Origin: Actinomycetota bacterium
GTDB taxonomy: Bacteria > Actinomycetota > Acidimicrobiia > IMCC26256 > PALSA-555
DNA: 64,000 nucleotides
Direction of reading: 5' to 3'
Assembly: GCA_003140175.1 (NCBI GenBank)
Contig: PLJD01000069.1
Span: forward strand, 16,093 to 80,092
The notes beneath the pieces are model-generated. The model was not told the origin of the DNA. It did not search any database and was given only the letters and a program-made list of their open reading frames with translations. Of this stretch, positions 1 through 64,000 are shown in pieces. The position numbers and the translations under genes were made by a program. How positions within the stretch are numbered: the first letter of the stretch is position 1; every line of letters starts with the position of its first letter.

Positions 1-705
1 GTCAACAACGGCAACGGCCGTCAGGCCCGCGCCACGACGGCGATCTTCGATGCCACGGCGGCCAAGCAGGTGTTCGCGTGGATGTCCAAGATGGTGAGCA
101 GCGGCCTAGCCGTCGTGAACAACGACCAGAACACCGAGGCCTACAACAACCTGCTCGGGATCGGCAACGGCAACCAGGCCATGACGATCGACAGCTCGGC
201 GACGCTGGGGACGATCACCCAGCTGCTCAACAGCGGCCAGTATCCGAACGTCAACCTCGGGGTCGGTGCGATGCCGGGCCCGAGCGGCCCCGGCGGCGTC
301 CTCGTGGGCGGCGCGGCGTTCTACATCGTCAATAAGTCGTCGCCGGCCAAGCAGGCGGCAGCGTGGGAGTACCTCAAGTTCCTCGACTCGCCCCAGACCC
401 AGGCCACGTTCGGGGCCGCGACCGGGTACGTGCCGATCCGCAAGTCGTCGGTCACGCTTCCCGCCATGCAGCAGCTGTGGGCCAAGATCCCCGGCTACAA
501 GGTCGCCTACGACCAGCTCGTGACCGGACCCTCCAACACGGCGACCGCCGGCCCGGTGATCGGCGACTACCAGGGGGTCCGCGACGCGGTCCGCAACGCT
601 GAGGAGGCCATGTTCTCCAACGGCGTGAAGTCCAACACCGCACTGGCTCAGGCGGTGAAGAACGCCACCGCGGCCATCCAGGCGTACAACGCCCGAGTCG
701 GGTAG
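1..705 (+). CDS. Extracellular solute-binding protein (family 1 / sugar ABC type), C-terminal part; 5' truncated by window edge
   Basis: Open frame from base 1 in frame with ORF 70..705; ...GPGGVLVGGAAFYIVNKSSPAKQAAAWEYLKFLDSPQTQATFGAATGYVPIRKS... typical of UgpB/MalE-like binding proteins. Confidence 0.85.
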   Translation, partial: VNNGNGRQARATTAIFDATAAKQVFAWMSKMVSSGLAVVNNDQNTEAYNNLLGIGNGNQAMTIDSSATLGTITQLLNSGQYPNVNLGVGAMPGPSGPGGVLVGGAAFYIVNKSSPAKQAAAWEYLKFLDSPQTQATFGAATGYVPIRKSSVTLPAMQQLWAKIPGYKVAYDQLVTGPSNTATAGPVIGDYQGVRDAVRNAEEAMFSNGVKSNTALAQAVKNATAAIQAYNARVG

Positions 706-706
706 C

Positions 707-1840
707 TCAGCGGGACACGATCGTGACCGACGCGTTGGCGCCTCGCCCGACCGTGTGGGCGAGGCCGACGCGGGCGCCCTCGATCTGACGGGCGTCGGCC
801 GTTCCGCGCAGCTGGCGGGTCAGCTCGACGACCTGTCCGAGCGCTGAGGCGCCGAGCGGCTCACCCTTCGAGAGGAGCCCGCCGCTCGGGTTCACGGGGA
901 GACGCCCGCCGAGCGCGGTCGTGCCCTCCTCGAGGAGGCGCCCCTGTTCGCCGCGTTCGCACAGGCCGAGTTCCTCGTACGAGAGGAGCTCGCGGGCGGC
1001 GTCGGTGTCTTGGCACTCGACGACGTCGAGGTCGGTGGGGCCGACGCCCGCGGCCGCGTACGCGTCGCGGGCGGCGAGCGTGCTGGGCGGCGGGATGTCG
1101 TCGTCCTCGACGCCGCTCATCGGCGTCGCCTCGCCGAGCACTGACCCCGGCAGATGCGAGCGCAGCACCGCCGCGTCGAGGCGTACCGCGTCGGACGCCG
1201 CGTCGGCGGCGCGGCGCAGCACGACCGCGGCGGCTCCCTCGTTCGGTGAGCAGAGCATGAACAGGTGCAACGGCTCACACACCAGGCGGGATCCGAGCAC
1301 CTCCTCGACCGTGGTCTCGCGGCGGAACATCGCGTCGGGGTTGTGGACGCCGTGGCGGCGGTTCTTGACCACGACCTGGGCGAGCTGCTCCTTCGTGACG
1401 TTGGCCTCGCGTTGGAGGCGTTGGGCGCGCAGCGCGAAGTACGCGGGGGTCGCGGCGAGGCCGGCCGCTTCCCGCCACGGTTCGAAGAACGTGGAGCGGA
1501 TGATGCCCTTCGGCATCTTCTCGATCCCGAAGACGAGCACCGTGTCGTACTGGCCCGCCCGGATCGCTCCCGCGGCCAGCATGAGCGCGGCGGCGCCGCT
1601 CGCGCAGCCGGCTTCCACGTCGACGATCGGGATTCCGGTGCGTCCGATCGCGCTGAGGACCTTGTGGCCCGCCGCCACGCCGGCGTACGCGGTGCCGCAG
1701 AACGCGGCGTCGAAGCGGGGATCGCCCGCCTCGTCGAGGGCGGCCCGCACCGCGGCGATGCCGAGCTCGGTGACCGTGAGGTCCGGGAATCGGCCGAAGG
1801 GATGGATCCCGACGCCAGCCACCCGCACGTCGGTGCTCAT
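707..1840 (-). CDS. Thiolase-family / lipid-transfer-protein-like protein
   Basis: MSTDVRVAGVGIHPFGRFPDLTVTELG...VEAGCASGAAAL...NPSGGLLSKGEPLGAS; overlaps the next gene by 4 nt. Confidence 0.88.
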   Translation of the reverse strand: MSTDVRVAGVGIHPFGRFPDLTVTELGIAAVRAALDEAGDPRFDAAFCGTAYAGVAAGHKVLSAIGRTGIPIVDVEAGCASGAAALMLAAGAIRAGQYDTVLVFGIEKMPKGIIRSTFFEPWREAAGLAATPAYFALRAQRLQREANVTKEQLAQVVVKNRRHGVHNPDAMFRRETTVEEVLGSRLVCEPLHLFMLCSPNEGAAAVVLRRAADAASDAVRLDAAVLRSHLPGSVLGEATPMSGVEDDDIPPPSTLAARDAYAAAGVGPTDLDVVECQDTDAARELLSYEELGLCERGEQGRLLEEGTTALGGRLPVNPSGGLLSKGEPLGASALGQVVELTRQLRGTADARQIEGARVGLAHTVGRGANASVTIVSR

Positions 1841-2247
1841 GGCGTGGGAGCAAACGAGTAGGTCACGACCGTGTCGCCGTCGTGATCGGTGTGGAGGGCA
1901 ACGATCGCGGCCTGCATGGGCTGGCCGAACTGCAGCGCGGCGCCGTCGCCGATCTCGAGCCGGGTGATGACCCGCAGACCCGCCGACAGCTCGACCACGC
2001 CGAAACCGAAGGGGACCGGCCCGTCGTAGCCGGGCGGCGCGGTGTGGACCGTGGTCCATCCCCATAGCGTTCCGACCCCGGCGAGACGGACCGGCTCCAC
2101 GTCCACCGACGAGCAGTACGGGCAGGTCGCCGAGCGCGGGAACTGGGGACGCCCGCACGTGCGGCACCGCGCCCCGAGCAGCACGACGTCGCCGGCGTCG
2201 TCGTCGAAGAGCCCGGAACGGACGGGAACCCGCCGGGGGGTGCTCAC
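1837..2247 (-). CDS. Zn-ribbon OB-fold (DUF35) protein, probable partner of the thiolase
   Basis: CRTCGRPQFPRSATCPYCSS zinc ribbon, 136 aa, 4-nt overlaps on both sides. Confidence 0.88.
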   Translation of the reverse strand: MSTPRRVPVRSGLFDDDAGDVVLLGARCRTCGRPQFPRSATCPYCSSVDVEPVRLAGVGTLWGWTTVHTAPPGYDGPVPFGFGVVELSAGLRVITRLEIGDGAALQFGQPMQAAIVALHTDHDGDTVVTYSFAPTP

Positions 2248-3446
2248 ACCACACCGTCGGCGGCGAGCCGATCGAGCTCGGTCTCCGACACGCCGAGGTC
2301 GCCGAATACAGCCCGGGTGTGCTCACCGAGGCGGGGTGCGCCGCTCGGCGCGGCGGGGACCTCACCCACCCGGCGAGGGTACGGGGCCTGTTGGCGCAGC
2401 GGCCCGATCACGGGATCCTCGACGGTGACGAGGTCACCCCGGGCGCCCAGGTGCGGGTCGGCGAAGATGTCGGCGGCGGTGTACGCGGTCGCGACCGGCA
2501 CGTCGCAGGCCACACAGCGGGCCTCGATGGTCGGCGCGTCGAGGCTGCTCGTCCAGGCGGCGACCAGCTCGTTGATCTCGTCGCCGTTGGCGGCTCGGTC
2601 AACGAGTCGGGCGAACCGGGGGTTGTCGACGAGGTCGAGCCGGTCCATCGCCTGACAGAGCCGGGCGAAGTTGGCGTCGGAGCCCGCCACGATGCATACG
2701 TACCGGCCGTCCGCGGTCGGGTAGTTGTCCAACGGTGCCGAGTTCGCGAGGCGGTTCCCTTCCCGGGAGCGCACGATCCCGAGCGCGTCATAGGCGGCGA
2801 GGGTCCACTCGAGGACCCGCAGCGCCGCGCCGTAGAGCGCGGCGTCGATCACCGCGCCCTGCCCGCCTCGTCCCGTGTCGCGCGCGTACAGCGAGCAGGT
2901 CGCGGCGTGCGCGGCGAACACGCCGGTCAGATAGTCCGAGATCGTGACGCCGACCCGGACCGGCGGACGGTCCGGATAGCCGGTCAGGTGCAGCAGGCCG
3001 CCGTACCCGATCCCAACCCGGTCCAGTCCCGGCCGCGGCGCGTACGGGCCGTCCTGGCCGAAGCTGCTGATCCGCACCGTGATGAGGCGGGGGTCGAGCG
3101 CCCCGGGCGCCAGGCCCCAGCCCTCGAGGGTCCCGGGCCGGAAGTTCTCGACCACGACGTCGGCGGTGGCGGCGAGGCGGCGGAACAGGTCTTGGCCCTC
3201 CGAACGGCGCAGGTCCAAGGTGACGCTCTGACGCCCTCGACCCTCGACCGCCCAGAACAGCGAGTAGCCCGGATCCATGGCCTCGACGGGCACGAAGGGC
3301 CCGATCTCGCGCATGAAGTCGCCCCGGCGGGGCTGCTCGACCTTGATGACCTCCGCGCCCTGCTCGCCGAGGAGGCCGGCGCAGAAGGGGGCCGCGATCC
3401 GGGTCCCGAGGTCGAGGACGCGGAGGCCGCTGAGCGGTCCGGTCAC
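2244..3446 (-). CDS. CaiB/BaiF family CoA-transferase
   Basis: VTGPLSGLRVLDLGTRIAAPFCAGLLGEQGAEVIKVEQPRRGD...; GTG start at 3446. Confidence 0.92.
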   Translation of the reverse strand: MTGPLSGLRVLDLGTRIAAPFCAGLLGEQGAEVIKVEQPRRGDFMREIGPFVPVEAMDPGYSLFWAVEGRGRQSVTLDLRRSEGQDLFRRLAATADVVVENFRPGTLEGWGLAPGALDPRLITVRISSFGQDGPYAPRPGLDRVGIGYGGLLHLTGYPDRPPVRVGVTISDYLTGVFAAHAATCSLYARDTGRGGQGAVIDAALYGAALRVLEWTLAAYDALGIVRSREGNRLANSAPLDNYPTADGRYVCIVAGSDANFARLCQAMDRLDLVDNPRFARLVDRAANGDEINELVAAWTSSLDAPTIEARCVACDVPVATAYTAADIFADPHLGARGDLVTVEDPVIGPLRQQAPYPRRVGEVPAAPSGAPRLGEHTRAVFGDLGVSETELDRLAADGVV

Positions 3447-4273
3447 TGACCCGCCTGCTCGCGCTTCACTGCGTCCATCCCGCCCTGCTTGCGGGCGTCG
3501 GTCGCGGCCAGCGCGGTCGCCGAGTTGCTCACCAGCTGGTGGATCATGAAGTGGTAGCGCCACGAGGCGCGCTGGCCGGAGAGGTCGAGCATCTGGTTGA
3601 TCGATTCCTTGATCGCCTGGGCGGTCACCGGCGGGACGAGCGCGACCTGCTCGGCCATCGCGCGGGCGGCGGCGTCGAGCTCCGCTCGGGGCACCACGCG
3701 GTTCACCAACCCGAGCCGTTCGGCCTCGTCGGCCTCGATCGTCGATGCGCAGAGCAGGAATTCCTTGGCCTTGCGCGGCCCGAGCTCCCACGGCTCGACG
3801 AGCAGCTCGACACCGACCCCGGTCATGCGCGCGACCGGGTTCGAGAACCGGGCGTCGTCGGCCGCCACGATCAGATCACACATGCACGCCAGCATCAGCC
3901 CGGCCGCCGCGCACGCCCCCTGGACCGCAGCGATCGTGGGCTTCCGGAAGTCGCGCAGTCGGACGCAGCGATCGAAGTACATGACCTGCTCGTGACGCCA
4001 CTTCCCCTCGGGCGTGTCCCGCAGGCGAGCCCACTCGTCGGCACCGCTCAGGATCTCCTTGAGGTCGTGGCCCGCCGAGAAATGCTTGCCCTCACCGGCG
4101 AGGACGACCACCCGCACGTCGTCGTCGGCGTCGGCGAGGTCGAGCGCGGCGTCAAGCTCGTCGAGCAGGCGGCTGTTCTGCGCGTTCGCCGCCTCCGGCC
4201 GGTGCAGCCGAACGGTGGCGACGGCACCATCGACGCCGTAGCGGATCGTCTCGAACTCCACGGTGTTCATCAT
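3443..4273 (-). CDS. Enoyl-CoA hydratase/isomerase family protein
   Basis: ...VRVVVLAGEGKHFSAGHDLKE...GACAAAGLMLACMCDLIVAADDARFSNP crotonase motifs; start could be upstream at 4300. Confidence 0.9.
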   Translation of the reverse strand: MMNTVEFETIRYGVDGAVATVRLHRPEAANAQNSRLLDELDAALDLADADDDVRVVVLAGEGKHFSAGHDLKEILSGADEWARLRDTPEGKWRHEQVMYFDRCVRLRDFRKPTIAAVQGACAAAGLMLACMCDLIVAADDARFSNPVARMTGVGVELLVEPWELGPRKAKEFLLCASTIEADEAERLGLVNRVVPRAELDAAARAMAEQVALVPPVTAQAIKESINQMLDLSGQRASWRYHFMIHQLVSNSATALAATDARKQGGMDAVKREQAGQ

Positions 4274-4354
4274 GCCAGGCCCACCCGCGCTCCCAGTCAC
4301 GCCGCTGCGCCGCGGACCGTTGAGCCGATCCCACGGGTCCGGCGCCGAGCGCGC

Positions 4355-5557
4355 TCAGCGTGTCGGCGCGGCATCCCGTCGCGGCTCGCGGGGGAGACCG
4401 AGCACGCGTTCCCCGAGGATGTTGCGCTGGACCTCGTTCGTGCCGGCCCAGATCGACGAGGCCTGGTAGTAGAGCCACGAGCGCTGCCAGGTGCCGTCGC
4501 CCGGGTTGTCGGCCGCGCCGTGCCAGAGCGGTGCGGCGCTCCCGAGGACCGCCATGACCGTGTCGTGGAGCCGCTTGCTCATCTCGCTCCACGACACCTT
4601 CATGGTGCTGCCCTCCGGTCCGGGCTCCTCACCTCTGGCCACGCGCGACAGCGACCGCCAGTTCGCGAGCTGGAAGAGGCGAACCTCGACCGCGGCTTGC
4701 GCGAGGCGTGGCCGGAGCCGGTCGTCGTCCCAGGCCCCACGCTCGAGTCCGAGGCGGAGGAGCTCCTCCACCAGCTGCAGGTGAATCACCAGCTGGCGGG
4801 GATTGATGCCGCGCTCATGGGAGAGGGTCGAGTTGGCGACCCTCCACCCCTCGTTGAGGGGGCCGATCAACGCGTCCTCGGGCACGAACGTGTCGGTGAA
4901 GAACACCTCGTTGAACTCGGTTTCGTCGGTGATCTGGCGCAGCGGCCGTACGTCCACGCCGGCGGCCCGCATGTCGACCCCGAACGCCGAGATCCCGCGC
5001 TGCTTTGGGACGTCGGGATCGGTGCGGGCGAGGCAGAGCCCCCAGTCGGCGAACTGCGCGTAGCTGGTCCAGACCTTCTGGCCGTTGAGCCGCCAGCCGC
5101 CCTCGGTCGGGGTCGCCCGAGTGGTGAGGGACGCGAGGTCACTGCCCGCGCTGGGCTCGCTGAACAGCTGACACCACAGCTCCTCGCCGGGCAGGATCCG
5201 TCCCAGCCAGCGGGCCCGCTGCTCGGGGGTGCCGTGGGCGAGCAGCGTGGGGCCGACCAGGTTGATGCCGATGCGTCCGACCAGTTCGGGAGCGCGCGCG
5301 CGGGCGAGTTCCTCGGTGACGACGAAATGCTCGACCGGCCCGGCACCCCGCCCGCCGTACTCCTCGGGCCAGGCAACACCGACCCACCGGCCGGCGGCCA
5401 GACGACGCTGCCAGTCGCGAAGGAAGGCGACCTCGTCGGCGAGATCGTCGAAGCGGGGCGGTAAGCCGCGCCCATACTCCCAGGGCAGGTGCTCGCGCAG
5501 CCAGGCGCGGAACTCGTCGCGGAGGCGCTGCTCGTCGCCGGTCGGCGCGAGGTTCAC
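4355..5557 (-). CDS. Acyl-CoA dehydrogenase
   Basis: VNLAPTGDEQRLRDEFRAWLREHLP...WCQLFSEPSAGSDLASL...GTNEVQRNILGERVLGLP. Confidence 0.93.
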   Translation of the reverse strand: MNLAPTGDEQRLRDEFRAWLREHLPWEYGRGLPPRFDDLADEVAFLRDWQRRLAAGRWVGVAWPEEYGGRGAGPVEHFVVTEELARARAPELVGRIGINLVGPTLLAHGTPEQRARWLGRILPGEELWCQLFSEPSAGSDLASLTTRATPTEGGWRLNGQKVWTSYAQFADWGLCLARTDPDVPKQRGISAFGVDMRAAGVDVRPLRQITDETEFNEVFFTDTFVPEDALIGPLNEGWRVANSTLSHERGINPRQLVIHLQLVEELLRLGLERGAWDDDRLRPRLAQAAVEVRLFQLANWRSLSRVARGEEPGPEGSTMKVSWSEMSKRLHDTVMAVLGSAAPLWHGAADNPGDGTWQRSWLYYQASSIWAGTNEVQRNILGERVLGLPREPRRDAAPTR

Positions 5558-6855
5558 CGCCGCTGATCGATCGGCACGTAGTCGCGCTCGCCGGCACCGA
5601 CGTAGATCTGGCGGGGGCGGCCGATCTTGGTCTTCGGGCTCTCCATCATCTCTTTCCAGTGCGCGATCCAGCCCGGCAGCCGACCCAGCGCGAACAGCAC
5701 CGGGAACATGTTGGTCGGGAAGCCCATCGCCCGGTAGATGAGGCCCGAGTAGAAGTCGACGTTGGGATAGAGCTTGCGCTCGACGAAGTAGCCGTCGGAG
5801 ATCGCAACATCCTCGAGGCGCAGCGCCAGGTCGAGGAGGTCGTCCATGCGGCCCAGCTCCTCGATCACCCGGTGGGCCTGCTCCTTGATGATTCGGGCCC
5901 GCGGGTCGTAGTTGCGGTACACGCGGTGACCGAACCCCGAGAGTTTGAACGGGTCGTCGGGGTCCTTCGCTCGGGCGACGTACTTGTCGATGTTGTTCCC
6001 GTCGGCGCGGATGTTCTGGAGCATCTCGATGACGGCCTGGTTCGCGCCGCCGTGCAGCGGGCCCCACAGCGCGTTGATGCCGGCGGCGATCGAGGCGAAG
6101 AGGTTGGCCTCGCTGGAGCCCACCAGGCGCACCGTCGACGTCGAGCAGTTCTGCTCGTGGTCGGCGTGGAGGATGAGCAGGATCTTCAGGGCATGGACGA
6201 CCGTCGGGCTGACCTCGTAGGGCTCCGACGGCACCGCGAACATCATGGTGAGGAAGTTCTCGATCAGGTCGAGCTCGTTGTTCGGGTACAGGAACGGCTG
6301 GCCGATCGACTTCTTGTACGAGTACGCGGCGATCGTGGGCAGCTTGGCGATGAGCCGCACGATGGCGAGCTGGACCTGGTCCGGGTCGTGGGGATCCGAG
6401 CTGTCGGGGTAGAAGGTCGACAGGGCGCTCACCACGCACGAGAGCGCCCCCATCGGATGCGCGTCGTGGGGAAACCCGTCGAAGAACCGCTTGGCTTCCT
6501 CGTGGAGCAGCGTGTGCTTGCGGATCGACCGGCTGAACTCGTCGCGTTGGTCGCGGGTCGGGAGCTCCCCGTAGATGAGCAGGTACGCGGTCTCCAGGAA
6601 CGAGGGGGAGTGACCCGAAACCAGCTGTTCGATCGGGACGCCGCGGTAGCGGAGGATCCCCGCCTCACCGTCAATGAAGGTGATCGCCGACTCGCACGAG
6701 CCGGTGTTGACGAACCCGTAGTCGAGTGTCACCAACCCGGACTGCGCGCGCAGCTTCGCGATGTCGACCCCGAGCTCGTTCTCGGTTCCGCGAACGACGG
6801 GCAGTTCCACCTCGGTGTCGCCGTGACGAAGGTACGCGGGCTTCTCGTCGCTCAC
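5554..6855 (-). CDS. gltA: Citrate synthase (type II, hexameric-like)
   Basis: VSDEKPAYLRHG...LDYGFVNTGSCESAITFIDGEAGILRYRGVPIEQL...GPLHGGANQAVIEML...GFGHRVYRNYDPRA. Confidence 0.96.
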   Translation of the reverse strand: MSDEKPAYLRHGDTEVELPVVRGTENELGVDIAKLRAQSGLVTLDYGFVNTGSCESAITFIDGEAGILRYRGVPIEQLVSGHSPSFLETAYLLIYGELPTRDQRDEFSRSIRKHTLLHEEAKRFFDGFPHDAHPMGALSCVVSALSTFYPDSSDPHDPDQVQLAIVRLIAKLPTIAAYSYKKSIGQPFLYPNNELDLIENFLTMMFAVPSEPYEVSPTVVHALKILLILHADHEQNCSTSTVRLVGSSEANLFASIAAGINALWGPLHGGANQAVIEMLQNIRADGNNIDKYVARAKDPDDPFKLSGFGHRVYRNYDPRARIIKEQAHRVIEELGRMDDLLDLALRLEDVAISDGYFVERKLYPNVDFYSGLIYRAMGFPTNMFPVLFALGRLPGWIAHWKEMMESPKTKIGRPRQIYVGAGERDYVPIDQRR

Positions 6856-6936
6856 GGCGCTGCTCCTGGCTGGGGTTCGTTTGCAGCGTAGCGGTGGCGC
6901 AGGCACCGTCAGATGGTCGGGGTAGCCTGCCGCCGC

Positions 6937-8025
6937 TTGGACTTCGCCCTCACCGACGATCAAGAGGCGCTGCGCGACGCCGCCGGCGAGCTGCTCGACG
7001 ACCTGGCCTCGAGCGGGCGCGTCCGCGCGGTGGTGGACGGCGGCGGCGGCTGGGACGCCGCGCTGTGGGAGGCGATGCTCGCCCAGGGCTGGGCGGGCGT
7101 GACCCTCCCCGAAGCCCAGGGTGGGCTCGGGCTGGGAACCGTCGAGGTCGCGGTCCTGCTCGAGGAGGTGGGCCGACGCGCCGCGCCCGCCCCGTTCGCG
7201 TCGACGGTGCTCGCCCTCGAGGCCCTCGCCGCGGCGGGGGCCGACGACCGCGTGGCGTCGCTGCTCGCCGGGGATGGGCTGGCCTGCGTCGGGTGGGCTC
7301 GGCGCCTCGACGCGGTGCAGGGCCGGGTGTCGGGCGGTCGCTGGACGCTGTCGGGAGGCCCCGATCCGACGCTCTACGCGCCCGCGGCGCAGCTTGCGGT
7401 GGTCCCGGCGGCGACCGACGAAGGCCCGGCGCTGTTCGCGGTGGAGCTGGGCGACGAGCGCCGACCCGCACCCGAGCCGGCGATGGACCGGACTCGCGAG
7501 CTGGGATGGCTGCGCTTGGCCGACACGCCCGCGACCCGGCTCGGGGGCGACGAGGCGGTCCAATCCGTGATCGACCGGGGCGCGACGTACGCGGCGGCGG
7601 AGATGCTGGGGGGCGCGGGCCAGGTGCTGGCGATGGCCGTCGAGTACGCCAAAGAGCGGGTGCAGTTCGGCCGGCCGATCGGCAGCTTCCAGGCCGTCAA
7701 GCACCGGTGTGCGGACATGCTCGTCGATGTGGAGGGCATGCGGTCGAGCGTCTACTGGGCCGCATGGTGCATCGGCGCCGACGACCGGGACCGTTCGGTC
7801 GCGGCGTCCACAGCGAAGATCTGGTGCTCCGACGCCTCGAAGCGGGTCATGGCGTCGGGCCTGCAGGTCCACGGCGGGATCGGGTTCACCTGGGAGCACG
7901 ATCTGCACCTGTTCATGAAGCGCGCGCAGCTGGACCAGGTGTCCTTCGGCGACGCGTCGTTTCATCGCGAGCGGCTCGCCGCGCTGCTGCGCCCGCGGGT
8001 CGAGGCGGGCGAGAGCGTCCTCTAG
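6937..8025 (+). CDS. Acyl-CoA dehydrogenase (track ORF 6913; TTG at 6937 preferred)
   Basis: LDFALTDDQEALRDAAGELL...FGRPIGSFQAVKHRCADMLVDVEGMRS...GLQVHGGIGFTWEHD; TAGCCT 8 nt before TTG. Confidence 0.9.
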   Translation: MDFALTDDQEALRDAAGELLDDLASSGRVRAVVDGGGGWDAALWEAMLAQGWAGVTLPEAQGGLGLGTVEVAVLLEEVGRRAAPAPFASTVLALEALAAAGADDRVASLLAGDGLACVGWARRLDAVQGRVSGGRWTLSGGPDPTLYAPAAQLAVVPAATDEGPALFAVELGDERRPAPEPAMDRTRELGWLRLADTPATRLGGDEAVQSVIDRGATYAAAEMLGGAGQVLAMAVEYAKERVQFGRPIGSFQAVKHRCADMLVDVEGMRSSVYWAAWCIGADDRDRSVAASTAKIWCSDASKRVMASGLQVHGGIGFTWEHDLHLFMKRAQLDQVSFGDASFHRERLAALLRPRVEAGESVL

Positions 8026-9544
8026 TCGGCGTTCCCGTCGGCGGTGGCCGCGGCCCGGTCTCGGAGCGCCGCCCGGTCGGGCTTCCCGGCGGACAGCAAC
8101 GGCAGCTCGTCGACGGGCACGATCCGCTCGGGTGTCTTGTAGCGAGCGATGCCCGCTCGCTCGAACCACGACCGGCACTCGGTGAGGTCGAAGCCGGCTC
8201 GGGTGACGACGAAGGCGCAGACCCGCTCGCCGAGGCGCGCGTCGGGAGACCCGACGACGACGGCCTGGACGACGTCGGGATGCGCCTCGAGCGCCGCCTC
8301 GACCTCCGCGGCGGCGATGTTCTCACCGCCGCGGATGATGATGTCCTTGATGCGCCCGACGATGGTCAGCCAGCCCTCGCGGTCAACGGTGGCGAGGTCG
8401 CCGGTGCGGAACCAGCCTCGGGACAGCGCCGCCTCTGTCTGGTCGGGGTCGGCGTAGCCGACGAAGAGCTCTGGGCCGCGCAGCCAGAGCTCACCCACCG
8501 TGCCGGCTGGCTGGGCCCGCCCGGTCGCCGGGTCGCTGATTCGGAGCCGCGCCGCGCCGACGGGCCGCCCGTCCGTCTCGCGGGCTCGGGTCGGCGAGTC
8601 GTCGGCAGTGCTGGTGGTGACGGTCGGCGCTTCGGTGGAGCCGTACGTGCGCTTCACGCGGGCGCCGAGCCGCTCGCTGGCCTCGGCGACGAACGCCGGG
8701 GTGACGCCTGCGCCGCCGCTGGACACGAGGCGGAGGCTCTCGACGCGGCCGGACGCGAAGTCGGGCGCGCCCATCAGCGCCACGAAGAACGTGGGCGGCC
8801 CGATCATGAACGTGATCCGCTGCGTCTCGATGGTTCGGAGCGCGCGCTCGGGATCCCATCGGGCCATGAGGTGGGCCGGCATCGGCACCGCGCCGGGGAC
8901 GAGCACCGCGTTGAGGAGGCCCGACACGTGCGCCAGCGGGGCGGGCATCAGCACCGAGTCGTCCCGGCGGAGCTGATGGGCGCCGGCCATGACGCGGGCC
9001 TTGTAGGCGAGGCCCCGCTGGGTGTGCAGCGCGGCTTTCGGCTCACCGCTGGACCCCGAGGTGAAGAGGACCACGGCCAGGTCGGCGGGCCGCGCCGCGG
9101 ACTCGGTGACCGGCGCGGCGGCCTCGAGCAGCGCGGCGAAACGCCCGCCCGGCTCGAGCACCTCGGCGCGGGGCAGCCACAGGCGAGGCTCGAGCACGTC
9201 GAGCATCGCCTCGACCTCGATCGGTCCGGCCTGGTGGTGGATCGGCCCGGCGATCGCGCCGAGGCGCCAGCAGGCTCGGTACAGCACGACGACCTGGTGG
9301 TGGTTGGGCGCCTGCCAAGCGACGACGTCGCCTCTCCGAACGCCCGCCGCCCGCAGCCCGCCCGCCAGCCGCGCGACCGCGGCCTCGAGGGTTGGACCGT
9401 CCAGCGTGACGCCGTCGTCGTCGACCACCAGCGGGTCGGTCGCGCTCGCCGCGGCGTGCGTCAGCATGACGTCGAGGCTCGGCCCGTCCCACGGGCCGCC
9501 GGGCGCGCGGTAGGCGCGGGCCTCCGGGTGTTGGTAAGTGGGTC

Positions 9545-9566
<22 letters not shown>
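8022..9566 (-). CDS. AMP-dependent acyl-CoA synthetase/ligase
   Basis: LFTSGSSGEPKAALHTQRG; TYGSTEAPTVTTS; WFRTGDLATVDREGWLTIVGRIKDIIIRGGENI; exact start uncertain (GTG 9566 or ATG 9467). Confidence 0.92.
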
Positions 9567-10774
<1,208 letters not shown>

Positions 10775-10811
10775 CTCGGGCCCGAGCCTATTCGTTGTCG
10801 GTCTCACCGAA

Positions 10812-10829
10812 CCTGACTACCGTGTCAGG
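10812..10829. promoter_or_regulatory. Dyad CCTGAC-TACCGT-GTCAGG in divergent ACAD/P450 region
   Basis: Perfect 6-bp arms; the centre is a TAnnnT -10-like hexamer. Confidence 0.55.
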
Positions 10830-10859
10830 AAACAGGCCCAGGGACCTTTGGGAGCGCCG

Positions 10860-12053
10860 GTGAGCCAGGCCACGACACCTGAGTTCGACTTCGAGGTGGA
10901 CTTCGTGACCGGCCAGCCCTATCCCTGGTGGGAGCAGGCCCGCCACGAGTGCCCGGTGTACCGCGCCGACGCGTCGACGATGGGGTTCGCTGACCGGCCC
11001 TTGTTCGGCATCGCCCGGTATGCCGACGTCGAGGGTGTGCTGCGCGACCCGCAGCGGTTCTCGTCCGCGATCAATGCCGAGCACATCGGCCAGTACATGG
11101 GTGAGCTGATCCTCGCCATGGACGGCCAGGAGCACCGCAGCTACCGGGGCCTCGTCGCCCACGCGTTCCGGGCTTCGGCGCTGGAGCGTTGGGACGAGGC
11201 GCTCATCGGTCCGACCATCGGGCGGCTGCTCGACGACATCGCGCCGCGCGGCCGCGCCGACTTGGTCCGAGACCTCACCAGTCAGTACCCGGTGCAGGTG
11301 ATCTGCGGGCTGGTGGGTGTGCCGCTCGCCGACAGCGCGCAATTCCACGAGTGGGCCGAGCAGATCAACACCGGCCCGCTGCACCCGGAGGTCGGCATGG
11401 CCGCGTCGCGAGCGATGCGCGACTACCTGGCGCCGATCGTCGAGGATCGCCGGGCCCACCCCCGCGACGACCTGATCAGCGACCTGGTGCACGCCGAGAT
11501 CGACGGCGAGCGCCTCAGTGACGAGAAGATCTACGGTTTCCTCCGCCTGCTCCTGCCGGCCGGTGCCGAGACGACGTTCCGGGTGATGGGCAACGCGTTG
11601 ACGGCGCTGGTCACTCACCCCGACGTCCTCGCCCGCGTGGTCGCGGACCGGGCGCTGTTGCCGGTGGTGATCGAGGAGACGCTGCGCTGGGAGACGTCCG
11701 TCACCCAGGTCAGCCGGGTGGCGGCGGTCGACACCGAGGTCGATGGGTGCCCGATCCCGAAGGGCGCGGCGATCAGCGTGCTGACCGGCTCCGCCGACCG
11801 CGACGAGGCCCGCTACGAGGATCCCGAGCAGTTCGACATCGACCGGCCGGTGCAGAACCACCTCGCGTTTGGGACCGGGCAGCACCAGTGCCTGGGGATG
11901 CATCTCGCCCGCCTGGAGCTGCGGGTGGGCCTCGACGCGATCCTCAGCCGGCTCCCCAATCTGCGTCTCGACCCCGACGAGCCGCCGCCGGTCATCGCCG
12001 GCCTCGCCTTCCGGGGCCCGATGACGCTGCCCGTGCGGTTCGATCCGGCCTGA
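10860..12053 (+). CDS. Cytochrome P450
   Basis: LLPAGAETTFRVMGN, EETLRWE, heme loop FGTGQHQCLGMHLARLE; track ORF starts at 10848. Confidence 0.96.
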   Translation: MSQATTPEFDFEVDFVTGQPYPWWEQARHECPVYRADASTMGFADRPLFGIARYADVEGVLRDPQRFSSAINAEHIGQYMGELILAMDGQEHRSYRGLVAHAFRASALERWDEALIGPTIGRLLDDIAPRGRADLVRDLTSQYPVQVICGLVGVPLADSAQFHEWAEQINTGPLHPEVGMAASRAMRDYLAPIVEDRRAHPRDDLISDLVHAEIDGERLSDEKIYGFLRLLLPAGAETTFRVMGNALTALVTHPDVLARVVADRALLPVVIEETLRWETSVTQVSRVAAVDTEVDGCPIPKGAAISVLTGSADRDEARYEDPEQFDIDRPVQNHLAFGTGQHQCLGMHLARLELRVGLDAILSRLPNLRLDPDEPPPVIAGLAFRGPMTLPVRFDPA

Positions 12054-12058
12054 TCGGA

Positions 12059-12078
12059 CGCTGCCCCGACGGGCAGCG
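12059..12078. terminator. Hairpin between convergent P450 and GNAT genes
   Basis: CGCTGCCC-CGAC-GGGCAGCG, 8-bp perfect stem. Confidence 0.65.
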
Positions 12079-12096
12079 CGCCCGCCCCGGAGCGGC

Positions 12097-12558
12097 TCAG
12101 AGCCACTTGGCGTAGCAGCGGCTCTGCGGCGACGAGCGATAGGCGCCGTACCGCTCGATGCCGCGGTAGCCCGCTGAGGTGTACAAGCCGATGGCCTCGG
12201 GCTGGCGTCCGCCGGTCTCGAGCACGAGACGCTCGTAGCCGAGCTGGCGGGCTCGATCCTCGAGGGCGCTGAGCACCAACCGGGCGACACCCTGGGCTCG
12301 GAACGGCGGCGCGACGTACATCCGTTTCAGCTCGCCGATCGCGGTGTCGTAGCGACGCAGTCCTCCACAGCCCACCGCGGCGGTACCCACCCGGGCCACG
12401 ACGAACGCGCCGCTGGGGGGTGCGAGGTCGTCGGCGGTGAGATGGTCGGGATCGGCGTCCGGCACGCCGTAGCGCTCGAGGAGCTCCGCGCCGAGCGCCT
12501 CGACCAGCGGGGACGCGGCCGGTGAATCGAGGCGGTCATCCTCGACTCGGGTGGTCAT
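12097..12558 (-). CDS. GNAT family N-acetyltransferase
   Basis: ELKRMYVAPPFRAQGVARLVLSALEDRARQLGYERLVLETGGRQPEAIGLYTSAGYRGIERYG. Confidence 0.9.
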   Translation of the reverse strand: MTTRVEDDRLDSPAASPLVEALGAELLERYGVPDADPDHLTADDLAPPSGAFVVARVGTAAVGCGGLRRYDTAIGELKRMYVAPPFRAQGVARLVLSALEDRARQLGYERLVLETGGRQPEAIGLYTSAGYRGIERYGAYRSSPQSRCYAKWL

Positions 12559-13271
12559 TCGAACATGGTTCGCCACTGGTCGAGGGTGGGAAGTCGAAAC
12601 ACGTAGTTGCGCCGGCGAGTCTCGCCCATCGACGCCACCGGCTCGGGTGAGTAGCGATGACCGGGATAGAGCAGCGTGTCATCGGGGATCGCGGCCAGGC
12701 GTTGGGTGAGGCTCTCGTACATCTGATCCGCGTCGCCGCCGGGCAGGTCGGTTCGACCGCAGCCCTCCAAGAAGAGGGTGTCGCCGGCGACGAGCTTGCC
12801 GTCGACGACGAAGCACTGGCTCCCCGGAGTATGCCCGGGTGTGTGCAGCAAGCGGACCGGGATCGCGCCGACATCGACGGTGTCGCCGCTGTCGTGGACG
12901 ACCAGGTCGCTGTCAGCCACCCCGGTGGACCGCTTCACCCATTCCGCCTCGTCGCGGTGGACGTGTACGCGGGCCTGCGCCTCCGGCATGGCCAGCACCT
13001 CGCGGATCCCTTCGATCTCGTAGCCCATGAGGTCGCCGCCGATGTGGTCGGGATGCCAGTGGCTGGCCAGCACGCCCGTGAGACGCAGGCCGTCGGCGTC
13101 GAGAATCTCGACCAGCTCGTGCACGCCGTAGGCCGGGTCGACCGCGACCGCGTCGCCAGTTTCGGTGTCGCCGATGAGGTACACGAAGTTCACCATCTGG
13201 CGGGCGAGCGGGTCGTCGACCGCGAAGTCCTCACCGGCGAGCAACTGGCGGAAGTAGAGGCGGTCGGTCAT
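12555..13271 (-). CDS. MBL-fold metallo-hydrolase
   Basis: LASHWHPDHIGGDLMGYEI...LLHTPGHTPGSQCFVVDGKLVAGDTLFLEGCGRTDLPGGDA. Confidence 0.93.
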   Translation of the reverse strand: MTDRLYFRQLLAGEDFAVDDPLARQMVNFVYLIGDTETGDAVAVDPAYGVHELVEILDADGLRLTGVLASHWHPDHIGGDLMGYEIEGIREVLAMPEAQARVHVHRDEAEWVKRSTGVADSDLVVHDSGDTVDVGAIPVRLLHTPGHTPGSQCFVVDGKLVAGDTLFLEGCGRTDLPGGDADQMYESLTQRLAAIPDDTLLYPGHRYSPEPVASMGETRRRNYVFRLPTLDQWRTMFE

Positions 13272-13405
13272 CGGAAGTTCACCGCGACGTTGATCGCGCC
13301 GGTGTCGTGCTGGTTGGCGATGGTGGTGAACGCGTCGCGCCAGTCGGCGACACGGGAGGTGTGGGTCAGGAACTCGGGGTCCACCCCGAACACGAACGCT
13401 TCCAC
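13268..13405 (-). pseudogene. 45-aa ORF resembling the C-terminus of a Zn-dependent (MDR) alcohol dehydrogenase; intact SD and ATGA coupling to the MBL gene
   Basis: GTG at 13405 preceded by gaggagg: VEAFVFGVDPEFLTHTSRVADWRDAFTTIANQHDTGAINVAVNFR*; absent from ORF track (<60 aa). Confidence 0.6.
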
Positions 13406-13479
13406 GATCCTCCTCGCTGGGGATGGCCGGCCTTCGGCGTCGCAGCGTAGTGGTGGCTCCGGGCGTACCCTTCGTCAGC

Positions 13480-15710
13480 ATGACGGTCGGCGTTCGAACC
13501 TGCCCACTCTGCGAGGCCACGTGTGGCCTGGAGCTTCACCTCGACGGACGCGAAGTGACCCTGGTGCGCGGCGACCGCGACGACGTGTTCAGCCACGGCT
13601 TCCTCTGCCCGAAGGGCAGCGCCATCGGACGCCTCGACGCCGACCCTGACCGCATCCGGGCGCCACTGGTGCGTGCCGACGGGGACTGGAAGGCGGTCGA
13701 GTGGGCGGAGGCGTTCGCGGTGATCGAGGCGGGCCTGACCCCGATCCTCGACACGCACGGACGAGACGCCGTCGGCGTCTATCTCGGCAACCCGAACGTC
13801 CACAACCTGGCCGGGCTGCTCTACAACCGGGCGCTCCTCCAGGCGCTCGGGTCGCGCAACGTGTTCTCGGCGAGCACGGTGGATCAGATGCCCAAGCAGG
13901 TCGCGGCCGGCCTGATGTTCGGCGCCGGCTTGTCGATCCCGGTCCCCGACGTCGACCGCACCGACTATCTCTTGATGCTGGGGGCGAACCCGTTCGCCTC
14001 GAACGGCAGCCTGCTCACCGCGCCCGACCTCCCCGGACGCCTCCGCGCGCTACGGGCGAGGGGCGGCCAGCTCGTCGTCGTCGACCCCCGCCGGACCAAG
14101 ACCGCCGACGAAGCCGACGAGCACCTCTTCATCCGGCCCGCCACCGACGCGTACTTCCTCGCCGGTGTCGTCCACACACTGCTCGACGAGAGCCTCGCCG
14201 ACCCGGGGCGGCTGCGGGACCACGTCGTCGGCCTCGACGCGCTCCACGGGCTGACCCGGGATTTCGCGCCCGAACGGGTGGCGGCCATCTGCGGGATCGA
14301 CGCGTCGAGCATCCGTCGGGTCGCCCGGGACCTGGCCCACGCGCCGCGAGCGGCGGTCTACGCACGGCTTGGCACGTGCGCCCAAGCGTTCGGCACCCTG
14401 GCCTCGTGGCTCGTCGAGGTGTGCAACGTGCTCACTGGGAACCTCGACCGGGCGGGCGGCGCGATGTTTGCCCGTCCCGCGGCGGGGGCGCTAACACGTC
14501 CGGCGCGCCGGGCGTCGGGCGCGGCGTGCGGTTCGGCCGCCACGCCAGCCGGGTCCGAGGCTTGCCCGAGGTGTTCGGCGAGCTGCCGGTCGTCTGCCTC
14601 GCCGAGGAGATCGAGACTCCGGGTGAGGGACAGATCCGCGCGCTGGTGACCGTCGCCGGCAACCCCGCCGTCTCCGCGCCCGACAGCGCACGGCTCGACC
14701 GGGCGCTCGGCCACCTCGACTTCATGGTGAGCGTCGACTGTTACCGCAACGAGACGACCCAGCACGCCGACGTCATCCTCCCCCCACCTTCGATGCTGAC
14801 GTGCGGCCACTACGACGTCGCGCTGTACTCGCTCGCGGTGCGCAACGTGGCGAACTACTCGCCGCCGCTCGTCTCCCTCGAGGCGGGGGAAATGTCCGAG
14901 TGGGAGATCCTCCTGCGACTCGCCAACGTCGCGGCGGGCGCCGGCGCCGACGCCGATCCCGGGGTCCTCGATGACCACATCGTCGCCGGTCTCGTCGAGA
15001 AGGCGGTCCACCGGAGCCCCTCGAACGTGTTGGGGCGCGACGCCGCCGAGCTGCTCGGCGAGCTGGCGTCCCGTCGCGGCCCCGAACGCATCCTGGACCT
15101 GATGCTGCGCACCGGCCCGTTCGGTGACGGCTTCGGCGCCGACCCCGACGGGCTGTCCCTCGCGGTGCTCGAGGCGCACCCCCACGGGGTCGATCTGGGG
15201 CCGTTGACCCCCCGGGTGCCCGAGGTGCTGCGCACACCGAGTGGCGTCATCGAGCTCGCTCCGGCGCCCCTCGTCGCCGACGTCGAGCGGCTGCGGGCAC
15301 ACCTCGACGACCGGCGCCCCGACGACGTGGTCCTCATCGGACGACGGGATCTGCGCTCGAACAACTCGTGGATGCACAACGTCGACGTGCTCATCAAGGG
15401 GCGCGACCGCTGCACCCTCCTGGTCCACCCTGACGACGCGGCCCGGCTCGGGCTCGAGCCTGGAGGCCCGGTCAAGGTCGTCGGACCCGGCGGGTCGCTC
15501 GTCGCGCCGGCCGAGGTGTCTGACGAGATGATGCCGGGCGTGGTTAGCCTCCCCCACGGCTGGGGCCACGACGTCGAGGGCACGGCACTGTCGGTCGCGG
15601 CGACCCGCCCCGGGGTGAACAGCAACCTGCTCGCCGACACCGAGCATTTCGACCCGCTGTCGGGCAACGCGGTGCTGAACGGGATCCCGGTCGAGCTCTC
15701 CGCCGGGTGA
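13480..15710 (+). pseudogene. Molybdopterin-dependent oxidoreductase (4Fe-4S), disrupted by a frameshift at 14484-14488
   Basis: MTVGVRTCPLCEATCGLELH...FLCPKGSAIGRLDADPDRIRAPLVR in one frame; GGANTSGAPGVGRGVRFGRHASRVRGLPEVFGELPV...HADVILPPPSMLT continues in another frame. Confidence 0.88.
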
Positions 15711-15714
15711 GGGG

Positions 15715-16506
15715 TCAGCTCCCCGCCATCTGCCCCATCAGGTCGAGAAACGCGTCGACGTTCCCGGTCTTGCCTTTCACCACGTCGTGCTGGAGGCCGC
15801 CGCCGGGAAGCTCCGGCGGCACGTAGTACTCGAAACCGTCGTGCTCGATGGCGGCCGCGATACTCGCCGCGCACTCCTCGGCGGGGATGAGCGGGCCGTC
15901 GTACCGCGCCGCGTCGTTGCCGGGCGCGCCCCAAACCTCGGTGTCGATCGGGCCCGGCAGCGCCAGCTTGACCTCCACCCCGGTGCCGGCCAGGTCGATC
16001 GCCATCGACTCGCTCCATCCGCAGACCGCGAACTTCGAGGCGCAGTACGCGGCCTCGTGGGCGATCCCGAGCCGGCCGCCCATGCTGGAGACGTTCACGA
16101 CGCAGCCCGCGCCCCGCGCCAACCAGCGGGGCAGGAGCGCCAGGGTCATGCGCACCGGCGACGTGAAGTTGACCCGCATCGTCTCGTCCACCAGCGCCGG
16201 GGTCAGACGCGGGACCGGGATCACCTTCGGGATCGCCGCGTTGTTGACCAGGCAGTCGAGGCCGTCGAAGGCGTCCCACGCCTCGACTGCGACGCGGGCG
16301 GCGGCTTCGACGTCGCCGAGGTCGACTGCCCACAGCCGCGAGTTCGGCGCGTGCTCGACGCAGCGAGCGAGCACCGCTTCGAGCCGCTCCCGCCGTCGCG
16401 CCACGATCCCGACCGTCGCGCCCCGCGCCGCGAGCAGGGGAGCGAGCGACGCACCGATGCCCGACGACGCGCCCGTCACCAAGATCGTCGAGCCCTCGAT
16501 CTGCAT
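15715..16506 (-). CDS. SDR family NAD(P)-dependent oxidoreductase
   Basis: ILVTGASSGIGASLAPLLAARGATVGIVARR...YCASKFAVCGWSESMAIDL. Confidence 0.92.
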   Translation of the reverse strand: MQIEGSTILVTGASSGIGASLAPLLAARGATVGIVARRRERLEAVLARCVEHAPNSRLWAVDLGDVEAAARVAVEAWDAFDGLDCLVNNAAIPKVIPVPRLTPALVDETMRVNFTSPVRMTLALLPRWLARGAGCVVNVSSMGGRLGIAHEAAYCASKFAVCGWSESMAIDLAGTGVEVKLALPGPIDTEVWGAPGNDAARYDGPLIPAEECAASIAAAIEHDGFEYYVPPELPGGGLQHDVVKGKTGNVDAFLDLMGQMAGS

Positions 16507-16516
16507 GCGGTCGGTG

Positions 16517-16526
16517 ACGGTACCAT
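16517..16526. promoter_or_regulatory. Overlapping divergent -10 boxes (ACGGTACCAT) between SDR and FAD oxidase
   Basis: Minus TACCGT (10 nt before ATG 16506) and plus TACCAT (9 nt before ATG 16536) share TA at 16521-16522. Confidence 0.55.
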
Positions 16527-16535
16527 CCTCGCCCT

Positions 16536-17804
16536 ATGGAGGACGTGGTCGTCATCGGCGCGGGCATGGCCGGCGTCACCGCCGGTCGGGACTGCGCGCG
16601 GGCCGGCCTCGACGTCGTCGTCGTCGAGGCCCAGGACCGCGTTGGCGGCCGGATGCACACCGCGCGTGATTTCTGCGAGCACCCGGTCGAGCAGGGCGCC
16701 GAGTTCGTGCACACCGCCGAAGCCGACACCTGGCCCGAGATCCGCGCCGGCGGCTTCGAGACGATCACCTGTCAACCGGGCGCGGGCTTCCTGCTCTCGA
16801 TCGACGGCCGGCGGTCCCCCGAGCTGTTCTCCGACCCGTCGCTCGTCAAGCTCGGCGATCTGCTCCACGACCTCGAGGCATTCCAGGGCCCGGACTGCAC
16901 CGTCGCTGAGCTGGTCGCGAGACGCAACGTCGAGGGCATCGCCCGCGTCTTCGCCGACCAGATGCTCACCCTGCACCCGCTCGGCGACGCCGACCAGCTG
17001 TCGATGGTGGGCCTGCGCGACGACCGCGTCGTCGACCTCGAGCGAGGCTGCGACTGGCGACTCGTTGCCGGCTACGACGCGTTGCCCCGCCACCTCGCCG
17101 CCGACCTCGACGTGCGCCTCGGATTCGTGGTCTCTGAGGTTCGGTGGGGACCCGACGGGGTCACCGTCCGCTCCGAGACCGGCGACGAGGTCAGCGCCCG
17201 AGCCGGTGTGTGCACCCTGCCGATCGGAGTGCTCAAGACCCACGCGGTGCGCTTCGAGCCCGACCTTCCCGCCACGAAATGGCGCGCCCTCGACGGGCTC
17301 GAAATGGGCCCGGTGCTCAAAGTGCTCTACCGGTTCCGGGAGCGGTTCTGGGACCCCGGGCTCACCATGCTCGGCTGCGACGGCCCGATCCGCCTCTACT
17401 GGACGCCGCTCTACGGGCGGGGCGACGACGTCACCCCGGTGCTCACCGCCTACGTCACCGGTCACCGGGCCCGGGCGCTCTCCGCCCTCCCCGAGGACGA
17501 GGCGGCGGCCGTGGGCCTCGCCGACCTCGACCGGCTGCTGCCCGACGTGCGCCCCTCCCAGCTCGTCGAGGAATGGCGACGCGTCGACTGGTGCACGAAC
17601 CCCCGGACCCGGGGCGGGTACAGCTTCGTGCGCTACGGCGGCGCCGGCTCCCGAGCGGCGCTCGCGGCCTCCGACACCGACGCCCTCTTCTGGGCCGGCG
17701 ACGGGACCTCCACGACCACGATCGCCGCCGTGGTGCACGCCGCCTACGCCAGCGGGCGGCGCGCCGCGGCGGAAGTCACTGCCCGCGCCGGCGGGAGCGC
17801 CTGA
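16536..17804 (+). CDS. Flavin monoamine oxidase-like FAD-dependent oxidoreductase
   Basis: VVIGAGMAGVTAGRDCARAGLDVVVVEAQDRVGGRMHT ... LFWAGDGTSTTTIAAVVHAAYASGRRAA. Confidence 0.9.
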   Translation: MEDVVVIGAGMAGVTAGRDCARAGLDVVVVEAQDRVGGRMHTARDFCEHPVEQGAEFVHTAEADTWPEIRAGGFETITCQPGAGFLLSIDGRRSPELFSDPSLVKLGDLLHDLEAFQGPDCTVAELVARRNVEGIARVFADQMLTLHPLGDADQLSMVGLRDDRVVDLERGCDWRLVAGYDALPRHLAADLDVRLGFVVSEVRWGPDGVTVRSETGDEVSARAGVCTLPIGVLKTHAVRFEPDLPATKWRALDGLEMGPVLKVLYRFRERFWDPGLTMLGCDGPIRLYWTPLYGRGDDVTPVLTAYVTGHRARALSALPEDEAAAVGLADLDRLLPDVRPSQLVEEWRRVDWCTNPRTRGGYSFVRYGGAGSRAALAASDTDALFWAGDGTSTTTIAAVVHAAYASGRRAAAEVTARAGGSA

Positions 17805-17828
17805 GCGCGGCGGGGAGCGGCTCAGGCG
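17798..17828. terminator. Hairpin containing both convergent stop codons
   Basis: CGCCTGAGC-N13-GCTCAGGCG; TGA 17802-17804 and TCA 17822-17824 within the arms. Confidence 0.6.
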
Positions 17829-19093
17829 TCGGGCTCGCCGCGGGCGCGGGACTCGCGAGCCGCCCAGCCAAAGACGCCCTTCGCCATCGTCGAGGTCGCC
17901 TCGTCACGTCGACGCTCGTAGATTTCGGCGCGGGCTCGTTGCACCGCCGGGTCGTCGGGCGCGGCGACCGCGGCCCATTGCGCGAGGTGGCCGGCCAGGC
18001 GCAGATCCCCGGTCTCGGCAACCTCCAACGCCCGGACGGCGAGACGGGTCGGACCGCCGGCGAGGGACGTCACCTCGGCGGCCACCGCGGCGTCCGGCGC
18101 GGGCTGCAGGCGCGCCGGGTTGCCGTCGTACCAGCCGCCGTAGAGGCGCCACACGTTGCGGACCACGAACTCCGGCTCGTCGTACACCGGGCGCAGATAG
18201 GGGCGTTCGAGCAGCGCGGCGGGGGCGTGCACCGTGTGCACGATCTCGTCGAGGGTCGCACCCGCGTTCATCAGCGCGAGGGTGGCGTCATGAAGGTGCT
18301 CGAGGAGCGCCGCGGTGTCGGTGAGCGCCTGGCGCACGCGGTCCGCTCCGACGATCGGGAGGCCGTGGCCGGGCAGCAGCGTCGTCGCTTCGAGCGTCAC
18401 CATCGTGCGCAGCGCGGCGGCCCAGTCTCTCGGGTAGCGCTGCACCTTCTGGGGGTTGCCGCAGTTCGGTGACGCCCAGATGAACAGGTCACCGGTGCAC
18501 AGGACCCCCCGCGACGGGATCCACGCCCAGGTGTGATCGTCGGTCTCGCCCCGGTCGTGGTGCAGCTCGACGCGCAACCCGCCCACGTCGAGCGCGAGAT
18601 GGTCCCGGTAGGTGCGGTCGGGGTAGCGGTACTCGGTGGGCCACTCGAACCCGTCACCCAGTCCGAACTGGCGACGGTTGATCACCGTGTTGTAGCCCGC
18701 GCTGATCCGGTACCGGTCGAAGCGGTCAGCGACCGCTTCGTGCGCGACGACGCTCACCGGCGCAACACCCTGCCCGGCGTTGTCGTCGTCGTAGCGCTCG
18801 ACACCAAAGCAATGGTCGATATGGCCGTGCGTGAACACCACCGTGTGCACCGGCTCCACCGACCAGCCCCGCAACGACTCGTGCACCGCACCGGAGAACA
18901 GCGAGCTACCCGTATCGATGAGCACCAAGCCGTCGTCGGTGCCGAACGCGCTGACGTTCGCGAACGACGCCACGAAACCGGTGCGGTCCGCGACCTCGGT
19001 CAGGCCGTCGAGGTGCGAGAACGGGTGGTAGCGGTCGGCGTCGAGCTCGCCGCGCCAGAGCTGATCGGCGAGGTCGAGGACATCGGTCACCAA
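17822..19093 (-). CDS. MBL-fold hydrolase with alkyl-sulfatase-like dimerisation region
   Basis: VFTHGHIDHCFGVERYD...WAWIPSRGVLCTGDLFIWASPNCGNPQK; long C-terminal helical part. Confidence 0.85.
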   Translation of the reverse strand: MVTDVLDLADQLWRGELDADRYHPFSHLDGLTEVADRTGFVASFANVSAFGTDDGLVLIDTGSSLFSGAVHESLRGWSVEPVHTVVFTHGHIDHCFGVERYDDDNAGQGVAPVSVVAHEAVADRFDRYRISAGYNTVINRRQFGLGDGFEWPTEYRYPDRTYRDHLALDVGGLRVELHHDRGETDDHTWAWIPSRGVLCTGDLFIWASPNCGNPQKVQRYPRDWAAALRTMVTLEATTLLPGHGLPIVGADRVRQALTDTAALLEHLHDATLALMNAGATLDEIVHTVHAPAALLERPYLRPVYDEPEFVVRNVWRLYGGWYDGNPARLQPAPDAAVAAEVTSLAGGPTRLAVRALEVAETGDLRLAGHLAQWAAVAAPDDPAVQRARAEIYERRRDEATSTMAKGVFGWAARESRARGEPDA

Positions 19094-19115
19094 CTGGCAC
19101 GCCGACGCCGACGGC

Positions 19116-19859
19116 TCACGTGCTGATCGTCACCGGCGTCCCGAGGGGGAGGATGCCGGCGAGCTGGGTGATCTTGGCGTTGCTCATGCGGATGCAGCCG
19201 TGCGTGACGTCATGGCCCAGCACCGACGCGTCGTTGTTGCCGTGGACCCCGAGCTCGGCGTCGCCCCCATCGAAGGTGGTCAGCGCGTCGGAGTGGCCGG
19301 AGAGCCCGTAGGCGTACGGCCCATAGATCGTGGTCGGATCGGGGGCTTTGAGGAGCACCCGGATGTAGTACGTGCCCGGCGGGGTGGGGGTCGCCGGCGC
19401 GCCGTCCGCCACCGTGTCTTGGAGCAGGACCGCGTTGCCGTCGTAGACGGTGAGCTGGTGGGCGCTGAGCGACACCGTGATCCGGTACGGGTCCGGCTCG
19501 AGCGTGACCGTGCTGGCCCGGACCCAGCCGAGCGACCCGTTGGGGCGAATGGGGAGCAGCACCTGGACCCAGTTGGGCTGGCGAGCCCGCACCAGCATGA
19601 CGAGCGGCACCGCCAGCTTCGGGTCGTTGTTGAGCAGCCACGGGTTCTGGTAGTTGCTCGACGCCTGGGGGATGTTGGGCGCGCTGTAGACGGCGAGGTT
19701 CGGGACCGTGGCCTTGGCGATCAGGCTGTCCGAGGTGGGGACCGCCACGCCGGGGCTCGGGGTCGACTTGCCGACCAGGGACGGCCGCCCACCGCCGCCG
19801 CACGCGGCGAGGATGAGGAGCGAGAGGGTCGCGGCCAACAATCCGGCCCGGCGTGCCAC
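19116..19859 (-). CDS. L,D-transpeptidase lipoprotein (YkuD domain)
   Basis: VARRAGLLAATLSLLILAACGGGG lipobox; LGVHGNNDASVLGHDVTHGCIRMSNAKI catalytic motif. Confidence 0.92.
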   Translation of the reverse strand: MARRAGLLAATLSLLILAACGGGGRPSLVGKSTPSPGVAVPTSDSLIAKATVPNLAVYSAPNIPQASSNYQNPWLLNNDPKLAVPLVMLVRARQPNWVQVLLPIRPNGSLGWVRASTVTLEPDPYRITVSLSAHQLTVYDGNAVLLQDTVADGAPATPTPPGTYYIRVLLKAPDPTTIYGPYAYGLSGHSDALTTFDGGDAELGVHGNNDASVLGHDVTHGCIRMSNAKITQLAGILPLGTPVTIST

Positions 19860-19931
19860 GTCGTCGATGCTACCGGCGTCCTCGGCCTGTACCGCCGCGA
19901 CTGCTTGGCGGGGCTCGATACCGTGGCCGGT

Positions 19932-21026
19932 GTGGAGGACGACGCAGATGGCTGGGCCGCGCTGGGCCTCTACGACCCGGAGGCACCCTTCGCCGACGAT
20001 CGGCTCGCCACCTTGCGGTACCTCACCGCGCGCGGCGCGACCACCGAGGACCTCCGAGCTGGCGTGTCGGGCGGCAACCTGCCCGCGGTGATGGCCGAGC
20101 TGGCCCGCCGTCGCCCGGGCTGCACCCTCGAGGAGCTCTCGGCCCGCAGCGGCGTGTCGCTCCCGGAGGCTCGTCAGCTGCTCCGGGCCGCCGGGCTGGG
20201 CGACCCGGCTCCCGACGACGCGAGCTTCGTCGACGCCGACATCGAGACGTTCCGGCTTGGCGCGGCCGCGGTCGAGCTGTTCGGCCTCGAGTCGACGCTG
20301 CAGACCACCCGGGTGATCGGGGCGGCCCTGGCCAGCATCGCCGACGCCGCGCTCACGAACTTCGGGCAGACCGTCGGCGTCAGCCCGGCGCCCGCAGGGC
20401 GCGAGCTCGAGCTCACCGAGACGACCGACGTCGCCAACCGCCTGCTCTTCGGCGCCATCCCGGGCATCCTCGGGGCCGTGTTCGTCCACCACGCCGACGC
20501 CGCCACGCGACGAGCCGTGACGACCGGCGCGGCCGCGACCTCGGATCTGACGGTCGGCTTCCTGGACCTGGTGGGGTCGACCGCCATGGCGGAACGGCTC
20601 TCGCCGACCGAGCTCGGCCGCGCCATCAGCGGCTTCGAGCGTCACGCGACCGAGCAGCTGACCGCCTGCGACGGGCGGGTTGTCAAGACGATCGGCGACG
20701 AGGTCATGTTCGTCGGCACCGACGCCGCCCGTGCCTGCGAGGTGGCCCTCGATCTCGCTCGCCAGGTGGCCGACGACCCGGTGCTGCCCCGACTGCGGGG
20801 GGCGCTCGCCGCCGGCCCGCTCGTGCGCGGCTACGGCGACTTCTACGGCCCGGTCGTGACGACCGCCGCCCGGGCGGTGAAGCTGGCCGAGCCCGGCACG
20901 GTGCTCGTCACCGAGGAGGTGCGGCGCCGGGCGGATTCGTCGGTGCTGACCTTCGGCCCGCTCGGCGAGCAGGTGCTGCGCGGCTTCGATCGCCCGGTTG
21001 CGCTGTTCCGGGTCGAGCGGCCGTAG
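19932..21026 (+). CDS. Class III adenylate/guanylate cyclase with N-terminal Rv1264-type regulatory-like region
   Basis: VGFLDLVGSTAMAERLSPTELG...GRVVKTIGDEVMFVG...GYGDFYGPVVTTAARAVKLAEPGTVLVTEEV. Confidence 0.88.
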   Translation: MEDDADGWAALGLYDPEAPFADDRLATLRYLTARGATTEDLRAGVSGGNLPAVMAELARRRPGCTLEELSARSGVSLPEARQLLRAAGLGDPAPDDASFVDADIETFRLGAAAVELFGLESTLQTTRVIGAALASIADAALTNFGQTVGVSPAPAGRELELTETTDVANRLLFGAIPGILGAVFVHHADAATRRAVTTGAAATSDLTVGFLDLVGSTAMAERLSPTELGRAISGFERHATEQLTACDGRVVKTIGDEVMFVGTDAARACEVALDLARQVADDPVLPRLRGALAAGPLVRGYGDFYGPVVTTAARAVKLAEPGTVLVTEEVRRRADSSVLTFGPLGEQVLRGFDRPVALFRVERP

Positions 21027-21662
21027 ATGCCTCGGGTTCGACGAGCGCTGCTCGACGCGGCCGCCGAGCTGGCGCGCCGCGACCCGGCGCTGGGGCGCGT
21101 GATCGAGCGGGTGGGGCCGCCGGATCTGCGACGCGGGCGGCCCCGCAACGACCATTTCGGCGAGCTGGTCCGGGCGATCTGCTATCAGCAGCTCGCCGGC
21201 GCGGCGGCGCGGACCATCCATGGGCGTCTCGTCGACCGCTTCGACGGGGCGCCGACCCCCGAGGCTGTCCTCGCGCTCCCATACGAGCAGCTCCGAGCGG
21301 CCGGACTCTCGAACAACAAGGCGGCCAGCATCCGCGACCTCGCCGCGCACGTCGTGGACGGCGAGGTCCAGCTGGAGCGGGTCGCCCGGCTGTCCGACGA
21401 CGAGATCGTGCGTGAGCTCACCCTCGTGCGGGGGATCGGACGCTGGACCGCCGAGATGTTCTTGATCTTCCAACTCGGGCGGCTCGACGTCTGGCCGGTC
21501 GACGACTTCGGTGTCCGCAAGGGGTACGGGCGGATCCGCGAGCTCGACCCCGCCCCCACCGCCAAGGAGCTCGAACCGCTCGGTGATCCGTACCGCCCCT
21601 ACCGCAGCGTGGTCGCCTGGTACTGCTGGCGTGCCGCGGACACGACCCTGCCGGTCGCGTGA
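21027..21662 (+). CDS. DNA-3-methyladenine glycosylase (HhH-GPD, AlkA-like)
   Basis: AICYQQLAGAAARTIHGRL...LRAAGLSNNKAASIRDLA...LTLVRGIGRWTAEMFLIFQLGRLDVWPVDDFGVRKG. Confidence 0.95.
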   Translation: MPRVRRALLDAAAELARRDPALGRVIERVGPPDLRRGRPRNDHFGELVRAICYQQLAGAAARTIHGRLVDRFDGAPTPEAVLALPYEQLRAAGLSNNKAASIRDLAAHVVDGEVQLERVARLSDDEIVRELTLVRGIGRWTAEMFLIFQLGRLDVWPVDDFGVRKGYGRIRELDPAPTAKELEPLGDPYRPYRSVVAWYCWRAADTTLPVA

Positions 21663-21672
21663 TCGCTTCCCG

Positions 21673-22170
21673 TCACGCGATCCATTCGCGGCCCCACAAC
21701 GCTCCCCGCACCCGGTACTGGTGCTCCATGTCTCGAGCTTGGGCGGCGAGCGGAGGGAGACCGAACGAGAAGCGCCGCTGCTCGACCCCGGCGAGGTCGT
21801 CAGTCGGCCACGGCGTCAGGGTGTCGTCGTCGTGCACGACGAATTGCGTCCCGAACAGCTGCGGGCGTCCCTCGCTCATCCGGACCCGGTCGAGCAAGCA
21901 GGCGTAGTGCGAAGGATGCGCGTCTCCCCGGTCGACGGCCGCCTCGACGTGGGGCAGCGCGCGCCGCTGCAGGTCCGCGTCGCCGACCTGGACGAGCAGC
22001 CACATGGCGCGCTCGCCGTCCTCACCCACCAGGTGACGTCCCGGCCATGTCTCGTAGTCGTCGAGGATCCCCCACACCCGGTCGGCGTGGCGAGGGTCGG
22101 TCGGCTGGCGCGCCATCTCCAGCAGCTCGTCGTGCAGCGCGTCGTCCCGAGGACGGCCCGTTCGGCGCAT
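21673..22170 (-). CDS. DUF6624-like protein
   Basis: VWGILDDYETWPGRHLVGEDGERAMWLLVQ...LLDRVRMSEGRPQLFGTQF; ATG at 22170 preceded by TATCCT at 8 nt. Confidence 0.75.
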   Translation of the reverse strand: MRRTGRPRDDALHDELLEMARQPTDPRHADRVWGILDDYETWPGRHLVGEDGERAMWLLVQVGDADLQRRALPHVEAAVDRGDAHPSHYACLLDRVRMSEGRPQLFGTQFVVHDDDTLTPWPTDDLAGVEQRRFSFGLPPLAAQARDMEHQYRVRGALWGREWIA

Positions 22171-22273
22171 CAATCGGCAGGATAGGCCCATCAACCTCCT
22201 GCGCAGCCGCCTGGCGCGCCGACTCCGTCCCGGGCTCGCCCAGACGCTGGACGCGGTCGAGCCGTTCCGCGAG

Positions 22274-22888
22274 GTGTGGGAGGCCGCGAACGTCGCCGCC
22301 CGAGACGCGCCCGGGCGGCTCTGGCTGGTCCTCGGCGACTCGACGGCCCAGGGGATCGGTGCTCCCCGCCCCGACCGGGGCTACGTCGGCCAGCTCCAGG
22401 CCATGCTCGAGGCGCGCGACGCGCAGCCCTGGCGGGTCCTGAACGCGTCCCGAAGTGGTGCCCGGCTCGGCGACGTGCTCACCCGCCAGCTGGCGTGGCT
22501 CGACGAGGTGCCCGCCGCGCCTGACCTGATCACCTGCGTCGCGGGATCCAACGACGTCGCGTGGCGGCCCCGGCTCGGCGGCACCCTGGGGGACCTCGCC
22601 ATCTTGCTCGACCGTCTCCCTCGCGGCGCGGTCGTTGCCACGGTGCCCCGGGGACTCCACCCGGGCCGCGCCCGCGTCGTCAGCGACCGGATCCTCGCCG
22701 CCGCCCCGTCCCGGGGTCTGGTGGTCGCCGACGTGTGGGCTCACACCGGGCCGCCGTGGGCCGGCAAGCTCGCGCCGGACGATTTCCACCCCAGCGAGCG
22801 CGGGTACGAGGACTGGACCGCCGCGCTCGCCGAGGCGCTCGGTCTCCCGGTGCCGACCCCGTCTCCGCCGCCGGGGCGGTCCGGCTAG
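22274..22888 (+). CDS. SGNH/GDSL hydrolase family protein (coding appears to extend upstream of 22274)
   Basis: LWLVLGDSTAQGIGAPRPDRGYVGQL...GSNDVAW...DDFHPSERGYEDW. Confidence 0.88.
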   Translation: MWEAANVAARDAPGRLWLVLGDSTAQGIGAPRPDRGYVGQLQAMLEARDAQPWRVLNASRSGARLGDVLTRQLAWLDEVPAAPDLITCVAGSNDVAWRPRLGGTLGDLAILLDRLPRGAVVATVPRGLHPGRARVVSDRILAAAPSRGLVVADVWAHTGPPWAGKLAPDDFHPSERGYEDWTAALAEALGLPVPTPSPPPGRSG

Positions 22889-23406
22889 GCCGTCGGTGCT
22901 CCGGATGCCGCCTCGGGGGAACCGTCGGCCGGCGCCGGGCTGCCATCGATGCCGAGCACAGCCAGGACACGGCCGAGGCCCAGGAAGGCGGCGCAGCACA
23001 CCGAGAGGTCGACGAGCTCACTGTCGCTGAACACGGCCCGGAGGCGCTCGAAGAAAGCGTCGCCCATGCCCTGGTGGTCGAGCGCGAACCGTTCGGCGAA
23101 CTCGATCGCCAGGAGTTCGCGGGGGGTGTAGTGAGCATCGCCGGGTTCGTCGACGTGCGCGTAGAGGTCCTCGGTCGCGCCGCCAGCGCGTGCCGACCCC
23201 GCACGAAAGTCTCGGCAGATCGCGCAGTCGTTGAGCTGCGCGATCCGCATGCGGGCCGCCTCACGCTCGCGGGCCGGCAACTGACTGCGCCGATACGGGC
23301 CGTCGATCATGGCGGTCACCGTTGGGAGCAGCTCGGGGCGCAGGTTCCAGACCTGGACCGGCGGGCCGCCCGGTCCGGCGGGGACGTCGAGGCGGGGCGG
23401 CGTCAC
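22885..23406 (-). CDS. Carboxymuconolactone decarboxylase / AhpD-like protein
   Basis: EREAARMRIAQLNDCAICRDFRAGSAR...YTPRELLAIEFAERFALDHQGM. Confidence 0.9.
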   Translation of the reverse strand: MTPPRLDVPAGPGGPPVQVWNLRPELLPTVTAMIDGPYRRSQLPAREREAARMRIAQLNDCAICRDFRAGSARAGGATEDLYAHVDEPGDAHYTPRELLAIEFAERFALDHQGMGDAFFERLRAVFSDSELVDLSVCCAAFLGLGRVLAVLGIDGSPAPADGSPEAASGAPTA

Positions 23407-23425
23407 CGCGACGAGTCTCGCACGC

Positions 23426-23821
23426 TCACCGGTTCTTCGCGACCGTCCAGGGCGTCTCGGGCGGCGTCTGGACCGCCCCATCGACGCGGTGCTCGGTGCG
23501 CTCGGCGTAGAAGCACACGCGACCCGCGATCCCGCTCACCGCGTCCAGCGGCTCTTCATAGCCCCACCCCACGTCGCGGTGCTCACCGGCGGAGGTGGTG
23601 ACCGACCAGTACGACGCCTGACCCTTGAAGGGGCAGACCGTCTCAGTCGGGGTTGCCTCGAGGAACTCCAGGTGCACGTCGTCTCGGGGGAAGTAGTAGC
23701 GAGGCGGCAGGCCCGTCTCCTCGAGGACCACGACCCGCGTCGAGGACGCGACGACGGTTCCGTCGACGAGCACCTCGACCCGCCGAGGGTCGTCGTGCAA
23801 CGAAACGTGGTGTCCGTCCAT
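23426..23821 (-). CDS. DUF427 domain protein
   Basis: VEVLVDGTVVASSTRVVVLEETGLPPRYYFPRDDVHLEFLEATPTETVCPFKGQASYWSV. Confidence 0.95.
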   Translation of the reverse strand: MDGHHVSLHDDPRRVEVLVDGTVVASSTRVVVLEETGLPPRYYFPRDDVHLEFLEATPTETVCPFKGQASYWSVTTSAGEHRDVGWGYEEPLDAVSGIAGRVCFYAERTEHRVDGAVQTPPETPWTVAKNR

Positions 23822-23879
23822 GGCCTCACCCTACGCCCGCGTGCGACACTGCCAGGTCGCGTGACCGAGGGGGCAGCAC

Positions 23880-24701
23880 ATGGACGCAGAGGGGATCGCC
23901 GTGGTGACCGGCGCGGGCCGGGGGATCGGGCGGGGCGTCGCCCTCGAGCTGGCTCGACGCGGCTTCGAGACGGTGGCGACGATGCGGGATCCGGACGCCG
24001 GCGCGGCGCTGGTCAACGAGGCGGCGCCGCTGCCGGGTTCGTTGCGGGTGCAGCGCCTCGACGTGACCGACCCGTCGACCGTCGACCTGCCGCCCGGGCT
24101 GCGCGTGCTGGTCAACAACGCGGGCGTCGAAGCCGAGCACCCGGCGTTCGAGGACACGCCGCTTGCGGTGTGGCGCCGAATGTACGAGACGAACGTCTTC
24201 GGGGTCATCGAGGTCACCCGGCGTGCCATCCCGCTGCTACGGGCCAGCGGCGGCGGGGTGCTGTGCAACGTGACGTCGTCCTCGATCCTGGCGCCTGTGC
24301 CCTTCTACGGCCCCTACCGTTCCAGCAAGGCGGCGGTCAGCGCGATCGGCGAGAGCCTGCGGGCCGAGCTCGGCCCGTTCGGGATCCGGGTCCTCGAGAT
24401 CATGCCGGGCCCGATCGCGACCGACATGTTCGAGAACTCCGGGCGTCCTCCCGAGGCGATCCAGCATCCCGACTACCGACCGATGGCCGAGCGGTACCAC
24501 GCCGGGCGCCAGGGAATCGAAGCCATGATCACGTCGGTGGAGGACGCCTCGCGTGCCATCGTCGACGCGATCCTCGACGACGACGCGCCGTTGCGGGTCG
24601 GCTGTGACCCGCTGGCGGTCGGGCTGCTCGACGCGTGGCGCGGCCAGCCCGACGAGGCGTTCCTGCAGTCCATGCTGCCGGCCTGGAGCGACGGGTCGTA
24701 G
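23880..24701 (+). CDS. SDR family oxidoreductase
   Basis: IAVVTGAGRGIGRGVALELARRGFE...VLVNNAGVEAEHPAFEDTP...YGPYRSSKAAVSAIGESLRAEL. Confidence 0.93.
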   Translation: MDAEGIAVVTGAGRGIGRGVALELARRGFETVATMRDPDAGAALVNEAAPLPGSLRVQRLDVTDPSTVDLPPGLRVLVNNAGVEAEHPAFEDTPLAVWRRMYETNVFGVIEVTRRAIPLLRASGGGVLCNVTSSSILAPVPFYGPYRSSKAAVSAIGESLRAELGPFGIRVLEIMPGPIATDMFENSGRPPEAIQHPDYRPMAERYHAGRQGIEAMITSVEDASRAIVDAILDDDAPLRVGCDPLAVGLLDAWRGQPDEAFLQSMLPAWSDGS

Positions 24702-24710
24702 CCTCGGTCC

Positions 24711-25234
24711 GTGCGCGCGACCCGGTGGCGTCGTCGGCCAGCAGCCCGACCCGTCGGGGGCGCCGAGGAGCCGGTCGGGGTCGTCGACGCGCTCTTCCTC
24801 GCCGCGTCGGGCGGGTCCCGATGCAGCGCCGCGACGCCGTGGCCGCGGTCGCCGGGTCCCGTTTGCGCGGGGACCGGTACGCCAACCACGCCGGCCACTG
24901 GAGCCCCGACGACGAATGCCAGGTCACCCTCGTGGCCGGCGAGATCCTCGACGAGATCGGCGACGGGTACGGCGTGTCCGTCCACGAGGGGGAGCATCGG
25001 CGCAACGTGGTCACGCGCGGCGTGGACCTCGCCCGCCTCGTCGGGCGATCGTTTCGGGTCGGCGAAGCGGTGCTGGACTTCGACCGGCCCCGTCCTCCGT
25101 GCCGTTACATCGCCTCGATCACCGAACCGGCCATGACGCGGGCCCTCGGAGCTCGGCGGGGCGGGATCTGCGCCCGGATCGTCGAGGGCGGCGGGATCCG
25201 AGTCGGCGACGAAATTGCGCTACTCGGTCCTTAG
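24711..25234 (+). pseudogene. MOSC domain protein with apparent frameshift near 24813-24816
   Basis: VVDALFLAASGG in the 24711 frame, then PMQRRDAVAAVAGSRLRGDRYANHAGHWSP...FDRPRPPCRYIASIT...GGICARIVEGG in the frame of ORF 24635..25234. Confidence 0.8.
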
Positions 25235-25244
25235 CGCTCGGTCG

Positions 25245-26180
25245 TCATTCACAGCCGTCGCCGTTCCAGGGCGACTCGCCCTGCCATTCGTAGAGAACCC
25301 GGGCCATTGAGTCCTGGTCGGCGGGCGCGGCGTGGTCCGGCCGCACGTTGATGAGGTCGAGGCGGCCCGCGTGGTTGGCCGTGGCGTTCCAGGTCGGCTG
25401 GCCGAACTGGTAGGCGCCGAAGTATTGATTGTTCGGGTTCACGGCTTGGTAGTTGCCCCCGCTCTCGTGCTGCTTGACGCAGGCGAGGAACGCGGCCTCC
25501 CCCTGGGGGGGCGTGCCGCTGGGGCCGGTCCCACCGCCACTCCCGATGGGTGGCCCGGTGGCGGAGTTTGACCGGGCGCTCGTCGCGGCGGCCGCGGCCA
25601 CGAGCTGTTGCTGTTGTGTCACCGCGGCGGTCAATTCGACGTTGATCGACTGGCCCTGCGCGTCGAGGACCTTGAGCGCCGCGGCGCTGCTGGCCTGGTC
25701 GCTCTCGAGGGTGCGCTCCTCGGTGTGGAGCCGGTCCGATGTCTTGGTGAGCCCGGCCAGGGAGTGGTCGTCGGCTGCGTTCAGTACCTGGAGCCACTGG
25801 GTCCGGCGCGCCGCGTCGAGGAGGTTCCCGCTGTCCATGACGGCGCTGAGCTGCCCGGAGCTGCCCTGCTCATAGGCGGCGACGGCGCGTTGCACGGTGT
25901 CCTTGAGATGCGCGGCTTGCTCGGCTCGCAGCTCGGGCAGCTGAGCTTCGATCTCGGCGATCTGGGCGGTGAGCATCTTGTAGCGCCCCAGCGCGGAGAA
26001 GTAGGCGCCCGCGGCCGTGTCGGCCTGTTGGCGCAGCGACTGGATCGTGGGGTCGGTGGCGCTACCCGGCGTGCCCGTCTGGGCACCGGCCGTCGCGACG
26101 CCGCCGAACGTCACGACCGTGACGACGGCCGCCGCGGCGGCACGTCGACCCCGAGTCCGCCATCGGGGGGTCAGGACCAA
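25245..26180 (-). CDS. Secreted coiled-coil protein with C-terminal Rpf/transglycosylase-like domain
   Basis: Signal-like N-terminus; C-terminus FLACVKQHESGGNYQAVNPNNQYFGAYQFGQPTWNATANHAGR. Confidence 0.88.
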   Translation of the reverse strand: MVLTPRWRTRGRRAAAAAVVTVVTFGGVATAGAQTGTPGSATDPTIQSLRQQADTAAGAYFSALGRYKMLTAQIAEIEAQLPELRAEQAAHLKDTVQRAVAAYEQGSSGQLSAVMDSGNLLDAARRTQWLQVLNAADDHSLAGLTKTSDRLHTEERTLESDQASSAAALKVLDAQGQSINVELTAAVTQQQQLVAAAAATSARSNSATGPPIGSGGGTGPSGTPPQGEAAFLACVKQHESGGNYQAVNPNNQYFGAYQFGQPTWNATANHAGRLDLINVRPDHAAPADQDSMARVLYEWQGESPWNGDGCE

Positions 26181-26475
26181 CTGCGCGCAGCCTCCTGCAA
26201 TCTGGGCCCCACGGGTCGCGCCGCGCCATGGGCCGGAGGTGGGAGCGACGTGGTCAGGCTAGTGCCGGACCCCGGCCGAGGCGATCCCAAGCGATGACGG
26301 TACGCTGACGACCCGTGTTCCCGGTGCCCGGACGCCCCCTGTCCTCGTCGGACCCGTCGACGGGGGTCGGTCCTGCCGCCCCGCCCCCGACTCGCCGGGC
26401 GGGCCCAGGCCCACATCCCAGGCCGACGGGCGAATCTGGAGGAGCAGGGCCCTGGTCGGGCTGAGCGGGCCGGTT

Positions 26476-27138
26476 GTGCCGCCGCCCACGCAATGGACGC
26501 TGCCCGACCCGCACGACGCGAGGAGCGAGCTGGTCGGCACCGGCGGCGACCTCGAGCCGGGCACGTTGCTGGCCGCCTACCAGCACGGCCTGTTCCCCAT
26601 GCGGCTCGAGGACCGCGGCCCGCTCGGCTGGTGGTCACCCGACCCGCGGGGGATCATCCCGATCGAGGCGTGGCGCGGCGCCCGTTCGCTGCGGCGGGCG
26701 ACTCGCCGGTTCGACGTCACGGTCAACACGGCGTTCATGCAGGTCGTGCGGGGCTGCGCTGACCCCACCCGCCCGCACGGCTGGATCGACCAGGAGTTCC
26801 TCGCCGCCTACGGGCGACTCCACGCGCTGGGGTGGGCCCACAGTGTCGAAGTGTGGGGACCGCCCGGCGACGAAGCACCGATCCTGGTCGGCGGCCTGTA
26901 CGGCGTCGCGATCGGCGGGCTCTTCGCCGGCGAGTCGATGTTCCATCGGGCTCGCGACGCGTCGAAGGTGGCGCTGCTGGCGCTCATCGAGCGACTCCGA
27001 GTCGGGGGTGGTGTGCTACTCGACGTGCAGTGGTGCACCCCGCACCTCGCCACGCTCGGAGCCGTCGAGGTGCGCCGAGATTCCTACCTGGAGATGCTCC
27101 GCGACGCGGTGCACCGACCCTCGCTGCGGCTGACCTGA
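26476..27138 (+). CDS. aat: Leucyl/phenylalanyl-tRNA--protein transferase
   Basis: GTLLAAYQHGLFPMRLEDRGPLGWWSPDPRGIIPIE...VGGLYGVAIGGLFAGESMFHRARDASKVAL. Confidence 0.96.
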   Translation: MPPPTQWTLPDPHDARSELVGTGGDLEPGTLLAAYQHGLFPMRLEDRGPLGWWSPDPRGIIPIEAWRGARSLRRATRRFDVTVNTAFMQVVRGCADPTRPHGWIDQEFLAAYGRLHALGWAHSVEVWGPPGDEAPILVGGLYGVAIGGLFAGESMFHRARDASKVALLALIERLRVGGGVLLDVQWCTPHLATLGAVEVRRDSYLEMLRDAVHRPSLRLT

Positions 27139-27145
27139 GGAGCGG

Positions 27146-28282
27146 TTAGCCGACCTGGGCTCGGTCGGCGGCGACCGCGTCGAGCAGCGCATACTCGACT
27201 TCGGTGTCGGGCGCGTCCTCGAAGTCGATGACGCCGATCTCGGTGAACCGATCCCGCAGCCAGCCGTCGCCGGCGTCGAGCAGCCCGAGCTTCTTGCAGT
27301 TCGGGACGATCTTGGAGAACAACGACGCCTGGAACGGGTTGACACCGGGGCGGCGGATCTCGAACAGCATGCGGGTGATGCTCTCCCGGTCGACCCCGCA
27401 GCGTTCCCACACCGCGTGCATCATGAGCCGGTCGCGCATCCGCAACGCCGCCTCGAAGGCGAACTCCTGACGCTCCCGGATCTCAGTCCCGCTGAGCCCT
27501 TGGTAGTACTCCTGGAGCGACACGACCCCGAACGCGACGTGTCGGGCCTCGTCGCTGAGCACGTAGCGCAGCAGCTTCTTGAGGAGCGGCTCCTCGGTGA
27601 CCTGATGCATGAACCCGAACGCGGCGAGGGCGAGGCCCTCGATCATGATCTGCATCCCCATGTATGTCATGTCCCAGCGGCTGTCACGGATGACATCGTC
27701 GATGAGGAGCTGCAGGTTGGGGTTCACCGGGTAGCGACCCCCGAGTTTCGTGTCGAGGTAGCGGGAGAAGACCTCGACGTGGCGCGCCTCGTCCATGACT
27801 TGGGTGGCGGCGTAGTACTTGGCGTCGATCCACGGCACCGTCTCGACGATCTTGCCCGTGCAGACCAGCGCGCCCTGCTCGCCGTGAAGGAACTGGCTCA
27901 TCCGCCACCGGAATGCCTCGATCCCGAAGTGGGTCCATTCCGCCGGGCCCCAGGAGGCGAGCGGCGAGCCGGGCAGATCGGTGAGCCGGGCCCGGATCGG
28001 CGCGGCGGCGGCCTGCATGAACTGGGCGACCTTCTCCACGTCGACTTCGGTGGACCAGTCGAGGTCGGTGGTGCCGTTCCACTGGGACGTCTTGGCCCGC
28101 TCGTAGAGCTTGGAGAGGCCATGGCGGGTGCGTTCGTAGTCCCAGGTGAACACCGCGTCCCCGCCGACCGGCGTGGCGTGGCTCTGAGCGCCGAAGTCGA
28201 GTCCGTCGTCGGCGAGGATCGACTCGACGGCGTTGACGTCGGCTCGCCCGAGCGGCTGAAACTCGGTGTCGGCGCTGCTCAT
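27146..28282 (-). CDS. Ferritin-like/diiron protein
   Basis: AATQVMDEARHVEVFSRYLD ... LSDEARHVAFGVVSLQEYY; two ExxH-type motifs. Confidence 0.82.
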   Translation of the reverse strand: MSSADTEFQPLGRADVNAVESILADDGLDFGAQSHATPVGGDAVFTWDYERTRHGLSKLYERAKTSQWNGTTDLDWSTEVDVEKVAQFMQAAAAPIRARLTDLPGSPLASWGPAEWTHFGIEAFRWRMSQFLHGEQGALVCTGKIVETVPWIDAKYYAATQVMDEARHVEVFSRYLDTKLGGRYPVNPNLQLLIDDVIRDSRWDMTYMGMQIMIEGLALAAFGFMHQVTEEPLLKKLLRYVLSDEARHVAFGVVSLQEYYQGLSGTEIRERQEFAFEAALRMRDRLMMHAVWERCGVDRESITRMLFEIRRPGVNPFQASLFSKIVPNCKKLGLLDAGDGWLRDRFTEIGVIDFEDAPDTEVEYALLDAVAADRAQVG

Positions 28283-28615
28283 GGGCACTCCAGGATCGGG
28301 CAGTGGGTCCAGTTCCGAGCGGTTCGCAACTGGGTGGACAGCCGCGATGCTATCGGTCGTGGCGGTCATCGGCCGCGAGGCCGCCGCAGCCGTCAGGGCA
28401 GGGGAGCCGACCGCCGATCCCAATCGTTCGGCGTCGGTGTCGCTTGGTGGGTGCGCACGGACGTGCCGATGGCGTTCGGCTCTTCGTTGGCGCGACCTGC
28501 TGCGGCGCGAAGCACCATGTGGCCCCGCAGACCAGGAGGCGCGGTGAACCGGTCATCGCTGCAGTTACGCTCGAGCCGCAAGGACGCCGAACCTGTGGGA
28601 CGCGGGGTAGAGGAC

Positions 28616-29428
28616 ATGAGGCTCGACGGCAAGGTCGCGCTCATCACCGGTTCGACTCGGGGCATCGGGCGCGCCGCGGCGGAGCGCTTCGCTGCCGAGG
28701 GGGCGAGCGTCGTCGTGACGGGCCGCAGCCGCGACACCGGGGCGCAGGTCGAGCGCGGTATCCGCGATGCCGGCGGCGAGGCCACGTACGTCCCGACCGA
28801 CCTCGGACGAGAAGACGAGGTGATCGCCGCGGTCCGAGCGGCGGTCGAACGCTACGGCCGACTGACGACGCTGGTGAACAACGCGGCGCCGACGGAGCTG
28901 ATGGGTCCGGGTCGCCTCGACCGGCGTGTCACCGAGCTCACGAACGACGCGTGGGACTCGATCATGCTCGTGGGTCTCAAGGCGGTGATGTGGGCGTGCA
29001 AATACTCGATTCCCGAGATCGCCAAGGCCGGTGGTGGAGCCATCGTCAACGTTTCGTCTGCCGCCTCGGCTCTCGGCACGCCGGGCCTCGACACCTACAC
29101 GGCGCTGAAGGGCGCGCTCAACACCCTGACCCGCTCCATGGCCGTCGAGTACGCGCCCGACAACATTCGGTGCAACGGGATCATCTCGGGCATGGTGCTG
29201 AGCAGCGAAGGAGCGTTCAAGCTGATGGAGGATCCGGTCATTGGACCGGCGACCCGGGCTCTGCACCTGACTCGGCTCGGCATACCCGACGACATCGCGA
29301 ACGCGGCCTTGTTCCTGGCATCCGACGAGGCGGCGTTCATTACCGGGGCGCTGGTGCCCGTCGACGGCGGTGTCACCGCCCGGATGCCGGTCCCCGACCT
29401 CTCCGCGGCGGGCGTTGACCTGGGATGA
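28616..29428 (+). CDS. SDR family oxidoreductase
   Basis: MRLDGKVALITGSTRGIGRAAAERFAAEGASVVVTGR...LVPVDGGVTARMP. Confidence 0.94.
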   Translation: MRLDGKVALITGSTRGIGRAAAERFAAEGASVVVTGRSRDTGAQVERGIRDAGGEATYVPTDLGREDEVIAAVRAAVERYGRLTTLVNNAAPTELMGPGRLDRRVTELTNDAWDSIMLVGLKAVMWACKYSIPEIAKAGGGAIVNVSSAASALGTPGLDTYTALKGALNTLTRSMAVEYAPDNIRCNGIISGMVLSSEGAFKLMEDPVIGPATRALHLTRLGIPDDIANAALFLASDEAAFITGALVPVDGGVTARMPVPDLSAAGVDLG

Positions 29429-29471
29429 CGACCCGCGCCGATGGTGCGCCCGGCGCTGAGCCGATCGGCTG

Positions 29472-30284
29472 ATGCATCCCCAGCTGTCGGTCAGTGCCGT
29501 CTCGTCGTGGCGGTGGTCACTCGACGAGGACCTCCGGTGCTGGGCCGATCTCGGCGTCGACCAGGTGGGTCTGTCGTTCCGGAAACTTGCGGACGCGGGG
29601 GTCGCCGCGGGAGCGCGGCGGGTCCGAGATGCCGGCCTGCGGGTCACGAACCTCGTCGAGCTGGGTTGGTGGGTCCTCGACGAGCCAGCAACCTGGGGTC
29701 CCCAGCAGGCTCGCCTCCTGAGCGCCCTCGACGCCGCCGCGATGACCGGGGCGCGGTGCCTGGTTCTCACGAGCGGGCCGGCGGGACGCCTAGCCTGGGA
29801 CGACGCGCTCGAAGCCCTGGCGGGCGCGATCTCACCGGTGCGGTCCGAGGCGGACGCGCGCGGGATCACCCTCGCGCTGGAGCACACCGGATCGCTGCGG
29901 CTCGACCTCAGCTTCGTGACCACCCTGCGCGACGCGATCGATGCGGCGCGTGCGCTTGGAATCGCGGTCTGCGTCGAGGTGAACTCCTGCTTCGCGGAGC
30001 GCGCCCTGGAGCGCACATTGCGCGCCGACATCGATGCCCTCGCCCATGTCCAGGTGAGCGACTTTGTGATCGGGAGCCGGTGCACACCCGATCGGGCGGT
30101 GCCCGGCGACGGCGACATTCCGCTGGGGCGCATCGTGACTGCGCTCGTGCGCGCTGGGTACCGCGGCGCGTTTGAACTTGAGCTGGTGGGACCGCGGATC
30201 GAGGGCGAGGGCTACCCGAGCGCGATCCGGCGCGGGGTGGAGCACCTCGAGCGCGTGCTGGCGAGCGCCGAGGCACCCCAATAG
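29472..30284 (+). CDS. Sugar phosphate isomerase/epimerase (TIM barrel)
   Basis: LGVDQVGLSFRKLADAG...ITLALEHTGSLRLDLSFVTTLRDAIDAARALGIAVCVEVNSCF. Confidence 0.82.
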   Translation: MHPQLSVSAVSSWRWSLDEDLRCWADLGVDQVGLSFRKLADAGVAAGARRVRDAGLRVTNLVELGWWVLDEPATWGPQQARLLSALDAAAMTGARCLVLTSGPAGRLAWDDALEALAGAISPVRSEADARGITLALEHTGSLRLDLSFVTTLRDAIDAARALGIAVCVEVNSCFAERALERTLRADIDALAHVQVSDFVIGSRCTPDRAVPGDGDIPLGRIVTALVRAGYRGAFELELVGPRIEGEGYPSAIRRGVEHLERVLASAEAPQ

Positions 30285-30285
30285 T

Positions 30286-30600
30286 TCAGGCGAACGGGAG
30301 ACCCTTGGCCCGCGCCGAGCGGGCGTAGGTCACCTCGGGCGGCCGGGCCAGCAGACCGCCCAAGCGAGCCACGACGTCGCGGACCGCGGCGCTGTCTCGG
30401 TGGACGGCGAGCGCACGGTCGTCGTCGTACACCTCGTAGAAGAGGACGACGTCAGGCTCCTCGGTTGCCTCGTGCATCGCGAAGACCACCGTGCCCGGTT
30501 CCGCGGCGACGGCGTCATGGAGCGACTCGAAGGCAGCCCGGAGTTCGTCCCGACGGCCCGGTGCCGCCTCGAGTCGGGTGAACACGGCGATCGGCGCCAC
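30286..30600 (-). CDS. Antibiotic biosynthesis monooxygenase (ABM) domain protein
   Basis: VAPIAVFTRLEAAPGRRDELRAAFESLHDAVAAEPGTVVFAMHEATEEPDVVLFYEVYDDDRALAVH; GTG 30600 with TACCCT at 6 nt. Confidence 0.88.
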   Translation of the reverse strand: MAPIAVFTRLEAAPGRRDELRAAFESLHDAVAAEPGTVVFAMHEATEEPDVVLFYEVYDDDRALAVHRDSAAVRDVVARLGGLLARPPEVTYARSARAKGLPFA

Positions 30601-30824
30601 GGACGGAGGGTATGCCGATCGCTCCCCGTCGGCCACGAAGGAGCCAACCCCCAAGACGATCACTCAACTCGGCGGCAACTCGGCGACCCTCCGGGTCATC
30701 GGCGCCGCCGCGTGGGGCGAGCTCCTCGCCCGGATTCCTCGCCCAGGAACAGGTCGTGGGTCAGTTAGAAACGGGCCCACTCCCCAGGATCGTGGCTGGT
30801 ACCGCCAAACGGTACCCTGCGGGC

Positions 30825-31181
30825 GTGGCGGATCTGCTCGTGTACCACAACCCGGTGTGCTCGAAGTCTCGGGGCGCCATCGAGATCCTGAGCGAGCGGG
30901 GCGCCGACGTCGAGGTGATCCAGTACCTGCAGGCACCCCCGGACCGTGCCGCGCTCGAGCGCATCGTGGACGCCATCGACGAGCCACCCGCGGCGCTGGT
31001 GCGCCACGACGACCGGTTTCGCGAGCTGGGCCTCGACCCGGACTCCTACCAGGAGCGCGACGCGGTCATCACGCTGCTGCTCGAGCACCCGGAGCTCCTG
31101 CAACGACCGGTGATCATTCGCGACGGACGGGGCGTCATCGCCCGGCCTTCGGAGCGGGTGCTCGAGCTGCTCGACGACTAG
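30825..31181 (+). CDS. arsC: Arsenate reductase (ArsC/Spx-type thioredoxin fold)
   Basis: VADLLVYHNPVCSKSRGAIEILSERG...ALVRHDDRFRELG...LLQRPVIIRDGRGVIARPSERVLELL. Confidence 0.92.
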   Translation: MADLLVYHNPVCSKSRGAIEILSERGADVEVIQYLQAPPDRAALERIVDAIDEPPAALVRHDDRFRELGLDPDSYQERDAVITLLLEHPELLQRPVIIRDGRGVIARPSERVLELLDD

Positions 31182-31192
31182 GGAGGGACACG

Positions 31193-32467
31193 ATGCCCGA
31201 CGTCAGCGAGGATTCCGTACGCACCGAGCTGGGGGGCTGGCTCCGCGAGTCGTGGGACCCCGACCTGACGGTCGCAGAATGGTGGGCCCGCCTCGCCGAG
31301 TCGGGCTGGGCCGTCCCGACCTGGCCGACGGCGTGGCTGGGCCGCGACCTGCCCCGCGGGCTGGTCGGAGTCGTGGTCGCCGAGCTGCGCGCCGCGGGTG
31401 CCATCGGACCGCCGGCCGGACTGGGGATGCTCTTGGCGGGCCCGACGATCCTGGCGCACGGCACCGACGAGCAGCGTGACCGGTACCTGCGCCCGATCGT
31501 CACTGGTGAGGAGGGCTGGTGCCAGCTCTTCAGCGAGCCCGGCGCCGGGTCGGACCTGGCGAGTCTGCAGACCCGCGCGACACGCGACGGCGACGAATGG
31601 GTGGTCGACGGCCAGAAGGTGTGGACCTCGGGTGCCACGATCGCCGACCTCGGGATGCTTCTGGCCCGTACCAACCCCGACGCGCCGAAGCACCAGGGCA
31701 TCAGTTACTTCTTGTTCCCCATGGACCAGGACGGCGTCGAGGTTCGGCCACTACGCGAGATGACCGGCCGCGCGCTGTTCAGCGAGGTGTTCCTCGACAA
31801 CGCCCGGGTCGCCGATGGGGCGGTCCTCGGCGGGGTCGGTCAGGGTTGGATCGTCGCCAACACGACGTTGGGTGCCGAGCGGGCCGGTCTCGGCACGGGC
31901 GGCTCCGGTGCCGGCGGCGCGGCCTTCCCGGGTCGAAAGGGCGGCATGCTCCAGCAACGGGCCGGGGACCTCGCCGAGCGAGCGGGCCGGGGTGGGGTGC
32001 AGCCGAGCGCGTTCGGGCGGGCGTTCACGGTCCTGAGCGAGCTCGCCGAGAAGCTGGGTCGCGGCGGCGACCCGGTGCTGCGCCAGCGGCTCGCCGAGCT
32101 CTACATGCTGAACGAGGTCGGGCGCATGACGGCGCTGCGCGTCAAGGCGGCGCGGGTGGCGGGACGCGGGCCGGGGCCCGAGGCCAACACCGCCAAGCTG
32201 CTCATGAGCCGGATCGCGCGCCTCGCCCGGGACCTCGGGCCCGAGGTGCTGGGCCCCGAGGGGATGCTCCTCGGTCCGGACACGACCGGCGGCGGCGTGG
32301 TGCAGGAGATGACGCTGTTCGCCCCAGCCCCGTCGATCTACGGCGGGACGGACGAGATCCAAAAGAACATCATCGGCGAGCGGGTCCTCGGGCTTCCGAA
32401 AGAGCCGGGCCCTGACAAGGCGACGCCGTTCAACGAGCTCAAGGTGGGCACCCAGCCCGGCGGGTGA
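31193..32467 (+). CDS. Acyl-CoA dehydrogenase
   Basis: WCQLFSEPGAGSDLASLQTRATRDGDEWVVDGQKVWTSGA...IYGGTDEIQKNIIGERVLGLPKEP. Confidence 0.95.
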   Translation: MPDVSEDSVRTELGGWLRESWDPDLTVAEWWARLAESGWAVPTWPTAWLGRDLPRGLVGVVVAELRAAGAIGPPAGLGMLLAGPTILAHGTDEQRDRYLRPIVTGEEGWCQLFSEPGAGSDLASLQTRATRDGDEWVVDGQKVWTSGATIADLGMLLARTNPDAPKHQGISYFLFPMDQDGVEVRPLREMTGRALFSEVFLDNARVADGAVLGGVGQGWIVANTTLGAERAGLGTGGSGAGGAAFPGRKGGMLQQRAGDLAERAGRGGVQPSAFGRAFTVLSELAEKLGRGGDPVLRQRLAELYMLNEVGRMTALRVKAARVAGRGPGPEANTAKLLMSRIARLARDLGPEVLGPEGMLLGPDTTGGGVVQEMTLFAPAPSIYGGTDEIQKNIIGERVLGLPKEPGPDKATPFNELKVGTQPGG

Positions 32468-32522
32468 TCGTCGGCGTTGCGCGTCGGCGCGTCCGCCGAG
32501 CACGAGCGTGCGAGCATGCGGG

Positions 32523-33269
32523 ATGGCCTCGCCGTTGCGGATCGACCCCGACGAGTTCGTCCCGCTGCCGGCGGTCGGGCGTCGCATCACGGTGCGGCGA
32601 ACGGTGCGGCTGCGTGACGTCACCGCGTCGGGGCGGCTGCGCCTCGACGCGCTCGCCGGCTACCTCCAGGATGTGGCGGGCGACGACGTCGACGATGCCG
32701 GGCTGGTCGGCGCGTGGGTGCTCCGCCGCCTCGTCCTGGCCTTCGGCGACCTCCCGACGCTGCGCGACGAGGTGGAGCTGACCACCTTCTGCAGTGGGTA
32801 TGGGAGCCGCTGGGCGGAGCGGCGCACCATCGTCACGGTCGCGGGTCGGGCTTCGGTGGAGGCGGTGGCGCTCTGGGTCTATGTCGACAGCGAGGGCCGT
32901 TCGATGCGGTTGCGCGACTGGTTCTTCGACCAGTACCGGGAGGCGGCGGGTGACCGGCGGGTCACCAGCCGGTTGCGCCTCCCTGGCCGTCCCCCGCCTG
33001 ACTGCGCGGTGCGGGCCTGGCCGTTGCGGGTCACCGACGTGGATGTCCTCGCGCACGTCAACAACGCCGCGTCGTGGGCGGCGGTCGAGGACGAGCTCGA
33101 GCGGCGCTGCCCGGGTCGAGCCCTGGTGCGCGCCGAGATGGAGTACCGGGCGCCGGTGGATCTCGGCGACGCGGTCGTGCTGTGTTCGGCGCTTCGCTCG
33201 GACGCGTTGGAGTGCTGGCTGACCTGCGGCGATGACGTGCGGACGACTGCGATCGTCAGCGTGGGCTGA
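32523..33269 (+). CDS. Acyl-ACP thioesterase-like (hotdog fold) protein
   Basis: VRLRDVTASGRLRLDALAGYLQDVAGDDVDDAGL...WVLRRLVLAFG...VTDVDVLAHVNNAASWAAVEDEL. Confidence 0.85.
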   Translation: MASPLRIDPDEFVPLPAVGRRITVRRTVRLRDVTASGRLRLDALAGYLQDVAGDDVDDAGLVGAWVLRRLVLAFGDLPTLRDEVELTTFCSGYGSRWAERRTIVTVAGRASVEAVALWVYVDSEGRSMRLRDWFFDQYREAAGDRRVTSRLRLPGRPPPDCAVRAWPLRVTDVDVLAHVNNAASWAAVEDELERRCPGRALVRAEMEYRAPVDLGDAVVLCSALRSDALECWLTCGDDVRTTAIVSVG

Positions 33270-33301
33270 GTCGACTCCGCCCGGACTCGGCGGTCAGCGC
33301 C

Positions 33302-35305
33302 TCACAGGGCGGCGACCCGAAACGACTCGATGGTCACCTCGGTCGTGGACCAGGCCTGGATGCCGACCCGGTCGCCGCGGCAGGGCTCCCGGCCCAGCTC
33401 GACGGTGCAGCGGCTCAAGCCGGCGACGGTGAGCACGGGCTCCCCGTCGACGACGACGCTCAGCTGGTCGGCGCGCAGCGTCAGCTCGAGGACGTGTCGC
33501 CCGGCGAGCTGGGCGGGGTCGGTGACCGCGGCTTGCGCGAGGGGGCGCCAATGCTGGCGGTTGCCCTCCCAGAGCCGGACGAGGTAACCGCCACCGCCGG
33601 CCACCGGGTCGACATCGAAGGAGTAGCCGGTGATGCGCTCGCCGTCGTCGGTCGAGGCGCGGAACATGATCCCGAAGCCGGATCCGGCGCGGAAGTCGAC
33701 CGTGGTCTCGATGACGCAGTCGGCGGGTGCGCGCAGGTCGGTGAGGGCCCAGCGGGCATCGGCGCGGCGGAGCGCCAACGTGCCGTCGTCGGCCATCGCG
33801 GTCGCGGGGAAGATGCCGCCGATCTGCCAGTGGGCGCCGGCCCGCTCGAAGCGGGGGGTCGGGGCGACCTCGGGCGGGGCGGCCGGGCCGCGCTGGTTTT
33901 CTGCACTCCAGGCGATCGGCGTCACCTCGGGAGCGACCGCCGGGGAGGCGTCGCTGATGGGGGTGGCGATGCGGTGGCCGACGGGGTCCGCGTCGGGCCG
34001 CGAGGGTGCCTCGATGTCGGCGAGGGGGTCGTCCACGACGATGGCATCGAGGACCGAGATGCCCAGGTCGGCGGCGTCGCGTCCCGCCAGCTCGGAGGGC
34101 TGGTGTGCCGGGGTGGGCAGCGCGAACGGGTCGTCGACGAACTGCCCGGACCCGTTCGGGCTCGGGGGGTCGCCGATCGGGTCGAACGGCGAGCGGACGT
34201 CGCTGGGCACGTCGAGCGCGGGGGTGGGTGCTGGTGCCTGGGCGGTCGGAATGGCGAACGGGTCGGGTGGCAGCGGCAGGGGAGCGAGCGGGTCACCGGT
34301 GGGTGCGGGACCGAAGGGGTCCCGGAGCGCGGCCGCGGCGGCGGCGGTGGGGTCGACCGGACCGGCGAAGGGATCGGACGGCCCGATCCCGGGCTGGGGA
34401 CGGGCGGGATCGGCGAACCCGTCCGGGGCGCGTCCCGGGTCGACGAAGTGGGGTGCCGGGGGGGCCGGGGCCGCTGGGGGGGCGGGGAGGTCCGGTGCGA
34501 TCCCCGGCGCGAAGGATTGGGTCTCGAGCGGGGGCCACGCCGACGGTGCGCCCGGGTCGGGCGGGGCGAGGAACGGCGTGCCGTTCGCTGGCGCGGCGCC
34601 GTTGGGCGTCGGGAACCCGTCCGGGTTGGGCGCGGGCGGCGACCCGAACGGGTCGGCGGGGCCGGGCCGGCCGAAGAACGCCTCGACGTCCGGCGGGACG
34701 TCGCCGCCGGCGAGCGAGGCATACGGATCGTTGGGGAGGGCGCCGGGCATCCCGCCCATGCCACTCGGCAAGGACAAGGGCGGCAGGATCATGGCCCGGA
34801 GGCGGGCGGCCTCCGCTGGCGACGCGCCGATGAGCTCGACGAGGCGACGCTCGATGTTTTCGGGTGTGCCGCCGAGAGCGTCGGCGAGCGCGGCGAGATC
34901 GGAGTTGCGCAGCGGGACGCGGCTGCCGGGGGGAAGGTTCCGCAGCTCGTAGATCATCGAGAGGTACTCGCGCAGGAGCCCGTCGGGCTCCCCGGGATTG
35001 CGCAGCCGGCGGACCGTGTCGCCGATGCCGATGGTCGACAAGTCGGAGCTGATCTGCAGCGGGTCGCGGCTGGGGAGCAGCTCGCCCACGTCGACGCCGC
35101 ACGACCCGGCGAGACACCACAGATCGCTCTCGGGGACGGCGACTCTTCCTCGCTCGTAGGCGACGAGTTCCCGGCGGGTCAGGCCCGCGGAGCGCGCCAC
35201 GGCGCTGCGGGACAGACCCTGTTGCTTGCGTACCTGGCGAAGATTGCGGCCCACGACCTTCCCGGAAGGCTGCTCAGCTGCTTCCCGCTCCACCGCTTTA
35301 GCCAT
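33302..35305 (-). CDS. XRE-family HTH protein with long Pro/DPF-rich linker and C-terminal concanavalin/LamG-like region
   Basis: VGRNLRQVRKQQGLSRSAVARSAGLTRRELVAYERGRVAVPE (HTH); repeated DPF motifs; C-term CVIETTVDFRAGSGFGIMFRASTDDGERITGYSFDVDPVAGGGGYLVRLWEG...LELTLRADQLSVVVDGEPVLTV. Confidence 0.85.
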   Translation of the reverse strand: MAKAVEREAAEQPSGKVVGRNLRQVRKQQGLSRSAVARSAGLTRRELVAYERGRVAVPESDLWCLAGSCGVDVGELLPSRDPLQISSDLSTIGIGDTVRRLRNPGEPDGLLREYLSMIYELRNLPPGSRVPLRNSDLAALADALGGTPENIERRLVELIGASPAEAARLRAMILPPLSLPSGMGGMPGALPNDPYASLAGGDVPPDVEAFFGRPGPADPFGSPPAPNPDGFPTPNGAAPANGTPFLAPPDPGAPSAWPPLETQSFAPGIAPDLPAPPAAPAPPAPHFVDPGRAPDGFADPARPQPGIGPSDPFAGPVDPTAAAAAALRDPFGPAPTGDPLAPLPLPPDPFAIPTAQAPAPTPALDVPSDVRSPFDPIGDPPSPNGSGQFVDDPFALPTPAHQPSELAGRDAADLGISVLDAIVVDDPLADIEAPSRPDADPVGHRIATPISDASPAVAPEVTPIAWSAENQRGPAAPPEVAPTPRFERAGAHWQIGGIFPATAMADDGTLALRRADARWALTDLRAPADCVIETTVDFRAGSGFGIMFRASTDDGERITGYSFDVDPVAGGGGYLVRLWEGNRQHWRPLAQAAVTDPAQLAGRHVLELTLRADQLSVVVDGEPVLTVAGLSRCTVELGREPCRGDRVGIQAWSTTEVTIESFRVAAL

Positions 35306-35383
35306 AGGTCGCGTATCGGCGCGGCGGCGGCGCCCCTAAAGGGCGTATGGTCCGGCGCCCGACGGACCTGGAGGGAGCACACG

Positions 35384-36154
35384 ATGGCTGAGCAGGGATC
35401 CGGCTTCGACGGCAAGGTGGTCCTGGTCACCGGCGGCGCCTCGGGCCTCGGCCAGGCGGCGGTCGGCCTGCTCGTCGGCCGCGGTGCCCGGGTCGTGGTG
35501 GCCGACCTGCAGCGGGACCGGGGCGAGCAGGTCGTGGCCGACGCCCAGGCGGCCGACGGCGAGGCCGTGTTCTGCGCCACCGACGTCACCAAGGAGGAGG
35601 ACGTCGCCGCCGCGGTGGCCACCGCGCTCGACACCTGGGGTCGTCTCGACGGTGCCCTCAACAACGCGGGGACGACCGGCCCGTCGAACACCACGGTGGA
35701 CTACACGCTCGAGGACTGGAACCGTGTCCTGACGCTGAACCTGACCTCGGTGTTCCTCTGCCTCAAGCACGAGATCCCACCCATGGTCGCTCAGGGCGGC
35801 GGCGCGATCGTGAACACGTCGTCGGGAGCCGGCCTGGTCGGCTTCGCCGGGCTGCCCGCCTACGTGGCGAGCAAACACGGCGTGATCGGCATCACCCGCG
35901 CCGCGGCACTCGAGTATGTGCGCAGCGGTGTGCGGATCAACGCCGTGTGTCCGGGGAGCACCCGCACCCCGATGCTCGAAGGGTTCATGGGTGGCGACCC
36001 GGCCATCGAGCGGGCGATGGCGCAGTCCGCCCCGATCGGACGACTGGCCCGCCCCGAAGAGATCGCCCAGGCCATGGTGTGGCTGCTGTCCGACGCCGCG
36101 TCGTTCATGGTTGGCCACGCACTCGCGGTCGACGGCGGCGCCGTCGTCATGTGA
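35384..36154 (+). CDS. SDR family oxidoreductase
   Basis: FDGKVVLVTGGASGLGQAAVGLLVGRGARVVVADL...YVASKHGVIGITRAAALEY...HALAVDGGAVVM. Confidence 0.95.
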   Translation: MAEQGSGFDGKVVLVTGGASGLGQAAVGLLVGRGARVVVADLQRDRGEQVVADAQAADGEAVFCATDVTKEEDVAAAVATALDTWGRLDGALNNAGTTGPSNTTVDYTLEDWNRVLTLNLTSVFLCLKHEIPPMVAQGGGAIVNTSSGAGLVGFAGLPAYVASKHGVIGITRAAALEYVRSGVRINAVCPGSTRTPMLEGFMGGDPAIERAMAQSAPIGRLARPEEIAQAMVWLLSDAASFMVGHALAVDGGAVVM

Positions 36155-36163
36155 CCCGATCGC

Positions 36164-36976
36164 TCAGATCTGGTCCCACACCATCGCGTCCTCGGTCGGC
36201 GCGTCGCCGAGCATCTCCACCGGATCGTGCTTGTCGATGTGGCCCATCAGCCCCGAGTAGATGCCGTAGCCGACGAGGCGTCGCAGCCGCGGCGAGAAAC
36301 CAGCCGCGATCTCGCGCGGGACGCCCAGCTGCTGGTTCTCCTGCTGGCGGATCCAGCCGGCGCAATAGTTCATCGCGATGCCGATGCGGCGCTCGTCGGT
36401 CTGGTTGGCGCCACCCCCGTGCCAGAGGCTGCCGTGCCAGACGAGCACGCTCCCCTTCGGCATCTCGGCGGGGATCGAGTCGTACGCCGAGACGAAGTCC
36501 GGTGAGCAGTCCGCCCGGTGGGTCCCCGGGATGATCCGCGTCGCGCCGTTGCGTTCCGTGAAGTCGGTCAGCGCCCACATCGTGTTGCACACCGTCGGCA
36601 CGTGCGGCTTGGGCAGCGGGATGAGCTGGTCATCCGCATGGATGGGCTGTGCCTGCTCGCCGGGCAGGATCGTGATCGAGGACAGCGACGACACCAAACA
36701 GCCCGGATCGAGCACGCGCTCCACGACGGGGAGCACCTCGTCGTAGACCGGGACCTGCTCGTACAGCGGGCCGAAGGCCAGGAGGTTGTACACGCGCAGC
36801 GTCCGCGATCCCTCAAAGCTGTTCTCCGACGGTTGGATCTCATAGCCGCGCTCCAGGCGACCCAAGTCCTCGGCGAGCGCGTCGATGAGGGCAGGGTCGA
36901 TCGCGTGCTCGAGAATCGTGTAGCCGTCGCGTTCGATGGCGGCGACGTGCTGGTCGATCACGGCAGCGTCGGGCAC
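36164..36976 (-). CDS. Phytanoyl-CoA dioxygenase family protein
   Basis: VPDAAVIDQHVAAIERDGYTILEHAI...IHADDQLIPLPKPHVPTVCNTMWALTDFTERNGATRIIPGTH...VLVWHGSLWHGGGAN. Confidence 0.94.
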   Translation of the reverse strand: MPDAAVIDQHVAAIERDGYTILEHAIDPALIDALAEDLGRLERGYEIQPSENSFEGSRTLRVYNLLAFGPLYEQVPVYDEVLPVVERVLDPGCLVSSLSSITILPGEQAQPIHADDQLIPLPKPHVPTVCNTMWALTDFTERNGATRIIPGTHRADCSPDFVSAYDSIPAEMPKGSVLVWHGSLWHGGGANQTDERRIGIAMNYCAGWIRQQENQQLGVPREIAAGFSPRLRRLVGYGIYSGLMGHIDKHDPVEMLGDAPTEDAMVWDQI

Positions 36977-36983
36977 GCCCGCG

Positions 36984-36993
36984 AGGCTACCGT
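36984..36993. promoter_or_regulatory. Overlapping divergent -10 boxes (AGGCTACCGT) between PhyH and gamma-CA genes
   Basis: Minus TAGCCT (7 nt before GTG 36976) and plus TACCGT (7 nt before GTG 37001) share TA at 36988-36989. Confidence 0.6.
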
Positions 36994-37000
36994 CACCGCC

Positions 37001-37537
37001 GTGCCCCTCTACGCGCTCGGCGACGCCGTCCCCGACGTGCACCCCGACGCCTGGGTGCATCCCGACGCGACGCTGATCGGCAGCGTCAGGGTCGGGGCGG
37101 GCTCCACCATCTGGCCCCAAGCCGTCCTGCGAGGCGACTACGGGTGGATCCGCATCGGGGAGCGCACCTCGGTGCAGGACGGCACCGTCATCCACTGCAC
37201 CGCCGAGCTGCCGACGGTGATCGGGGACGACTGCGTGATCGGCCACCTCGCGCACCTCGAGTGCTGCACGGTGGAGGACCGGGCGTTGATCGGCACGAAC
37301 TCGGTGGTGCTGCATCGGGCCATGGTCCGCACCAACGCGCTGGTCGGCGCGAGCGCGTTAGTCCCCAACGACATGGAGGTTCCGTCCGGGGCCATGGCCC
37401 TCGGCGTGCCCGCCCGGCTGCGCCTCGACGCGGTGACGCCCGACATGATCGTCCCGAACGCCGCCAACTACGTGCGCAACGGGCGGCGGTACGCGGCGAC
37501 GCTGCGCCGGGTCGACCCCGACGCGGCGCGCGGCTGA
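37001..37537 (+). CDS. Gamma-carbonic anhydrase family protein (left-handed beta-helix)
   Basis: IGSVRVGAGSTIWPQAVLRGDYGWIRIGERTSVQDGTVIHCTAELPTVIGDDCVIGHLAHLECCTVEDRALIGTNSVVL. Confidence 0.93.
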   Translation: MPLYALGDAVPDVHPDAWVHPDATLIGSVRVGAGSTIWPQAVLRGDYGWIRIGERTSVQDGTVIHCTAELPTVIGDDCVIGHLAHLECCTVEDRALIGTNSVVLHRAMVRTNALVGASALVPNDMEVPSGAMALGVPARLRLDAVTPDMIVPNAANYVRNGRRYAATLRRVDPDAARG

Positions 37538-37573
37538 CCCCGCGACCCCCCACCGCCGGTCATCGTCGCTCGG

Positions 37574-37600
37574 GCCGGTCGCGCCGGTCGCGCCGGTCGC
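37574..37600. repeat. Three perfect tandem copies of the 9-mer GCCGGTCGC
   Basis: gccggtcgc-gccggtcgc-gccggtcgc directly before the stop of the minus-strand CDF gene. Confidence 0.9.
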
Positions 37601-37601
37601 C

Positions 37602-38522
37602 CTAGAAGGGCTGGTGGTCGCTGCGGTACTCGTCGGGCTCCATGTAGATGACGCGGGCGTGGGGGACGCGAGCGCGGATGCGGGCCTCGATGCGGTCGAT
37701 GGCCCGCGCTGTCTCGTGGTCGGCGCGCGGGGCGAGGTCGATCTTGACCGCCACCAGCAGATCCTCGGGGCCGAGGTGCTCAGTTCGGAGGTGGATGATC
37801 CGGTCCACCTCGGGGCCGTTCACGATCGCGGCGCGGATGGCGGCCTGATCTTCGGCCGAGGCTGCCTCCCCGATGAGCAGGCTTTTCATCTCGATGGCGA
37901 GCAGGGCGGCGAGCACGCCGAGGAGCAGACCGATCGCGATGCTGGCCAGCGCGTCGTAGGTCGGGTCGCCGGTGATGACGCTGAGGGCGATCCCGATGCC
38001 CGCGAGCACCAGCCCGACGATCGCGCCGAAGTCCTCGATGAGAACGACCGGCAGCTCCGGTGCCTTCGACGTGCGGATGAACCGCCACCAGCTCCGGTCG
38101 CCGCGCGCGTCGCGTGCCGCTCGGGCCGCGGTGCGAAGCGAGAGGCACTCCAAGCAGAGCGCGATGCCGAGCACCACGAACCCGACCGTCGAGTCCTCCA
38201 GGGCCTGGAGGTGGATCACCTTGTCGATGCCCTCGTACACCGCGAACACCGAGCCGAGCGAGAACAGGACGAGCGCGACGACGAACGCCCAGAAATATCG
38301 TTCCCGACCAAAGCCGAACGGGTGCTGTTCGCTCGGTTCGCGGTTCGCCCGGATACCCCCGAGCCCGAGCAGCGCCTCGTTGCCGGTGTCGGCGACTGAG
38401 TGGATCGCCTCGGCGAGCAGCGCGGTGGCCCCGGTGATCGCGAAGGCGGCGAACTTCGCGATGGCGATCCCGAGGTTGGCCAGCAACGCCGCGACGATCG
38501 CGCGCCGGCTTCCCTCGTGCAC
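37602..38522 (-). CDS. Cation diffusion facilitator (CDF) transporter
   Basis: ALLAEAIHSVADTGNEALLGLG...LIEDFGAIVGLVLAGIGIALS. Confidence 0.94.
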   Translation of the reverse strand: MHEGSRRAIVAALLANLGIAIAKFAAFAITGATALLAEAIHSVADTGNEALLGLGGIRANREPSEQHPFGFGRERYFWAFVVALVLFSLGSVFAVYEGIDKVIHLQALEDSTVGFVVLGIALCLECLSLRTAARAARDARGDRSWWRFIRTSKAPELPVVLIEDFGAIVGLVLAGIGIALSVITGDPTYDALASIAIGLLLGVLAALLAIEMKSLLIGEAASAEDQAAIRAAIVNGPEVDRIIHLRTEHLGPEDLLVAVKIDLAPRADHETARAIDRIEARIRARVPHARVIYMEPDEYRSDHQPF

Positions 38523-38531
38523 CGCTGGAGG

Positions 38532-39173
38532 CTACCGGTCCGCCTGGACGTCCCAGATCGACGTCGTCGAGACGCGCCGCTGGCCGGCCCCGTCCCGGAT
38601 CACGAGGACCGCGCCGCGCTGCTCGGTCGCCTCGACCGCGCCGCTGATCACCGCGTCGGGGTCGACGGTTCGGATGCAGAGCCGTCGCCCCCGGGCCAGG
38701 CGGAGCCGCTCGTCCCAGCCGTAGCGCCACCGGCCGTCCGGGCCGAGCCGGGGTGGCGCGGCGACCCGGACTCGCTGCGCCGCGTAGGCCTCGGCGAGCG
38801 TCTCGGCGCGTTCGGGCCCGCCGAACTCGGCGGTCGCGTCGAGCATGAGGCGGGCGAAGGTGGAGCCGTGGTTCGGCAGGTCGGCCTGGTCGTGGAGGGC
38901 CCAGTGGGCGAGCTCGTGGAGGACGACGCCTTTGGTTCGGTACCGGCGGGGCAACGTGATCGAGAGGCCGCGCTCGGATTCGCCGAAGAAGGCGCTGCGA
39001 GCGCCGTTTCCGGGTCGGAGGCGCGGCACGCGGTCGAGGGTGAGGTCGGGGAACCGGGCTTGCCACCACAACGTGCCGACGACTCGGTCGGCGAAGCGTG
39101 CGCACGCCTCCAGGCCCGGGAGGGGACTGGCAGGCAGCGGCAGCTCGGCGCGATACACGCGGGCGCGTTGCAC
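38532..39173 (-). CDS. SprT-like / TIGR04338-type metallohydrolase
   Basis: GVVLHELAHWALHDQADLPNHGSTFARLMLD: HExxH-type HELAH. Confidence 0.85.
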   Translation of the reverse strand: MQRARVYRAELPLPASPLPGLEACARFADRVVGTLWWQARFPDLTLDRVPRLRPGNGARSAFFGESERGLSITLPRRYRTKGVVLHELAHWALHDQADLPNHGSTFARLMLDATAEFGGPERAETLAEAYAAQRVRVAAPPRLGPDGRWRYGWDERLRLARGRRLCIRTVDPDAVISGAVEATEQRGAVLVIRDGAGQRRVSTTSIWDVQADR

Positions 39174-39282
39174 GTCGCGCGCGGTCGGGCTTCGCCGGGC
39201 GGCCGCGGTCGTGGTGGGCCGTCGCGGCGGCGCGGTGCGCGTCGAGCCGCTTGGGGTCAGCGTCGATCCCGAGTCGGGGAGG

Positions 39283-40095
39283 TCAAGCCAGCCGCATCGG
39301 GTTGTCGGTCACCAGCGGGGGGGACGGAGGCCGGGCTCGCGCGGTGCCCATGATCCCCTGGTCGGCGCGCAGCTGTGCCATCCCGATGTTGTTGCCGGTG
39401 TAGTCGGCGGGTTGGCGCAGCATCCAGCAGATCCCCTCGGCCGCGACCTCGCTGGGCTCCCACGTCGAGTGGTCAACGCCGGGCGCGTTCGCGACGAAGC
39501 CCTCCGAGGCCACCGGGACGTCGATCCGGAACCCGTTGACCGCGATCCCGGCTTCCCGGAGCTGCGCGGCGGACGAGACCGTGAGGTACTCGAGCGCGAT
39601 CTTCGCCATGCCGTAGACCATGAGTCCGGAGATGTAGTTGAGCGCGGCCGCGGACGACACGTTGAGGATCCGGCCGCCGCGGCGGGCCTCCATCACGGGT
39701 ACGACCGCCCGGGTGGCCAGCAGGGGTGCCCGCAGGTCGACAGCGAAGACCAGATCGAAGCGTTTCATCTCGATGTCGAGGTCACCGGGGAACGTGATCG
39801 CCGCGTTGTTCACGAGCAGGTCGACACCGCCGTAGACGTCGACGACCCGGGCGACCATGGCGTCCACCTCGTCGTCGCGGGCCAGGTTCGTCGGGACGGC
39901 GGTCGCGTCACCCCCCGCCTCGACGATCCGGCGCACGGTCTCGTCGATGGTGCCCGGGGTGCGCAGCGGTGCCGCGTCGGTCGCCCGCGCCGCGCAACCC
40001 ACCCGGGCGCCCGCCGCGGCGAGCGCCACGGCGGTGGCGGCGCCGACCCCGCGGCTGGCTCCCGTCACGAGCGCGACCTTCCCGTCCCAGTCCAC
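39283..40095 (-). CDS. SDR family oxidoreductase
   Basis: VDWDGKVALVTGASRGVGAATAVALAAAGARVGCAAR...LLVNNAAITFPGDL...YGMAKIALEYLTVSSAAQL. Confidence 0.94.
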   Translation of the reverse strand: MDWDGKVALVTGASRGVGAATAVALAAAGARVGCAARATDAAPLRTPGTIDETVRRIVEAGGDATAVPTNLARDDEVDAMVARVVDVYGGVDLLVNNAAITFPGDLDIEMKRFDLVFAVDLRAPLLATRAVVPVMEARRGGRILNVSSAAALNYISGLMVYGMAKIALEYLTVSSAAQLREAGIAVNGFRIDVPVASEGFVANAPGVDHSTWEPSEVAAEGICWMLRQPADYTGNNIGMAQLRADQGIMGTARARPPSPPLVTDNPMRLA

Positions 40096-40138
40096 GGCCG
40101 CCGAGGCTATTGGATCGGGGCAGAACTTCCGCGGTGCT

Positions 40139-40163
40139 CGCGGGCGCCGGATTGGCGCCCGCG
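40139..40163 (-). terminator. Hairpin downstream of the LigD-polymerase gene
   Basis: CGCGGGCGCC-GGATT-GGCGCCCGCG, 10-bp perfect stem. Confidence 0.6.
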
Positions 40164-40211
40164 CGTTTCGCGTCGGGGCTCGAGTCGACCCGGCTCGTCG
40201 AACGGCCAGCC

Positions 40212-41108
40212 TCATCCCAGGTTTGGTAGCTCCTGGTCGACCTCCACGTTCGGGGCGTAGCGATCCCCGAATCGCTGGACCCGCTCGAGGACCTGGGGAG
40301 CCTCGAAGGTGAGCGCCGCCGCGTCGCGACTGTCGAGCGCGTCGGAGACCTCGTCCCACGACAATGGGGTCGACACCAGCGGCTGGGGCTGGGCCCGCAG
40401 CGAGTAGGCGCAGACCGTGGTCTTGTGGCGGTCGTTCTGGCTCCAGTCGACGAAGACCCGGCTTCGCCGCTCCGGCTTGGCCATCACCACCGTCACCTGG
40501 TCCGGATGCTGGGTCGCGAGCAGCTGCCCGAGGCCCCGGGCGAAGGCCTTCGTGTCCTCGGCGGTGGCGCCCCGCACCGGCACCGCGAGGTGAAGGCCCT
40601 TCGAGCCTGACGTCTTGACCACGCTGACCAGCCCGAGGCCGTCCAACGCGTGGCGCAGCTCCAGCGCCACGGCGCAGCAGGTGAGGATGTCGGCGGGGGC
40701 GCCCGGGTCGAGATCGAAGACCATGGAGGTGGGGTGTCCCGGGTCGTCGACTCGCGCCTGGAGGGTGTGCAGCTCGAGCGCCGCCAGGTTGGCCATCCAC
40801 ACCAGGGTGGGCGCGTCGTCGACGACGCAGGCGATGAGGCCGTCGACCGTGGCGCTCCGCACCCACGCCGGCGCGTGCGGGGGGCGTCGTTTCTCGAAGA
40901 ACGAGTCGCCCGCGACCCCGTTGGGGAAGCGGACCATCGTCACCGCCCGCCCCGCCAGATGGGGGAGCATCACCGGGGCGACGCGGGCGTAGTAGTCGAG
41001 CACCCCGGCTTTGGTGAAGCCCGCCGCGGGGTAGAGGACCTTGTCGAGGTTCGAGAGCGTGAGGCGTCGCCCGCCGACCTCGATCGCCGTTTTGGATCCG
41101 GCCGCCAC
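40212..41108 (-). CDS. ligD: NHEJ polymerase/primase (LigD polymerase domain)
   Basis: LTLSNLDKVLYPAAGFTKAGVLDYYARVAPVMLPHLAGRAVTMVRFPNGV...FDLDPG...KTSGSKGLHLAVPV. Confidence 0.94.
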   Translation of the reverse strand: MAAGSKTAIEVGGRRLTLSNLDKVLYPAAGFTKAGVLDYYARVAPVMLPHLAGRAVTMVRFPNGVAGDSFFEKRRPPHAPAWVRSATVDGLIACVVDDAPTLVWMANLAALELHTLQARVDDPGHPTSMVFDLDPGAPADILTCCAVALELRHALDGLGLVSVVKTSGSKGLHLAVPVRGATAEDTKAFARGLGQLLATQHPDQVTVVMAKPERRSRVFVDWSQNDRHKTTVCAYSLRAQPQPLVSTPLSWDEVSDALDSRDAAALTFEAPQVLERVQRFGDRYAPNVEVDQELPNLG

Positions 41109-41127
41109 GTTCTGCGAACCTAGTGGT

Positions 41128-41976
41128 GTGCCCAACGCGATCTGGACGGGGAGTATCAGCTTTGGTCTTGTCTCGGTGCCGGTGCGAGTGGTGTCGGCCA
41201 CCAGGAGCCAGGACGTCCGCTTCAATCAGCTGGAAGAGGGCTCGAACGCCCGGATCCGGTACCGGAAGGTGTCGGAGGCATCCGGCGAAGAGGTCCCGAA
41301 CGACCGGATCCGCAAGGGCTACGAGATCTCGCCCGGCCAGTACGTGGTCGTCGGCGACGACGAGATTCGCTCCCTGGCCCCCAGGTCGAGCCGCATGATC
41401 GAGATCGAGGACTTCGTCGACCTCGACGACATCGACCCGCTCTATTTCGAGCAGCCGTACTACCTCACCCCCGATCCCACGGCCCTCAAGCCCTATCAGC
41501 TGCTCGTCGAGGCCATGACGGAGCTGCGCAAGGTGGCGATCGGCCGGGTGGTGATGCGATCCAAAGAGAGCCTGGTCGCGATCCGGCCCCTCGACGACGT
41601 GTTGTGCCTCGAGACGATGCGCTACGCCGACGAGGTGCTGCCCCGGTCCGGGCTGCTCGGTGAGGACATGACGGCGGCGGAGCCCTCCGAGCGGGAGCTC
41701 ACCATGGCCCGGCAGCTGGTCGAGGCCCTGTCGGGCCGGTTCGAGCCGGACCGGTATCACGACCAGTACCGCGAGCAGCTCCGCGAGCTCATCGACCGCA
41801 AGGCGGCCGGCGAGGAGATCGTCGCCGAGCCGACGACGGAGGAGCCGGGCGCGGTGCTCGATCTCATGGCTGCACTCGAGGCGAGCCTGGCCCGAGCGGG
41901 CTCGGCGGAACCCGCCAACGCCAAGTCGGCGAAGCCGGCGAAGAAGCGCGCCTCGCGGTCGCGCAAGTCGGCCTGA
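41128..41976 (+). CDS. ku: Ku protein (NHEJ)
   Basis: VPNAIWTGSISFGLVSVPVRVVSATRSQDVRFNQLEEGSNARIRYRKV...KGYEISPGQYVVV. Confidence 0.96.
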   Translation: MPNAIWTGSISFGLVSVPVRVVSATRSQDVRFNQLEEGSNARIRYRKVSEASGEEVPNDRIRKGYEISPGQYVVVGDDEIRSLAPRSSRMIEIEDFVDLDDIDPLYFEQPYYLTPDPTALKPYQLLVEAMTELRKVAIGRVVMRSKESLVAIRPLDDVLCLETMRYADEVLPRSGLLGEDMTAAEPSERELTMARQLVEALSGRFEPDRYHDQYREQLRELIDRKAAGEEIVAEPTTEEPGAVLDLMAALEASLARAGSAEPANAKSAKPAKKRASRSRKSA

Positions 41977-41998
41977 GCGGCGCTCCGGCCGCTCAGGC
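41971..41998. terminator. Bidirectional hairpin containing the stop codons of both convergent genes
   Basis: GCCTGAGCGG-CGCTCCGG-CCGCTCAGGC, 10-bp perfect stem. Confidence 0.75.
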
Positions 41999-42169
41999 GG
42001 CGCGGGCGGGGGTGAGGACGGCGTGGTCGATGCCGTGGTCCTCGACGAGCCAGCCGCAGATCCCGCAGACCCCGGTGGCCGTCTCGTCGGGGCGGGCCCA
42101 GGGGCAGGGCTCCCAACGCACCGGCTCGGCCGGCTCCGGGGCGGGGGTCAATCGGCGGGTGGTGGTCAT
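41993..42169 (-). CDS. 58-aa CxxC small protein, missing from the ORF track
   Basis: MTTTRRLTPAPEPAEPVRWEPCPWARPDETATGVCGICGWLVEDHGIDHAVLTPARAA*; SD gggagga upstream of ATG 42169. Confidence 0.75.
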   Translation of the reverse strand: MTTTRRLTPAPEPAEPVRWEPCPWARPDETATGVCGICGWLVEDHGIDHAVLTPARAA

Positions 42170-42292
42170 CGCGGTCCTCCCTGAATGACAACAGTGTAAT
42201 TCGGTGGCTCCGGCGTCGGGGGAGCCACTGGGAGCAGACCACGGGGATGTGACACCGATCGGGCGGCCGGAGTGCCGGCCGCCCGCCTGGCC

Positions 42293-43351
42293 TCAGTCGG
42301 TGACCTGCACGCTGTGGCCCTCGACCCAGGTGCGCAACACGAGGTACTCGCCGTGGAGTGCCCCGTGGTCAAAATGGCCGAACGTGAGGGTGGTGCCCTC
42401 GTGGCCACACGTGGCCGGCAGCCGTTTCACCGATTCGAGCGATTCGCGGATCCCGGCCCGGGTCAGATGGTCGGCACGCGCGAGCGCCTCGCCGAGCAGT
42501 CGACCGATGTCGAGCGCCGCGCAGCCCATCGGGCCGGCGGCCATCTGGGGCGCCTCCTCGGCGAGGCGCTGTCGCCGCTGGTTGTCGTCGGCGATGATGT
42601 CGACGTACTCCCAGCCTGCCCAGCCGTCGCGCCAGTCGGGGCGCATGTAGCCGAACATCAGCGCGGAGTTCGCGACCACCGGCACGTCCCAACCGAGCTG
42701 GGCGAGGCCGATCGCCACCGGGCGGCTCGACATGCCCAGCCCGAGGTACACGAGTCCGTCGGGCTCCGCCGCGCGGAGGCGCGCCAGCACCGCGGTCGCA
42801 TCCTCGGTGACGGGGGAGATGGTGGCGGTCCCGGCGACCTCGAGCCCGGCTCCGTCGGTGCTGGCCTCGAAGTACTCGAAGAACCGACGCCCGACCGGCG
42901 AGCGCTCGAAGACCACCGCCGGGCGGCGCAGCCCGCGCGCCGCGAGCCGTTGGGCAAGCAGCACCGGCTCCTCTTCCAACGAGCCCACCTGATAGTGGAA
43001 GCCGTACCGGCCGCGGGTCCGTTCGCCCCCCGTGTAGTTGATGCACACCAGCTCGGCCGCGTCGGCGAGCGGGGCGACGATCAGGCCGTTGTCGCTGACG
43101 GCCGGTCCGATCACCGCGAGGCAGCCTGCGGCTTCCAGGTCGCGGAAGCCGCCGACCACCGAGTGCTCGGTGCCGATCGGGAGGCCGGTCGCCTCGGCGC
43201 GCAGGAACTCGAGGTCGCGGTCCACGCGACCCCCGGCGGCGACCTCGTCGACGCCCCGACGCAGCGCCGCTTCCATGTCCGCGCCGCCGTCCGGCGACGG
43301 GAAGTCGAAGAGCAGACCGACCCGCACCGGCGCAGTCGGGAACAGGGGCAC
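42293..43351 (-). CDS. LIV-type (periplasmic binding) ligand-binding protein without obvious signal peptide
   Basis: VPLFPTAPVRVGLLFDFPSPDGGADMEAALRRGVDEV...LAVIGPAVSDNGLIVAPLADAAELVCINYTGG. Confidence 0.85.
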   Translation of the reverse strand: MPLFPTAPVRVGLLFDFPSPDGGADMEAALRRGVDEVAAGGRVDRDLEFLRAEATGLPIGTEHSVVGGFRDLEAAGCLAVIGPAVSDNGLIVAPLADAAELVCINYTGGERTRGRYGFHYQVGSLEEEPVLLAQRLAARGLRRPAVVFERSPVGRRFFEYFEASTDGAGLEVAGTATISPVTEDATAVLARLRAAEPDGLVYLGLGMSSRPVAIGLAQLGWDVPVVANSALMFGYMRPDWRDGWAGWEYVDIIADDNQRRQRLAEEAPQMAAGPMGCAALDIGRLLGEALARADHLTRAGIRESLESVKRLPATCGHEGTTLTFGHFDHGALHGEYLVLRTWVEGHSVQVTD

Positions 43352-43695
43352 TACTTGCCCAGCTCGGTGCGGGTGTAGTCGACGACGTCGCGGATCTGGG
43401 CTGCCGAGAGTGTGGTGGCGAAGGCCGGCATGATGCCCCGGCCGTGGTCGACGAACGTGATCTCGTCGCTGGGGTTCGGGAACGCTGGGACCACGACGCC
43501 GGCCAGTTTCGGCCCGATCGCGCCCTCGCCGTTCGCCCCGTGACAGCTGGCGCAGTTCGCCGAGAAGATCATGCCTCCGGGGGAGCTGGCCGCGGCGCCC
43601 CCCGAGCCGGGCTCGTTGGCGAACAGCATGATTATGAACACCGCCACGGCCACGACGGCGAGGACCTCGATGGCGTTGACGACCCGACGGAACAC
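43351..43695 (-). CDS. Membrane-anchored c-type cytochrome
   Basis: N-terminal TM helix; GGMIFSANCASCHGANGEGAIGPKLAG (CxxCH). Confidence 0.94.
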   Translation of the reverse strand: MFRRVVNAIEVLAVVAVAVFIIMLFANEPGSGGAAASSPGGMIFSANCASCHGANGEGAIGPKLAGVVVPAFPNPSDEITFVDHGRGIMPAFATTLSAAQIRDVVDYTRTELGK

Positions 43696-43701
43696 AGCGA
43701 C

Positions 43702-44277
43702 TCAGAACAGCGGGCGTGGGGCGCTCGACGACGTGAAGAACCACAGGCTGCTGGTCAGGAAGATCGCCACCAGCGCGGCGAACACCAGGCCGCCCGCGAC
43801 GGGCAGCACCCAGTTCGGGAGGCCCTTCACGCGCACCCCCAAGACCTTGATGACGAACACGCCGTAGAAGGCACAGCCGAAAATCCCGTGGAGTAGCACG
43901 CGGGTGCTGGCGGTCTGGAAGCCCAGACCCCAGAGGCACTGGTACGCGACGGGGAGCGTGACGACGAAGGCGGCGGTACCGATGAGGCGGTGCGCGTCGC
44001 CGAGCCACGCCGGCGCCTGGCGCGGGATCGAGAGCTTCCCGTAGAGACGGGCCGCGAGCAGCAGCTGGACGCCGGCGAGGACCAGGGCGAGGGTCGCCAG
44101 CCACACCTTGAGCTGGATCGTGCCCGAGAAGAACAAGGTGTAGGGCTTCTCGTGGGTCGGCGTGTGGGCGTTGGCGTAGACGCCGAGCGCCACCGCGACT
44201 GCGGCGCCGGCCACCAGGATGCCGAGCAACTTGGTGGTGGTCGACAGTCCGGTCTTGAGCTGGGCCGGTGCAGCCAT
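43702..44277 (-). CDS. DUF6529-like multi-pass membrane protein
   Basis: Multiple TM segments; ...RLIGTAAFVVTLPVAYQCLWGLGFQTASTRVLLHGIFGCAFYGVFVIKVLGV. Confidence 0.75.
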   Translation of the reverse strand: MAAPAQLKTGLSTTTKLLGILVAGAAVAVALGVYANAHTPTHEKPYTLFFSGTIQLKVWLATLALVLAGVQLLLAARLYGKLSIPRQAPAWLGDAHRLIGTAAFVVTLPVAYQCLWGLGFQTASTRVLLHGIFGCAFYGVFVIKVLGVRVKGLPNWVLPVAGGLVFAALVAIFLTSSLWFFTSSSAPRPLF

Positions 44278-44376
44278 CTCCCCTCCCCCGTCGGACGCAT
44301 CCTGCCCCTCGCGGCGCCGTCCGACAAGACCGTCGGCTCGACCCGGGTCCGTCGCAACCCGATCTACAGTCCGCCC

Positions 44377-44565
44377 GTGCTCGTGCTGAGTCCGGTGCTC
44401 GTCGTCCAGGCGGAGCGGATGGACCCCAGCTGGCCGCCGGTGCTGAGCGGGCTGGTCGTGCTGCTGGTACTCGGCGCGATCACGGTGATGACCGTCATGT
44501 TCCGGACGCTGCGCGGCGCTGCCCGCGAGGAGCGGCTCCGGCCGCGAGGCTTCCGGCGTGATTAA
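44377..44565 (+). CDS. 62-aa single-TM small protein
   Basis: VLVLSPVLVVQAERMDPSWPPVLSGLVVLLVLGAITVMTVMFRTLRGAAREERLRPRGFRRD*; TACAGT 6 nt before GTG. Confidence 0.6.
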   Translation: MLVLSPVLVVQAERMDPSWPPVLSGLVVLLVLGAITVMTVMFRTLRGAAREERLRPRGFRRD

Positions 44566-44613
44566 CGCACGGGTGCGGCTCGGCGTGCGCCCCCTGGACC
44601 GGCGTGGCGCGCG

Positions 44614-45261
44614 ATGAACACCCCCGATCCGTTGCGACGGTGGATCGGCGACCTGGTCGACGGCGCGTGGGACGCGCTCCAGGGCTGGGGCCGGATCCGG
44701 CCCGACAGCGCCCGCGCCCGCCGGTTCCGGGCGTTTGGTTCCGGGACCGTGATCTGCTTTCCGGTCAGCGCGATGTTCGGTGAGCGCTACATCGAGCTGG
44801 GCGCCGGGACGATCATCGGACCGTACGCCACGCTGTCCGCTGGCGTCTCGCCCGCGCACGAGCTCGGCGACACGGCGGTCGTGTCGATCGGGGATCGCTG
44901 CCTCATCGGAAAAGGCACCGGGATCGTGGGCCACGACCGGATCGAGATCGGCGACGACGTCTTCACCGGCCATCACGTCTACATCACCGACGCCAACCAC
45001 GGCTACGACGATCCCGCGCTGCCCATCGGTCACCAGTTCGCGCCATCCCGCCCGGTGCGGATCGGGGCGGGCTCATGGCTCGGGCACGGCGCGATCGTCC
45101 TGCCGGGCGTCACCATCGGCGCCCACGTCGTGGTCGGGGCGGGCTCGGTGGTGACCAGCGACCTCCCCGACTACACCGTGGCGGTCGGCAACCCCGCCCG
45201 TGTCGTCCGCGAGATCGGCGCGGTTCAGCCGTCGGTGGTCCGCGAGGCGGGCGAGGGGTAG
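44614..45261 (+). CDS. Acyltransferase, left-handed beta-helix (LbH/MAT-like)
   Basis: IELGAGTIIGPYATLSAGV...VFTGHHVYITDANHGYDDP...GHGAIVLPGVTIGAHVVVGAGSVVTSDLPDYTVAVGNPARVVR. Confidence 0.92.
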   Translation: MNTPDPLRRWIGDLVDGAWDALQGWGRIRPDSARARRFRAFGSGTVICFPVSAMFGERYIELGAGTIIGPYATLSAGVSPAHELGDTAVVSIGDRCLIGKGTGIVGHDRIEIGDDVFTGHHVYITDANHGYDDPALPIGHQFAPSRPVRIGAGSWLGHGAIVLPGVTIGAHVVVGAGSVVTSDLPDYTVAVGNPARVVREIGAVQPSVVREAGEG

Positions 45262-46919
45262 GTGGGCGGCTGCCCGCCGGGCGGTAGCGAGTGGTACACG
45301 GTCACCGAGCGGGCGACGTCGAAGAGACCCAGCTGCTTGGGCCAGTGCCCGGGCAGGTACCGGCGGCCGCCCAGCGCGTAGCGGTACAGGCCCTTGCCTT
45401 GGTTGCCGACTTCGTCAGGCCCGGTCGCGTTCGGGTCCCACCAGATCACGGTGGCGTCGTCGCCCCACGTGTAGTCGGTGGTGGGCCAGATCCCGTGGTG
45501 GCCCCACGACATGTGGACGACCGTCGGCGCCGTCGCTCGGTTCGCGGGATAGCTGAACAGGCCCGCGCGGAAGCTGTTCGCGGTCAGGTGCGGGCCGGCG
45601 AGGTGGAGACCGGTGAAGAAGATGAGGGGGGCCTGCACGAGGACCTCGTAGGTGCTGGCCTCGGGCCCTTTCCCGAACTGCCAGCGCAGGATGTTCGCGA
45701 ACTCGTTGGCGTCATCGGTCGTTCGCGCCGGGAGCAGCGAGACGCCGAAGGCGTGCGCCCACTGGCGTTGATCGTAGGTTCGCCCGAATACCGCGGTGTC
45801 GGTGTACGCGTAGCCGAGCACGATCCACTCGGGGAAGTAGTCCTGGGCGGTTGCCTCCTTGGTGAGGAAGGCGGGGAAGATCGGATCCCCCGCGAGGAGG
45901 ACGCTGGTGACCTTGGCGTGCTTCAACGCGGCGATGATCGTGCGCGCGTCCTCCTGGGCCTGGGAGAGGTCGAGCTGGTAGGGCTCGTCGAGGGCGATCT
46001 TGACGTGCTGGTGTGCCATGAGCCCAGCGAAGCGCCGGTAGCTCTGCTGGAAGCTGCCGGTCGCGTCGTCGTATCGCACGACGCCGAAGCGCCGTACCTG
46101 ATGGTGCATCGCGGGGTCGCCGGCGTGGACGGCTTTGCGGCCGGCGATGGTCGAGACGAACGCCGCCCAGTGCAGCGCGGCCTGCTCGGGCGACGCGAGC
46201 GTCGGCCAGATGTAGGGGGCGTGCGATTGGAGGAAGGAGTCGGGTTCGGCGAGAACGCAATCTCCGAGGCAGAGCACACCGCGCGCGGCGAGTTCGTCGG
46301 CGTAGGCCGACGTCTCGTCGGGTCCCCCGAACGACGCGAACGCGTGGATCTGGGTCGCGACCTTGATCGCATCGGCCTTTGCGGCGACGTCGTCGTCCGG
46401 CGCGCCGCTGGCCTGGATCGGGACCAGCTTGATCTTGCGGCCGTACGTCTCGTAATGGGATTCGAAGAAGGTGACGTACGCCTGGGTGGTGCGCAGCTCG
46501 GCGGCCAGGCTCGCCTCGCTGTTTGACTGCTGGAAGAACGCCTGCTGGAGGACGTCGGGCACGGTCTGGTAGAGGGCGACGGTGATCGTGGTCGCCGTGA
46601 CGCCGGGGGCGGTGTGGCCGCCGTTGCTTCCGCCGTGCCAGGGCGGGACGCAGGGCGGTGCGTACGTCAGAGGGACCGCGACCCGGCCCGTGGTGGTGTC
46701 GCAGTTCGGGCCCCAGTTGACCTTGACGCCGCGGGCTTTGGCCTGCCCGAAGGTCAGCGGCAGTGGCCCGGCCCTCGACGCGGCCGGTCCCGCCGAGTTC
46801 GTGGCGCCGGGAGCCAGCGCGGCGATCAGCGCGACCGCGACGATGACGGCGAGGAAGGGCAGGTAGCGGACCAGGACCGTGCCGGCGGTCGGCCGGGCGC
46901 GTCGGAGCGGCTCAGTCAC
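45225..46919 (-). CDS. ABC transporter substrate-binding protein (LIV-like), membrane-anchored N-terminus
   Basis: N-terminal TM; GVTATTITVALYQTVPDV...YVTFFESHYETYGRKIKLVPIQASGAPDDDVAAKADAIKVA. Confidence 0.8.
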   Translation of the reverse strand: MTEPLRRARPTAGTVLVRYLPFLAVIVAVALIAALAPGATNSAGPAASRAGPLPLTFGQAKARGVKVNWGPNCDTTTGRVAVPLTYAPPCVPPWHGGSNGGHTAPGVTATTITVALYQTVPDVLQQAFFQQSNSEASLAAELRTTQAYVTFFESHYETYGRKIKLVPIQASGAPDDDVAAKADAIKVATQIHAFASFGGPDETSAYADELAARGVLCLGDCVLAEPDSFLQSHAPYIWPTLASPEQAALHWAAFVSTIAGRKAVHAGDPAMHHQVRRFGVVRYDDATGSFQQSYRRFAGLMAHQHVKIALDEPYQLDLSQAQEDARTIIAALKHAKVTSVLLAGDPIFPAFLTKEATAQDYFPEWIVLGYAYTDTAVFGRTYDQRQWAHAFGVSLLPARTTDDANEFANILRWQFGKGPEASTYEVLVQAPLIFFTGLHLAGPHLTANSFRAGLFSYPANRATAPTVVHMSWGHHGIWPTTDYTWGDDATVIWWDPNATGPDEVGNQGKGLYRYALGGRRYLPGHWPKQLGLFDVARSVTVYHSLPPGGQPPTYPSPASRTTDG

Positions 46920-49900
46920 GGTCCAGCTCGTGACCTGCGGGTCGGTCCTGTCCGAGGTAGGAGGCGATGACCCGCGGGTCTGCGCAGACCTCGTCGGGGG
47001 TACCCGTGGCGATGACAGACCCCAGGTCGAGCGCGACCCATCGGCTGGCGACGGCCCGGAGGAAGTTCAGGTCGTGCTCGATCACCACCAGACTCGCGCC
47101 GAGCTCGTCGCGGATGCGTGACAGGAGGGGGGCCAGGGCTTCGGCTTCGCGTTGCGCGATCCCGCTCGATGGCTCGTCGAGCAGGATGACGTCAGGGCGG
47201 GCGCCGACCAACGCGGCGAGGTCGACGATCCGTCGGGTTCCGGTGGAGAGCTCGCGGACGAACTTGTCGGCGTGGTCGCCGAGATGGAAGAGCTCGATGA
47301 GCTCGTCGACGCGCAGCCGGACCGTCGCTTCCGACTGCGCCACCGCCGGTAGGTGCAACGCGGCGGCGATCGGGTCGCGCACCTCGACCCAGTCTTCGAG
47401 CGCCACGGCCACCGCTTCCTCGACGGTGAGCGCGGGGAAGAGGCGGGCGTCTTGGAACGACCGTCCCAGTCCCCGGTGCGCACGGAACGCCGGTGGACGG
47501 CCGGTGAGCTCGACCCGTTGCCCCGCCCGGTCCACCAGCGCGACCGTGCCGGCGTCTGGATGTTCGAAGCCGCTGACGACGTCGAAGAGGGTGGTCTTCC
47601 CCGCGCCGTTGGGACCGAGAACACCGAGAATCTCGCCCCGGTGCACCGTGAACGACACCGCGTCGAGCGCGACGATCCCGCCGAAGTGCTTGGTCACGTC
47701 GGTCACGGCGAGGCTTGAGCCATCCACCGGCGGTGGGCTCGGCTGGTCGGACAGCTGGACACCGTCGTGGCGGGTCGCGACGTCGCCGAGGAATACCGAG
47801 CGCAGCAGGTCGTCCCGACCGCGCAGGTCGGCGGCCCGCCCCTCGAAGCGGACCCGACCCTTCTCGAGGAAGGAGGCTCGATCCGCGACGGCGAGCGCGA
47901 GATCGGCTGACTGCTCGACGACGACCACCGTCGTGCCGTTCCCCGCGAGCTCGCGCAGCACGCCCAGGAGCGCGGTGACAACGGCGGGCGCCAGCCCGAG
48001 GGACAGCTCGTCGACGAGGAGTAGGCGAGGCGCAGCGATCAACGCCATCGCCAAGGCCAGCATCTGCTGCTCGCCACCGCTCAAGTCGCCGGCGGTCTGG
48101 CGGCCTCGGTCCCGCAGCATCGGAAAGTGCTCGAGGGCCCGGTCGGTGGCGGCGCGCGCCTCGGCCGGCCGGTGGCGCTGGGTCCAAGCGGCGAGCCGGA
48201 GATGCTCGCCGACGGTGAGGGACGGAAACGTCGACTCGCCACCGGGTACGGACGCGACCCCGCGTCCCGCGATCTCGTCGGCCCGCAACCCGGCGAGGTC
48301 CTCGCCGTCGAGGCGGACGGTGCCTTCGGTGCAGGGCACGAGTCCGGCGATCGCTCGCAGCAGCGTGGACTTGCCGGCGCCGTTGGTGCCGAGCAGGGCG
48401 ACGATCTCGCCCTCGACGGCGTGGAGCCGGGCATCGACGAGCACGGGTACGCCGTCGTAGCGCACCTCGACGCCCGTGATGACGAGCCGGGCGTCGGGGG
48501 GCACCGCGGTGACGGGCGCGCCGGTGAGCTCGTCACCGTCGTCGCGGTCGAGGGCTTCGTCGGTGAGGGCACTGACCGCGATCGAACGGCGGGCTGCCAC
48601 TCGGCGGAGGAGTGCCTCGCGCGCGTCGGCCAGCGCGCCGCCGAGACCGCCGGGCAAGACGAGCAGCACCGCGAGCAGCCCGGCTCCGGTGGCGAGGATC
48701 TGCCAGTTGGTCGGCAGGAAGTAGGCGACGCCACGGACATAGGTCGCGCCGATGATGGCGCCGGGGATCGAGCCGAGTCCGCCGATGACCGTCATGGCGA
48801 ACACCTGGAGGCTCGCCGCGGGCTGGTAGGGGCCCGGGTCGAGCCCCGACTGTTGATACACGAACAGTGCACCGGCGAACGCGGCGAGGAAGCCGGAGAA
48901 GGCCAGCGCGAAGAGGGTCAGGCGGCGTGTGCTCACACCGAATGCTTCCGCGGCCCGCTCGTTCTCGCGGGTGGCGATGATCGCCCGTCCCGTTCGACTG
49001 GCTCGCAGGCCGTAGGCCAGCGCGACCGCGAGCGCGAGCCCCGCGAGGCACAGGTAGTAGAAGCGGGTGTCGGTGTCGACGGCGATGATGCCGAACAGCG
49101 GTGGGCGGGCGATCTGCTCGCCCGGCAGCCAGTTCAGCGCGGTGCCCGCGCCGAAGAAGCTCCGATTCAGCAGCCAGTCGGAGGTCATGAGCGCGAAGGC
49201 CAGCGACGTCACGGCGAGGGTCAGACCTCGTCGGCGGAGCGCGGGCAGCCCGATCACCATCGCGACCCCGGCGCCCGCGATCCCGGCCAGGAGCAGGCCG
49301 GCTGCGAGGTCCCAGCCGAGCCGGGCGGTGACCGCCCCCGAGACGGCCGCGCCGATGCCGACGAACGCGACCTGTCCGAGGCTGACCTGGCCGGCCCAGC
49401 CGGTCAGGACCACGAGCGAGCAGCCGATGATCCCGAAGATGACAATCGCGGTGGCCAGGCTCAGCTTGCTCGCCGACAGGAGAGCGGGGACCGCGACCAG
49501 CACGCCGAGCACGACCACGCCTGCCGCGACGCGCGTGAGGCGCACTTCGGGGAGCCGTCGGAGCTCTCGCGGCACCGGACGAACCTCGCGCGCTGCTTGC
49601 CAGGTTGAGACGTCGCTCTCGCGCACCCGACTTCCGTCGGTTCCGCCGGTCGCGAGCAGTCCGACCACCACGACGACGAACAGCACGGGGTCGACGTAGG
49701 CCGGCTGATTCCAGTGCCACACCACGGCTTGTTCGACGATTCCGAGCACCACCGCGGCACCGACAATGGTGGGGAGCCGTTCCATCCGCCCGATCACGGC
49801 CGCGGCGAGGGCACGCAACAAAAGGGCGGGACCCAGCACCTGACCGATCGGCAGGCCGATGATGCCCGCTCGCAGGTACACCGCCAGGAACGCGAGGACC

Positions 49901-50568
49901 GTCGCGAGCACCCAGACGATGGTCTGGAGACGCCGGATCGGGATGCCGAGCGACGCCGCGCGGTCTGCCCGCTCCGCCCCGGCTCGGATCGCGATCCCGA
50001 GGTCGCTGCATTTGAGAAACAGGGTGAGGCCGACGAGGACGAGCGGGACGGCGACGAAGGCCGCGACGTCGGTGCCTCGGAACACGATGGGGTTGATCGT
50101 GAAGTGCAGGTTGAACGGGGCGGGGATGGTGTTGCCGGTGATGGTGAACCAGCGGGGCAGGAACAGTCCGCCGGCGGCGAGGACCTGGGCGATGCCGATG
50201 GTGGCGACGCTCAAGACCAGGCGGGGAGAGCGGGCGAAGCGCCGGACGAGGAGGAACTCGACCGCGGCACCGACGATCAGCGCCGTCGCCAGCCCGGCGA
50301 CGAGTCCGACCCACCAGTTCAGCGCGAGCGTGCTGATGGTCAAGAGGACGGCCAGGGTCGCAGGCACGGTGCCGAGGTCGCCGGCCGCGAAGTTGATGAT
50401 CCGGTTCGCTCGCCACACCAAGGCGAGACCCAGGGCGAGGAACGACGTCAGCGCTCCGACGAGCGCGCCCTGGACGAGCACCCCGGCGGGGACGCTCCAC
50501 GCCGCGGCGGCGAAGGCCACGACCGCGATCGCCAGGACCGCCGGGCCGAAGCGCCGGGCGGTCGTCAC
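46912..50568 (-). CDS. Four-domain LIV-type ABC importer: LivH-LivM-LivF-LivG fusion, 1218 aa
   Basis: Two permease regions (...FLALGLALVWRANRIINFAAGDLG; ...GWAGQVSLGQVAFVGIGAAVSG) followed by two ATPases (LLGTNGAGKSTLLRAIAG...LSGGEQQMLALAMALIAAPRLLLVDE; LGPNGAGKTTLFDVVSG...ELSTGTRRIVDLAALVGARPDVILLDEP). Confidence 0.93.
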   Translation of the reverse strand: MTTARRFGPAVLAIAVVAFAAAAWSVPAGVLVQGALVGALTSFLALGLALVWRANRIINFAAGDLGTVPATLAVLLTISTLALNWWVGLVAGLATALIVGAAVEFLLVRRFARSPRLVLSVATIGIAQVLAAGGLFLPRWFTITGNTIPAPFNLHFTINPIVFRGTDVAAFVAVPLVLVGLTLFLKCSDLGIAIRAGAERADRAASLGIPIRRLQTIVWVLATVLAFLAVYLRAGIIGLPIGQVLGPALLLRALAAAVIGRMERLPTIVGAAVVLGIVEQAVVWHWNQPAYVDPVLFVVVVVGLLATGGTDGSRVRESDVSTWQAAREVRPVPRELRRLPEVRLTRVAAGVVVLGVLVAVPALLSASKLSLATAIVIFGIIGCSLVVLTGWAGQVSLGQVAFVGIGAAVSGAVTARLGWDLAAGLLLAGIAGAGVAMVIGLPALRRRGLTLAVTSLAFALMTSDWLLNRSFFGAGTALNWLPGEQIARPPLFGIIAVDTDTRFYYLCLAGLALAVALAYGLRASRTGRAIIATRENERAAEAFGVSTRRLTLFALAFSGFLAAFAGALFVYQQSGLDPGPYQPAASLQVFAMTVIGGLGSIPGAIIGATYVRGVAYFLPTNWQILATGAGLLAVLLVLPGGLGGALADAREALLRRVAARRSIAVSALTDEALDRDDGDELTGAPVTAVPPDARLVITGVEVRYDGVPVLVDARLHAVEGEIVALLGTNGAGKSTLLRAIAGLVPCTEGTVRLDGEDLAGLRADEIAGRGVASVPGGESTFPSLTVGEHLRLAAWTQRHRPAEARAATDRALEHFPMLRDRGRQTAGDLSGGEQQMLALAMALIAAPRLLLVDELSLGLAPAVVTALLGVLRELAGNGTTVVVVEQSADLALAVADRASFLEKGRVRFEGRAADLRGRDDLLRSVFLGDVATRHDGVQLSDQPSPPPVDGSSLAVTDVTKHFGGIVALDAVSFTVHRGEILGVLGPNGAGKTTLFDVVSGFEHPDAGTVALVDRAGQRVELTGRPPAFRAHRGLGRSFQDARLFPALTVEEAVAVALEDWVEVRDPIAAALHLPAVAQSEATVRLRVDELIELFHLGDHADKFVRELSTGTRRIVDLAALVGARPDVILLDEPSSGIAQREAEALAPLLSRIRDELGASLVVIEHDLNFLRAVASRWVALDLGSVIATGTPDEVCADPRVIASYLGQDRPAGHELDRD

Positions 50569-50580
50569 CGGCGGAGTCTA

Positions 50581-50598
50581 CGGAGCGGTGGCGCTCCG
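50581..50598 (-). terminator. Hairpin between dehalogenase and fused ABC gene
   Basis: CGGAGCG-GTGG-CGCTCCG. Confidence 0.45.
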
Positions 50599-50659
50599 GG
50601 GATGGCGTCCTGGGTGATGCCGCCGGGGACGCGAGCCGACCCGTCTCGGTCGAGGCGCG

Positions 50660-51562
50660 TCACCCGGTGACGAACGCGGCGACGACTCGGGCGAGCTCCT
50701 CACCTCGATCCTCTTGGAGGAAATGGCCGCCACCCTCGATCGTGGTGTGCGCTTGACCTGCGCATCCGGGGATCTCGGACTGCAGATAGCGGTCACCACC
50801 GTGCGTGATCGGGTCGCGGTCGCTGAACGCGGTCAGAAACGGCTTCGTCCAGGTGTGCAGAACATCCCATGCTCGACGGTTCGCGTCGCTCGCCGGATCG
50901 TCGGGTGTCGTCGGCACCAGCAGAGGGAACTGCCGCGCGCCTTGCTTGAACTCGTCGTCGGGGAACGGGGCGTCGTAGGCGGCGATGACCTCGGGCGCGA
51001 GGTCGGTCGTACAGCCAGTGTTCACGATGCGCCCGACGTCGAACGCCGGGGTCTCCTGCGAGAAGCGCTGCCAGGCTCGGAAGGCGTCGCCGGGGTCCCG
51101 CTCGCCGGTGGGCAGCATGGTGTTGGCGGCGACGACACGTGCGAACCGCTCTGGGTTCTCGGCCACCAAGCGCAGCCCGATCAGCCCACCCCAGTCTTGA
51201 CCCACCAGGGTGGCGTCGCGCAGCTCGAGCGCGTCGAGCAGCGCGGTCATCCAGTCGACGTGGCGTTGATACGTGTAGTCGTCGCGAGAAGCCGGCTTGT
51301 CGGACCTGCCGAAGCCAACCAGGTCCGGCGCCACCGTGCGGAGGCCCGCGTCCACCAGGACCGGGATCATCCGCCGGTAGAGGAAGCACCACGACGGCTC
51401 ACCGTGGAGCAGCAAGATCGGTGGCGCGCCGCGCGGACCCTCGTCGACGTAGTGGACCCGCAAGGTGGCGCCGTCGCCGTCGGGCACGTCGACGTAATGC
51501 GGTTCGAAGGCGAAGTTGGGGAGGCCCGCAAAGCGGTCGTCGGGGGTGCGCAGCGTCTTCAT
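50660..51562 (-). CDS. Haloalkane dehalogenase-like alpha/beta hydrolase (HLD-I type)
   Basis: LLLHGEPSWCFLYRRMIPVLVDAGLRTVAPDLVGFGRSDKP...LVGQDWGGLIGLRL...TTIEGGGHFLQEDRGEEL. Confidence 0.9.
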   Translation of the reverse strand: MKTLRTPDDRFAGLPNFAFEPHYVDVPDGDGATLRVHYVDEGPRGAPPILLLHGEPSWCFLYRRMIPVLVDAGLRTVAPDLVGFGRSDKPASRDDYTYQRHVDWMTALLDALELRDATLVGQDWGGLIGLRLVAENPERFARVVAANTMLPTGERDPGDAFRAWQRFSQETPAFDVGRIVNTGCTTDLAPEVIAAYDAPFPDDEFKQGARQFPLLVPTTPDDPASDANRRAWDVLHTWTKPFLTAFSDRDPITHGGDRYLQSEIPGCAGQAHTTIEGGGHFLQEDRGEELARVVAAFVTG

Positions 51563-51646
51563 CTCGAGCCTCCTGGGGGAGCGCGGGCGTGGTCTCGACC
51601 GGTCGGCGTGACCACGCACGGTTCGAGTCCAGCTCGGACGCTACGC

Positions 51647-51697
51647 GCCGACTCCGTGCCGCACGAAGCTCGTCGCTCCGTTCGGCACGGAGTCGGC
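51647..51697. repeat. 15-bp perfect inverted repeat in a divergent intergenic region
   Basis: GCCGACTCCGTGCCG - 21 nt - CGGCACGGAGTCGGC, with inner ACGA-AGC-TCGT. Confidence 0.9.
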
Positions 51698-51722
51698 AGA
51701 GCCCGGCGTTACCCTGGCTCGG

Positions 51723-52532
51723 GTGACGGATGAACCGCACCGTCCTGACGCACCCCGCGACCCCTCGGTGGCGGAAACCTTCTGGGCGCCCCCCGAGGAC
51801 GAGCCTGGTCCGACGCCCACCGGCCGAGCGGTGCGCCGCCACCGAGCCCGGCGGCGCCGGGTGTTCCTCGGCGTCGGTGCGGTGGTGGTCGTGGCGGCAG
51901 TGGTGGCCGGGGTGGTCGTCCTGACCGCAGGATCCTCGACCAAGCAGCGGACGACCCGTCCCACGACCGGGCCCACGGCGATCACGACGACGACGACCAG
52001 CGCGCCGAGCGCGACTCCGACCACGGTCGTGCCCAAGTCGTCGAACCCGGTGGTTGCCCTCGCCCAGCAATACGACGGCTCCTACTCGGGCACCTTCACG
52101 AACACGACGTACCACACGACCGGGCCGGCGTCGCTGGACCTGCGCATCGACCCGACCGCGGGCACCCTGACCGCCGCCGTCGCCCTGAACGGCGACCTCT
52201 TCGGCGGCGGGGCCAAGGCGGTTCGCCAGATCAACGGGACCATCGCGCTGGGCAATCCCGCGGCCGCGGCCACGACGCAGACAGCCAGCTTCGGGCCCGT
52301 GACCGGCAAGCTCGGGTCAGGCCTGTCGATCGTGCTCACCGCGCTCAACGTGCCTGACCCCAAGGTGCAGACGTTCCAGCTCACCGGTCTGCTTCGCTCC
52401 GACAAGAAGGGATTCGACGCGACGTTCACCGTCGGGTTCCGCGACGGCCACACCGCCCAGGGCACCGTGACGGTCCTGTGCGCCACGACTGGTCAACGGC
52501 CGAGCCAGGTCACGACGCTCTGCTCGTCGTGA
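51723..52532 (+). CDS. Hypothetical single-TM exported protein with Thr-rich linker
   Basis: VFLGVGAVVVVAAVVAGVVVLTAG; TTTTTSAPSATPTTV; TACCCT 7 nt before GTG. Confidence 0.7.
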   Translation: MTDEPHRPDAPRDPSVAETFWAPPEDEPGPTPTGRAVRRHRARRRRVFLGVGAVVVVAAVVAGVVVLTAGSSTKQRTTRPTTGPTAITTTTTSAPSATPTTVVPKSSNPVVALAQQYDGSYSGTFTNTTYHTTGPASLDLRIDPTAGTLTAAVALNGDLFGGGAKAVRQINGTIALGNPAAAATTQTASFGPVTGKLGSGLSIVLTALNVPDPKVQTFQLTGLLRSDKKGFDATFTVGFRDGHTAQGTVTVLCATTGQRPSQVTTLCSS

Positions 52533-52747
52533 ACGGCGACCGTGGGATCGGTAGAGTCGTCGCTGATCGCCCACCGAGAGAGACCGTGCTGCGCTCCGAC
52601 CGACCATCGCTGCCGACGAAGACCTCGTACCAGCGGGGAGCAGCCGATGACACCGCGGACGTCCGCCTCGTCCTCCCGTCAGGCGACGGCCGGTGGACCG
52701 CCGGACACGTGCTGACCGTCGACGGCGACCCTTCCGTGCGGGTCTGA
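52520..52747 (+). pseudogene. Internally deleted SDR relic
   Basis: LLVVNGDRGIGRVVADR ... GRWTAGHVLTVDGDPSVRV* (SDR N- and C-terminal motifs about 45 codons apart). Confidence 0.5.
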
Positions 52748-52774
52748 CCCCGCACTCGCGAGAACGTTCCGGTC

Positions 52775-53506
52775 GTGCGTCGCTCGGTCTGCGGGTTCGT
52801 GGTGGTCGTCCTCGTCGCCGCGGTCGCGCTCCTTGCCAGCCCGGCCGGCGCCGCGAGTGTTGGGGGTGGGGCACGCCTGGGCGTGAAGGGTGCAGTGCTG
52901 GCACCGACCCGACATGGGCCGACGGTCAGCCTGGCGTCCGGCGCGGCGTGTCGGACCCTGCTGACCGGAAGCGGTGGGCAGTGCGGCCTGGTCGCCGCGC
53001 CGGGTGGTGGGCTGCTCTTCACGATCGAGGCGGGGCCGCCCGCCGTGGCGGGCCTCGTGTCACGGCCCTGGACGGTGACGGTATACCGCGCGTCGAGCCC
53101 CGGGCGGTGGGAGGCGGCGCTCCAGACGCGCCCGAGCGGTGGCCGAGCGGGACCGCTCTTCGCCGCGGTGACGGCACGGACCGCCGAGCTGACCGGTCAC
53201 GGTCAGAGCCTCGTGCTCGGCTACCGCTCGGAGGGGTCGGGCGCCTTCCTCGACATCGACCTGGTCGTCGGTACGGCCCGCGGTCCACGCGTCGCCGGTC
53301 ACACGGTTCTCGACCAGGGCGTCGCACTCGTCCAGCCGGGCCAGCTGGTCGCGTACTTCGCCGTGTACCGCGCGCGTGACGCCAACTGCTGTCCGTCGTT
53401 CATCGAGCGGGACGTGATCCGAGCCCGCGGCACGTCCTTCGTCGTTGCGTCCGGTCGGCGGCTCCCGACCCACCAGGTGAAGTTCCCGCCGAGCGACCTC
53501 GGCTGA
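52775..53506 (+). CDS. Hypothetical secreted protein
   Basis: Signal peptide MRRSVCGFVVVVLVAAVALLASPAGAA; 243 aa. Confidence 0.7.
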   Translation: MRRSVCGFVVVVLVAAVALLASPAGAASVGGGARLGVKGAVLAPTRHGPTVSLASGAACRTLLTGSGGQCGLVAAPGGGLLFTIEAGPPAVAGLVSRPWTVTVYRASSPGRWEAALQTRPSGGRAGPLFAAVTARTAELTGHGQSLVLGYRSEGSGAFLDIDLVVGTARGPRVAGHTVLDQGVALVQPGQLVAYFAVYRARDANCCPSFIERDVIRARGTSFVVASGRRLPTHQVKFPPSDLG

Positions 53507-54031
53507 GTGGAGTCCCCGGTGCCCCACCTGGTCTTTCTCTGCACCGGCAACGCCGCTCGATCGGTGATGGCCGGGGCGATCCTCGCTGCCCATCTCGATG
53601 ACGTCGAGATCACGACCGCGGGGACGCACGTCGTCGAGGGCATGCCGATGAGCTGGCGGACCCGGGAAGCGCTGGCCGGGCTCGACGTCGCGGCGCCCCG
53701 ACACCGGAGTACCCAGCTGCGCGACCCCCACGTTGACACCGCCGACCTCGTGGTCGCCTTGGCCGGCGAGCACGTCGCCTACGTGCGGCGTACCCATCCC
53801 GAGGCCGCCGCCCGGACGGGCACGCTGCGGCGGCTCGCCCGCGATCTCCCCGCCACCGGGGCCACCTTCGCGGCCCGGGTGAGCGCGCTGCACCTCGAAT
53901 TGATCGCGCTCGACCCATGGGAGGACGTGGTCGACCCGGCCGGCGGCGACCTCCCCGAGTTCGAAGAGTGCGCCCGAGAGATCCACGCCTTGCTCCACCA
54001 GCTCGCTCCGGCGCTCACTGACACCGTTTGA
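53507..54031 (+). CDS. Low-molecular-weight protein-tyrosine phosphatase family protein
   Basis: HLVFLCTGNAARSVMAGAIL (CX5R) and LDPWEDVVDPAGG. Confidence 0.88.
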   Translation: MESPVPHLVFLCTGNAARSVMAGAILAAHLDDVEITTAGTHVVEGMPMSWRTREALAGLDVAAPRHRSTQLRDPHVDTADLVVALAGEHVAYVRRTHPEAAARTGTLRRLARDLPATGATFAARVSALHLELIALDPWEDVVDPAGGDLPEFEECAREIHALLHQLAPALTDTV

Positions 54032-54535
54032 CGCTCGGCGGCCACCTCGGCGGCGGCTCGGGACTCACACCCACCGCGGTGGCATGACCACGGCGTGCGT
54101 ACCGGCAACGGCTGGTCACGATCACCTCGACGCCCTCCACCACGCGGTCAGCCGCAGCCGCGCTGGTGTCGGCTCGAGTTCGACCCGCTGACCGGGATCA
54201 CCAGAATGGTGCCGCGTCGACGCTGTCGAAGACGCCGCGCGTCATGGCCTTCGCCGTCAGGCTCGGTGACGAAGGCCAGGCCGAGGTATACGACGGTCAC
54301 GGAGCAACCTCGCGTCGGGGGCGCGGGTGGTGTTCGTGGGCCGTTCGCTGACGCAAACGCCGGCTGTCAACGCGTTGTCAAAGGGTCTCGGATCTGGTCT
54401 GGTTCTCGAGTCCAGTGGGAGTCCGCCTGGGTCCAGCCTGGACGCGCTCTGACCTGCGACCTCGGGACCGGCTGCGCCCGCGCGGACTCCAAGACCTGAT
54501 ATACCGTCAGATCCGGACAAGGGGGGAGTGCCGGA

Positions 54536-55357
54536 GTGACGGCTGTAGACCGCGAGCTCAAAGGCGCGCCCGGCGTGACCATGGATGATCGCGGTCCCGC
54601 ACTCTCGCTGACCGATGTCACGGTCCGGTTCGGCGGGATTACCGCCCTGCAAGGCGTCAGCCTGACCCTCGAGTGGGGAGAGGTTCGAGGCCTCATCGGG
54701 CCAAACGGTGCGGGCAAGACAACACTCTTCGACGTGATCTCGGGCTTGCGGATGCCCGATACGGGGCAGGTCATGCTCGCGGGCGAGAACGTGACGCGAC
54801 GCTCGTCGATCTACCGGGCCCGGCGAGGGCTGCGTCGGACGTTCCAGCGGGTCCAGGCGTTTGGCTGGCTGAGCGTCGAGGACAACGTGCTGAGCGCGCT
54901 CGAGTGGCGGGGTGGGGGAGGCGGCTTGGCCGCGGACCTCCTGTCGCTCCGGAGCCGCCGCCGGCGCGAGCGGGAGCGGCGCGAGCGCGTGGCCGAGGTG
55001 CTCGAGCTGTGTGGCCTGACTGCCATCCGGGGAGAGCTGGCGGGGTCACTGCCGATCGGCCTGGCCCGGATGATGGAGCTCGCGCGAGCCATTGTGGATC
55101 ACCCTCGCGTGCTCCTGCTCGACGAGCCGACCTCGGGACTCGACGAGACCGAGGCGGCTCGGCTCGGGGAGCGGATCCAAGCCATCCGCCGTGACGAGTC
55201 CTGCGCGGTGCTCCTCGTCGAGCATGACGTCGGGTTCGTGATGAAGCACTGTGACCGGATCGTGGTCCTCGACCTCGGGCAAGTACTGACGGTCGGAGAG
55301 CCACACGAGGTGCAGTCCAATGCTGCGGTGCGCGCCGCGTACCTCGGCGAGGACTGA
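54536..55357 (+). CDS. LIV-type ABC transporter ATP-binding protein (LivG-like)
   Basis: LSLTDVTVRFGGITALQGVSLTLEWGEVRGLIGPNGAGKTTLFDVISGLR...HPRVLLLDEPTSGLDETEAARL. Confidence 0.95.
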   Translation: MTAVDRELKGAPGVTMDDRGPALSLTDVTVRFGGITALQGVSLTLEWGEVRGLIGPNGAGKTTLFDVISGLRMPDTGQVMLAGENVTRRSSIYRARRGLRRTFQRVQAFGWLSVEDNVLSALEWRGGGGGLAADLLSLRSRRRRERERRERVAEVLELCGLTAIRGELAGSLPIGLARMMELARAIVDHPRVLLLDEPTSGLDETEAARLGERIQAIRRDESCAVLLVEHDVGFVMKHCDRIVVLDLGQVLTVGEPHEVQSNAAVRAAYLGED

Positions 55358-55392
55358 GACAAGAACCGCAAGACAAAGCACAAGGGGGAGCT

Positions 55393-56664
55393 GTGAAACG
55401 AAGAAAGTGGGTCGCCGCAACTGCGGCAGTCGCCGTCTCGGGCGCATTCGCGTTGGTGGGAGGTGTGTCAGGGGGGACGGCCGGTGCCGCTGGAAGCGTC
55501 CGCGGCGTGACGAGCAACTCGATCACCGTCGCCGGGGTCTCCCAGCAAACCCAGTTCCCGGGGACCGATATCGAAACCGGGGCAAAGGCGGCCTTCGCGG
55601 CTGTGAACGCGAAGGGTGGCGTCGCTGGGCGCCAGATCAAGTACGCCGAGAGTGCCGATGATGGAGGCGCAGTCAGCTCCGACCTCAGCACCGTCCAGCG
55701 GCTGGTGGAGCAGGATCAGGTCTTTGCGATCGTGCCGGTGCTCGACCCGTATCTCGATGAGTCCGGGCCGTACCTGAAGCAGCAGCAGGTGCCGTTCTTC
55801 GGGTGGGGAATCGACACCGCGTACTGCAACAACCCGTACGCGTTCGGGTTCACGGGCTGCATCGTGCCGCCGCCGAGCACTCCCACCACGGGGACCACGT
55901 GGGGTGCGTTGGTCAACGCCTACTTCAAGGCGCACGGCAGCCCCAACGGGGCGAAGGGTAAGACCGCGGCCGTGATCTCGGAGGACAACGCGACCGGGAA
56001 ACAAGGCGCGGTGGTCATCCAGGCGCAGGTCAAGCGGGCGGGCTTCAAGGCGGTATACGTGCAGAGCACGCTCCCGCCGGTGCCACCCGGTGACTACTCG
56101 CCCTTCATCAACGCGATGTTGACGAGTAACGGCGGGAAGGCGCCCGACGCGATCTTTCTGACCACGTCGGTGCCGAACACCCTCAAGCTCGCGGTGGCGC
56201 TGCCCCAGGCCGGCTACAAGGGCGTCCTTACCAACGCGGTGCTGTACGACCCGCGCGCGACGTCGATCCTGAAGAACAACTTCGCGTTCACCCAGTTCGA
56301 CGTGCCCGCGGACACCACGAACCCTGCGATGCAGCAGATCGTGGCGAACCTCAAGGCCATCGGTGGGCCGAACGTGGTGATCACCCAAGGCATGCTCTCG
56401 GCCTACTTCTCGGCCGATGCCTTCGTGAAGGTTCTCCAGAAGGTCGGGAAGAACCTCACGCCGCAGACTTTTGCCGCGGCGATGAAGAACTTCACCTATT
56501 CCATCCCCGGCGTCGTCGGGCCGACCGTCTATCCCGAGGCTCAGACCGAGGGTTCGCCGTGCGGCACCCTGGTCGGGAGCGACGGGACGACGTTCAGCAT
56601 CTCGGTGAAGTACAGCTGCTACCAGGACTTCAACTACAAGACAGGCAAGAACCTGAAGTTCTAG
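55393..56664 (+). CDS. LIV-type ABC transporter substrate-binding protein
   Basis: Signal peptide; SNSITVAGVSQQTQFPGTDIETGAKAAFAAVNAKGGVAGRQIKYAESADDGG. Confidence 0.93.
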   Translation: MKRRKWVAATAAVAVSGAFALVGGVSGGTAGAAGSVRGVTSNSITVAGVSQQTQFPGTDIETGAKAAFAAVNAKGGVAGRQIKYAESADDGGAVSSDLSTVQRLVEQDQVFAIVPVLDPYLDESGPYLKQQQVPFFGWGIDTAYCNNPYAFGFTGCIVPPPSTPTTGTTWGALVNAYFKAHGSPNGAKGKTAAVISEDNATGKQGAVVIQAQVKRAGFKAVYVQSTLPPVPPGDYSPFINAMLTSNGGKAPDAIFLTTSVPNTLKLAVALPQAGYKGVLTNAVLYDPRATSILKNNFAFTQFDVPADTTNPAMQQIVANLKAIGGPNVVITQGMLSAYFSADAFVKVLQKVGKNLTPQTFAAAMKNFTYSIPGVVGPTVYPEAQTEGSPCGTLVGSDGTTFSISVKYSCYQDFNYKTGKNLKF

Positions 56665-56683
56665 GTGCTCAGCGGACGGACCG

Positions 56684-56725
56684 CGGCGGTGGTGGTAGGG
56701 CGATAAGCCCGGGCCACCACCGCCG
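56684..56725 (+). terminator. Nested hairpin/attenuator between SBP and permease genes
   Basis: CGGCGGTGGTGG...CCACCACCGCCG (12 bp), inner GGGC-GATAA-GCCC, followed by tctttcctgt. Confidence 0.75.
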
Positions 56726-56765
56726 GGCCGTCTTTCCTGTCGTAGAAAATCTCGAGGGCTGACCG

Positions 56766-59672
56766 TTGCAGAAGTTCTTCAACCTCTTGATCTCCGGCAC
56801 GGTCACCGGCGGCATCTACGCGATCATGGCCTCAGGGCTCGTGCTGACGTACGAGACCTCGGGCATCTTCAACTTCGCGCACGGCGCGGTTGCGTTCGTC
56901 GCCGCGTACTTCTATTACCAGCTCCACACGGGGCTGGGCATTCCGATTGTGCCCGCCGCGATCCTCACCGTCTTCGTTTTCGCGCCGTTGATGGGTTTCG
57001 TGCTCGACCGGATCCTGCTCCGCCGCCTCGGGACAGCTCCGGTCTACGCGCGGATCGTCGGCACCATCGGCCTGCTCGTCGCGCTCCCCCAGCTCGCGTT
57101 GTGGCTGGTGGAGGTCGTCGGCGACCAGGTGCTGGGCTTCAACCTGCCGAAGCTGGCGAACACGGTGAATGTGGGCGGGTCGGCGCCGGGCATCGGCCCG
57201 ACCCCGGCGAAGGTCTTCGGCTTCGGATGGCTGGGTCTGTCCAGCGTTCACCTCACCAGCGACCAGCTCGCGGTGTTCGTCGCCGCCGCGGTGGCCGCGT
57301 TCGTGCTGTGGTTCCTCGTCCGGCGCACCCGGACCGGCCTGGAGATGCGGGCCGTCGTCGACCGCAAGAGCCTGGCGTCGCTGCGGGGCGTGAACGAGCG
57401 CCGGACCTCCGCCACGGCCTGGATCCTCACCATGACACTGGCCGGGCTCGGCGGGATCCTCATCGCGCCGCTGTTCCAGCTCAACCCCGACTTCATCACG
57501 CTCATCGTGTTCGGCTCGCTGTCGGCGGTGGTCCTCAGCGGCTTGCGGTCCATCCCGATCGCGTTCCTCGGCGGCTTGGCGCTCGGTGTCGTCCAGGATC
57601 TCGTGGCCGGATACGGCAACAGCTTCTTACCAAGCTTCTTGAACAACCTGAGCGGCTTCCGCACCGCGATTCCGTTCATCTTGACGCTCGCGCTCGTGTT
57701 CCTCGTGCGCGAGGTACCTTCCGAGGAGACGCCCCGCCCCGACCACCGCGCTGGGCTGCCCGCGTGGCGACGACGTCTCCCGTGGGCGGTGGGCACGATC
57801 GTCCTGGTGGCCTTCGCGCTCCAGTGGATCAACGTTCCCTGGCTGCGGGCGGACACGTACGAGCAGGGAATCCTCGCCAAAGGCATCGTCTTTGGGATCA
57901 TTTTCTTGTCGTTCGTCGTGGTGACCGGCTTGGGCGGCATGGTCAGCCTGGCGCAGGCGTCGTTCGTGATCGGGGGAAGTTTCGCCGCCGGATGGGCGCT
58001 CGACCGCAACTGGGGCAACCTGCCGCTCCTCGCGCCGCACGGCCACCTGAACTTCGCGATCGCCGCCGTGATCGGCGCGTTCGCCGGTGCCGGAATGGGC
58101 CTGATGGTCGCGCTGGTGGTCGGCTGGCGTCGGCTCGGCGCGGTCGCGCTGGCCATCGGCACGTTCGCGCTCGCGTTCTTCCTCGCGCTGGTGCCGTTCG
58201 ATACCCAGACCATCGCCCACGGCGGCGTTGGCTACCCGATTTCGTCGCCCTCGGTGAGCATCCCCGGCCTGAACTGGCTCAACCGCCAGCTCGTGCCGGG
58301 GGCTGGGAGTCACTTCGACTTCTCGATGCCGGGGGAGCAGGTCGTGTTGCTGCTCGCGGTGTTCGGGCTCCTGACCCTCCTGGTGCACAGTCTGATGCGA
58401 TCACCGTCGGGGCGGGCCATGCTCGCCGCCCGCAGCAGCGAGGTTGGAGCCAAGACGTCGGGTCTGTCGCCGGCACGCACGAGGCTGATGGTCTTCGCGG
58501 TGTCGGCCGGGATCGCGGGGTTCGGGGGCGTGATGCTGGCGATGGTGACCAACTCGGCCACGAGCAGCAACGCCATGCCGGCCGACGGGCTGATCTGGTT
58601 GGCCGTCGCGGTGGTCTTCGGGGTGCGGCGTCCCGGCGGGGCGCTGCTGGCCGGGCTCGCGTACGTCGGCACCGCGGTGGTCTTGCTCTGGATCGGTCAG
58701 GACTTCTTGAGCGGTTCGGCTAGCAGTCTCGCGACCTCGTCGTATTTCGCCCCGATCCTGTTCGGGCTCGGCGCGATCAACCTGGCGCAGAACCCCGACG
58801 GGATCCTGGCACTGGTCGGCTCGCAGCGGCGCCAGCGATCGCTGGCGCGCCGCCGCAAGGCCGAGATCGAAGCCAGCGAGGCCGAATTGCACGCCGGCGA
58901 GCCGCCGCCCGCGGGCGTTGCCGCTCCGGTCGTGGCCACGCCGGCCGCGCCGCCGAGCGACCGAGCGAGCGTTGACTCCACGGCCGCGTTGGCCATCCGG
59001 GGCGTCGTGGGCGGGTATGGCGAGGTCGACGTGCTCCACGGCGTGGACGTCACGGTGCCGGCGGGATCGATCGTGGCGCTGCTCGGTGCCAACGGGGCCG
59101 GGAAGTCGACCCTGTGCAGCGTGGCGTCCGGGCTGATCACGCCGCGCGAGGGCCGTGTTCTGCTGGCCGGCGAGGATGTCACCGGGGTCCCGCCGCACGA
59201 GCGGGTTCAGCGAGGGATGCTGGTCGTCCCCGAGGCGCGCGGCATCTTTCCGGGCCTCACGGTGGAAGAGAACCTGCGCTTGGCGCTCCGCGAATCGGCG
59301 CAGCGCGAGGGGGCGTACACCCGGTTCCCGATTCTCGCCGAGCGCCGCGGCCAGCGGGCCGGATCACTGTCGGGCGGCGAGCAGCAGATGCTGAGCCTCG
59401 CTCCGGCGCTCGCGCAGCCGCCGCGGGTGTTCATCGCTGACGAGCCCACGCTCGGCCTCGCGCCACTGGCCGCCGACGAGGTCCTCCAGGCGTTGCGGGA
59501 CCTGCGGGATCTGGGCGCGGCGATCATGCTCGTCGAGGAGAAGGCCCACGCAGTGATGGCGCTCGCGGACACGGTGGCGTTCATGGAGCTCGGGCGCGTC
59601 ACGTGGACCGGCGCTCGAGACGAGGTCGACGAGGAGCGCCTCGCCGCCATCTACCTCGGCAACAGCTCCTGA
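56766..59672 (+). CDS. Three-domain LIV-type fusion: LivH-LivM-LivF, 968 aa (TTG start)
   Basis: FFNLLISGTVTGGIYAIMASGLVLTYETSGIFNFAHGAVAF; LGGMVSLAQASFVIGG; LLGANGAGKSTLCSVASGLITPREGRVLLAG...LSGGEQQMLSLAPALAQPPRVFIADEP. Confidence 0.94.
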   Translation: MQKFFNLLISGTVTGGIYAIMASGLVLTYETSGIFNFAHGAVAFVAAYFYYQLHTGLGIPIVPAAILTVFVFAPLMGFVLDRILLRRLGTAPVYARIVGTIGLLVALPQLALWLVEVVGDQVLGFNLPKLANTVNVGGSAPGIGPTPAKVFGFGWLGLSSVHLTSDQLAVFVAAAVAAFVLWFLVRRTRTGLEMRAVVDRKSLASLRGVNERRTSATAWILTMTLAGLGGILIAPLFQLNPDFITLIVFGSLSAVVLSGLRSIPIAFLGGLALGVVQDLVAGYGNSFLPSFLNNLSGFRTAIPFILTLALVFLVREVPSEETPRPDHRAGLPAWRRRLPWAVGTIVLVAFALQWINVPWLRADTYEQGILAKGIVFGIIFLSFVVVTGLGGMVSLAQASFVIGGSFAAGWALDRNWGNLPLLAPHGHLNFAIAAVIGAFAGAGMGLMVALVVGWRRLGAVALAIGTFALAFFLALVPFDTQTIAHGGVGYPISSPSVSIPGLNWLNRQLVPGAGSHFDFSMPGEQVVLLLAVFGLLTLLVHSLMRSPSGRAMLAARSSEVGAKTSGLSPARTRLMVFAVSAGIAGFGGVMLAMVTNSATSSNAMPADGLIWLAVAVVFGVRRPGGALLAGLAYVGTAVVLLWIGQDFLSGSASSLATSSYFAPILFGLGAINLAQNPDGILALVGSQRRQRSLARRRKAEIEASEAELHAGEPPPAGVAAPVVATPAAPPSDRASVDSTAALAIRGVVGGYGEVDVLHGVDVTVPAGSIVALLGANGAGKSTLCSVASGLITPREGRVLLAGEDVTGVPPHERVQRGMLVVPEARGIFPGLTVEENLRLALRESAQREGAYTRFPILAERRGQRAGSLSGGEQQMLSLAPALAQPPRVFIADEPTLGLAPLAADEVLQALRDLRDLGAAIMLVEEKAHAVMALADTVAFMELGRVTWTGARDEVDEERLAAIYLGNSS

Positions 59673-59979
59673 GCGCTCCCCGTCGCACAACGGGTCGGGT
59701 GCCCGTGATCGCGACCGCGGTCGTCGCCCGAGCCGTCCCCGGCGTGACGTCCTCGTCGCCGGGCTCAGCTACTCCGGCGCGTACGGTGACTTGCGTCGTC
59801 GGGCCGACGTCGTACCCGGACGCCCAGCAGCACCCGACGCCGTGCGGGTCGCTGGTCCAGAGCACCGGCACCGCTTGACCAGGTCGTGGTGCCGTACTCG
59901 TGCTTCGCGAACGTCGACGTGCGGACTCTGCGAAGGATCGGGAGCTGAGCGCGAACGCGCCGCTCCTTGCCCGCGACGT

Positions 59980-60255
59980 TCCCGCCGGGTTGTTCATCCG
60001 GACGTCGACCGGTCTGAGCTCCGCCTCGACCGGGTCGACGGCGCCGGCCACCTGGGCTGGGTCCCGCACGGGGCAGATGAACCCGAAGCCCCGTCCCCCG
60101 ACGGCCTCAACCGCCGCCCGCCAGACCGTTCGGTGCTCCTCGCCGCGGCTCACGATCCCGACCGCCCCGAGCCGCGCGAACTCGTAGGTGGTGGCTTGGC
60201 CCAGGCCGGTTCCGCCCCCGGGTGACGACCACGGAGCGAACCGCGTCCGTGCCCC
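59980..60255 (-). pseudogene. Decayed SDR (2,4-dienoyl-CoA-reductase-like N-terminal half)
   Basis: GGGTGLGQATTYEFARLGAVGIVSRGEEHRTVWRAAVEAVGGRGFGFICPVRDPAQVAGAVDPVEAELRPVDVRMNNPAG; N-terminal strand AVRSVVVT lies in another frame (extra C near 60222). Confidence 0.75.
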
Positions 60256-60344
60256 CCGGAGCGGGGTCGAGCCCTCGGGCGGGGTGGCACGGGGAGGGGC
60301 ATGCTCTCTCCGGGGGCGGCGCGCCGGACACACTGAACGGCGTC

Positions 60345-61166
60345 GTGCGCGCTCTCCTGGCCTTCCTCCTCGCCGTGGTATTCGTCGTGCTCGTGCCCCT
60401 CGGGGACCTCGGGGCGTGGGCTCAGCGCGAGCTCGTCGGGACGGACTCGTTCGCGCGCCTCGGGGAGCAGGTGCTCGACCAGGGCGCGGTCCGCGACGCG
60501 CTCGCTGACCGGATCGTCGGCGACATCGAAGCGAGCGTGCCGGCGCTGATCGGCAACGACACCACGTTGCGCTCCGTCGTCGCGCACGAGCTCGGCCTCC
60601 CCCAGGTGAAGCCCGCGTTCGACGAGCTGCTCGCCAGCACCCACGACCAGCTCCGTCAGGGCCAAGACCCGCTACAGCTCGATCTCGCCCCGGTGCTCCC
60701 CGTCCTGCGAGAGCAGCTCCCGGCGAGCCTGGCGGCGCGCTTGCCCTCCCAGGTCTCTCTCGCCCCGGTGACCGTGCTGCGTCGGAGCGACGCGCCGGCG
60801 GTCTGGGAAGGGGTCCAGCTGGTTCAGGACTCGGCGCTCGCGCTCCCGATCGCGGCGATGGTGGCGTTGGCGTTCGCTATCGCCGCCGCCCACCGCCGTG
60901 GGCTGCTCTGCATCGTGCTCGGCGTCGTCACCGCCGGGGTCGGGGTCGGCCTGGTCGCACTGGTGAAGCCGGGCCGCTCCCTCCTCGAGCACCAGACCGG
61001 CACACCGTCCGACCGAGCTGCCTTCCTCGCGGGATACAACGTCGTGACGCAGTCCTTCGTGCGCCAGACGGTCGGCGTCGTGATCGCCGGCGCGCTCCTC
61101 GTCGTGGTGGGCGGCGTCCTGGCGTGGCGGGCGGGTCGCAACGTCCGACCGCTGTCCTGGGCGTGA
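60345..61166 (+). CDS. Hypothetical membrane protein
   Basis: VVRALLAFLLAVVFVVLVPLGDLGAWAQRELV...; N-terminal TM plus C-terminal TM segments. Confidence 0.75.
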   Translation: MRALLAFLLAVVFVVLVPLGDLGAWAQRELVGTDSFARLGEQVLDQGAVRDALADRIVGDIEASVPALIGNDTTLRSVVAHELGLPQVKPAFDELLASTHDQLRQGQDPLQLDLAPVLPVLREQLPASLAARLPSQVSLAPVTVLRRSDAPAVWEGVQLVQDSALALPIAAMVALAFAIAAAHRRGLLCIVLGVVTAGVGVGLVALVKPGRSLLEHQTGTPSDRAAFLAGYNVVTQSFVRQTVGVVIAGALLVVVGGVLAWRAGRNVRPLSWA

Positions 61167-61178
61167 CGCCGGGGCCCC

Positions 61179-61202
61179 GCCTGACCGGGCGACCCGTCAG
61201 GC
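61179..61202. promoter_or_regulatory. Dyad GCCTGAC-N10-GTCAGGC upstream of the amidohydrolase gene
   Basis: Perfect 7-bp arms; TATGCT box at 61204-61209 immediately downstream. Confidence 0.55.
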
Positions 61203-61215
61203 CTATGCTCGCCGG

Positions 61216-62412
61216 ATGGCGGACTTTCCCAAGATCATCTCGGTCGACGACCACGTCGTCGAACCTCCCGGTGTCTGGCAGGACCGCCTGCCGGCCAAGT
61301 ACCGCGAGGTCGGACCGCGCACGATGCGAGCCCCGCTCGGCGAGATGACGTTCGTCGGCGGCAAGTTCACGTACTCGCCAGGGACCGACGGTCCGATGTG
61401 CGACTGGTGGCTCTACGAGGACCTCGTGTACCCGCTCACCCGCCTGTCAGCGGCCGTCGGGTTCGACCGCGACGAGGTGAAGGTCACCGCGATCACGTTC
61501 GACGAGATGCGCCCCGGATGCTTCGACCCGGTGGCCCGACTCGAGGACATGGACGCCAACTGGACCGAGGCGAGCCTGTCGTTCCCGACGTTCCCGCGGT
61601 TTTGCGGCCAGACGTTCCTCGAGGCCAGCGACCGAGCGCTCGCCCTCCTCTGCGTCGAGGCCTACAACGACTGGATGTTCGACGAATGGTGCGGCGGCTC
61701 GAACGGCCGGCTGATCCCGCTTCCGCTGATCCCGCTGTGGGACGCCCAGCTCGCCGCCGTCGAGGTACACCGCAATGCAGCTCGGGGTTGTCACGCGGTG
61801 TGTTTCACCGAGATCCCCCCCCACCTCGGTCTCCCATCCGTCCACGACGCGGACGGCTTCTGGGACCCGTTCTTCGCCGCGTGCGCGGAGACCGACACGG
61901 TGGTGTGCATGCACATCGGGTCGTCGTCGAAGATGCCCTCTACCTCACCCGACGCGCCCGCGGGGGTCGGCTCGACCCTCACCTACATGAACGCGGCCAT
62001 GTCGATGGTCGACTACCTCATGTCGGGTGTCTTCGAGAAGCACCCGGCGTTGCACGTCGCCTACTCCGAGGGCCAGATCGGCTGGATTCCGTACATCCTC
62101 GAGCGGGCCGACGCGGTCTGGGAGCAGAACCGGGCGTGGGCAGGCCTCGGCGACAAGGTGCGCAAGCCACCGAGCCAGTACTACCGCGAACACGTGTATG
62201 GCTGCTTCTTTGACGACGCCCACGGGCTGAACTCCCTCGAGGAGGTCGGCGTCGACAACATCACGTTCGAGACCGACTACCCACATTCCGACTCGACGTG
62301 GCCGCACACGCGCGAGATCGCCGAGAGGCTCACCAAGAACCTCGACGACGAGACGATCTACAAGATCATGCGGGGCAACGCGATCCGCATGCTGTCGCTC
62401 GACCCGGACTGA
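61216..62412 (+). CDS. Amidohydrolase family (metal-dependent TIM-barrel hydrolase)
   Basis: IISVDDHVVEPPGVWQDRLPAKYRE...HIGSSSKMPSTSPDAP...NITFETDYPHSDSTWPHTREIA. Confidence 0.94.
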   Translation: MADFPKIISVDDHVVEPPGVWQDRLPAKYREVGPRTMRAPLGEMTFVGGKFTYSPGTDGPMCDWWLYEDLVYPLTRLSAAVGFDRDEVKVTAITFDEMRPGCFDPVARLEDMDANWTEASLSFPTFPRFCGQTFLEASDRALALLCVEAYNDWMFDEWCGGSNGRLIPLPLIPLWDAQLAAVEVHRNAARGCHAVCFTEIPPHLGLPSVHDADGFWDPFFAACAETDTVVCMHIGSSSKMPSTSPDAPAGVGSTLTYMNAAMSMVDYLMSGVFEKHPALHVAYSEGQIGWIPYILERADAVWEQNRAWAGLGDKVRKPPSQYYREHVYGCFFDDAHGLNSLEEVGVDNITFETDYPHSDSTWPHTREIAERLTKNLDDETIYKIMRGNAIRMLSLDPD

Positions 62413-62473
62413 GCCCGCCCAGTCCACCAGCGCCACCCCGACGGTGGCGAGGACCGCCGGCCCCGCGGACCGG

Positions 62474-62653
62474 TTACTCCACGCTGTCGCCCGCCGCGCC
62501 GTCGGTGTACCCGCAATCGGTGAGACCGAGGTCGGCGGGCATCCCCCGCAGCGTGTGGACGTGCGGGGAGGGCCCGTCGGCGACGACCCGGGGCGTACCG
62601 GCTTGGCGAGCCACGACGACCCGGCGGACGGGCCGAACGCCGCCCGGGCTCAC
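62474..62653 (-). pseudogene. 59-aa ORF resembling the N-terminal part of a cupin-domain protein
   Basis: VSPGGVRPVRRVVVARQAGTPRVVADGPSPHVHTLRGMPADLGLTDCGYTDGAAGDSVE*; absent from ORF track. Confidence 0.45.
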
Positions 62654-62782
62654 GGCGGGGCCTCCGGGGGCCCCCGGGGGCCGTGCCGGGTGGGTCCGGG
62701 GTCATCGGCCGGGAGGCTATACGCCCCACCGACTGAGGCCCCTGTTGCTGATGTGGTTCCTGATTCCCTAACCTGGCGAGTT

Positions 62783-63964
62783 GTGCTTCCTCGTTGGACC
62801 CTCCGTTGGCTCGTCGCGGTCCTGGCCGGGTCCCTCGGCCTGGCGGCGCTCGCCAGCGCGGGGGGCGCCCAGACGACCGGCAACGCCGTCGCGGCCGCCC
62901 AGACCCAACTCGACCAGGCCCAGCAACAAGCCCAGCAGGCCGCCCAGGCGGTCGCGAACACCAACGCGCAGCAGGCGAACGTCGCAGCGCAGATCACCGC
63001 CAACCAGGCCAAGATCGCCCAGGTCCAAGCTCAGATCCCGCTCCTGAAGGCCGAGGAGGCGAAGCTGCGCCTGACGCTGCAGCAGCGCGCCGCCGCGCTG
63101 TACGTGTCGAACGGTCCCCTCGGCGGCTACGACTCGTTCCTTCCCGACCCGTCGCTTGCCCAGGCGAGCCGTCAAGTCCTTGCCAACGACGCGGCGCGCC
63201 GCGACCACAAGAACGCTCAGACGCTGGCCGCCATCGCGGTGCAGCTCGCGCAGAACGAACAGACCCTGCAGGCCCAGCAGGCTTCGTTGCAGCAAAGCCA
63301 AGCCCAGCTCAACCAGCTCGCCGCGCAGGAGCAGGTCCAACAGGCGCTCATGACCCAGCGGGTCGCGGCCGCCAACCAGGCGCTGACCCAGGCCAAAGAG
63401 CTGGGCGTGTTCGAGGTCGCCGGCTCTCAGCCGGTGCTCGGGCCGTCGGTGCTGACCGGCCCGCAGATGGCGGCGTGGATCCGCTCACAGAACTACTCGC
63501 CCAATATCGAGACGACGATCGATGACTTGGCGAACATCTACGTCGAAGAGGGCAACGCCGAGGGTGTGCGCGGCGACGTCGCCTTCGCGCAGGCGGTCGT
63601 CGAGACTGGCGGCTTCGAGTCAGCCCCCAACAACAACTACGCCGGGATGGGCTGGTGCGATAGCTGCTCGAGCGGCACGAACTTCCCGACGCCGCGCGAC
63701 GGGGTGCGGGCCCAGATCCAGCATCTGCTCAACTACGCCGACCCGAACTCGACCGCGGCGCAGCTCCACAACCCGCCGTCGCCGTACTGGTACGGGATGA
63801 ACCCGATCCAAGCGGCCAGCAACTTCGACACCTTCTTCGCCAAGGGCTGGGCGCCAACGTGGGAGCAGATGGGGCACGGCAACTGGGCGACCGACCCCAA
63901 CTATTCGGGCAAGGTCCTCCACATCTACAGCGAGATGGTCGCGTTCGCACAAGGCGGCGGGTAG
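62783..63964 (+). CDS. Secreted coiled-coil protein with C-terminal glucosaminidase-like (muralytic) domain
   Basis: Signal peptide; Gln/Ala-rich coiled coil; GVRGDVAFAQAVVETGGFESAPNNNYAGMGWCDSC. Confidence 0.87.
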   Translation: MLPRWTLRWLVAVLAGSLGLAALASAGGAQTTGNAVAAAQTQLDQAQQQAQQAAQAVANTNAQQANVAAQITANQAKIAQVQAQIPLLKAEEAKLRLTLQQRAAALYVSNGPLGGYDSFLPDPSLAQASRQVLANDAARRDHKNAQTLAAIAVQLAQNEQTLQAQQASLQQSQAQLNQLAAQEQVQQALMTQRVAAANQALTQAKELGVFEVAGSQPVLGPSVLTGPQMAAWIRSQNYSPNIETTIDDLANIYVEEGNAEGVRGDVAFAQAVVETGGFESAPNNNYAGMGWCDSCSSGTNFPTPRDGVRAQIQHLLNYADPNSTAAQLHNPPSPYWYGMNPIQAASNFDTFFAKGWAPTWEQMGHGNWATDPNYSGKVLHIYSEMVAFAQGGG

Positions 63965-64000
63965 GGGCAGGGCTGGGGCTGTGGTCCCGGCCCACCGGGC

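Follow-up and report, generated by a model that had tools for sequence, protein, structure and literature searches.

BldD is a textbook transcription factor, dimerised by tetrameric c-di-GMP. Its signature for this ligand, RXD-X8-RXXD (R114, D116, R125 and D128), is shared by all BldD homologs, and mutation of either motif abolishes c-di-GMP binding, the mutation of motif 1 alone being a swap of R114 and D116 (PMC4151990). Carbohydrate-binding modules of the CBM66 type and the C-terminal modules of GH32 enzymes are described in a different setting, attached to enzymes. The protein presented in this study joins a BldD-like half to a domain of the latter fold.

The protein is encoded on the minus strand of the window, by which we mean the whole stretch of 64,000 nucleotides that was analysed (Table 1). 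An earlier note, made from the sequence alone, had delimited this ORF and its 667 residues exactly and had left out the strand; the plus-strand frame across the same positions is a shadow frame. The HTH, the five DPF motifs and the C-terminal segments that it quoted are all found in the protein. Its outline of HTH, Pro-rich linker and concanavalin/LamG/DUF1080-like C-terminal domain holds, but it overlooked a second folded domain between HTH and linker, as well as the membrane-anchored relatives and a version at the same locus that consists of the C-terminal domain only. It also called the architecture unfamiliar. It proved to be rare: six Acidimicrobiia genomes carry it in full, all at the same syntenic locus. 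Although the assembly behind the window is a draft in 128 contigs, the reading of two genes joined through an assembly error is therefore refuted, as five other genomes have this ORF uninterrupted and flanked by the same neighbours. Genome-wide statements made here rest on pattern and profile searches.

Table 1. Features of the regulator gene and its surroundings, in positions of the window
Feature	Position	Strand	Basis
Whole ORF, 667 aa: HTH, BldD-CTD-like domain, disordered linker, CBM66-like domain	33302..35305	-	syntenic orthologs in G001, G003, G005, G007, G011
XRE/Cro-C1 HTH DNA-binding domain, residues 17-78	35072..35257	-	HTH_31 37.2 bits, HTH_3 32.8 bits
BldD-CTD-like domain, helical, residues 80-175	34781..35068	-	NF050110, hhalign, PDB profile matches
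Degenerate c-di-GMP signature R122-N-L124-X8-R133-N-S-D136	34898..34942	-	alignments
Pro/Ala-rich acidic linker, presumably disordered, residues 181-480	33866..34765	-	composition, poor alignability
Short linear motif V..FF.......D.F at linker start, residues 207-220	34646..34687	-	V, F, F, D, F shared by all 6 orthologs in the alignment
Five DPF motifs, residues 218-394	34124..34654	-	starts 218, 311, 329, 348, 392
CBM66/DUF1080-like concanavalin-type beta-sandwich, residues 486-667	33305..33850	-	AF2, Foldseek, profiles
Promoter-like element CTTTAG-N15-GCCGATA, just upstream of ATG	35314..35341	-	conserved, 15-base spacer exact
Divergent SDR oxidoreductase gene, syntenic neighbour outside mechanism	35384..36154	+	
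Convergent acyl-ACP thioesterase-like gene, syntenic neighbour outside mechanism	32508..33269	+	
PhyH-like dioxygenase, syntenic in several relatives	36164-36772		
Gamma-carbonic anhydrase, syntenic in several relatives	37029-37537		

The HTH and the BldD-CTD-like domain

The N-terminal domain is certainly an XRE/Cro-C1 HTH, as had been read from the sequence: HTH_31 and HTH_3 both score above their Pfam cut-offs, and the domain has a PDB match. It is nearly invariant in the alignment of the window family. The AlphaFold2 (AF2) model of the first 190 residues has a pLDDT of 67.5, with the HTH good and the CTD moderate; the AF2 models of this study were built on shallow alignments (7 and 4 sequences). 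What Foldseek matched in it were HTH domains, among them the DNA-binding domain of BldD (4ob4), on which the HTH model superposes with a TM-score of 0.79 by target length and 38% identity. Among the matches listed, the CTD of the model was unmatched to BldD CTD structures.

Alignment of the family with related regulators nevertheless brings out residues 80-175 as another conserved block, which contains the pattern R-x-x-X8-R-x-x-D. The NCBIfam model of BldD, NF050110, matches residues 16-158, HTH and CTD together (E 2.3e-10, 40.4 bits). This is below its equivalog cut-off of 250 bits, but the canonical BldD of the same genome also stays under it (151.5 bits), and the cut-off alone is thus not decisive in this class. 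The Pfam family BldD-like_C (PF21179) did not match the window protein with E values up to 1, versus 72.3 bits for the canonical BldD. Comparison of profiles found the CTDs to be homologous, which places the protein in the BldD superfamily as a paralog: hhalign of the family CTDs against canonical BldD CTDs gave a probability of 94.4% (E 8.5e-8) with the two signatures in register, and the family CTD profile found BldD CTD structures in the PDB at E 1e-4 to 7e-4, among them 5tzf and 4oay at E 1e-4 to 5e-4.

The window protein shares with Streptomyces BldD the order of HTH and CTD, and it retains the equivalents of R114, R125 and D128 with the X8 spacing. It departs from the master regulator in reading RNL-X8-RNSD in place of the RXD-X8-RXXD of BldD orthologs: the D116 equivalent is Leu, also in all six aligned orthologs. 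It further differs in its linker and CBM66-like domain. An intact BldD is encoded elsewhere in the genome (G000:C27), with RQD-X8-RRDD and matches to Streptomyces BldD CTD structures at E 1e-12. The sequences therefore identify the window protein as a BldD paralog and not as the genome's BldD.

Membrane-anchored paralogs in Acidimicrobiia

A profile of HTH and CTD was searched class-wide, in 296 genomes. Canonical BldDs scored about 60-78 bits, and a separate set from about 29 genomes in ten families scored at least 80 bits. The R, R and D of the signature are kept in all 23 paralogs outside the window family that were read, and Asp stands at the D116 position in a single one of them (L157). 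In 21 of the 23, a hydrophobic segment follows directly after the CTD (Kyte-Doolittle (KD) value of at least 1.6, taken here as a TM segment), mostly with only a short tail behind it. These paralogs thus have in common with the window family the HTH, the CTD-like domain and the loss of D116, whereas the window family has no TM segment at that place, where its sequence is Pro-rich, and carries instead the linker and the beta-sandwich. No description of TM-anchored BldD paralogs was found among the open-licence PMC papers searched.

In the maximum-likelihood tree, the paralog clade stands apart from canonical BldD with support of 100/100. The window family forms one group (100/99) nested within the TM-bearing paralogs (81/87 for the nesting). 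By parsimony, the TM segment would have been lost and the linker and C-terminal domain gained in the lineage of the window protein, a direction that hangs on the moderately supported branch (81/87). Several paralogs of the class-wide set (L148-L170) have a short motif in the tail, for example IGDAIVIERGD; the stretch VLDAIVVDDP in the linker of the window protein may be what is left of such a motif.

The window protein has no TM segment by 19-residue Kyte-Doolittle mean (maximum 1.24), and by inspection its N-terminus lacks signal-peptide character. Both agree with the absence of TM segment and signal peptide stated in the earlier note and support the cytoplasmic topology that it had predicted.

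Linker, C-terminal domain and locus

The linker is, as proposed, rich in Pro (25%) and Ala (18%); it has 37 acidic versus 9 basic residues and no TM segment. From this composition and the poor alignment between orthologs it is presumably disordered. The DPF repeats had been considered a multivalent binding feature. Their presence in the window protein is indeed non-random (five observed versus 0.35 expected in shuffled linkers, with none of 5000 shuffles reaching five), but their number is not conserved: five copies occur in the window species, G001 and G003, and one in G005, G007, G011 and G012. Multivalency was thus discarded as a defining trait, being present in three of seven members. What is conserved in the linker is instead the V..FF.......D.F motif near its start and, in most members, a P-I-x-W motif seen by eye shortly before the C-terminal domain.

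The beta-sandwich that the earlier note had likened to the concanavalin/LamG/DUF1080 group was borne out by structure prediction. AF2 on the alignment of the C-terminal domain gave a pLDDT of 89.8 and a pTM of 0.89, and in a Foldseek search of the PDB the first matches of this model were CBM66 of Bacillus subtilis (4b1m and 4azz, E 4e-8 to 2e-7). The TM-score to 4b1m is 0.67-0.70 by query and 0.75-0.80 by target; galactocerebrosidase, VIP36 and galectins match lower down. The predicted structure is therefore a beta-sandwich of the ConA-like kind, nearest to CBM66. Across 10 members, the C-terminal domain has 36 invariant positions. PF06439, the 3-keto-disaccharide hydrolase family formerly named DUF1080, is sub-threshold or weak in seven of the 10. 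The window domain alone scores 19.9 bits, under the gathering score of 26.8 bits; on this ground a catalytic 3-keto-disaccharide hydrolase was ruled out. The likeness to CBM66, the GH32 C-terminal module and PF06439 is one of fold (Foldseek E about 1e-7), with weak sequence similarity, and that the ligand might be a glycan is a guess from the modelled fold. Unlike the CBM66 and GH32 modules, the domain is predicted to be cytoplasmic and is fused to a DNA-binding protein. No description of an HTH-CBM66-type fusion was found among the open-licence PMC papers searched; for this fusion as for the TM-anchored paralogs, such a result is weak evidence of novelty.

The profile of the C-terminal domain found matches in 12 of the 296 class genomes: those of the window family, a single genome from a second family, and two that hold remote relatives. 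One of the latter (G027, L044:7876-9930) is a single ORF with an ECF-type sigma factor, a zinc finger, a hydrophobic segment, a Thr/Pro-rich stretch and the relative of the C-terminal domain. It resembles the window protein as a regulator bearing such a domain, and differs in the hydrophobic segment before it, which suggests an extracytoplasmic location there. The other (G057, L074) is a pilin-like protein, with N_methyl just under the cut-off and a C-terminal PF06439 match above it. Together, the two suggest extracytoplasmic use of the domain in these relatives. Outside the class, a phylum-wide search found the C-terminal module (Pfam Glyco_hydro_32C region) of a GH32 enzyme (L141:439-2004).

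The gene lies in a conserved order of gamma-carbonic anhydrase, PhyH, SDR, regulator, acyl-ACP thioesterase, acyl-CoA dehydrogenase and ArsC-like genes. Because it is divergent from the SDR gene and convergent with the thioesterase gene, this synteny looks positional rather than operonic. The named relatives are MAGs (Baikal-deep, LaPlata, PFL8, DeepCast/Offshore casts), from lake water in our reading. Two sister species (G004 and G006) have at the orthologous position a protein of about 220 residues with the C-terminal domain only (L040:8113-8775 and L041:10215-10883, the N-terminal half missing), and this domain can therefore persist without the DNA-binding half. A member from another family (G012) has HTH, linker and C-terminal domain without a clear CTD-like domain. 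The modules are thus separable, and an obligatory signalling path from HTH to C-terminal domain is hypothetical.

The promoter-like element CTTTAG-N15-GCCGATA precedes the gene in all eight homologs with the N-terminus (once as GTCGATA), implying a probably leaderless transcript from its position just upstream of the ATG. Its sole exact match in the genome is the one upstream of the regulator gene. The -10 part resembles the flagellar/WhiG consensus (PMC8325347), and a FliA/WhiG sigma factor is encoded in the genome. With up to two mismatches allowed, TAAA-N15-GCCGATAA has 29 sites in the genome versus 30 for the reversed control; with no excess of sites and an element unique to the regulator gene, the sigma-28/WhiG reading was set aside as tentative. 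An autoregulatory operator is less likely, because the element persists in a changed form before the C-domain-only genes of G004 and G006, which have no HTH.

Possible control of the regulator

Computation established the domain identities, the loss of the D116 equivalent, the kinship to TM-anchored paralogs and solubility as judged by sequence. On this basis, we think it somewhat probable that the window protein is a soluble cytoplasmic regulator derived from a BldD paralog, with no canonical c-di-GMP gating and under the control of its C-terminal domain, our confidence coming mostly from the first half of the following mechanism. The HTH would bind a conserved operator as a dimer, and the CTD-like domain would dimerise without the canonical tetrameric c-di-GMP glue. 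The C-terminal domain, on its Pro-rich tether of about 300 residues, would then exert control through the binding of a glycan or sugar-like ligand in the cytoplasm or of a partner protein, and would in this way replace the membrane tether of the relatives.

A regulator that still responds to c-di-GMP in the manner of BldD, through R122, R133 and D136 and perhaps in a partial mode, with the C-terminal domain as an accessory, appears unlikely to us. Such a protein would be consistent with the conservation of three of the four signature residues and of the X8 spacing across the paralog clade, with 17 GGDEF matches in the genome and with the presence of Ala at position 116 in the BldD CTD construct that is the top PDB match of the profile. 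However, D116 is present in all BldD homologs, and the motif 1 mutation abolished binding (PMC4151990); here Leu replaces it in the six aligned orthologs, and 22 of the 23 outside paralogs have a residue other than Asp. Less probable still, and in our view hardly to be expected, is that the C-terminal domain acts outside the membrane, as it seemingly does in the two remote relatives, in which a sigma factor with zinc finger and hydrophobic segment (G027) or a pilin-like N-terminus (G057) stands ahead of it. The TM anchors in relatives of the BldD-like half would fit this location, but the seven full-length members have no convincing TM segment (maximum KD of 1.2 to 1.9, highest in a Pro-rich stretch), and where the relatives have their TM helix, the window family has a Pro-rich sequence.

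ConA-like folds serve as protein-binding modules too. The C-terminal domain may accordingly be a docking module rather than a sensor of sugars or other ligands, and the linker a scaffold gathering partners at the DNA, an idea to which the short motifs conserved in an otherwise variable linker and the DPF repeats in three species lend some weight. Nevertheless, the closest folds are carbohydrate-binding or glycosidase modules, the profile reaches the GH32 C-terminal module and the number of DPF motifs is not conserved; we regard docking as possible, if rather doubtful. The soluble regulator controlled through its C-terminal domain remains the reading that we prefer.

For BldD-type regulation in general, these paralogs, mostly membrane-anchored and with one of the four base-reading residues nearly always gone and the other three fixed, provide a natural series on a signature without D116. 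The same series bears on how this type of regulation was rewired. We tentatively propose that in the Acidimicrobiia clade control may have moved to the membrane while the c-di-GMP site was altered, and that one lineage, so far known from lake metagenomes, may then have swapped the anchor for a lectin-like domain that stays in the cytoplasm at the end of a disordered tether. The outcome would be a transcription factor whose gating depends on a glycan or sugar-like ligand inside the cell. The window protein represents an unusual end point, a carbohydrate-binding-type fold placed in the cytoplasm on a DNA-binding protein, and its ligand and output are therefore directly assayable.
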